A stretch of 36,400 bases of DNA from a bacterium. Lineage in GTDB: Bacteria; Patescibacteriota; Minisyncoccia; Phycocordibacterales; UBA9973. The stretch's first letter is position 1. Each line of letters begins with the position of its first letter. The notes under the pieces were generated by a model that was given only the letters and a program-made list of their open reading frames with translations, was not told where the DNA came from and made no database searches. A program made the position numbers and the translations under genes. The stretch covers positions 1-36,400 of the forward strand of contig JAIXRY010000013.1 of the NCBI GenBank assembly GCA_027484965.1. The letters run 5' to 3'. This document shows, in pieces, positions 1 to 36,400 of the stretch.

Positions 1-2
1 AC

Positions 3-182
3 GTAAATGAGGTTTATGCTAACCTAGATAGCTACGGAACACTTCCTATTATTATTGCGGCTATATTCTTTAGTATTCAAATATATAATCACGCCAAAAC
101 AAAATTTCCCTTTTTACAATTCATTTCTTCCATTTCGACAACTTTTCAAACCGCAAATACCAACCTTGGTATAGTGCAATAA
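3..182 (+). CDS. C-terminal part of an open frame entering the window (VNEVYANLDSYGTLPIIIAAIFFSIQIYNHAKTKFPFLQF...), possibly a host gene or read-through across the prophage junction
   Basis: Frame 3 is open from the window start to a TAA at 180-182. It has a hydrophobic segment and no visible start. Confidence 0.3.
   Translation, partial: VNEVYANLDSYGTLPIIIAAIFFSIQIYNHAKTKFPFLQFISSISTTFQTANTNLGIVQ
84..109 (+). repeat. Putative prophage terminal inverted repeat / transposase end-binding site (TATAATCACGCCAAAACAAAATTTCC)
   Basis: Matches the reverse complement of 36375-36400 at 20/26 positions without gaps, including an identical 13-mer AAACAAAATTTCC. Confidence 0.55.
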
Positions 183-240
183 AATATCCCAACTCCAAGC
201 CATAATATACTATTTCTATCTCTGCCATACTGTCATAATT

Positions 241-270
241 AAGCAGACCGATACTCATCGGTCTGCTTTG
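241..270 (+). terminator. Rho-independent-type hairpin
   Basis: AAGCAGACCGAT-ACTC-ATCGGTCTGCTT, a perfect 12-bp stem followed by TGTTTTTG. Confidence 0.75.
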
Positions 271-304
271 TTTTTGTTATAGAATAACACCAATTGAATG
301 GAGT

Positions 305-332
305 TTTAAACCAACTTTAAACCCACTTTAAA
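305..332. repeat. Phased TTTAAA array (3 copies, 11-bp period)
   Basis: TTTAAA at 305, 316 and 327. Confidence 0.6.
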
Positions 333-1125
333 TCGGGTAATTAGCAGTAAGCACCTCCACTTTAGTCCTGCTCTTGTTGGTGGTTTTGCCATTCACCGCC
401 AACACCTGCTCCACCTTCTTTTGGTGCCAGCCATTCGCATCGGCATACCTTTTCAGTACCTCACTATCATAGCTACTCAATAGGAACTTCCCTTTTAACG
501 TCTGGCACTTCTCCAGCAGGTCAATAAAGTCCTGCTCACTATAACCCTTATAGTGGCCACAGTCGCTATTAAAGTAAGGAGGATCCAAGTAAAAGAAAGT
601 TGCATCTGTATCCCTGCTATTTATTACCCGCAGCGCATCAGTACACTCAATCTGCAACGCCTCAACCCGCTCCTGCAAGCTATCATCAAACATCAGTTTC
701 TTACCATTCAGCTTCTTGGCCACCGTGTTATCAGCCTTACCATATCCGTATGTCCCATCTAATTTACTACTAAAGCCCAACGTACAACAAAGCCAAAACG
801 CCCACGCCCTGGTAACCCGATTAAAGAACTGCGGATACTTCACCACGTGCCAAGCCTTATCGTACTGCAGCCTACTATGTAACGATTGCTCAACCAAGCC
901 CTTAAGCCTCGGAAACCTTGTTTTAAGTATCTGATAGAAGTTCACAACCTCCCCATTCAGGTCATTAATAATTTCCGTCTCACTCGGTTGCTTCGCAAAA
1001 AACAGCGCACCGCCACCAAAGAACGGTTCGCAATAAGCTTTGTGTTCAGGAATCAAAGGGATAATATGGCGCAGCATCCGCTGTTTACCGCCGTAGTAAC
1101 TTACAGGTGTTTTCATTTTTATCAA
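328..1125 (-). CDS. DNA adenine methylase (D12 class N6-MTase, Dam-like)
   Basis: SYYGGKQRML...EPFFGGGALFF at the N-terminus and the DPPYF catalytic motif. Confidence 0.93.
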   Translation of the reverse strand: MIKMKTPVSYYGGKQRMLRHIIPLIPEHKAYCEPFFGGGALFFAKQPSETEIINDLNGEVVNFYQILKTRFPRLKGLVEQSLHSRLQYDKAWHVVKYPQFFNRVTRAWAFWLCCTLGFSSKLDGTYGYGKADNTVAKKLNGKKLMFDDSLQERVEALQIECTDALRVINSRDTDATFFYLDPPYFNSDCGHYKGYSEQDFIDLLEKCQTLKGKFLLSSYDSEVLKRYADANGWHQKKVEQVLAVNGKTTNKSRTKVEVLTANYPI

Positions 1126-1210
1126 GGAGTAGTTAAGTTAGAAGATTATTATTTAATCAAACCCGACTCTAACAATCTACCCTCATAAAAAATCACTTGC
1201 AAGCAAAAAA

Positions 1211-1363
1211 TTACACTTTACCTAAATAAGTATAAGCAGCTGCTAACTGCTCATCACTCATAACAGCCAACTCTGCCAACCGCTCATCAGTCAACGCAAA
1301 CGGCACCTGATACACATTACCAGATGGAGCCACATAGCTTGTCTTAAAACCTATCTCTACCAT
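1211..1363 (-). CDS. Small 50-aa ORF missing from the track (MVEIGFKTSYVAPSGNVYQVPFALTDERLAELAVMSDEQLAAAYTYLGKV)
   Basis: Its ATG (1363-1361) overlaps the end of the tail-fiber ORF (stop 1359-1357). Composition looks protein-like. Confidence 0.6.
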   Translation of the reverse strand: MVEIGFKTSYVAPSGNVYQVPFALTDERLAELAVMSDEQLAAAYTYLGKV

Positions 1364-2538
1364 ACTATTGGCGTGTTTAAAGTAATATACTCCTCATAGT
1401 AGTCAATCAAAACCCTCGTGGCCGTAGCCCTAGTAGTTGTAGTTTCTGAATACATTATAAATCCATAAAAATCCAAAGGAATCTGATGAACATTATTAGC
1501 AGGAGTAAAGGCATAAATAAGTGAATTATTAATCAAAAACCGATATTCAGCATTGGCTCTATCAATCTCAACAGTAAACTTATACCAAGTATTCGCAGCA
1601 ACCGTAGCAGCAACATCTACCTCCGTAAACAAAATCGAACTTTGCGCAACTGCAATTCGCCAAATCAAGTTACCACCATTATTAGTAAGAAAAACAGAAA
1701 AACGACTATCCGAAAAAGGCCCAGTCGTATTTGAAAAACTCCATCCCGCTCTATAATTCGCCCCCGATGTTGGCAACACCTCAAAGTTACAACGCATATT
1801 AAACACAAACTTTGAACTTCCGCTGTGCATTGGGTAGTTACCACCATTAGTAGTATCCCTTCTAATTACCGAAGCGTAAGGAGTATTGGTTTCAATCCTA
1901 TTCCAAGCCACCCCAACAGGATTACCCGCAATAGCACCAGTAGCAGCATCAGGCCTTAAAGCATTAACCAAGTTAAAGCCTACAACATCATTAAAATGTT
2001 GTGCCCAAAACCACTTATTAGGATCTACTGAATTAGAATCATTAAACTCCAAACCAGTTCCAGAGCCATTAACCCTAACCAACTTACCCGCTTGGCCAGT
2101 ATAACTATTTGGAACATCCGCCAAATCAATAAACAACTGAGGCACACCAGGAGGAGTATAAAACTCCAAAGCCGTAGCTGCAGCATTCACCCTCACCGCC
2201 TTTAAGCCCTGCCCAGTGTAACTACTCGGCACATCCCCAAGCTGCGTAAAGTTGGTGATATTATTCCCCAACCTCGTCCACTTAGTTATATCAAACACCC
2301 CATTAGTGGCAGCCGTACAAGCGTACAAAGCACCACTATAAACACAGTTATCGCCCACCGCATAGAAGATTGACTCACTATAAGCCAACCGAATTGCATC
2401 CGTCAACTTAATATAAACCGAGTCCTGCAAATCCAAAATATGCGCACGCAAATCCCCCGCACTTATCTCCTGATTATTATTGTCAGGAAAAAGTACATCC
2501 TTTTGCGTTTGAAGCGATAACCGTGTTTTAGAGCTCAT
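1357..2538 (-). CDS. Phage tail fiber-like protein with duplicated DVPxSYTGQ...VRVN...LEF repeats and a predicted beta-rich C-terminal domain
   Basis: Position at the end of the tail operon; repeated motif; fiber-like composition. Confidence 0.7.
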   Translation of the reverse strand: MSSKTRLSLQTQKDVLFPDNNNQEISAGDLRAHILDLQDSVYIKLTDAIRLAYSESIFYAVGDNCVYSGALYACTAATNGVFDITKWTRLGNNITNFTQLGDVPSSYTGQGLKAVRVNAAATALEFYTPPGVPQLFIDLADVPNSYTGQAGKLVRVNGSGTGLEFNDSNSVDPNKWFWAQHFNDVVGFNLVNALRPDAATGAIAGNPVGVAWNRIETNTPYASVIRRDTTNGGNYPMHSGSSKFVFNMRCNFEVLPTSGANYRAGWSFSNTTGPFSDSRFSVFLTNNGGNLIWRIAVAQSSILFTEVDVAATVAANTWYKFTVEIDRANAEYRFLINNSLIYAFTPANNVHQIPLDFYGFIMYSETTTTRATATRVLIDYYEEYITLNTPIVW

Positions 2539-3383
2539 TAATAAATCCTCCTGATTATTTTAGTCGTGCGATGCGGATCAATCGAACTAGCTTCATAAGA
2601 TCCTATTTCTTCATTTCCTGCACCTATTACTTGAGTTAACCCAACTTGCATTACAGTTGAACCACTACCACTTGCCGATACTTGGCTCGCTCCTTGAAGC
2701 CCACCGCCACTAGTTGCATCATTAATACCAAGCAAGAATGTATTATTAGTAATATCATTCTGCCCAATTTTATGCCTATGCGTAGCACTACCAGCCTCAA
2801 CCCCAACAGTTCCAGTAGTACCCCTTAAATACCTATTATTCAAGTTAGGCATACCATTGTTGCCATTGCACAACGCCCAACCAAGCAAAATGCCAGTACC
2901 CAAACCAGTACCGTCAAACAAAGCATCGTTAAAATCACCGTGCAAATAGCTACCCACTGGTCCCCTCGGTATATGGCTAAAATACTGGGCAAGCCCACTT
3001 GTACCAATCGCAATACTACTCCCTATATTCGTACCACTCACACTTAGAGTATATCTCGCAATTCCAGCCTGTTCGCTACTTAAAAGCTGATAATTACGCT
3101 GAACCGTTTCAGTCCTTGTCAGGATAATCCACTTAGGAGAACTTAAGTCCACAGCAACCGCACCAGCAAACCTTACCAATACACCAGTACCAGCGTTATC
3201 AAAGTAAATAATTCCACTACTTATATTATAGTTACTGCCATTAGGCGTAACCCTACAACCAGTCACCACAATATTGCCATAGCCACTATAAATTAAGTAG
3301 GTATGCAAATGCTGGTTTTGCAAAGCAATCCAGTCCTCATTTACTGCATTTCTGCCGTTTGGAAAGTTTATTAATTGATCCAT
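2538..3383 (-). CDS. Phage tail fiber / collar-like protein
   Basis: Located after the baseplate genes; glycine-rich C-terminus with GWALCNGNNGMPNLNNRYLRGT (tail-collar-like) and a receptor-tip type ending. Confidence 0.7.
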   Translation of the reverse strand: MDQLINFPNGRNAVNEDWIALQNQHLHTYLIYSGYGNIVVTGCRVTPNGSNYNISSGIIYFDNAGTGVLVRFAGAVAVDLSSPKWIILTRTETVQRNYQLLSSEQAGIARYTLSVSGTNIGSSIAIGTSGLAQYFSHIPRGPVGSYLHGDFNDALFDGTGLGTGILLGWALCNGNNGMPNLNNRYLRGTTGTVGVEAGSATHRHKIGQNDITNNTFLLGINDATSGGGLQGASQVSASGSGSTVMQVGLTQVIGAGNEEIGSYEASSIDPHRTTKIIRRIY

Positions 3384-3384
3384 C

Positions 3385-3882
3385 TTAGTAGTATATCACG
3401 TTATAATTGATGCCCGCAAGCACTGTTTCTCTTAATCTAAAAAGCACCTCTTCTAGTTCAGGAGTGCCTGTAAAAGCCACTGGTATTTGAACCGTAAAGC
3501 CAATATTGCTACCTATTTCAGTAATCAAAAACATAGCAGGATCCTCGCCCGATTCCGAGGTTAAAAACATTGGTGTAGCCCTTTCAATCCCCAGTTCTGT
3601 AGTTAAATACATTGATAAAGCTTGGTAAGAACTTTCATTGGTAATAATAATCAATCCCACCTGCCCATCTACCGTCAACTCATTAAGCAGCGCAGTCAAA
3701 GCCAAGGTACCACTATGCCAATTGTATCGGTTTCTGCTCATCCCTACATAAGTAATAAACTCACTATGTAAAGCCGTTAGCCCGTGAAACAGCACCGCTA
3801 ACCACCTAATCATCCCCGCCTTGCGCAACGCAAAAGGCAAGGCCTCATATATAATCTTGAAAGTTGGGAATGTAGTTACCAT
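3385..3882 (-). CDS. Hypothetical tail protein between baseplate J and the fiber
   Basis: Synteny only. Confidence 0.45.
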   Translation of the reverse strand: MVTTFPTFKIIYEALPFALRKAGMIRWLAVLFHGLTALHSEFITYVGMSRNRYNWHSGTLALTALLNELTVDGQVGLIIITNESSYQALSMYLTTELGIERATPMFLTSESGEDPAMFLITEIGSNIGFTVQIPVAFTGTPELEEVLFRLRETVLAGINYNVIYY

Positions 3883-3883
3883 A

Positions 3884-4762
3884 TTACTCCGATATTAAAG
3901 TGAATGTCGAAGCAGATTCCAAAACTATACTACCGCTCCTCGTTTCATAACGCCTGCTATTGGTACCAGTCGAAAGCTGATAGAAGATAACCGTACCATC
4001 AATCTCGCTTGTAGTTGCGAAGTAACTCATAGCACTAAGCTGCAGTAACTTCACATCCTGAACCCCATTTACCGCCTGTATAGCATCAATAACTTCCTGC
4101 ACCTCAACAATCCCATTAAAAGGTAAAGAGTTCAAGTAAGCACTAACCGCAGCTCTGCAATCCGCTTCCACTATGGTAGCAGAATAAAGCGCATTATAGT
4201 GCACTTCAACATTAGCCGTCAAAGCATCCCTAGTCCTACTTACCACTGTAACCGGTAAACCCGCAGGCTTTATATTATTGATATAAGCGTTAAAGCTTGC
4301 CAACTCATCATTACTTAATGGAGCAGGAGCACCGCTCACTTGCTTACTTACCCTAAGCTGCAAAAGCCTATTACCAGCCACCGCAGCAGCGTACTTCACA
4401 ATCTGCTTAGTCGGATCAAGCACAGCATAATACGGCACATAGTCCGCATTCACCAATAACGGATCGCCATACTGAAACGCCTTACTTTTGAACACAAACC
4501 AAGGAGCCGTGCCAGCACTACTATACCTCAACTTGGCATCCACCTCCGCTTGAAACGTATCAAAGAACTTCTCCAAAGTCCAAGTACCAAGCGCAACCAC
4601 ATACAGCCACAACCGCCAAATACCCACCTTACTGCCACTATCTAATGCAGCAGTAGTTGTTTCATAATTGGCAGTGCCTACTGGTGTAAGCCCTAATTCT
4701 TCGGCAGCGCTCTCTTTAAAAGCCACCAAACTATCATATATCTGTGCTATCGTCCTTGCCAT
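3884..4762 (-). CDS. Baseplate J-like protein
   Basis: Baseplate_J-type layout (LPVTVVSRTRDALTANVEVHYNALYS..., VEVQEVIDAIQAVNGVQDVKLLQL) and synteny. Confidence 0.8.
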   Translation of the reverse strand: MARTIAQIYDSLVAFKESAAEELGLTPVGTANYETTTAALDSGSKVGIWRLWLYVVALGTWTLEKFFDTFQAEVDAKLRYSSAGTAPWFVFKSKAFQYGDPLLVNADYVPYYAVLDPTKQIVKYAAAVAGNRLLQLRVSKQVSGAPAPLSNDELASFNAYINNIKPAGLPVTVVSRTRDALTANVEVHYNALYSATIVEADCRAAVSAYLNSLPFNGIVEVQEVIDAIQAVNGVQDVKLLQLSAMSYFATTSEIDGTVIFYQLSTGTNSRRYETRSGSIVLESASTFTLISE

Positions 4763-4764
4763 AT

Positions 4765-5031
4765 CTATTCAAAGTCAGGGGTAAAATCATAATTAAATGC
4801 ACCTTCATCTGGTGCCTGACCAGTGGCAACTACCACTGAATTGGTATTTATATAATCCAACATATCCGCATCAACCACTGCAGGAACTCCTAACTCCTGA
4901 CCAGCCGTTAAGCTATCTGCCAAATCCAAACCATTCAACGCCAACAAGTCAATCAACCCCTCAACAGAGCCTGTTACTTGTATGGCCACATCCTGCAAAT
5001 TCTGACCTGCAACAACTACATACTTACTCAT
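4765..5031 (-). CDS. LysM-like / tail protein X-like small protein
   Basis: YVVVAGQNLQDVAIQVTGSVEGLIDLLALNGL resembles LysM; synteny. Confidence 0.65.
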   Translation of the reverse strand: MSKYVVVAGQNLQDVAIQVTGSVEGLIDLLALNGLDLADSLTAGQELGVPAVVDADMLDYINTNSVVVATGQAPDEGAFNYDFTPDFE

Positions 5032-5305
5032 ATTGCGCCTCGTTTATCAGGTTGCCATTTACTAATTCCAAACGCCTTACAGTCATCCCGTCCAATTCAA
5101 ACTGTAATTGAATAGCCGATAATGGCGAACCGCTATCGTCATTCAAGTAACTCCTTATTCCTACACCCACCACAGGGTTCTGCCTAAACTCCCCCTGATG
5201 CGCTGCCAATATCAATGCCTTATTTTGCTCGGTTGAATTACCAATTACAAAATCCCCATTCTGTACCACAAGGTCTAAATCAGCCCCAATTATTATATCC
5301 TTCAT
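5024..5305 (-). CDS. Baseplate wedge protein (gp46/gp25-like)
   Basis: DLDLVVQNGDFVIGNSTEQNKALILAAHQGEFRQNPVVGVGIRSYLND pattern; synteny. Confidence 0.7.
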   Translation of the reverse strand: MKDIIIGADLDLVVQNGDFVIGNSTEQNKALILAAHQGEFRQNPVVGVGIRSYLNDDSGSPLSAIQLQFELDGMTVRRLELVNGNLINEAQYE

Positions 5306-5306
5306 A

Positions 5307-5900
5307 CTAATGGGTTATTTTTTCGTTAGCCAAATCATTTACTTGTGTCTGAATAAGCGGTGCACCATCGCCAATACTTGTCGGAGGCGCAGGGATTAAA
5401 GTAGGCACACCAGGAGCAGCCGATACGTGAGTATGACTATTAAATAAGGTCTCAAACGTAGTAAGCCTTAACTTCAAATCGCTTACTTCCTTTTGCAAAT
5501 CATTAAAGGCATCCACAGTAGGCTCCACCTTTACCAAGCCTTTAAACTCACCACCATTAAAGCTTATTAAACCATCTTTAAAGGTCATTTCAGAATCGCC
5601 AATCAGCAGCTGCACTTCTTCCAAATCTTCACATTGGATTATACTACCAGCACCATCGCTATTCAATTGTGCCACCAGTACCCAAGTACCAATTTTAGGA
5701 ATCAGTAATAAGCCAGCTTCCGCCAGCGCACTTTGCAACCTTACTTCTTGCGTAGTCCCTTCCTGTAAATGAAGCACCACCGCCAGTCTATTGGCTTTAT
5801 CCACGCTTACCACTTCCGCCAGATAGTGAGGTTTATCCCCACTCGTCAAGTTCTTAAGCAGCTTGCGCACTTCCGTAGTTCTGTTTGCTCCGTTGGCCAT
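5307..5900 (-). CDS. Baseplate spike (gpV-like) protein
   Basis: OB-fold-like N-terminus (VVSVDKANRLAVVLHL...) and synteny between hub and wedge. Confidence 0.6.
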   Translation of the reverse strand: MANGANRTTEVRKLLKNLTSGDKPHYLAEVVSVDKANRLAVVLHLQEGTTQEVRLQSALAEAGLLLIPKIGTWVLVAQLNSDGAGSIIQCEDLEEVQLLIGDSEMTFKDGLISFNGGEFKGLVKVEPTVDAFNDLQKEVSDLKLRLTTFETLFNSHTHVSAAPGVPTLIPAPPTSIGDGAPLIQTQVNDLANEKITH

Positions 5901-6859
5901 TAGTTCAACACCCTCCTTCCTAAAGTGATTTCACGTCTGTAACCATTGGTTCCGCTACTTACCCGCACGGCATCTACTTCATAGGTGCCACTACGTTCTG
6001 GAAAATACTGATCCTGAAACTCCACCAAGTCAGAGTGCTGCACATAAGGCAATCCAAAAGCTGTAAAGCTTCCTTCATAACCATCGTATTTATAAGCATC
6101 TATCTCCGCTTGTGCCACTTTGCGCATCGTTTCGGCATCCTTGGCCACATAGAAAAGGGTTCTTAATTCCCCTTCTTCGTCCGCATCACCCATATTCAAC
6201 TCAATCCGCTTCTTGGTCTTAGGATCTATCCCGATAACCTTAAATCTGATCTTACGTTCTTCCTTGGTTTTAAACTCCAAATTGGTGCTTATCACGTTCT
6301 TGCCTTGGGCAAAAATCACCGTCTTACCTGCTTCTTCAACCAGTCCAGGCAAGCCGACATACAGCTTATTGCCTCGGAAATAGGAGACCAAACTATATTC
6401 ATCGGCAAACTTTTGAAGCACCGTTGCTGCATTATAATTCAACCGCAACCCAGTAAACTGCATATCCAACGGCTTACCAGCCAGCTCTATACTTGGCACT
6501 TTCTCTTTAATAAGGTTCAGTACTTCCGTTAAAGTGGTATTGGCACCATCCTTTTTGATTTCGACTGAACGAAGCAAGAACAAACTATCCTCACACTCAA
6601 TCGTCATCGGGATGTTTGGCGAAACGTGAGTAACATAGCCCGTAAATTCAGTAACTAAGCTACCATTATAGCCCAGCTTTATCTCTACAGCATCGCCTCG
6701 CTTTATTCCGTTTGTGCCCTTAGCAAGTAAACCTTTCAGCCCCGGCAAGGTAATAGTTGCCTTTGCTCCTGGTGATTTCCAAGAGCTCTCCAACCTTACC
6801 CCAGTTACTTGGGTAAACTTGAACTTGCCAACAACTATTTCAAACGATAAAACCAGCAT
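5900..6859 (-). CDS. Phage late control D-like baseplate hub protein
   Basis: Hub-like features (GYVTHVSPN..., FADEYSLVSYFRGNKLYVGLP) and synteny. Confidence 0.75.
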   Translation of the reverse strand: MLVLSFEIVVGKFKFTQVTGVRLESSWKSPGAKATITLPGLKGLLAKGTNGIKRGDAVEIKLGYNGSLVTEFTGYVTHVSPNIPMTIECEDSLFLLRSVEIKKDGANTTLTEVLNLIKEKVPSIELAGKPLDMQFTGLRLNYNAATVLQKFADEYSLVSYFRGNKLYVGLPGLVEEAGKTVIFAQGKNVISTNLEFKTKEERKIRFKVIGIDPKTKKRIELNMGDADEEGELRTLFYVAKDAETMRKVAQAEIDAYKYDGYEGSFTAFGLPYVQHSDLVEFQDQYFPERSGTYEVDAVRVSSGTNGYRREITLGRRVLN

Positions 6860-7542
6860 TACTTCAACAGTTCAAACTCAAAGTCATTATCACTTTCACA
6901 ATTCAATTCATAACTCTGCATTCCTGCAAAGCCCACATCAGCATTAAGCGTTAAGCCTGTAACTATTACTTTATTAATACCCATCAATCGGCAGAGCGTA
7001 TTATCAATACTCACCGCCACCCGCTGCTCTACCAACCTACGCAATGCGCTCACATCACTTTCAGGATAGGCTTCGGGATCTACTTCATTTACTATTACTC
7101 CTTTAATACTTACCTTATAATCTTCTGTGGCCACCAACTCTTTAACCGTACCTCTGCGAGTGCTACCCGCAACCACCGTCCTAATAATGCGCTTCTGCAC
7201 TTGCAAGCTTACCAATGGCTCATTTGGCAACTTATAAGTTCCCAAAGTCGTAGGCATAAAATAGAACTTACCCAAAGGCACACCCGCCCCTGCAGATGGA
7301 TAAACCGTAGCACCTGAATACTCATCGGCCACATTCTGCAACAAGGTCGTTTCATCCTGAAATACCTCCGCTTCATTTACCGCCAATACGCCCTTATTCG
7401 GAAACTTACTTGCATCCTTTGGCGTTTGGCTATCCGTAAACAACCCAAAACCAATAAACGGCAGGGCATTGGCACCGAATATCCTCGCTGTCAAATCCCT
7501 TAGATTAATTTCCCGACTGTATGGCGTTGCGTTGTTAATCAT
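6859..7542 (-). CDS. Conserved phage structural protein (DUF6046-like)
   Basis: Position between tape measure and hub; sequence type common in Bacteroidetes Mu-like phages. Confidence 0.5.
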   Translation of the reverse strand: MINNATPYSREINLRDLTARIFGANALPFIGFGLFTDSQTPKDASKFPNKGVLAVNEAEVFQDETTLLQNVADEYSGATVYPSAGAGVPLGKFYFMPTTLGTYKLPNEPLVSLQVQKRIIRTVVAGSTRRGTVKELVATEDYKVSIKGVIVNEVDPEAYPESDVSALRRLVEQRVAVSIDNTLCRLMGINKVIVTGLTLNADVGFAGMQSYELNCESDNDFEFELLK

Positions 7543-9620
7543 TATCTACTGGTCGCTAATTGTGCATTGTTCAAAACCTTAAACATCAATTCAGTCATCT
7601 GTGCCTCCGCTTCTTCTAAATTTACCGCCATATCATCACTTTGAAGAGTCAGGTTTTCCACCAAGCTCTTTAAGTTAATTACCACCTGCGTGGCTCTCGT
7701 GCCTCCGCTTGCGCTATCACTTACCGCACTATTTATGGTCGCCTTATTTGCCTCCGCATTTGGATCAGTGGCCGTGCCTGGTTGCCCCGGTACTACACCC
7801 GCCTTATTCTTTTCTGCTTCTTTTTTACCTTCGGCAGTTGCAGCATTGTAAGACTCCATAAATGCCTGACCGCTAAACGCCTTCTTCACTTCCTCAAATG
7901 CCCCCGCAGGGTTCCCAGCAAACAGCAATCCTACCGCCTTAACTATACTCCAAATCGTATTGGCTATGCCATTTACAACCCCTCTAAAATCATCCCACAT
8001 TACATACATTGTACCCAAGGCAGCTATCGCAGCCAATATCCAACCCACGAGAGGGATATTATAAATAGCCAAGGTGAATGCCTCAACAGAGAACGTAACA
8101 CCCAAGAAGCTGAACGATAAAGTACCATTTGCCAAAGCTAAAATCCCACTCCACAATGCTTGCGCTTTCGTCCAAGCACTAAACACCCAACCTGTTTGGG
8201 TAGTCAATGCCATATTAACACTTAACGCCAAAAACAAAACTGAAAGCCCCGCCAATAGCGGAGTTATCCAGAACAGATTATCCCCTATAAATCCGAAGGT
8301 GTTAGTCAACCCGATAAGCACCAAATTAAGTGGAGGCAACATATAGCTACCCAATACCAAAGCGGTATTGCTCACCATACTAAGTAACCTATCTACCTCC
8401 CGCATAGTATGCTGACTATTACCAAAGGCAGTCCCTACCTCGTCAACATCCTTCTTCATTGCCCCAAGCACTTCTCCCAGCTTAGCAGTATCATTAATCA
8501 ACACACTTATCGCCTGGTTCGCTTGCGCATCCCTTAGCCCTAAACTATCTAATATACTGGCTTTCTCATCTACACTTTTACCGGCAAGTAAGGTCTGCAA
8601 CTCCCCAACAATCTCAATCATTGGTCTTGCCTTACCTGTTGCATCTTGAAAATCCACACCAATCCCTTTGAAGGCTTCACGCACATCATTCTTACCTAAT
8701 GCAGTAAACAGGTTCTTAATTAAGGTCGTACTCTCCGCAGCTCCATTACCTGCAGCCGTGAAATAAGCAAATAGCCCCGCATTCTCTTCCAGTGTTACCC
8801 CTAAGTTCCTACTACTAGCAACCAGTTGAGGTATCTCTTGGGCAAACTGTTGAAGGTCGCCCGCTCCTACTCTTTTAGCTGCAAAAAGGATATTACCTAT
8901 CTGCTCTGCCGTGTATTCACTACTACCTCCCAAACTACCCATTACATTGGATAGCGCAGAGCCTACCGTATTCACATCCGCAAATCCTGCAGCAGCTCCC
9001 TTTAATGCCACCTGCAAAATATCTTCACTTTTGGCAACATCGTTGGTAATACCTAAAATCTTGTCGAAGGCTTCTGGTATCGCACTTAAATTGGCATAAC
9101 CCGCATCGGTGCCGTAACCCCTAAGCCTATCGCCTAAGCCTGCAAGACCTTCTTCTGTAAGTCCTGCCGTAGTGTTTACCTTGGCTAAACCTGTTTCAAA
9201 CTCTACGCTTTTCGTAACGATGCCAGTCATAGCACCCGCAGCCAATACCAACGGATTACCCAACAATGCCAACTGTGGCACGGCTTGTGTTAACTGCTCC
9301 CGCAACCCACCCATTGCACTCGTGCCAGTGCTACCCAAGTTATCCAATTGCTGGTCAAGCCTGCGTATCTCTTGGTTGTAGGTCCTTATACTTTGAATGT
9401 CCTGCGCATCTACCAAATCCCGTTGAGCAATCAACCGCTCTCTTGCTTGGCGCATCTGCTCCATACTCCCATTGGTAGTACGAAGGCTATCCCTCAAAGC
9501 ATTCTGCCCACCTGCTGCTATGGTTGCTGCTCGGTTTATATCAGAAAAAGCCCGAGCAACATTCGCTGCTGGGCCTGTAACTCTATTCACCAATTCAACA
9601 ATATAACCGTAGGTATTCAT
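7542..9620 (-). CDS. Phage tail tape measure protein
   Basis: 692 aa, N-terminal coiled coil, phage-related minor tail motifs, central hydrophobic segments, located after the chaperone. Confidence 0.9.
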   Translation of the reverse strand: MNTYGYIVELVNRVTGPAANVARAFSDINRAATIAAGGQNALRDSLRTTNGSMEQMRQARERLIAQRDLVDAQDIQSIRTYNQEIRRLDQQLDNLGSTGTSAMGGLREQLTQAVPQLALLGNPLVLAAGAMTGIVTKSVEFETGLAKVNTTAGLTEEGLAGLGDRLRGYGTDAGYANLSAIPEAFDKILGITNDVAKSEDILQVALKGAAAGFADVNTVGSALSNVMGSLGGSSEYTAEQIGNILFAAKRVGAGDLQQFAQEIPQLVASSRNLGVTLEENAGLFAYFTAAGNGAAESTTLIKNLFTALGKNDVREAFKGIGVDFQDATGKARPMIEIVGELQTLLAGKSVDEKASILDSLGLRDAQANQAISVLINDTAKLGEVLGAMKKDVDEVGTAFGNSQHTMREVDRLLSMVSNTALVLGSYMLPPLNLVLIGLTNTFGFIGDNLFWITPLLAGLSVLFLALSVNMALTTQTGWVFSAWTKAQALWSGILALANGTLSFSFLGVTFSVEAFTLAIYNIPLVGWILAAIAALGTMYVMWDDFRGVVNGIANTIWSIVKAVGLLFAGNPAGAFEEVKKAFSGQAFMESYNAATAEGKKEAEKNKAGVVPGQPGTATDPNAEANKATINSAVSDSASGGTRATQVVINLKSLVENLTLQSDDMAVNLEEAEAQMTELMFKVLNNAQLATSR

Positions 9621-10089
9621 TAGTTCGTTCCGTTCTCCAGTTTTCTCAACTCTTCTATTGCTCTAATATTGAAGGCCCAGTCCTCATTGCTTAATAGGTC
9701 GGGGTTTGTGCCAGGCATATAGTACCTGATAAGCGCATTACCCCAACCTATATAATCTTGCTTAATCCAAACTTTCGACTGGGCTAAAGCTTTTTTATGG
9801 CTGCGTGAGGTATCTCAAGCAACGCATTCAATTGGCTATTAGCTGCTAAAAACTTACCGTTGTGGGTTTTAATGGTCTCATCGCCACCCAACCAACAGTT
9901 ATTGAGTAAGGTCTCGCCAAACTTCAATGGATCGGTTTGCGCAAACTTACTGGCTGCACTTAATACCACCCTGCTCGGTGCTTTTAAGTAGCAAACGCCA
10001 TCGCCAGCCTCTAACGCAAACACATCACCGTGTTCCTCTTTCCACTCTTGTACTTGCTGTGCAGTTACTGCTCCTTTTAATCCGCTCAT
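9620..10089 (-). CDS. Tail assembly chaperone G-T-type fusion made by -1 programmed frameshift (156 aa predicted)
   Basis: The 101-aa ORF (10089-9784) ends AAA AAG CTT TAG. A_AAA_AAG at 9796-9790 shifts -1 into an open frame ending TAA at 9622-9620, which overlaps the tape-measure ATG. Confidence 0.85.
9784..10089 (-). CDS. Tail assembly chaperone, unshifted product (G-like, 101 aa)
   Basis: Lies between tail tube and tape measure; frameshift signal at its 3' end. Confidence 0.75.
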   Translation of the reverse strand: MSGLKGAVTAQQVQEWKEEHGDVFALEAGDGVCYLKAPSRVVLSAASKFAQTDPLKFGETLLNNCWLGGDETIKTHNGKFLAANSQLNALLEIPHAAIKKL

Positions 10090-10101
10090 CGCCTTAATCG
10101 G

Positions 10102-10518
10102 TTATTGGTTATACTTAATATCGCCGATAATCAATGGAAGCTCTACTTCCATATTCATATCGCCTGTTTTTAATCCCTTCTTCACCTCCGTGAACTCGCA
10201 GTCCACAAGAGTATCAACTTTAACCACACCACCTTCATCTGGTGCATAGGCTATCACGACATCAAACATCCCAATATTGGTGATGTCATTGCCTGATCCT
10301 GCAAGCACTTGTAACGCTTCCAACTCACTTTGAAGAACCATTATTTTGCCTTCAAAATTCTTTGGGCCACGCCCTCTGGCTACTGGCTTACTGCCCCTCG
10401 CCATAATGTTTACTTTTTCCCTTTTGGTCGTGTACTCAACACCTGTGCAGCCAATAACTGGCTTACCAAGCATCTGTACTTTAACGTCCTGAAAGGCGTA
10501 TTCAATCCCGTTTATCAT
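10102..10518 (-). CDS. Phage tail tube-like protein
   Basis: 138 aa, directly downstream of the sheath; tube-like pattern. Confidence 0.65.
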   Translation of the reverse strand: MINGIEYAFQDVKVQMLGKPVIGCTGVEYTTKREKVNIMARGSKPVARGRGPKNFEGKIMVLQSELEALQVLAGSGNDITNIGMFDVVIAYAPDEGGVVKVDTLVDCEFTEVKKGLKTGDMNMEVELPLIIGDIKYNQ

Positions 10519-10521
10519 AGC

Positions 10522-10538
10522 TTTAAATAGCGTTTAAA
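10522..10538. repeat. Phased TTTAAA pair (11-bp period) between sheath and tube genes
   Basis: TTTAAA at 10522 and 10533. Confidence 0.5.
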
Positions 10539-10540
10539 GA

Positions 10541-11743
10541 TTAGGCGTTCGCACTATTTACATAGCCGAGCTTGATGTTGATGGTGCGGTTTGTACCCTT
10601 AGGCACTATCCCAACTACTACCTCGGTAGTGCTGGTGGCTAAAATATTCTGATTCAAATCAACGTAAGCACTCACGCTGCTTATCTCACTATTGTTCACC
10701 ATATTGGTGTTCAACGTGCGCTCCACAGCCGCTTGCAATGCCTTACCAACTCCTGCAGTAATCTTACCGTCTGCAGTTACTTCTACATCGTCGTTCAATT
10801 CCTGAACCATCGCCGTATAAGCAAGCACCCTTGCTTTATCAATCACCCTTCCAAGTGAAATGAATTTATAATCATCGGTAGCACCTGTGGCTGTATTATC
10901 ATTACTGATATAGTAACCGCCCAAGCCTTCAATAACTCTAAAGAAGATATATCCCTTATCGTGAAGGGTATCTAAAACGGTCTTGTTTTGTGAAAGCACA
11001 TTACCCACGTTGGCAATAAAGGCAGTAAGTATGCCCAAGTCCCCATCCTTCACTCTTGCAATAGAGCGTTGCACAGGAACAGCTACCAACTTACCAAGCA
11101 CCAAGCCTACTGCAGCATTATTACCTGTTGCGGTAGCACCAATTACACAGCCTACTGCATTATTGGTAGTGGCTGCCCAGTTCTTCAAATCGGCCAACAC
11201 GCCTGAACGTATCTGCACCAATCCTCGGAATGGTCTGTTTTGGTCGGCATAATCCTCCGCTAAGGCTTGCATATTAGCAACTGCAGTTACGCAATCGCCA
11301 TCCATACCGTCCGTAATAGTAGGAGTATAACCACTCGCAGGACTGCGAGTAATTGCCAATAACTTAACCCTTCCACCTGCTGCGTTCAAAATCGCACGAG
11401 CATAAGTGTTCACGGTCTTATCAACCATTTGCGCCAAGGTTACTGTATTAGCAACAACCATTACCCAAAGCTCTGCTCCAGTTGGTGCCTGCAAATAGAA
11501 ATCCTTAATTTGCTTATGCGCTTCTACCGAGTTGGTAGTATCGTAAGCAGCTGTTAAGCCTCGCTCTTCGGCATCCGCTAAGCTGAATATTTGGTAAGGT
11601 GTATTTAACACCACACCCAACACTGCCCCAGCTGCACTTACCGCAACACCGGTAACAATGATTGCAGCCACACCGTCAGCGGTATTGGCTGTTCCACCTA
11701 ACTGCCCATTTTGCAGTTCAATATTTACACTTGGTAATGGCAT
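10541..11743 (-). CDS. Contractile tail sheath protein (DUF2586-like)
   Basis: 400 aa, ITDGMDGDCVTAVANMQALAEDY..., synteny with tube, chaperone and tape measure. Confidence 0.78.
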   Translation of the reverse strand: MPLPSVNIELQNGQLGGTANTADGVAAIIVTGVAVSAAGAVLGVVLNTPYQIFSLADAEERGLTAAYDTTNSVEAHKQIKDFYLQAPTGAELWVMVVANTVTLAQMVDKTVNTYARAILNAAGGRVKLLAITRSPASGYTPTITDGMDGDCVTAVANMQALAEDYADQNRPFRGLVQIRSGVLADLKNWAATTNNAVGCVIGATATGNNAAVGLVLGKLVAVPVQRSIARVKDGDLGILTAFIANVGNVLSQNKTVLDTLHDKGYIFFRVIEGLGGYYISNDNTATGATDDYKFISLGRVIDKARVLAYTAMVQELNDDVEVTADGKITAGVGKALQAAVERTLNTNMVNNSEISSVSAYVDLNQNILATSTTEVVVGIVPKGTNRTINIKLGYVNSANA

Positions 11744-11745
11744 AA

Positions 11746-11955
11746 CTATGCAGGATTTACAGGTGATGGTTGTTCAACAACCTTGGCTTCTTTGGCTGCT
11801 ATTTCTACCACTTCAACAGAAGAAGTAGAAGCGTGCAAATCTGCTTCGGCTTTGTTTAAGAAGTACTGCCCATCAGTGGTAGCAAATACTACTTTCTGAT
11901 TAGGATGACTTTTAAATACGGGCGTGGCTCCGTGTATCAATTCTTGCTTATTCAT
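11746..11955 (-). CDS. Small hypothetical phage protein
   Basis: ORF co-oriented with and adjacent to the sheath gene. Confidence 0.5.
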   Translation of the reverse strand: MNKQELIHGATPVFKSHPNQKVVFATTDGQYFLNKAEADLHASTSSVEVVEIAAKEAKVVEQPSPVNPA

Positions 11956-11978
11956 AAGGGGCTCTCAAAATCTCAATG

Positions 11979-12052
11979 TTGCGGAAACAGGACTCGAACC
12001 TGCGGCCTCTTGGTTATGAGCCAAGCGAGCTGACCAACTGCTCCATTCCGCT
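11979..12052 (-). tRNA. tRNA with CAT anticodon (Met elongator or Ile2-like), no encoded CCA
   Basis: Cloverleaf: AGCGGAA / GAGC-AGTTGGTCA-GCTC / CTTGG-CTCATAA-CCAAG / GCAGG-TTCGAGT-CCTGT / TTCCGCA + A; 1-72 is an A-A mismatch. Confidence 0.88.
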
Positions 12053-12060
12053 GTATGTTT

Positions 12061-12087
12061 GAGTTGTCAAGTAATCCTTGACAACTC
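12061..12087. other. Hairpin GAGTTGTCAAG-TAATC-CTTGACAACTC
   Basis: Perfect 11-bp inverted repeat. Confidence 0.7.
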
Positions 12088-12097
12088 GTTTTATTCA

Positions 12098-12120
12098 GTT
12101 ATTAAGTAATCCTTAACAAC
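12098..12120. other. Second, related hairpin GTTATTAAG-TAATC-CTTAACAAC
   Basis: Near-perfect inverted repeat sharing the AAGTAATCCTT core with 12061-12087. Confidence 0.6.
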
Positions 12121-12633
12121 TCACTTTGTAATTCTACCAATTCCCACACCCGCCAAAAGGACGAGCAGGTAAGTAGCTATATCTGTTACTAACTCCAGAG
12201 TGGTCTTAGATTTTGAGTCTGATACACCCGAAGCTTGTGGCATCAAAACCCTATTTCTTAGGCTATTGACTTTACTCGTAAGGGTACTATTTATCTTTAT
12301 CAGGCTATCGCAATCAGCTGCAACATATATCTGCCGTCGAATGCTATCTACCTCTACTTTCAACCTTTGGCTTCTTTTCCCATTAGCTTGATTGTTGTAT
12401 TTATGATTGATTGTAAGCCTACCTGCACTATCGCAATTATAAGGTAGCCACTTTATCAAGGTTTCACCAGGCAAATAAGTAGTATCCCTAAAAGCCTCTT
12501 GGCTTATCCAAGTGCTATCATGAACGGTAATTATCTGCGGAGCAGGAGCCTTATTTCCCTTGCAACTGAAAAACAGCGTAGGGATAAGCACCATCAGCAA
12601 TAAAGCCTTGCCACCATTCCCCTTGTCTTTCAT
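12121..12633 (-). CDS. Nested candidate unimolecular spanin (170 aa, MKDKGNGGKALLLMVLIPTLFFSC...)
   Basis: Internal ATG at 12633 gives a typical lipoprotein signal peptide plus a C-terminal TM. Confidence 0.45.
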   Translation of the reverse strand: MKDKGNGGKALLLMVLIPTLFFSCKGNKAPAPQIITVHDSTWISQEAFRDTTYLPGETLIKWLPYNCDSAGRLTINHKYNNQANGKRSQRLKVEVDSIRRQIYVAADCDSLIKINSTLTSKVNSLRNRVLMPQASGVSDSKSKTTLELVTDIATYLLVLLAGVGIGRITK

Positions 12634-12780
12634 AAACAACAAACCAATACCTGCAGTAATGCCAATGCTTGCCTCCGTCCATCCTATTTCAAGGACAAAC
12701 ACACTCGCCAAACTGGCAAGTATCACCAACGCACCCAATAGGGTAGTTACTGGCTCTTTAAAATTGGAAAATTTAAACAT
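12121..12780 (-). CDS. Membrane lysis protein: holin-like N-terminus continuous with a spanin-like region
   Basis: Two N-terminal hydrophobic segments, an internal lipobox-like LFFSC, coiled-coil-type middle and C-terminal TM (ATYLLVLLAGVGIG); adjacent to amidase. Confidence 0.6.
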   Translation of the reverse strand: MFKFSNFKEPVTTLLGALVILASLASVFVLEIGWTEASIGITAGIGLLFMKDKGNGGKALLLMVLIPTLFFSCKGNKAPAPQIITVHDSTWISQEAFRDTTYLPGETLIKWLPYNCDSAGRLTINHKYNNQANGKRSQRLKVEVDSIRRQIYVAADCDSLIKINSTLTSKVNSLRNRVLMPQASGVSDSKSKTTLELVTDIATYLLVLLAGVGIGRITK

Positions 12781-12795
12781 CGTTTTATTCCAGAT

Positions 12796-13215
12796 TTATG
12801 CTAAATGAATTTCTTTTAACCAGTCCTTTACTTCAAAACTTGGACAAGCTTTCTTTACCCCTTTAAAGTCCTTATGCCCTAAAATTTGAGCCTTCGGGTA
12901 CTTCAACATATACTCCTTTACAAGCTGCTCCATTGTTGCCTTTTGCGCTGGAGTTCTAGTATCCTTCGGTGTTTTACCATCCTTATCCACACCGCCCATA
13001 TAGCAGATATGAATTGAATTGGCATTAAAGCCCTTTGCTCCGTAGGTGAATCGCTCATCCTTGCTTAGCTCAAGAACTTCACCGTCCGCAAGTATCATCT
13101 TGTGGTAACCTGGTCTATCCCAACCAAGCTTCGCCCAATGAGCTCTAACTCCTGCCATCGTAGAAGTTGGCTGACCTGCGCTGCAGTGAATTACGATGTA
13201 TCTAATCCTTCTCAT
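12796..13215 (-). CDS. N-acetylmuramoyl-L-alanine amidase (Amidase_2 / T7 lysozyme-like endolysin)
   Basis: YIVIHCSAGQ, GYHKMI, NSIHICYMGG, ILGHKDFKGVKKACPSF. Confidence 0.92.
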   Translation of the reverse strand: MRRIRYIVIHCSAGQPTSTMAGVRAHWAKLGWDRPGYHKMILADGEVLELSKDERFTYGAKGFNANSIHICYMGGVDKDGKTPKDTRTPAQKATMEQLVKEYMLKYPKAQILGHKDFKGVKKACPSFEVKDWLKEIHLA

Positions 13216-13399
13216 TCCTCTTAGCGTGATATGCGTGAACTATCTTCTTGAAAAGCATCTGCCCAGCAGCACCCGCAAAACCACAAGCCAAAGCAGTAAG
13301 CACCGTTGCAATCGTGTCTAAGCCAATCATATTAGCTATCGCACCACTTACTAAGCCTAATACTGGACCAGTCGGAGCATCGTGTTGTATTGGTTGCAT
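13202..13399 (-). CDS. Small holin-like membrane protein
   Basis: 65 aa with hydrophobic segments and a charged C-terminus; overlaps the endolysin start. Confidence 0.6.
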   Translation of the reverse strand: MQPIQHDAPTGPVLGLVSGAIANMIGLDTIATVLTALACGFAGAAGQMLFKKIVHAYHAKRNEKD

Positions 13400-13485
13400 T
13401 GAAGCAGTTGGGTTGTTGATGGTTTAAAAGAAAGGGGCAGCAAAACAAGGTCTCGCCACCCCTTGGAATGAACGTAGAGGACTCT

Positions 13486-13929
13486 TTATGGCTGCACAAA
13501 CCTACTGGCTTCTATCCACCTCGTACCGTCAAAGTACAGGGTAATAACAACCGATTTATTCGCAGCTAAGGTTATGCTTGTGGTACTGCCCACGATTAAA
13601 TTAGTGCTACTCACCAGCTTTAATTTTCGCGAACTGCCATCGCTTCTAAATTGTAGATATACCTTATCGCCTAGCTTGCTCCCCGCAACCGATTGAATGC
13701 GGACCGCCAAGCTATCACTTAAGGTAGTGGCACATCGCACGTGCGTTTCAAAAACCCTTGGCGTTAGCTTCAAGGTATCAACCCCAGTCGCTAAAGTGTA
13801 GGTTACCAATCCCAAATTCAGCGGACGATAGGTATTATCTTGGCTTGGCGTAGTTCCAAAGCGTTGCGCCATCACAGGCTGCACAAGAAACGAGGTAATA
13901 AGTATTAGGAAGAAGAACAGCTTTTTCAT
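13486..13929 (-). CDS. Secreted hypothetical protein
   Basis: Signal peptide MKKLFFFLILITSFLVQPVMAQ. Confidence 0.6.
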   Translation of the reverse strand: MKKLFFFLILITSFLVQPVMAQRFGTTPSQDNTYRPLNLGLVTYTLATGVDTLKLTPRVFETHVRCATTLSDSLAVRIQSVAGSKLGDKVYLQFRSDGSSRKLKLVSSTNLIVGSTTSITLAANKSVVITLYFDGTRWIEASRFVQP

Positions 13930-13976
13930 AGTGTCTTTATTTATGTTGGATTTAAATAATATTGATTGATATAGTA

Positions 13977-14009
13977 GTTGAACTGCTCTAATATTTAGAG
14001 CAGTTCAAC
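13977..14009. other. Perfect inverted repeat GTTGAACTGCTCTAA-TAT-TTAGAGCAGTTCAAC downstream of the capsid gene
   Basis: 15-bp perfect arms, 3-nt loop; followed by ATTTTTT on the + strand. Confidence 0.85.
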
Positions 14010-14014
14010 ATTTT

Positions 14015-14968
14015 TTACGCTGCTGGTGCAACGTACTTATAGAATACACACTGGCTTGGGAATGCCACTGTTACATCTGCCTTCATCAACATCTTTACGA
14101 AGTGCAACTCAGAGTTGTTTTGTAAACGGTCTAACTGTACAGAGTTTTCGTCGCTGCTGCTGTTAATACCCATCCACAAGTTTGAACTCATATCGGCCAT
14201 ACCCACAGTGATAATAAAGCAGTCATCGCTCATGCCAGCACACTTCACAACCTTTAAGCCGTTCAACTGCCACAAGGCTGATTCTACAATGCTAACGCCT
14301 TTGTTAGTTTGGTTTTGCTGGGCTTGCTGATAAAGTGCCGCCGACTTATAGTTCATAAACACCTTCGTGTTAGGATTAAACTTTAAGGCATCTGGCAATA
14401 AAGCATAACCTGCTTGCAACTTAGAAACAATATTTGCTGCAGTTAGTGCAACAGGCGTTTCTACTTTAACAGTATTAGTTGAATCGTTCAAACGCTTCTC
14501 AATACCATTAAATCGGCTTAAGCTCTTACTTACCTCAGGCTCAATACTCATATCGCCTCTCCAAATTAAAGCTTCCGTTTCCTTGGCAACCTTTTGGAAA
14601 ATACGGCTTATCATATAAGCCTCAGGCACAAGAGGCAAACCTCTATTAAGAATAGTTGGGCTCAACTGCTCGGCAAACCATCCCTGCTCGTGGTCTCTCG
14701 GGTTAAACTCGGCATAAACCATAATATCTTGTGGCTCTAAAACCACAGAATCAATGGTAATCGTATTACCACTTGTTGGCGTTGCCTGACGTTCCTGAAA
14801 AACCTCCCCTTCTACCTCCATAGTAGGCACGGAAAACTTCTTGCGAATATCATCCATCACCATTATGCTTCCGCTCTGAATGGTGTCTGCGCCTGTAAGT
14901 GCGGTGCTTATGAAGGCACTTGCAGCCTTACCTGCATAACTGGTATCTTTAATATCGAATCCTGGCAT
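14015..14968 (-). CDS. Major capsid protein (HK97-fold type)
   Basis: 317 aa after the prohead protease; capsid-like composition and layout. Confidence 0.75.
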   Translation of the reverse strand: MPGFDIKDTSYAGKAASAFISTALTGADTIQSGSIMVMDDIRKKFSVPTMEVEGEVFQERQATPTSGNTITIDSVVLEPQDIMVYAEFNPRDHEQGWFAEQLSPTILNRGLPLVPEAYMISRIFQKVAKETEALIWRGDMSIEPEVSKSLSRFNGIEKRLNDSTNTVKVETPVALTAANIVSKLQAGYALLPDALKFNPNTKVFMNYKSAALYQQAQQNQTNKGVSIVESALWQLNGLKVVKCAGMSDDCFIITVGMADMSSNLWMGINSSSDENSVQLDRLQNNSELHFVKMLMKADVTVAFPSQCVFYKYVAPAA

Positions 14969-15023
14969 CAGCTTCGTTTGTTAAATGGTTCTTAAGAATA
15001 AATTTTATGAGCTTAGGTTTTAC

Positions 15024-15974
15024 CTAATTCCCTTGGGTTCTTTTTTTGATGTCCAACATCAGGTTTACAACACTTGCCTGACCTTCCACTGGCTTCTTAT
15101 CGTCCTTGTCGTCCTTCTTTCCGCCTTCACCGCCAAGTGATAGCTTTACCTTCTCAATAAGCTCGTTCATATCAAACGGCTTTGCGCCCGCTCCTGCTTC
15201 TGGCTTCACACCAAGCACCTCGGTAACCGCTTCAATATCAGCTTTGGCAAGTTTCTCCCAGTTCGCCTTATTGGCTTCCGTAACTAAGCCATTGGTAGTA
15301 CCAATGCTCAAAACCGCTTTTACAATGGTATCAGACACTTCTACCTTTGCAGCAACATCGGCTTGCTTGGTTAATAATGCGTCAACAGCAGCAAGTGCTT
15401 CTTGCTCGGTGGCCGTTGCAGCTAATCCAAGCTTTACAAATAATTGTTTCATATCTTCTTCTGTTGTTACAGTGGGTAGTAACTTGTTTAAATAGGCTTC
15501 GTCAAAACCTGCGGAAAGGGTTATACCACCTTCAAACTTCAATTGTAAGCTGTTCTGATTAGCAGGAGTACCAGTAATGGAAGCTTCATAAATACTACAC
15601 TTCGTAACTGTTGGTCTCCGCTGCCCTGGTAACATCAACATTGGATCTTCGCTTGTCTCACGGACTAAAAACCCGATGCTCGCACCCTTCAAAAATCCTG
15701 ATTCTACTTTGGAGGCTACCTCCATTGCTTTTTCGTCGTTCTCATCGAAAACAGCATCCGCCAAAAGCTTACTCCCCTCAACCCTTAAGTTTTCCCACCT
15801 ACCAATTGGCTTCTCATCGTAGCCTGTATTGTGGTTATAAAACATCACTGGGTTCTTCATAAAACCAGTCAAGTCAATGCCTGCCGTCAAAACCCTAAAG
15901 GCATAACGGTTTACCGATTCATCTGAAAGTACGAAGGTCTTTTTCACTTTGCAAAGCTGCAACCCTATCTGCAC
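15024..15974 (-). CDS. Prohead protease fused to scaffold-like C-terminus (GTG start)
   Basis: HK97 prohead protease pattern (NPVMFYNHNT, GFLKGASIGF, YEASITGTPANQNSLQL), charged C-terminus. Confidence 0.85.
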   Translation of the reverse strand: MQIGLQLCKVKKTFVLSDESVNRYAFRVLTAGIDLTGFMKNPVMFYNHNTGYDEKPIGRWENLRVEGSKLLADAVFDENDEKAMEVASKVESGFLKGASIGFLVRETSEDPMLMLPGQRRPTVTKCSIYEASITGTPANQNSLQLKFEGGITLSAGFDEAYLNKLLPTVTTEEDMKQLFVKLGLAATATEQEALAAVDALLTKQADVAAKVEVSDTIVKAVLSIGTTNGLVTEANKANWEKLAKADIEAVTEVLGVKPEAGAGAKPFDMNELIEKVKLSLGGEGGKKDDKDDKKPVEGQASVVNLMLDIKKRTQGN

Positions 15975-16001
15975 CTCAAAAAATAGAACTATACTATTGA
16001 T

Positions 16002-16040
16002 GCTTTTTTAATCATTGTTTATGCCGCTTTTTTAATCATT
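16002..16040. promoter_or_regulatory. Direct repeat GCTTTTTTAATCATT x2 in the divergent late-gene intergenic region
   Basis: Identical 15-mers at 16002-16016 and 16026-16040. Confidence 0.6.
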
Positions 16041-16088
16041 AGTAACCACCTTTTCGCCCTTGCATTTATAGGTATGCACCTTTGTAAT

Positions 16089-16547
16089 ATGGCAGCAGAT
16101 TATACCAAGCTTAAGGCAGTAGCAAAGGACCTATTTATGTTAGGTTACAGCCAAAACGAAATTGCTGAAATTACCAAGGTCTCAGTAAAAACGATGAGCC
16201 AGTGGGCTATTGCTGGCAAGTGGCAAGAGCTTAGAGCAGAAGAAGGTTTAAAGGCTGAAACCATTACTGACCTAGCCCAAAATCTATTGATTACCCAACT
16301 AAAGGCATTGTCCGAAACTGGTGTAGATCCCGAAACTGGCAAGCCTAGAAAGATGGACAAAGGCGATATTGATGCTGCTCAAAAGCTACATACAATGGTA
16401 AAAGGCAAAACCCAACGCTGGGCAGATATTGTCAATAACGTCCGTGAATTGGTTGATTTCGTGGCTTCCCAAGATTCCGAATTAGCCAAGCTCCTAATGC
16501 CTCTGGTGAACGAATACATTATGGCAAAACGTAAGGAGGTCGCCTAA
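16089..16547 (+). CDS. Terminase small subunit-like DNA-binding protein
   Basis: HTH (GYSQNEIAEITKVSVKTMSQWA), directly upstream of large terminase. Alternative start at 16074. Confidence 0.75.
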   Translation: MAADYTKLKAVAKDLFMLGYSQNEIAEITKVSVKTMSQWAIAGKWQELRAEEGLKAETITDLAQNLLITQLKALSETGVDPETGKPRKMDKGDIDAAQKLHTMVKGKTQRWADIVNNVRELVDFVASQDSELAKLLMPLVNEYIMAKRKEVA

Positions 16548-16548
16548 T

Positions 16549-18087
16549 ATGAATCAGAACGATAAGGCTTACAAAGAGTGGCTTGCCTTGTGCGACCGTA
16601 TCAGCAAAAGCACCGCTATCAATACCACCGAAACCCCCAAGGAGCAACAAGCACGTATCAAACGCCTGCTTGCCTCTTTTGAAGATTTCTGTTATTACTA
16701 CTTCCCTGCTTTCACAGAGTCAAAGTTTGGATGGTTCCACCTTCGTGCTGCCAAAGCCATAATTAATGATCCTAAAATATTTGCCGTTTTGGAGTGGCCA
16801 CGTGAACACGCCAAGTCCATCTTTGCCGATGTCCTTATCCCAATGTTCCTCAAAGCTCGTGGCGAGCTTACAGGTATGATGGTTGCCTCTGCCAACGAAA
16901 AGAAGGCGCAAAAGCTACTGGGCGATATTCAGGCTGAACTACTATCCAACCAACGCTTCATCCACGACTTTGGCAAGCAATCGGGTTTTGGTTCTTGGTC
17001 TGATGGCTTCTTCCAAACAAACGACAATATTGGCTTCTGGGCTTTCGGTCGTGATCAGTCTGCACGTGGTTCAAGGGTAGGTGAAAACCGACCAAACTAT
17101 GGCGTAATTGACGATATTGACGATGCCACTGTGGTACGCAATGAGCAACGTGTAGATGAGTATGTAAACTGGATCAAGGAAGATTTTATGAACTGTATGC
17201 CCTTGGCTGGCTCTCGCTTAGTCATTGCCGGTAACCGCATTCATAAGAAGTCTATCCTTGCCAAGATAGTGGAGGATATTGAACCAGGTGATCCTGTTAA
17301 TCCCTTCATCTACCACCTCAAAGTATTTGCCATTGAAACCAAGGCGCACAAAAGAGCTGAAATCCACAACGGGCAACCTGCTTGGAAGGAACGCTATACT
17401 TTGGAGCACTTTGAAGATAGATTTAATAAAATCGGTTACCGCTCTACTTGTCGGGAATACTTCCACGAGCACGTAGAACAGGGCATCGTATTCAAACCCG
17501 AGGATATTATTTGGGGCAAATGCCCACCCCTTAAAGCGATGGAGCAGCTTGTAAGCTACTGCGATCCATCCTTTAAAGACACTAAAAAGAACGATTACAA
17601 AGGCGTGGTACTTGTCGGTCGTATCGGCACCAACTACTATATCATTCGGGCATTTGTACGCCAAGCCACCACTTCGGCTATGGTGCAAGCTCACTACGAT
17701 ATGCACGAGCATTGCAAAGGGTATGCCGTGCGCCACTATATGGAGGCTAACTTCTTGCAGGATATTCTATTGGACGAGTACGATACAGAAGGCGCAAGCC
17801 GTGGTTACTCCCTCGCTATCCGTCCAGACCGTGAGAAAAAGCCTGACAAATATTCCCGTATTGAAAACCTGCAACCCCTTTTTGAACGTAAAAAAATAAT
17901 ATTCAATGAGGATTGCAGAACCGATACGGATATGAATACGCTTAAAGAGCAACTCCTTTCTTTCCCTTACGGACACGACGATGGTCCCGATGCCTTGGAA
18001 GGTGCCCTCTCAAAAATGGCATCCAAAGCCCGAAGCGGTAAAATCGTACCACGCTTTGGCAACTATGCCCGAAACCCTAACCGCTAA
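16549..18087 (+). CDS. Terminase large subunit
   Basis: VLEWPREHAKSIFADVLIP (Walker A-like), GVIDDIDDATV, C-terminal nuclease-like YCDPSFKDTKKNDYKG. Confidence 0.9.
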   Translation: MNQNDKAYKEWLALCDRISKSTAINTTETPKEQQARIKRLLASFEDFCYYYFPAFTESKFGWFHLRAAKAIINDPKIFAVLEWPREHAKSIFADVLIPMFLKARGELTGMMVASANEKKAQKLLGDIQAELLSNQRFIHDFGKQSGFGSWSDGFFQTNDNIGFWAFGRDQSARGSRVGENRPNYGVIDDIDDATVVRNEQRVDEYVNWIKEDFMNCMPLAGSRLVIAGNRIHKKSILAKIVEDIEPGDPVNPFIYHLKVFAIETKAHKRAEIHNGQPAWKERYTLEHFEDRFNKIGYRSTCREYFHEHVEQGIVFKPEDIIWGKCPPLKAMEQLVSYCDPSFKDTKKNDYKGVVLVGRIGTNYYIIRAFVRQATTSAMVQAHYDMHEHCKGYAVRHYMEANFLQDILLDEYDTEGASRGYSLAIRPDREKKPDKYSRIENLQPLFERKKIIFNEDCRTDTDMNTLKEQLLSFPYGHDDGPDALEGALSKMASKARSGKIVPRFGNYARNPNR

Positions 18088-18099
18088 CAACCTACCCCT

Positions 18100-18528
18100 A
18101 TGTTTGCAAACCGTGAAGATTTCTTGGCAATATGCCGAGACGAAACGCTTACCAGAATTATAGACTCCGATGCTGGCGTTCTAAACCTTGCCCTCACCAC
18201 AGCTGAAAGCCAAGCCAAAGACTATTTATTCCAGTATTACGATACGGATCAGATATTCTCCGCCATTGGAACCGACCGCCACGCCTATCTCGTGCGCTGC
18301 GTAGTAAACATTGCCGCCTATATCATTCACCGTCGTTTGCCCAAATCCCCGTTTGAAAACGGTGGACAAAGCCTCACAGTAATGGAGTACAAACAAACCT
18401 TGGACTACTTGGAAAAACTGCGGGACAATAAAGCGGTTGCCGATTTACCCCTCCGCCTTAAAGACGATGGCACTAATAAAGTCCGCACCCGATACGGTTC
18501 CGCTGAACCACCAAGAAAACACTTTTAA
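18100..18528 (+). CDS. gp36-like protein (DUF1320)
   Basis: Size and position between terminase and portal as in Mu-like phages; LRCVVNIAAYIIHRR. Confidence 0.7.
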   Translation: MFANREDFLAICRDETLTRIIDSDAGVLNLALTTAESQAKDYLFQYYDTDQIFSAIGTDRHAYLVRCVVNIAAYIIHRRLPKSPFENGGQSLTVMEYKQTLDYLEKLRDNKAVADLPLRLKDDGTNKVRTRYGSAEPPRKHF

Positions 18529-18540
18529 ACCACCTTTAAA
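18524..18540. repeat. Phased TTTAAA pair (11-bp period) upstream of the portal gene
   Basis: TTTAAA at 18524 and 18535. Confidence 0.5.
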
Positions 18541-18551
18541 CATACCTCATT

Positions 18552-21170
18552 ATGAGTTTTATAGATACAGTTCGTGGCTTGTTTAATGGCTCGGTTAAAC
18601 TATCAGTTGTGCAACCAGGGCAAATTATCAGGGGCTTGCCTTACACTGGCGAAGGAAAGAAGAACCCTGCCATAAGCTCTAAAATCAGGCTTAACAATAA
18701 GTCCCGTGCCGACCTTGGTATGGAGGAAATCAATGCTGCTATCACTTCTGCAGAACAGCCTAACCTTGCCAACCGCCGTCCGCTCCTACTCCTTTACAAC
18801 GAGATTATTAAGGATGCCCACTTGGCAAGCGTAATGCGCACCCGCCTTAATGTTTCTATGTCTCAACCTTATTTAATCATCAATAAGGACAATAAAACCG
18901 TAGATACTGACCGACTTGAACTCCTGCTCCGTCCTTGGTTCCGCCAAGTTTTTAAGCATTATTTGGACAGCATCTTTTACGGCCACTCCCTAATTGAGTT
19001 TCCAGAGCCAAGTAAAAACATCCAAAACAAATTCAGCGTGAAGGAATTTGATAAGGTAACCCTTATCCCTCGTGCCAACGTAAAGCCTGAATATGGCATT
19101 ATTACGCTATCAGAGTACGATGTTAATGGCTTCTTATACCGTGAAGCTCCACTATCTGACTGGATGTTAGAGGCAGGCGATAGCCACAACTTAGGCTTAC
19201 TACATATTGCCCTTAAGGAAATCACTTGGAAGATATTTGGACGCAAAGACTGGTCTCGCTACAATGAGAAGTTTGGTTTGCCAATGGTGCTCGTTAAAAC
19301 CGACGACTCCAACGACACCGAGCTCACAGCCAAGCAAGATATGCTTACCAATATGGGCGTTAATGGCTGGGGTATCATTGGCAAGGACGATGATATTTCA
19401 CTGCTTACCCCTTCCACTTCGGGCAATACGGTAACCTTGTTTGAAAATATGGTGCGTATGAGCAATGAAGAAGTATCAAAGCTTATTGTAGGTCAAACAA
19501 TGACCTCCGAAAACGGCAGCTCTCTTTCTCAAGCAGAAGTGCACGAGCGTATATTAAACACCCTCGGTGCCGAAGATATGCGTGGCTTCCAAGACTGGGT
19601 TAACTTCAACCTATTCCCGTTATTGATTAAGCACGGTTACCCTTTACAGGGGTTTCAATTCGTGTTTAAAATTTGGTTAAAAGAGGTTACCGATCCTGCT
19701 TATTCCGATGAGCCAAATGCCGACGACCTCGCCAAAACCAAAAAGCCAAACGAAAAAAAGGAAGCAGACCAAGAAGATCTTAGCTTAAATTTTCATAAGC
19801 CTTTCAGCTTGGCTCATCTGAAAGGCAACCTTTCTGCGATGTATGCAGAAAGTTGTGGCCACGTTCACCTTGCCGTTTCGCCAGACGAGGTACTGCCTGC
19901 CTCTTTTTCTTTGGAAGTAATAGAGCTGTTTCAGTCTTGGGCTGCTTCGTTGTGGAACGTCCGTGCAGATAAAGAGCAGTTCAATATCTTGCTTAAAACC
20001 CTAAACCTAAGCATTTACGATGCTTACGCTAACCTGCTATACGGTGCTTTTAAAAAGGCTTATACAGGCGAATTAGGTGGCAGAATAACCGACTTTGATT
20101 TCACCGATGCGCCTAATCGGTTCTTGCCTATTCTAAAGCAGAACCTTTACGCTTTCTCGGCTGCCAAAACCTACGCCCAATTTCAGGCAATCAAAGACCT
20201 TATTGTGAAAGATGGCATTACCAGCTCTTACACCGATTTCCGCAAAGGGGTTTCACAAATTGTCGGGCAGTTCAATGAACAATGGCTCCAAGCGGAATAC
20301 CAAACAACCCTTCGCCACGCTGTTATGGCTGCCAAGTGGCACGTCATAGAAGCAGACAAATCCGTTTATGGTTTATTGCGCTACAACACCATTGGCGATA
20401 ACCGTGTACGTCCAGAACACCAAGGCTTAAATGGCATCACCCTCCCTGTAGATAATACCTTTTGGGATAAATATTTCCCGCCTAATGGCTGGCGATGCCG
20501 ATGCACTGTGGAGCAGTTGCTTACGGACTCTGCTCCTATTACACCAGATAATAGCCCTCAACTTAAAGTTGCCTCAAAAACTACTGACAAGTATTTTAAA
20601 AAGAACCCCGGCAAAAGCCGTGTATTTGAATATAAAAACCATCCTTACTTTACAGCTGTTCCAGGTAATAAAAACCTAGACTTAAAAGCAGAAGATAACT
20701 ATGGACTGCGTAGTTATGAAGCTATCTATCGCAATCCAAGTAAGTTGCCAAGTCCTGACCTATTAGACAGTCCAGAAGAGTATAAAGCGTATTGGCAGCA
20801 GTTAAAATCCGAAAACGAATCTTTTCAAAAAAATGGATTTTTACTAAAAAACAAGTTTACGGATAGCTATATCGCTTTAGGAGACGAGTTAAAAAGACAC
20901 CCTTTTGATAACGATAGAAGAATATTAGAGGAAAGATGGGCAATTTTCAAAGAAGCAATATATGCCTTAGAAAAACCAGATGAGGTATGGTCAACGGTTA
21001 ATATGCACGGATTTGTTGACTATTCCTTTTTAAGATATACTAAAGATGGAGCTTTGTTTGTGCCTGTAAATGCTACTAAAATTGGGCTTGAAATGGAAAC
21101 TTGGTTTTACATTAAATCTGAAAACCTGCCTAATAGAAGAAAAGGAATGCTAATAAATAGAAAAACCTAA
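18552..21170 (+). CDS. DUF935-type portal protein fused to MuF-like head morphogenesis domain and a C-terminal nuclease-toxin-like domain
   Basis: Portal N-terminus; MuF/SPP1 gp7-type DNRVRPEHQGLNG...WRCRCTVEQL; C-terminal EKPDEVWST...FLRYTKDGALFVPVNA...METWFYIKSE...RRKGMLINRK. Confidence 0.85.
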   Translation: MSFIDTVRGLFNGSVKLSVVQPGQIIRGLPYTGEGKKNPAISSKIRLNNKSRADLGMEEINAAITSAEQPNLANRRPLLLLYNEIIKDAHLASVMRTRLNVSMSQPYLIINKDNKTVDTDRLELLLRPWFRQVFKHYLDSIFYGHSLIEFPEPSKNIQNKFSVKEFDKVTLIPRANVKPEYGIITLSEYDVNGFLYREAPLSDWMLEAGDSHNLGLLHIALKEITWKIFGRKDWSRYNEKFGLPMVLVKTDDSNDTELTAKQDMLTNMGVNGWGIIGKDDDISLLTPSTSGNTVTLFENMVRMSNEEVSKLIVGQTMTSENGSSLSQAEVHERILNTLGAEDMRGFQDWVNFNLFPLLIKHGYPLQGFQFVFKIWLKEVTDPAYSDEPNADDLAKTKKPNEKKEADQEDLSLNFHKPFSLAHLKGNLSAMYAESCGHVHLAVSPDEVLPASFSLEVIELFQSWAASLWNVRADKEQFNILLKTLNLSIYDAYANLLYGAFKKAYTGELGGRITDFDFTDAPNRFLPILKQNLYAFSAAKTYAQFQAIKDLIVKDGITSSYTDFRKGVSQIVGQFNEQWLQAEYQTTLRHAVMAAKWHVIEADKSVYGLLRYNTIGDNRVRPEHQGLNGITLPVDNTFWDKYFPPNGWRCRCTVEQLLTDSAPITPDNSPQLKVASKTTDKYFKKNPGKSRVFEYKNHPYFTAVPGNKNLDLKAEDNYGLRSYEAIYRNPSKLPSPDLLDSPEEYKAYWQQLKSENESFQKNGFLLKNKFTDSYIALGDELKRHPFDNDRRILEERWAIFKEAIYALEKPDEVWSTVNMHGFVDYSFLRYTKDGALFVPVNATKIGLEMETWFYIKSENLPNRRKGMLINRKT

Positions 21171-21256
21171 CCAATAATTAGCTAGGTAGTTCCCCCTGAT
21201 AGCACGCTGGTGTTTAATCAGTCCTATCGCAGTTCGATTACAAACATACAACATTT

Positions 21257-21796
21257 ATGCAAACCATTGACCAACTCCTTCAAGATTTTTACCGCCACCG
21301 TCGTCAATTCGATGAGGTGCTTAGAATATTACCTACCGTTGTAGGCACCGAAGGAGTGCGACTTGCCCGCAACAACTTCGCCACAGGTACCGAAGGCTTT
21401 GACGATGGCAGCAGTGTAGATAAATGGCAATTGCGGATACCAGGCACACCCGGTAATCAAGGCAGACCAATACTCACCAAATCGGGCAACCTTAAGGATA
21501 GTATCCGCTATGTCCTAATGTCAAACCGAATCAGCATCGGTGTAAACCTTTCGGAGATACCGTATGCCAAGCTGCACAACGAAGGTGGCATTATTGCAAA
21601 GACCGAAAAAATGAAACGCTATTTCTGGGCGATGTACATCACCACTGGCGACCATTTTTGGAAGAACCTTGCCTTATCCAAAAAGGCTTCATTCACTATC
21701 GCTGCCCGACGTTTCCTTGGGCATACTCCTCAATTAGACCAAGTAGTTACCCGCATAGTCAGCAACCGCATTCAAGCCATATTTAACAACGCCTAA
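21257..21796 (+). CDS. Phage virion morphogenesis protein (Mu gpG-like)
   Basis: GFDDGSSVDKWQLR...GRPILTKSGNLKDSIRY pattern. Confidence 0.8.
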   Translation: MQTIDQLLQDFYRHRRQFDEVLRILPTVVGTEGVRLARNNFATGTEGFDDGSSVDKWQLRIPGTPGNQGRPILTKSGNLKDSIRYVLMSNRISIGVNLSEIPYAKLHNEGGIIAKTEKMKRYFWAMYITTGDHFWKNLALSKKASFTIAARRFLGHTPQLDQVVTRIVSNRIQAIFNNA

Positions 21797-21801
21797 TCAC
21801 A

Positions 21802-22329
21802 ATGTTTGATCTTACTTACCTCGCCCTCCGCAAGCGGTTATTAACCGATATTCCCTTCTTAGAAGTGGACTGGTACACTGGCCAAGACGATCTTGCGCTT
21901 ATTGAAACCCCTATGTTTAAGCTACCCGCTGCATACATAGAGTTCCAACCCTTTGCCACCCAAACCCAAGCCCGTGGTAAGCTGCAAGGTACGCTCCGTA
22001 TCAATATCCACGTGATTACCCAAGAGTTCACCACCGAGCAAACCCGCTTCCAACAAGCTGCACTGCAACACTTCAAGCTGGTAAACGATGTACACAACAG
22101 CCTATCAAACTTCAACGCAAAGGCAATCTACATTTACCCAGAGGTAGCAGAAGCAGACAACGAGCAACTGTTTAACTCGCTTTCTCGTACTTCCATAAGT
22201 CCAGACCATCGCCCTGGTCCCTTCCGTAAATCTACCCTCTCTTATTCCTGCCTTGCCACCGATTTATCTGGCACAGAAGTCTATGAAAAAATAACTGCTA
22301 CCCCTTTGGTAGATATGTCTTTTTTGTAA
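21802..22329 (+). CDS. gp37-like / tail terminator-like protein
   Basis: Synteny and size. Confidence 0.5.
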   Translation: MFDLTYLALRKRLLTDIPFLEVDWYTGQDDLALIETPMFKLPAAYIEFQPFATQTQARGKLQGTLRINIHVITQEFTTEQTRFQQAALQHFKLVNDVHNSLSNFNAKAIYIYPEVAEADNEQLFNSLSRTSISPDHRPGPFRKSTLSYSCLATDLSGTEVYEKITATPLVDMSFL

Positions 22330-22338
22330 CTTTACAGT

Positions 22339-22524
22339 ATGGAAATGAGAACGATAGGGGCAACCAGAAGAAGTAATACTTTAAGGCGAGATGAGAAGCT
22401 AAAAGCACGGCTTAACGTGCTCTATGAAAAAAAGCGGATGCGCTACGACGATTGCATCAACATACTTTCTGACGAGTTCAATTTAACTCCAATCGTTATC
22501 CAACGTATTTTAAAAAAACAATAA
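22339..22524 (+). CDS. Small putative HTH protein
   Basis: RMRYDDCINILSDEFNLTPIVIQRILKK helix-turn-helix-like. Confidence 0.5.
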   Translation: MEMRTIGATRRSNTLRRDEKLKARLNVLYEKKRMRYDDCINILSDEFNLTPIVIQRILKKQ

Positions 22525-22545
22525 AGGGGCTAAATGCCCCTTTTA
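22523..22545. terminator. Bidirectional terminator between convergent operons
   Basis: AAAGGGGC-TAAAT-GCCCCTTTT followed by ATTTTA. Confidence 0.8.
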
Positions 22546-22734
22546 TTTTACACATACCGAGCAAGTACCACCTTGCTTACTACAATGCTTGCAGCTGGAG
22601 CAAGAGGTGCAAGCCCTGCAATCCGCCCCTTCGCTACATCTCCCACTTCGTTTTTTTACTTTTTCACTTTGGGACTTATTCTCCTCGCACCCAAAAAGCA
22701 AACAAGCAACAAGTAAAATTCTTAAAATCTTCAT
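22543..22734 (-). CDS. Cysteine-rich small lipoprotein
   Basis: MKILRILLVACLLFGC lipobox then CSEGADCRACTSCSSCKHCSKQGGTCSVCVK. Confidence 0.6.
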   Translation of the reverse strand: MKILRILLVACLLFGCEENKSQSEKVKKRSGRCSEGADCRACTSCSSCKHCSKQGGTCSVCVK

Positions 22735-22737
22735 TGC

Positions 22738-23124
22738 CTATCCCTCCTGCTCCTCCAACCATATAAACCGTTCATACCACTTCGCCACTTCCAAGCACCG
22801 TGAGCTCAACTTGCTATCGTCCGTATTACTCGGTTCTTCCAAAAATCCAAGCAGCACCACAATAGTGCCAAGCCCCTCTTCAACCAAGGTAAAGCCACTG
22901 GCCATAAAACCCTGCTCCTTCACCCAAGCGTGTAACAAGTCCTGGTCCCAATCCTCTATACACTCAAAGCCAGCGTAAATTGTGGCAGGACGTTCCGTGC
23001 TCACAATCACCTCCGCACCCATCTCCTCAATCCAGTCAGGCAACTTGGCTTCCAAGTCATATTGCGCAATGCAATATTTAGGGAGTTGCCTAAGCACCCC
23101 CTTCCACTCAATTTTTTTACTCAT
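22738..23124 (-). CDS. Hypothetical protein
   Basis: 128-aa ORF in a compact operon. Confidence 0.55.
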   Translation of the reverse strand: MSKKIEWKGVLRQLPKYCIAQYDLEAKLPDWIEEMGAEVIVSTERPATIYAGFECIEDWDQDLLHAWVKEQGFMASGFTLVEEGLGTIVVLLGFLEEPSNTDDSKLSSRCLEVAKWYERFIWLEEQEG

Positions 23125-23323
23125 CGTTTTTAGGTTTAATACTTATTTCAAAATCCATTCCGCAAGCCGATACCCAGTTCACAAACATAGCCCAACCCAT
23201 AGGCGTACTACGCTCATAAACCGATACCAAGTTCTTACTACACCCCAACTTTTCAGCCAAAGCCAGTTGCGTGAGCCCCGCTTGCTTGCGGGCATCAATC
23301 GCCAATTCGTTTAGTCTATTCAT
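23117..23323 (-). CDS. XRE-family HTH regulator
   Basis: ARKQAGLTQLALAEKLGCSKNLVSVYERS. Confidence 0.8.
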   Translation of the reverse strand: MNRLNELAIDARKQAGLTQLALAEKLGCSKNLVSVYERSTPMGWAMFVNWVSACGMDFEISIKPKNDE

Positions 23324-23358
23324 AAATAAAAGCCCCTTGCGGGTCTGTTAAGTTAACT

Positions 23359-23622
23359 TTAGTTTTCTTCGTTTGTCCAAGCCAGTACCAATTTACCCGA
23401 TTTTATTACTTTACATAAAAACGGCTTGCCATACTTCTCTCTAGCTCTAAGCGCAGCTTCTACATTTCTGCAAGTTCTAAGTGTATGATAGCCCTTTTGC
23501 TTACCGTTCTTAATACTTGACTTCCAAACTGTCAAGCAGTTTACCATTGGCAATCCAAAGATTTCGTAAACATTTGCAAGGTCTTTAACTCTGTACTGTG
23601 GGGTTGCTTCTAATGTAGCCAT
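23359..23622 (-). CDS. Hypothetical protein
   Basis: 87-aa ORF, first gene of the operon. Confidence 0.5.
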   Translation of the reverse strand: MATLEATPQYRVKDLANVYEIFGLPMVNCLTVWKSSIKNGKQKGYHTLRTCRNVEAALRAREKYGKPFLCKVIKSGKLVLAWTNEEN

Positions 23623-23673
23623 TGTGTTTTCGTCCGTGTTTACCCTCCTGACCAGAGCTTGTTGTGATTTGAT

Positions 23674-23712
23674 GTTTCAAAGGTAATATAAATTTATATT
23701 ACTTGTCAAGCA
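23674..23712 (-). promoter_or_regulatory. Bacteroidetes-type promoter (TTGACA ... TACCTTTG) with a 20-bp palindrome in the spacer
   Basis: Minus strand: TTGACAAGTAATATAAATTTATATTACCTTTG. The palindrome GTAATATAAATTTATATTAC spans 23683-23702. Confidence 0.7.
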
Positions 23713-23806
23713 TTCAGACAAAAAAACTGAAAATATTTTTACCGCCCCTTTCCCGCCTCCAATACATCCGCCCTTCCCAAACTACCTATCCCAACTTTGC
23801 GCAAAA

Positions 23807-23833
23807 TTTAAAGCCCTTTAAAGCTATTTTAAA
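23807..23833. repeat. Phased TTTAAA array (3 copies, 10/11-bp spacing)
   Basis: TTTAAA at 23807, 23817 and 23828. Confidence 0.55.
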
Positions 23834-23839
23834 GCCTAT

Positions 23840-24652
23840 TTATTCAGGCTTTGTAATCCGCAACTTCTTCATATACTGCTCCACCTGTACCCGATGGCTT
23901 GCTTCCTCTCTTACCCTATCCTTCTTCGCCATACGAATATTAGCATCCCTTTTTGCCTCCAATTGCTCCCAACCCCTATTACCTTCACCCTTGCTTTGCA
24001 AGTGGAGACTTACGCTCTCATTCATCCAAGCCTTATTAAACTCTTCCTCGTACTCCCTAATCCACTTACAAATCGTTGGCAAATTCAAAGTCCCATAGAT
24101 TACCAGTTCGCCAGTAATAGCCCTTTTAAAAATCGTAGCGAGCCCTTCAATCGTCAACCACCCAAACGAGGCAACAATTACAGCAGAACTTTCAGTCAAT
24201 CCCCCCAACTTGTTTTTATCGGAATCCATCCCCAACAGCTTTAAGAACCCAGTAAGCAGTTGCGCAACCTCATACTCCGCAACCGCAACCTTCATTTCCT
24301 TAAACGATACCGATTCAATTGGCATCGCCTCCAATTCCGATTTCACTTCCAAGCCCTCCGCTTCCGCCCTTTTCAACTCAATATGCAAGTCATCGTAGTA
24401 TTTCAAAGCCCTGCAATAATCCTCATCATTGGCAAATTGCACTTGCTCCAACTCCTTCATCAGATTAACCAAGTGCAAACACTTCTTAGCCAAAATATCC
24501 TTTTCCAAAAGCAACTCACCCCGCTTACGCACCACCTTCACCAACTTATGAGTCGGCATAACCGATTTTACCGCAAGCAGAGCAGGTAAGTTCTTACTTA
24601 CCTGCAGCCCTTCTAAGTTCTTCGAGTTCGTCTGTAGCTGATTGTTGCTCAT
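23840..24652 (-). CDS. Hypothetical early protein
   Basis: 270-aa ORF in the early operon. Confidence 0.6.
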   Translation of the reverse strand: MSNNQLQTNSKNLEGLQVSKNLPALLAVKSVMPTHKLVKVVRKRGELLLEKDILAKKCLHLVNLMKELEQVQFANDEDYCRALKYYDDLHIELKRAEAEGLEVKSELEAMPIESVSFKEMKVAVAEYEVAQLLTGFLKLLGMDSDKNKLGGLTESSAVIVASFGWLTIEGLATIFKRAITGELVIYGTLNLPTICKWIREYEEEFNKAWMNESVSLHLQSKGEGNRGWEQLEAKRDANIRMAKKDRVREEASHRVQVEQYMKKLRITKPE

Positions 24653-25053
24653 TGTACTTCTTTTTGATTACCCCTAACATTTCAGTTAAATTTCTATTGA
24701 TCTGCGGAACCGTCCGCTGCTTTGCTATGAATGGCGTTTGTAAAGCCCAGTTATCCAACAGGAACTGCCACACCGTGATACCGCTGCCGTCCTTGGCCTG
24801 ACTGTTCAGATACTTAATAATCTGTTTTAGATGATTAGTATGCACTCCGTCCCATTTAGGATCAAAGCCAAGCTCCCTTCGGTGAAAATCCCAGTAAACC
24901 TTCTGATACTCCCCAAGGTCCCCAGCCTCCAACTTATCCGCTTCCTCTATCTTTTTCAGAGTCCGCAAAACCGCCCCATACAAGGGTTTATCAAGTTCAT
25001 CAGCCCCCTTTTCTTTTAGCTTAATAAAGCTAATCTGCCTATCTAACTTTACC
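24594..25053 (-). CDS. Hypothetical early protein (likely GTG start after the upstream stop)
   Basis: ORF VVKLDRQISFIKLK...; the track's longer start at 25109 would overlap the upstream gene. Confidence 0.55.
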
Positions 25054-25056
25054 ACC

Positions 25057-25512
25057 TTACACCCCCTCCAAAAGTTCACGCACCAACACCCTTGCAGACT
25101 GATACTCATTATTACGCTTCATCTGCTCAAACTGCGTTACCAGCTTAGGCAACTCCTGCTCCGTGTAACTATTCAACGGTTTAGGCTTCAACACCCCCAA
25201 CCGCTCAACAAGCCCCTTCACAATCGCACTATTCTGCTCCTTGGTATTGGACTCCTGACAAAAGCCCATATCCCAACAAAGCGAAAATATCTTCTTCCGC
25301 ATCTTTTCACCAGGCTTCGGCTCTGCAGGCTCCGCCCCCGCCACAACTTGGCGTTCCAAGTAAGCAATTAACTCCCTCGCTTCATTCGGCGTTAGGTCCT
25401 TACTGCTGGAACTCCTCCCACCTGTAAACGATGCCACTAACTCCGATTTAAAATGTACCTGACCAGTCTGATTTAATAACTGGTGTAATCTGCTGTTTTG
25501 TCCTTTTGTCAT
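25057..25512 (-). CDS. GemA-like / gp16-like phage regulatory protein
   Basis: EKMRKKIFSLCWDMGF resembles GemA (DUF1018) family; Mu-like synteny. Confidence 0.5.
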   Translation of the reverse strand: MTKGQNSRLHQLLNQTGQVHFKSELVASFTGGRSSSSKDLTPNEARELIAYLERQVVAGAEPAEPKPGEKMRKKIFSLCWDMGFCQESNTKEQNSAIVKGLVERLGVLKPKPLNSYTEQELPKLVTQFEQMKRNNEYQSARVLVRELLEGV

Positions 25513-25513
25513 T

Positions 25514-25861
25514 TTACCACTCTATCATTTGCCCCTCAAACACATTACCCGCTTTAAAGAACCAAGCCTCAAAATCAGCCTCGCTCTTAAATCCATCCGC
25601 CCGCCAAAACCCTTCCAAGTCCTGCACACGCTCCTTATTCACATACACCTCAATGCCCGTTGCAGGATTGTACATCGCCACATCGCTAACCTTAGTGCAA
25701 ATCGCTTCACCAATCCGCACAGGCTTAAACCGAGGACCACTCTTAAAAAACAGATTATCCCCAACCTTAAACAACCGCTTGCGGTATGCCCTTATCGTTC
25801 TGCTCTTGGTGCCAAGCACCACCGCCTCAACAAACTGACTATTAAAATTAACCGTTGGCAT
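25514..25861 (-). CDS. ASCH/PUA-like domain protein
   Basis: FVEAVVLGTKSRTIRAYRK..FKVGDNLFFKSGPRFKPVRIGEA. Confidence 0.55.
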   Translation of the reverse strand: MPTVNFNSQFVEAVVLGTKSRTIRAYRKRLFKVGDNLFFKSGPRFKPVRIGEAICTKVSDVAMYNPATGIEVYVNKERVQDLEGFWRADGFKSEADFEAWFFKAGNVFEGQMIEW

Positions 25862-25866
25862 CTCCC

Positions 25867-26265
25867 TTAATCGTTTAAATGTTGATGAGGTAGGTCAAAT
25901 ACTTTTGCGAAAATCGGATTGATGTTTTTTTGAAGTTCCACCAAAAACTTAAATCGAATGGCATAATCTGCAACATAAAAACCCTCGGGATTGCCTGAAT
26001 ACAATGATTTAGCAATTGGTATAATATTGCCAGATTCTATCTTTATCAGCTTTCTAATTAAATGCTCGCATTCAATTAAAGTCAAGTCAATAAAAACCTT
26101 TATTTTTTCCAGATTGATACACTTTAAAAGCCTATCAATCTTCTTCTTTTCAGTAGCTTTCAAAGCTTCCTCTCCAAAAAAGAAAGGTGAACGTGTGCAA
26201 TAATCATTGTAAACGGCTTTTGAAAATTCAGAAACCAATGCCTCCTTAAGTTCTTTTGTGCTCAT
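25867..26265 (-). CDS. Hypothetical early protein (start MSTKELKEAL preferred)
   Basis: ORF beginning just after the upstream gene's stop at 26270. Confidence 0.5.
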   Translation of the reverse strand: MSTKELKEALVSEFSKAVYNDYCTRSPFFFGEEALKATEKKKIDRLLKCINLEKIKVFIDLTLIECEHLIRKLIKIESGNIIPIAKSLYSGNPEGFYVADYAIRFKFLVELQKNINPIFAKVFDLPHQHLND

Positions 26266-26269
26266 ATCC

Positions 26270-26455
26270 TTAACCGTTAAAAATTGATTCCCCATGTTCC
26301 ACTGCCAACGATTCCATAAGCGCATCAGCAGCATAAACCGCAGCATTGGCAGCCTGCTTAATCACACCATACTGTGTAGTGTTATTACCTGTAAGCATCG
26401 CCATAAGCACCTCCTTGGCTATCTGCTCTCTTTGTTCTTTTTGTTCCTTTGTCAT
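26270..26455 (-). CDS. Hypothetical early protein (start MTKEQKEQ preferred)
   Basis: ORF with ATG at 26455; the longer track version begins at TTG. Confidence 0.45.
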   Translation of the reverse strand: MTKEQKEQREQIAKEVLMAMLTGNNTTQYGVIKQAANAAVYAADALMESLAVEHGESIFNG

Positions 26456-26536
26456 TGTTCCGTTTTCTGTTTTAACTTTTAAAGTGGCACCCGACAAGCA
26501 CCTAATCCTTACCTCATCGGGTTACCACTTCCTGCC

Positions 26537-26590
26537 ATTCGGCATTGAACCCCCGCCCGCATTCGCTGCATAGGTCCACCCAGCGGGGAT
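26537..26590 (-). repeat. Divergent copy 3 of intergenic structured element
   Basis: ATTCGGCATTGAACCCCCGCCCGCATTCGC...CAGCGGGGAT; stem CCCCGC/GCGGGG with 26-nt interior, like copies 1 and 2. Confidence 0.6.
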
Positions 26591-26597
26591 TGATTGT

Positions 26598-26807
26598 TTA
26601 ATTGAATAGCTTTAAATACTGCTTCTCTTTTTTTAAATGAGAGCTCTTAGATGCTTTTTCTACTTCAAGCCTGTGAATTGGCAATTCTTCATCCCAGTAC
26701 ACATCATCTCTTGACCTTTGATAGCATATAGCAATTTCAGTTTCGAGATTGATAGCTCCTTCTCGCCTGAGCTGTTTAATGTTTTCCAATAACTGTCTAA
26801 CCGTCAT
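26598..26807 (-). CDS. Hypothetical early protein
   Basis: 69-aa ORF in the operon, overlapping the next gene start. Confidence 0.5.
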   Translation of the reverse strand: MTVRQLLENIKQLRREGAINLETEIAICYQRSRDDVYWDEELPIHRLEVEKASKSSHLKKEKQYLKLFN

Positions 26808-27577
26808 AAAGCCTCCTTTCTGTTTTTATACCCCTTCGGCATCTCCCGCCTCTGTAAGTATTCGGGAAACTCACTTATATCCCTGCCGTGCCTATCCTTC
26901 AAACCCAGCTCCTTAGCTAATCCAGTACCCAACTGCTTTACAAAAACAGGTACTTCGTAATGCTCTGCGTATGCCACCACTTCTTCAATAGATGCGAGAG
27001 TAGATGGCCTGTAACCAAACGGTCCTTTGTCGTTTCCACTTTCCCCACCAACTATAATCCAGTCAGGAAGAAAAGTACCTTCAAATCGAACTATCTCAAG
27101 TATAGGCTCAACGCTTAAAAACTTAACCTTAGCAGGTATTTTTTCAAGGAAGCCAACCCTACCATATACCTCATTATTTTCCACACTCACCCCCAACCAA
27201 ACATTTTCATAACCGCTACCCCAGTCAGCTGGCAAATGCTCCAACACCCGCTCTGGTCGCTTCGTCAATATCTGATAAGTCAAGTGAGGCGTTTTCTTAA
27301 TAATCTCCCAAGCCTCTGCCCTAAACTCATCAGCCCTTGACTCAAAGAAGTCGCTCATTGAACAAGTGAAAACCAACGCAGGTTCCTTCCACTTCAAAGG
27401 CGCATTAAACGTCTTATCAGAGGCCCTATTTAACTGCCTACCTGCATTCTCGTAACCACTCCAACGGTGCGCATGACGGTGCATATAACAATTCAAGCAC
27501 CCTGCACTTACCTTCATACACCCTGACCATGGGTTCCAAGTATGATCAGTCCACTCAATATTTGATTGCTCTGCCAT
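26804..27577 (-). CDS. Phage Gp37/Gp68 family protein (DUF5131)
   Basis: IEWTDHTWNPWSGCMKVSAGCLNCYM, FTCSMSDFFE, WLGVSVENNE, IIVGGESG. Confidence 0.9.
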   Translation of the reverse strand: MAEQSNIEWTDHTWNPWSGCMKVSAGCLNCYMHRHAHRWSGYENAGRQLNRASDKTFNAPLKWKEPALVFTCSMSDFFESRADEFRAEAWEIIKKTPHLTYQILTKRPERVLEHLPADWGSGYENVWLGVSVENNEVYGRVGFLEKIPAKVKFLSVEPILEIVRFEGTFLPDWIIVGGESGNDKGPFGYRPSTLASIEEVVAYAEHYEVPVFVKQLGTGLAKELGLKDRHGRDISEFPEYLQRREMPKGYKNRKEAL

Positions 27578-27614
27578 TCGTTCCGTTTGTTTTAGTCCCC
27601 TTACCTAGAAAGGT

Positions 27615-27902
27615 TTATTGGTTTTCTAATTTTGCCTGTATGCCTTTTGAATCGCAGCCAACATAAACCTCATCACCGTGTAAATCATCCATCTCCTCAA
27701 CAACGGTATAACTTTGGGCCTCAACTTTTTCAACACTTTCGGAAAGCGAATAACTAGGCAATGAAGAGATACCACCCTTCTCTTTTAAATAGCTATTTAC
27801 TTTGTCTAATGCCTCATTATCAGTTTCAGCTTCAACTACAAAATCTTTAAACCTTGATTCTTTCACAGTTTCAACCATGCAGAATTTATAAATATTTCTC
27901 AT
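27615..27902 (-). CDS. Hypothetical early protein
   Basis: 95-aa ORF immediately after repeat copy 1. Confidence 0.5.
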   Translation of the reverse strand: MRNIYKFCMVETVKESRFKDFVVEAETDNEALDKVNSYLKEKGGISSLPSYSLSESVEKVEAQSYTVVEEMDDLHGDEVYVGCDSKGIQAKLENQ

Positions 27903-27913
27903 CTCTCATTCCC

Positions 27914-27983
27914 ATTCGGCACGTCCGTCTCCCCGATTGTACCCCTACCCGCATTCGATGCCAAGGCTAAACCAGTAGGGGTT
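27914..27983 (-). repeat. Intergenic structured element, copy 1 (70 bp)
   Basis: Identical to 28220-28289; stem CCCCTAC/GTAGGGG. Confidence 0.85.
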
Positions 27984-27988
27984 GTGTT

Positions 27989-28210
27989 TTACTTTTTTAC
28001 TTTATTCAGGGTAATCAAGAACTCATCCCCCGCATTGAACTTGTTGAATAAGTCCGTATTTGTAACGGTCATACTTAAACTGCCCGCTGGCGTCCACTTG
28101 CTCCAGCTCTTGTTTTCCTCACTATCGCCAATCACAGGCTGCATTGCCCAGATTTCAGAACCTTCAAGCTTTGTAATTGAATTAACTTTGAATTTTGCTT
28201 GCACTTTCAT
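27989..28210 (-). CDS. Hypothetical early protein (start MKVQAKFK preferred)
   Basis: The track's N-terminal MASNAGRGTIGETDVPNKTV is encoded by the upstream repeat and starts at TTG. Confidence 0.55.
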   Translation of the reverse strand: MKVQAKFKVNSITKLEGSEIWAMQPVIGDSEENKSWSKWTPAGSLSMTVTNTDLFNKFNAGDEFLITLNKVKK

Positions 28211-28219
28211 AACTGTTTT

Positions 28220-28289
28220 ATTCGGCACGTCCGTCTCCCCGATTGTACCCCTACCCGCATTCGATGCCAAGGCTAAACCAGTAGGGGTT
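28220..28289 (-). repeat. Intergenic structured element, copy 2 (70 bp)
   Basis: Identical to 27914-27983. Confidence 0.85.
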
Positions 28290-28294
28290 ATTAC

Positions 28295-28426
28295 TTATTT
28301 GTACTTCTTTTCTATCCGCCTAGTCTCTATGTAGATGGCTATGCCCATCACCCCCACAACCAGGGCAGCTCCCATCGCCATACCGCTTACAAGCACATAC
28401 GGCCACCATTCATAAGGAAGCGTCAT
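28295..28426 (-). CDS. 43-aa membrane protein missing from track (MTLPYEWWPYVLVSGMAMGAALVVGVMGIAIYIETRRIEKKYK)
   Basis: ATG-to-TAA ORF overlapping the DUF3164-like gene end; one TM segment and basic tail. Confidence 0.6.
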   Translation of the reverse strand: MTLPYEWWPYVLVSGMAMGAALVVGVMGIAIYIETRRIEKKYK

Positions 28427-29135
28427 CTGCCCCTCCTTCCTCGGTTTCTACCTCGTCAGCCTCCACCGTTTCAACTACCACAGGAAGCACCGGCAACACG
28501 GCAAAATCTAGCTTGATACCCTGCCAAGCATTACCCGCTACTTTTTCAAAGAAGCGCACATAACTCTTGGTAGAGTTCACTTTGTAGCTTTCACGCAGCA
28601 ACGCCAACCCACGCTTCCACTTCTCATTTTCAAAGCGGTCCTCCATTGCGTATAATTTCTGTACGAGTTTCGGATCAAGGTTGCCGTTCTTCTTTTCAAG
28701 AAGCGACATTACCAATTCCTTCGTTACCTCATCATCGGCATACTTCTCAAGTACAAATTCCGAAATCAGGGCAACCGCTTCGGTACTGCGCGCATCGTAC
28801 TCACCTACGCCTTGGGTAGCATACTCAATTTTAAAGTTACCTTCCTTGTTTTTGAAGGTATAACTTGCCTGCGTGGTATCCCTTTCAGATTCCTTAATAA
28901 TCCTCTTTAGGGTATCTAGCTTATCAAAAACATAGTTTTTGAAACTTTGCAGCCCCCCCAATATCTCCTTGGCTTCTTCGGAAATCTCGGTAACTGTTAA
29001 ATCTTCTTCTTCTTCAAACAAGGCTCTAGCACTTCTTTGAAGTTCCTTTTTCGCCTGCTCTTCCGCTTGCCACTTCTGCTTCATTGCTTCTTCTTGGGCA
29101 GGGGTTAATACGGGTAATTCTAATTCTGTACTCAT
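28410..29135 (-). CDS. DUF3164-like phage protein
   Basis: KRIIKESERDTTQASYTFKNKEGNFKIEYATQGVGEYDARSTEAVALISEF; Mu-like synteny. Confidence 0.75.
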   Translation of the reverse strand: MSTELELPVLTPAQEEAMKQKWQAEEQAKKELQRSARALFEEEEDLTVTEISEEAKEILGGLQSFKNYVFDKLDTLKRIIKESERDTTQASYTFKNKEGNFKIEYATQGVGEYDARSTEAVALISEFVLEKYADDEVTKELVMSLLEKKNGNLDPKLVQKLYAMEDRFENEKWKRGLALLRESYKVNSTKSYVRFFEKVAGNAWQGIKLDFAVLPVLPVVVETVEADEVETEEGGADDASL

Positions 29136-29163
29136 TTTAAACTGGTTTTAAATGGGGTTTAAT
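29136..29163. repeat. Phased TTTAAA array (11-bp period)
   Basis: TTTAAA at 29136 and 29147, TTTAAT at 29158. Confidence 0.55.
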
Positions 29164-29813
29164 TAATCTTGAATGGGTATTTCAAATTCTACGAGCTCCT
29201 TAAACTTCGGATGCTCCCTCGCCTTTTCAGGCAGTATTACAAATGGCTTCGTTTCGCCAAATCTGCTCTCTGTTATCGCCACCCCACTGTCCACTCGGCA
29301 TTTAATGTCGCTCATATACCTGATGTCCTTCCCTGCCTGTGTCTGTGGTTTCCGTCCATATCCCTCCCAACTAATCATAATGAATGCCTTATTCGGGAAT
29401 TGGCTGCGGAGCTCTCTGTACTGGTCCGCCGATAAACCCATATAATCAATAGAGTCTATGATTACGAAGTTGGCTCGGTTCTTCTCCAGTGTCTTTAACA
29501 TTTGGCTGTAGCTATGCTTGTTGCCAATGCTTATTTCGGTGGCTTTCACTTCCGTAAGTCCTAACCGCTCACTGGCCTGTTGCAAACTCAATCCTTCCCC
29601 CTGTTCTATGCTGTTGAAGTAGATCTTGCCATACTGCATCAACTCCTTCATCAGCATCATTACAAAGGTGCTTTTACCTTGTGCGCTCTGCCCCCAAATC
29701 AACATAGAGAAGTTACGCTCGCAGTTGCCTAAGGTTTCAAGCAGAAAGCCGTCCCAGTCATAGCTTTTAAACTGGCGTTTGGCTAATCGTTGAAAGCTAA
29801 ATGTTTCTGCCAT
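29163..29813 (-). CDS. P-loop ATPase (RecA/AAA-like)
   Basis: Walker A-type GQSAQGKST and hydrophobic-D Walker B FVIIDSID. Confidence 0.75.
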   Translation of the reverse strand: MAETFSFQRLAKRQFKSYDWDGFLLETLGNCERNFSMLIWGQSAQGKSTFVMMLMKELMQYGKIYFNSIEQGEGLSLQQASERLGLTEVKATEISIGNKHSYSQMLKTLEKNRANFVIIDSIDYMGLSADQYRELRSQFPNKAFIMISWEGYGRKPQTQAGKDIRYMSDIKCRVDSGVAITESRFGETKPFVILPEKAREHPKFKELVEFEIPIQD

Positions 29814-29814
29814 C

Positions 29815-30009
29815 TCAAAATATCGGCTTCCACTGTTTCAAATGCTCCTCTTTGTACTTAACGCTCTTGTCGTCCGTAAATACCAAGCCACTGCGCTCTT
29901 TAGTTACCGCCAACCGCTTGCGGGCGTGAGTACTATTGTACAGGTAACCCCAAATGGTGGTGCCTGCCTCGGGTTTCAATTCCCGCAATTCATACCATCT
30001 ATTTTCCAT
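29815..30009 (-). CDS. Hypothetical early protein
   Basis: 64-aa ORF tightly packed in the operon. Confidence 0.5.
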   Translation of the reverse strand: MENRWYELRELKPEAGTTIWGYLYNSTHARKRLAVTKERSGLVFTDDKSVKYKEEHLKQWKPIF

Positions 30010-30178
30010 CTGTGTACCACTCTTCTATGATGTTCTTCAATGCCGTTTGAACCCGCACGCCGTCGTAATAAAATTGGTTTACTTCCGATCTACTCGGAGC
30101 AATGAATACGTTATTCGTGCTTCTGCAATAGTTGGTCAAGCCCTTATAAACCGTTTGGTAGTATTCTTCTTCTGTCAT
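29999..30178 (-). CDS. 59-aa ORF missing from track (MTEEEYYQTVYKGLTNYCRSTNNVFIAPSRSEVNQFYYDGVRVQTALKNIIEEWYTDGK)
   Basis: ATG-to-TAG ORF filling the gap between 30009 and 30183. Confidence 0.6.
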   Translation of the reverse strand: MTEEEYYQTVYKGLTNYCRSTNNVFIAPSRSEVNQFYYDGVRVQTALKNIIEEWYTDGK

Positions 30179-30182
30179 CGCC

Positions 30183-30458
30183 TTATCCGTCTATACCGTT
30201 ACCACAAGAGCAAACACCCTGACCAACACAAGCCTCGCATTGGTTCACTACTACAGACACTGACTCCCATTCCTTGCCACCGCCTGCCATCACCTCAATG
30301 AAGTCTGTGAGGTTCTTTTCAGCCACCCTAACATCATCCCGACAAAGCGGATATACATCAGGAAAGTCCACGTTCCTTGCAGCCGTTTCAAGAGCACCTG
30401 CTAACTTAGTTCTCAAGTAATGCAGCTGTGTTATTTGTTCCTGTTCTACTGGTGTCAT
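30183..30458 (-). CDS. Hypothetical protein with Cys-rich C-terminus
   Basis: NQCEACVGQGVCSCGNG. Confidence 0.5.
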   Translation of the reverse strand: MTPVEQEQITQLHYLRTKLAGALETAARNVDFPDVYPLCRDDVRVAEKNLTDFIEVMAGGGKEWESVSVVVNQCEACVGQGVCSCGNGIDG

Positions 30459-30634
30459 TTCTTTTTTTCGGTTTTAATACTGATGGGACTGCTTTCGGTG
30501 CCTTCCAAGTAATCTAATGTTTGGAGTACTACTTTGGCTCGTTCTTTTTCGGTGCTTTTCGCATCAAACAGATGCCCTTCTGCACTCGTTCTTAGCTTCC
30601 TAAGTTTGGTTTTGAAGTATTCCTTACTAGCCAT
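30455..30634 (-). CDS. Hypothetical early protein (start MASKEYF)
   Basis: ATG at 30634, overlapping the MuB-like stop. Confidence 0.5.
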   Translation of the reverse strand: MASKEYFKTKLRKLRTSAEGHLFDAKSTEKERAKVVLQTLDYLEGTESSPISIKTEKKK

Positions 30635-31508
30635 TCGACACCTCCAATTCTGCCATACGTTGGTTATGTTGCAACTCCCCAAACAATGCCCTGAAATCTG
30701 GACTCTTTTGATGCAGTGCTTGTATTTGTGCTTTGTCCGTAATACCAAACTGATTGGCTGCTGCTGCCACGTCCTTTAAATTCATTCCTGGTACGTGTAG
30801 CACTTGCGCTCTAAACCTACTTACTATCTGCGGGAAGCAATGCGCTCTCATTCGGTTGCGCCTTGCCTTCGCTTGCAGATTGCTCCAATAGTTATTGGCA
30901 CCTACCAATACTATCGCACATTGTCCTTCCAAGGCATCGTAAATAGCTTTAATGGTGCTGTAGTTGTGGTCAGTCAGATTTTCCGCCTCATCCACTATTA
31001 TAATCGGGTTCTTTACTTCCGATAGCTTGGCTTGGATATGCTCTCTTAAGTCATACTGACTTTCATAGATGCCTAAGCCTAGCAACGAACCCAATACTTG
31101 TACAAACTTCTTTGGTGTAAAGTCCGCTGCAGCTGTAATCTTATAAGTGCCTATCGGGTATTTGCTAATGAAGGAGTTGATTGCAAAGGTTTTGCCTGCT
31201 CCGGTATTGCCGTCTATTACTCCCGCAAGCGACCAGTGCTTTAACTCTGCCAGCTTGCCCATAATAGACCTGTAACTATCGGTTTCTACCACATCCACGC
31301 CTAAGCCCATCGCCTTGGCAAGTGAAGTAAACACACTTTCAGGGATAGCGCTGCCATTCGAATAATCGTCAAACTTTCTCCCCAGTACGTGGGTAATCAT
31401 TGCAGGATTAATCTTGGCTTTCTTTGCCAATTCTGCATTAGATACTGTTTTCTCTGCCTTAAAGCGTTCCACGGCTTGGGCAATTTTTTCTTTTTCCTCT
31501 TTGCTCAT
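30627..31508 (-). CDS. MuB-like AAA ATPase / transposition activator
   Basis: N-terminal HTH; GVIDGNTGAGKTFAINSF; IIIVDEAENL; next to the transposase. Confidence 0.9.
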   Translation of the reverse strand: MSKEEKEKIAQAVERFKAEKTVSNAELAKKAKINPAMITHVLGRKFDDYSNGSAIPESVFTSLAKAMGLGVDVVETDSYRSIMGKLAELKHWSLAGVIDGNTGAGKTFAINSFISKYPIGTYKITAAADFTPKKFVQVLGSLLGLGIYESQYDLREHIQAKLSEVKNPIIIVDEAENLTDHNYSTIKAIYDALEGQCAIVLVGANNYWSNLQAKARRNRMRAHCFPQIVSRFRAQVLHVPGMNLKDVAAAANQFGITDKAQIQALHQKSPDFRALFGELQHNQRMAELEVSNG

Positions 31509-31530
31509 TCGTTATTTGATGGTTATTTGA

Positions 31531-33723
31531 TTACTGATTAAAGTTTCTATCCGCCAAGCGCATCATTCGCTCGTAATGGCTATCTATGCTTTGTATCGGC
31601 GCAGAAGGAGCAGCAACCACTGGCACCAACTCTTCTTCCTCCGCTTCTTGGCTGTTGTTGAACATCTGCTCGTACATACTGGCTTCGCCTTCGTTGTACG
31701 CCTTCTTGGAGTAGTAGCTTATGCCCTCAAATCCCGCCTCTTGCGTAATCTGCTTGGCTTCTTCTGCTTTCTCTTTCAGTCTGCGCAATTGTTCCTTTTT
31801 GGTGGCTAATCCTGCCTGTACTTGTGGCACTGTGGTAGCATCGTAATCGGCTATCGCCCTTGCGGTGGCTACTTTCACATTCGCCCAGGCAATAAATCGC
31901 TTGTCGCCTTTGGTATCTTGGATATAGAGTGCCACTGGTGCATCCAAGTTTGTCGGATCTTGCTTTATCCAAAACCTTTCATTGGTATAGCGCAGCAAGA
32001 ACTCGGTATCGGCGTACCAAATGCCGTTCACTTGCTCCTTGTACACTTCGTAAGTATGCTTTACAGTTCTAGTCGTTAGGGTTATACCCTGCTTACCATA
32101 AACCACGCTATCCTCACGCCACATATAAAACATTGCCAACTCATCGTCCTTGGTATAGGCTCTTGCAACATCGCTCTTACCCGCCTTATAGCGTTCCCAA
32201 GGGGTTTTGCCGTCCTTGCCTGGTGTATTATTCCAAGTCAATAGTGCTTCTTCGCCCAACTGTATCGCCTGCTCCCTTGTCGGTAGCTGGTCAACTGGTA
32301 CGTTCAAATGCCTATCGTAGGTAGTCTTGGCACTGTTCACTCGGCTGCGTGAGCCTCGTGCTGTTATATTCATACCTGTGAAGCTGTCAAAGCTTCTAAG
32401 GATAGTATCCTGGAAGCGACCAAACGTGCGCTCAATCAATTTCGACTGACCGTTATTCGGCATCGCAGGGAAGTGAGTGCCTTGGTAGTAGTGGTTGAAG
32501 AAGCCTTTATTAGCTCCGTCATTATCCCACATCACCTGATGAGGAAAACACCTACCCGCCACTTCCATCGCCTTGCGCATCGCTTGCGATACTGCTGCAC
32601 TATCTTCTTTTTCGGTAAACACCCAACCCAAGAAGCAATCTGAATGTCCGTCCATTACAGCGATCATATTCAACCTTGCCTTGGCAATCATTTTGCCCGC
32701 ACGGTCTGCCTCTTGGTAGTACATATTGTGCTTAGTGCCATCTATATACCATATCGCATCGCTAAAGCTTGGTCTGCGTGTCATTAACGTGTACCCAAAC
32801 CTTGCTTTGTGGGCCTGTAAGCCATCACGCTGCAACGCTACTATTTGCGCTGTTTCAGGCTGGTTTAAACGGCGTTTAACGGTGTTATAAGATATCGCCT
32901 CCAAACCTTTTTCAAGTTTGTCAGCCTCTTTCTGATAGCTTGCAAATACCTGTCTTGCACTTGGCTTATTCTTACTGCTGGCAAGGTCTATTAGGTACGC
33001 CTCACCTATCTCAAATAGCTTTTCGGCATTTCTATTGCCAAAGCTGCTATGGATTAGCGTAATCGCTCCCGCCTCGTGATAGGCTTGCAACTTCGCCTCT
33101 ATCTGCTTTACAGTTGCAGGAAGTTTTACTCCTTCTGCTCTTGCGCAATCCACTAAAAACGAAAGACAATCTTTCCACGTCTTGCAACCTGTCAACTGCT
33201 CACGTTCCGCTTTATTCTGAAAGCAAGGCAGCGATATTAAATTCAGCCACCTACTTACTGCAATGTATTCCTGTTTTTTTGCTTCGGGCAATCCACCCAG
33301 TGCCTTGCCTTGCAATTCACCTGTGGCAGGATTCGCCACTTCACGAGTTACTTTAAACGTATTCAACACTTGCAAATCCTCCACCGTAGCAGCTGGCAAC
33401 ATTCTCAATATCGCCATCTTACCAGTCTGTTGGGCTTGCGCTCTATACTTCGCCATCATCTCCGCTTGTGTCGGTAACCCGCAGGCCTTTACCGTTGCAG
33501 CAGGGATGCTCGCATAAGCAACCAAGTTCTTGCGCTTGTCAGATGGATCACTAATGTTCTCCCATCCCTTGCCCTTGCCCGACCTGAAACGCTTAGTGCC
33601 AATGAAAATAGTATTTTCAGATACACCCAAGGCTTCCAATTCAGACCATTCCAAGAAAAGTGTTTGATTGATAAGTTTCAAAGCCTTACTGTTTAAAGTG
33701 TTGAGGTGCCTCCTTGGCTTCAA
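31531..33723 (-). CDS. MuA-like DDE transposase (TTG start in track)
   Basis: DDE positions: AIWYIDGTKHN, VMWDNDGANKG, QSKLIERTFGRFQ. Confidence 0.92.
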   Translation of the reverse strand: MKPRRHLNTLNSKALKLINQTLFLEWSELEALGVSENTIFIGTKRFRSGKGKGWENISDPSDKRKNLVAYASIPAATVKACGLPTQAEMMAKYRAQAQQTGKMAILRMLPAATVEDLQVLNTFKVTREVANPATGELQGKALGGLPEAKKQEYIAVSRWLNLISLPCFQNKAEREQLTGCKTWKDCLSFLVDCARAEGVKLPATVKQIEAKLQAYHEAGAITLIHSSFGNRNAEKLFEIGEAYLIDLASSKNKPSARQVFASYQKEADKLEKGLEAISYNTVKRRLNQPETAQIVALQRDGLQAHKARFGYTLMTRRPSFSDAIWYIDGTKHNMYYQEADRAGKMIAKARLNMIAVMDGHSDCFLGWVFTEKEDSAAVSQAMRKAMEVAGRCFPHQVMWDNDGANKGFFNHYYQGTHFPAMPNNGQSKLIERTFGRFQDTILRSFDSFTGMNITARGSRSRVNSAKTTYDRHLNVPVDQLPTREQAIQLGEEALLTWNNTPGKDGKTPWERYKAGKSDVARAYTKDDELAMFYMWREDSVVYGKQGITLTTRTVKHTYEVYKEQVNGIWYADTEFLLRYTNERFWIKQDPTNLDAPVALYIQDTKGDKRFIAWANVKVATARAIADYDATTVPQVQAGLATKKEQLRRLKEKAEEAKQITQEAGFEGISYYSKKAYNEGEASMYEQMFNNSQEAEEEELVPVVAAPSAPIQSIDSHYERMMRLADRNFNQ

Positions 33724-33728
33724 AACAT

Positions 33729-33751
33729 TCCCCCAGTCAATAACCGGGGGC
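33729..33751 (-). other. Hairpin directly upstream of the transposase start
   Basis: Minus strand CCCCCGGT-TATTG-ACTGGGGG. Confidence 0.6.
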
Positions 33752-33780
33752 GTTCCACTACCATATTAATACACCAAATT

Positions 33781-33832
33781 TGGAAGCGACTAAGGGACTC
33801 GAACCCAAACCCGAAGGCAACCGTTATCGCTT
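33781..33832 (-). ncRNA. tRNA-like element 1: acceptor + T-arm + CCA, no D/anticodon arms
   Basis: Minus: AAGCGAT...CCTTCGG...GGG-TTCGAGT-CCC...GTCGCTT-CCA. Confidence 0.5.
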
Positions 33833-33841
33833 TTTAATTAG

Positions 33842-33862
33842 CCCCGATGCAGTACATCGGGG
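33842..33862. other. Hairpin CCCCGATG-CAGTA-CATCGGGG
   Basis: Perfect 8-bp stem between the two tRNA-like elements. Confidence 0.7.
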
Positions 33863-33902
33863 TTAACTCACTAAAAAAAACTCTGTCATTACTCTCAGCT
33901 AT

Positions 33903-33958
33903 TGGTGGAGGCTAGCGAGGAGTTGAACCTCGTCCCCTGTGCCTACCTAGCCTCACCA
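33903..33958 (-). ncRNA. tRNA-like element 2: perfect acceptor and T-arm, CCACCA end, no D/anticodon arms
   Basis: Minus: AGGCTAG-GTAGGCACAGGGGA-CGAGG-TTCAACT-CCTCG-CTAGCCT-CCACCA. Confidence 0.6.
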
Positions 33959-33978
33959 TTCCCGCTGCGTTTCGGTTT

Positions 33979-34368
33979 TTAAAGCTCAATACCCTCTCGT
34001 TGTCGCTGTGCATTCAAGTAATTAGCAGTTATCTGTTCAGGTGTTAAATCCACCCCTTCGCTAGCATCTGCCATCGGGTTCTCTTGGCTTACATACATAT
34101 AGCCTTCACGACTACTATGTATTTTTTCAAACTCCTCTTTTTTTAATTCTCTGAATCTGCGGGCAGCTTCATTAAGAAGTTGTTCTTGCGTAGTTTCAAT
34201 GGTTACCACCGCCTGTTGATAAATATCTACGGCAATAGCAACTCTAGGATTTAACGGAAGCTTGCCATTTACTTGCTTATAGATAGTTTCCCAGTGATAC
34301 TCACCAAGAAAAAACAGGTCTGCAACTACTTTAGAGTGCACTGTGTTAAATTCTTTTTCTTTGCTCAT
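33979..34368 (-). CDS. First early gene, hypothetical (start MSKEKEF preferred)
   Basis: ATG at 34368; directly downstream of the early promoter. The track's longer start overlaps the divergent gene. Confidence 0.6.
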   Translation of the reverse strand: MSKEKEFNTVHSKVVADLFFLGEYHWETIYKQVNGKLPLNPRVAIAVDIYQQAVVTIETTQEQLLNEAARRFRELKKEEFEKIHSSREGYMYVSQENPMADASEGVDLTPEQITANYLNAQRQREGIEL

Positions 34369-34398
34369 TCGTTTTTTACTACATTCGTTCGACTGATG

Positions 34399-34428
34399 CA
34401 AACATAACAACAAAACGGGATATGTCAA
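34399..34428 (-). promoter_or_regulatory. Early promoter, Bacteroidetes-type (TTGACA-N-TATGTTTG)
   Basis: Minus strand: -33 TTGACA (34428-34423) and -7 TATGTTTG (34406-34399), 19 bp after the TTG. Confidence 0.65.
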
Positions 34429-35159
34429 CATTTATTGATAATAATTTATTAACAATTCGGGATAGATTTATCTATGTAGTTGATACTCAAAAGGAAACTT
34501 CTGAAAGAAAATTAGCAGAAAAACTTGGCATATCCCCCCAAAGGCTCAATAAGGTCGTAAAAAACGGCACTGAACCCTCAACTGAACTAATATCACTAAT
34601 CGTTGACAGGCTTGGGGTAAATCCCTTTTGGTTGCTACACGGCAAAGGATCTCCATTTACTAACCAAAGCGGCTATAGTACCGCTCAAGAACCACCGCCT
34701 GGTTATTCCAATGCATCTACCGTTGGCTTTATTACGCCAACTGCAACGGTCCGCTACCTGCCTGATATGATGGTATCTGCTGGTTATGCCGATATGCTTA
34801 CCAGTAGCCAAGTGGAGTTATTGCCCGTTTCTTTTCAGCCTACAGCCGAAGAACAGGAAAAAGGAGTAGCGGTTAAGATATATGGCGATTCAATGGAGCC
34901 TGCAATTCAAGATGGTGCCACTGTTTTCCTTATGCCTCTTACACACGGCCAATGGCTGCGTATAAGTAAAGGCGTATTCTTTTTTGATACCGATAACACA
35001 CTTACTATTAAGCGTATCGCCCAAAACAACTTGCTCGGCACCCCAGCAACTATTACCCTCCAAGCCGATAACCCAAAATATCCAAACCTTACTCTGCCTG
35101 CAGAAAGCATCCGTGCCATCTGGAAGGTAACTCAAATCTTAAACCAACCAGTCCATTAA
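34422..35159 (+). CDS. S24-type (LexA/cI-like) phage repressor
   Basis: N-terminal HTH (SERKLAEKLGISPQRLNKVVKNG), GDSMEP catalytic Ser and TIKRI Lys. Confidence 0.92.
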   Translation: MSTFIDNNLLTIRDRFIYVVDTQKETSERKLAEKLGISPQRLNKVVKNGTEPSTELISLIVDRLGVNPFWLLHGKGSPFTNQSGYSTAQEPPPGYSNASTVGFITPTATVRYLPDMMVSAGYADMLTSSQVELLPVSFQPTAEEQEKGVAVKIYGDSMEPAIQDGATVFLMPLTHGQWLRISKGVFFFDTDNTLTIKRIAQNNLLGTPATITLQADNPKYPNLTLPAESIRAIWKVTQILNQPVH

Positions 35160-35164
35160 TAGCT

Positions 35165-35791
35165 ATGTTACCAGAGCAAAAACCAAACATCAAAGTATTC
35201 TCCTCACCCCAACAACTTGAAGAACGAAAGAAACAGGTTGAAGAAGAATTAGAAGCACTTAAATCTGGTTTATGGTACCCACTATCTGATCAGGAAAAAC
35301 AAAACCACAACATCAGACGAGCCGACCTTAAAAAGATGCTTGCTCTTGAAAAGAAGGCTTGGCAAGAAGTTGAAGCATCCCGTGTAAAGTGGGATCTAAT
35401 AAACAACCAACTTAAGTGGCTTAATCAGTCCCCAAAACAGCGAAGAACCAAAAGAACAGTTGCTATTGCCACCATTTCCTTAATCGGACTGGTAATTGTT
35501 TTAGCAATTGCCTTGAGCGACAAAAACCCATCGGCAAAAATTAACCCCGAGATAACCAACAGCTCTTTCGATGGATCTGTATTTGTTTGCGAGCAATATA
35601 TTAAAGAACGCCTGAACGATCGCAGCAGCTACGAGTCAGTAAGCTGGACCAAGGTTATAGAAAAACAAGACGGCCTACTTACAACCACCGCTACCTTCCG
35701 AGCCAAGAACGCTTTTGGAGCTTACATCTTACAAACCTTCACTTTTACTTATACCAAAGAAGGAACCATTATTTCGGCAACCCAACTGTAA
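35165..35791 (+). CDS. Hypothetical TM-anchored protein
   Basis: Coiled-coil N-terminus, TM VAIATISLIGLVIVLAIAL, C-terminal domain; cotranscribed with the repressor. Confidence 0.6.
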   Translation: MLPEQKPNIKVFSSPQQLEERKKQVEEELEALKSGLWYPLSDQEKQNHNIRRADLKKMLALEKKAWQEVEASRVKWDLINNQLKWLNQSPKQRRTKRTVAIATISLIGLVIVLAIALSDKNPSAKINPEITNSSFDGSVFVCEQYIKERLNDRSSYESVSWTKVIEKQDGLLTTTATFRAKNAFGAYILQTFTFTYTKEGTIISATQL

Positions 35792-35848
35792 CAAACTTTT
35801 CTCTAAAACCATCCTGCCATAACGGCAGAATAATACATCCCTCTCTTA

Positions 35849-35880
35849 AAAAGCCTGATAGCCTATCAGGCTTTTGTTTT
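35849..35880 (+). terminator. Terminator after the repressor operon
   Basis: AAAAGCCTGATA-GCC-TATCAGGCTTTT followed by GTTTT. Confidence 0.85.
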
Positions 35881-35944
35881 AAGCTACGTAAACGCCCACA
35901 ATCTTCTTTTTGTGCAAAAAACTACCCAAACCGCCTATACGGCG

Positions 35945-35980
35945 AATGTACCACTAAATGTACCACTAAATGTACCCGTA
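35945..35980. repeat. 12-bp tandem repeat, ~3 copies (AATGTACCACTA)
   Basis: AATGTACCACTA AATGTACCACTA AATGTACCCGTA. Confidence 0.8.
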
Positions 35981-36088
35981 ATATTGTAAAATATCCTATT
36001 TATACCCCTATTTTACTGTTGTTTTTGCCCGTTTTTAGCCCCTTTTTTAAGCCTATACCGCCCATTCCTTACAACTTATTCAGCACCC

Positions 36089-36262
36089 TTTAAAGTACTT
36101 TAAAGGCGCACCTATCCCGCTGGTGCTTTGCCCTGCATTTCCTTTAAATCTGCTTTAAAGCACCTTTAAACCCACTTTTTAGGCACTAAAAAAGGGCATC
36201 CCGCCCCTATTTATATACCACATATCTACTTTACCCCCTCCATCCTTTAAAGCCCCTTTAAA
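36089..36262. repeat. Phased TTTAAA arrays at the repressor-side prophage end
   Basis: TTTAAA at 36089, 36099; 36143, 36154, 36165 (TTTTTA at 36176); 36246, 36257. Confidence 0.7.
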
Positions 36263-36298
36263 GAATTGCACTGCCGTTCTACTCATTTCCAACACATC

Positions 36299-36311
36299 GG
36301 AAATTTTGTTT
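36299..36311 (-). repeat. Putative inner transposase end site (AAACAAAATTTCC on minus)
   Basis: Same 13-mer as the outer sites, 76 bp inside 36375-36387. Confidence 0.5.
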
Positions 36312-36374
36312 TTTGTCCCCCCTTCGCAACCCTCAAAAAATCAAATACTTACCCTCACCCCTCAATTCAAAAAA

Positions 36375-36400
36375 GGAAATTTTGTTTAGCCCCCCTTATA
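36375..36400 (-). repeat. Putative prophage terminal inverted repeat / outer transposase site
   Basis: Reverse complement TATAAGGGGGGCTAAACAAAATTTCC matches 84-109 at 20/26 positions. Confidence 0.55.

Follow-up and report, generated by a model that had tools for sequence, protein, structure and literature searches.

Genomic context of the locus

Judged from its sequence, the window (the whole stretch of 36,400 nt analysed here) is a Mu-like phage. An S24/HTH repressor gene on the plus strand (34422..35159) is divergent to the early genes, which follow on the minus strand in the order first early ORF, 255-nt spacer, MuA, MuB and a further ATPase gene (PHROG 6891). The first early ORF (33979..34431, probably starting at 34368) terminates at the spacer edge and has no Pfam or PHROG match. 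The gene for the MuA-like transposase (31531..33723; PHROG 310, 1.1e-54) starts at 33723 or, as suggested by alignment with relatives, possibly at a TTG at 33681, and is followed by that for the MuB-like ATPase (30627..31508; PHROG 296, 3.3e-27). Consistent with the ~255-bp non-coding stretch described in the original prediction, no minus-strand ORF of at least 60 aa is present between the first early ORF and MuA. A candidate early promoter on the minus strand (34401..34428, TTGACA-16-TATGTT), overlapping the Bacteroidota-type −7 sequence TATGTTTG, and a terminator-like 9-bp hairpin with a T-rich tail just 5′ of MuA (33730..33750, minus strand) are pattern matches only, and terminator-like patterns such as the latter are equally frequent in shuffles. 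Lying downstream of the promoter-like sequence and holding elements with no promoters of their own (see below), the spacer is probably part of the early mRNA.

The contig (36.4 kb in a 0.8-Mb bin) probably represents a misbinned phage with a likely Bacteroidota host. Its GC content is 44%, compared to 33-36% in six other stretches of the bin, and its tetranucleotide correlation with these stretches is 0.46-0.71, as opposed to at least 0.93 among them; furthermore, the window MuA is absent from all other searched genomes of the taxonomic family of the bin. Among named phages, the closest have hosts in Porphyromonas, Bacteroides (Hankyphage p00) and Winogradskyella. Querying viral and genome collections with the single MuA protein of the window revealed no relative, and a nucleotide search of phages with the window yielded no match. 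Elsewhere in the window, a tRNA-Met(CAT) gene with an initiator-like look (11978-12052, minus strand) is located amid the structural genes and has an A1-A72 mismatch, an fMet-like body and an ACA terminus without CCA, and an early gene at 26804-27577 (minus strand) looks, by eye, similar to the Gp37/Gp68 (DUF5131) type.

Two tRNA-like elements in the early spacer

The spacer carries two elements, both on the minus strand, with an acceptor and a T-arm of tRNA geometry. Element 2 (33903..33953), recognised in the sequence and supported by shuffles and a covariance model, has the architecture originally ascribed to it: the acceptor strands AGGCTAG (33953-33947) and CTAGCCT (33915-33909) form a perfect 7-bp stem, the T-arm CGAGG-TTCAACT-CCTCG (33932-33916) has a perfect 5-bp T-stem and a TTCAACT loop, the 3′ terminus is CCACCA (33908-33903), and the insert between acceptor and T-arm is 14 nt long and carries GTAGGC (AGGC). 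Its 3′ end is 180 nt from the MuA TTG start because element 1 intervenes. Element 1 (33781..33832), the T-arm of which was also matched by a covariance model, is the weaker example. Here, the acceptor (AAGCGAT, 33832-33826, with GTCGCTT, 33790-33784) is followed by an insert of about 18 nt that begins with AACGGTTGCC and has GG as ACGGTT (CGGT), a T-arm (GGG-TTCGAGT-CCC, 33806-33794) with the canonical TTCGAGT loop on a T-stem of only 3 bp, and a terminal CCA (33783-33781). Thus, the loop, the acceptor-like stem, the short T-stem and the CCA proposed for element 1 all stand, but in the standard 7+5 register 6 of the 7 acceptor pairs form and the discriminator is U73. The hairpin noted earlier between the elements, then given as 8 bp, was located by sequence and fold at 33842..33862 (minus strand; CCCCGATG-TACTG-CATCGGGG) and has 8-9 bp. 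The GG shared by the 2 inserts had escaped the original prediction.

When the window was shuffled 400 times with a first-order Markov model (29 Mb, both strands), a perfect T-stem and acceptor with a GG-bearing insert arose 0 times, compared to once in the real sequence, with element 2 being the sole perfect match in the whole window. A looser criterion that admits element 1 (with CCA) is expected to give 0.12 matches per window, and hence the occurrence of 2 elements within a single 255-nt spacer is not due to chance. When element 2 was folded alone with ViennaRNA, the tRNA-like fold envisaged for it had an energy of −18.0 kcal/mol, and a minimum-energy alternative was preferred (−24.6 kcal/mol); in the latter, the CCA is paired with a UGGU just 5′ of it and is thereby sequestered.

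Relationship to known RNAs

The window elements have neither a D-arm nor an anticodon arm with a 7-nt loop, and ARAGORN called neither a tRNA nor a tmRNA at their positions in the window. The comparison with Rfam anticipated at the outset returned likeness to mascRNA and tmRNA below threshold and no match above the gathering cut-offs. In particular, element 2 shares the acceptor and T-arm architecture of mascRNA/menRNA (RF01684), which are 3′ ends of eukaryotic long non-coding RNAs, but at 22.6 bits it remains under the gathering threshold of 42.5 and was not accepted as a member. Similarly, it shares the GGTTCAACTCC T-arm and the CTCCACCA 3′ end with the tRNA-like domain of tmRNA (RF00023), but scores 8.0 bits against a cut-off of 47, has no tag reading frame and differs at the 3′ end from the tmRNA encoded by the bin itself; its identification as a tmRNA was accordingly rejected. 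Among the related elements described below, Rfam at gathering thresholds matched two long forms as tRNA and no short forms.

In mitochondrial tRNA punctuation and t-elements, tRNA-shaped units lie between the genes of a polycistronic transcript. The window elements likewise sit between genes of one transcript, but they belong to a bacterial phage, the class is mostly non-decoding, and processing is only proposed here. Host RNase P also cleaves phage RNAs other than tRNAs, such as phage P1 C4 and phage M3 RNAs (PMC11143913); C4, however, is an antisense RNA, and no homology to the window elements is expected. No description of the class was found in Rfam or openly accessible papers; an earlier one may exist in subscription papers and preprints.

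Recurrence upstream of MuA in Bacteroidota

Using an alignment of the window MuA with phage MuA proteins as the query, we gathered 160 MuA loci in Bacteroidota, or 166 including annotated phages. A first descriptor (T-arm and acceptor with any insert) identified 67 elements in sense and 0 in antisense orientation upstream of MuA, and a refined version yielded 73 versus 1 across the 166 loci, compared to 1.0 and 1.8 in shuffled sequences. With MuA proteins clustered at 80% identity, a sense element was present in 34 of the 68 resulting independent lineages, a number that rests in part on near-start elements added by eye, and an antisense element in 1; half of the lineages had no element under the descriptor criteria. 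Conservation in related phages, on which the original prediction depended, is therefore observed. Most elements precede MuA or the small ORF before it and end 12-50 nt 5′ of the start codon of an early gene; 71% of unique elements, compared to 17% of random positions, lie 10-60 nt before an ORF start. Some operons have duplicate elements before different genes, and copies are also found before the ATPase gene.

In this class, as in canonical tRNA (RF00005), a 7-bp acceptor is combined with a 5-bp T-stem and a TTCRANY loop, and long relatives also retain the D-arm; unlike canonical tRNAs, the mimics are located in an mRNA leader and have neither a decoding anticodon arm nor their own promoter, with the short class lacking both D and anticodon arms. 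Element 2 displays all structural features that define this class of anticodon-less mimics of Bacteroidota Mu-like phages. Insert lengths range from 9 to 66 nt and fall into short (9-14 nt), middle (23-33 nt) and long (36-66 nt) groups, the shortest being minihelix-only forms resembling those of the window and the longest full-length cloverleaves in which the anticodon arm is aberrant. In the spacer of Porphyromonas phage L009, for instance, a cloverleaf with an unusual anticodon arm stops 15 nt short of the MuA start. The 3 groups are scattered across the MuA tree, in which the window MuA forms a long branch, and the acceptor sequences vary freely, with many different stems across families. 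The possibility that the elements have their own promoters was rejected, because TAnnTTTG is present upstream of 3 of 70 elements, which corresponds to chance level; a real tRNA-Asp in the same set does carry this motif upstream.

Covariation and covariance-model searches

Compensatory changes in the acceptor and T-stem, a further expectation of the original prediction, were found in both families analysed. In the Hankyphage-type alignment (17 distinct rows), two-sided compensatory changes affect 7 of 7 acceptor pairs, which are 99% paired, and compensatory changes affect 3 of 5 T-stem pairs, which are 100% paired, whereas in the replaced anticodon arm only 60-75% of cells are paired. In the short class (36 covariance-model matches, 32 distinct), two-sided changes are present in all 12 stem pairs, and the covariation score is 0.765, compared to 0.174 in the shuffled control and at most 0.153 with slid partners; given that this alignment was fitted to the model structure and is biased to it, the controls outweigh the raw score. 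GGY is kept in the insert of all 32 distinct aligned short elements and in 9 of 9 short matches of a scan not requiring it, and resembles G18G19 of the D-loop.

These patterns bear on 2 explanations that deny the elements a function as RNA. That they are decaying, functionless tRNA genes acquired by phages we consider very unlikely: the D-arms retained in long forms and the acceptance of 2 of these by the Rfam tRNA model would fit such an origin, but compensatory changes keep the acceptor and T-stem intact while the anticodon arm varies, and elements without promoters recur at the same place in many lineages. Less probable still, and indeed extremely unlikely, is that they are chance hairpins or sites acting at the DNA level, such as binding sites for a repressor or the transposase. 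Although the window elements lie between the repressor and transposase genes, as does the operator region of Mu, copies also precede the ATPase gene, the compensatory base changes and the conserved T-loop point to RNA, and the shuffle and antisense controls speak against this explanation; a chance origin of the class is already refuted. The elements were also considered as attachment sites, an idea that was dropped since Mu-like phages integrate by transposition.

Two covariance models were built, both without window sequences. The first (R1) was trained on an ungapped set of 10 short elements taken from loci outside the window. Applied to 30 genomes that carry MuA loci, it mainly recovered the known site, with one additional site lying 6.2 kb away in Petrimonas; across 394 Bacteroidales and 398 Flavobacteriales genomes (about 790 in total), it gave 23 matches, including 3 in training genomes. 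Outside the training genomes, 17 of 20 matches were near homologues of MuA, MuB or the ATPase; among those remaining, one was located at the end of a contig, where a MuA-like N-terminus follows a repressor. Another (L222:8001-8046, minus strand) precedes a small ORF in a phage that is not Mu-like and has genes for a terminase, a methylase and a ParB-like protein. The third is a tRNA-Leu gene, and tRNA-Leu genes (L217 and L238) are the false positives of the models. With the second model (R2), built from the 36-row alignment, element 2 ranked first in the window (E=0.055) and element 1 second, with the T-arm only (E=0.16). Support from the models for the window elements is thus modest, and the combinatorial shuffle test is stronger. 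In a genome detected blind by R2 (G1090), the window MuA is the best MuA query, and elements are located both before MuA and before the ATPase gene.

Two identical copies of a 70-nt repeat, on the minus strand at 28220..28289 (preceding a small early ORF that starts at 28210) and 27914..27983 (preceding one that starts at 27902), are low-confidence candidates for a third and a fourth element. They have a perfect 7-bp acceptor-like stem, a degenerate T-arm, a following hairpin and a promoter-like TTGGCA-17-TACAAT; both copies were promising with R1 (E=0.0051 for the former) but unmatched by R2, and the repeats may be either tRNA-like or a repeated promoter.

Possible roles in early gene expression

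The explanation we favour, and consider somewhat probable, is that the window elements represent a recurring type of tRNA mimic that acts in cis to punctuate or cap the early mRNA of Bacteroidota Mu-like phages. Such elements, placed in the early mRNA shortly 5′ of start codons, would comprise a coaxial stack of acceptor and T-stem (11-12 bp), a T-loop and a GGY replacing the D-loop, and their anticodon domain would be absent or no longer functional. Once folded, the element would show a tRNA elbow to RNase P, which might cleave 5′ of the acceptor; where relatives encode no CCA, a further cut behind the discriminator may be made by RNase Z. An encoded CCA, as in the window elements, favours RNase P over RNase Z. 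Cutting would detach the transposase message from the first early gene and provide the MuA mRNA with a defined short or tRNA-capped 5′ end. Of the 2 roles raised in the original prediction, that of processing sites is favoured, because the elements lie within the transcript and near start codons, lack their own promoter and display a stack of about 12 bp, a T-loop and GG, whereas decoys for tRNA-targeting factors are less favoured because the elements are associated with the start sites of particular early genes. The stacked acceptor and T-stem with a T-loop, a feature of RNase P substrates, is present in full in element 2 and partly in element 1. RNase P binds this stack and measures from the elbow, with the D-loop being dispensable and the T-loop needed (PMC4919913), cleaves minihelices (PMC11221534) and is known to process phage M3 and C4 RNAs as well as some mRNAs (PMC11143913).

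The features of the elements do not single out RNase P, given that EF-Tu, synthetases, the CCA enzyme and the ribosomal L1 stalk bind the same part of tRNA. The main rival to processing or capping is that the elements remain part of the mRNA and serve as operators for the translation or stability of the downstream gene, bound by a tRNA-binding factor such as EF-Tu, a synthetase, the CCA enzyme or the ribosome. The constant short spacing to start codons, the bias to the sense strand and the duplicates before different genes within one operon would all be expected of such operators, but the free variation of the acceptor, with many stems across families, argues against a single synthetase, and in the elements we identified no feature specific to a tRNA-binding factor; overall, we regard this explanation as rather unlikely. 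Unlikelier again is a role in trans, with excised elements either acting as stable small RNAs comparable to the P4 CI and P1 C4 immunity RNAs or diverting, as decoys, host factors that bind or cut tRNA. RNase P processing of the phage antisense C4 RNA (PMC11143913) offers a precedent, and excision would yield a compact tRNA-like RNA; however, in contrast to the preserved position before start codons, the insert, where an antisense sequence would be located, differs widely in length (9-66 nt) and shows little conservation between families.

Beyond a cutting site, the minimal tRNA elbow in phage mRNA leaders might, as we suggest tentatively, be a cis-regulatory module through which the host tRNA machinery sets the amount of transposase; if so, RNase P, RNase Z, the CCA enzyme, EF-Tu or the ribosome would steer the decision on lysis, lysogeny and transposition. 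Whatever acts on them, strongly covarying anticodon-less tRNA mimics recur before early genes in the transposable phages of a major phylum of the gut and the environment, Hankyphage relatives and Porphyromonas phages among them. In our view, they are natural minimal tRNA-elbow substrates, and tRNA punctuation in a bacterial virus becomes directly testable in cultured lysogens.

The class also calls for caution in annotation, as some phage "tRNA genes" called by ARAGORN are probably non-decoding. The tRNA-Arg(CCT) called in the early region of Hankyphage p00 (L010:1767-1850) is probably one of these: its anticodon arm is aberrant and forms a longer hairpin, the loop of which is GCAA in relatives such as L037. 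Finally, a second group of elements, with long inserts such as AAAGGCAATTAACTAAATGG, is located before ORFs 4-6 kb downstream of the MuA start, beyond MuB, at loci L025, L029, L057, L052, L054, L073, L079, L026 and L127.
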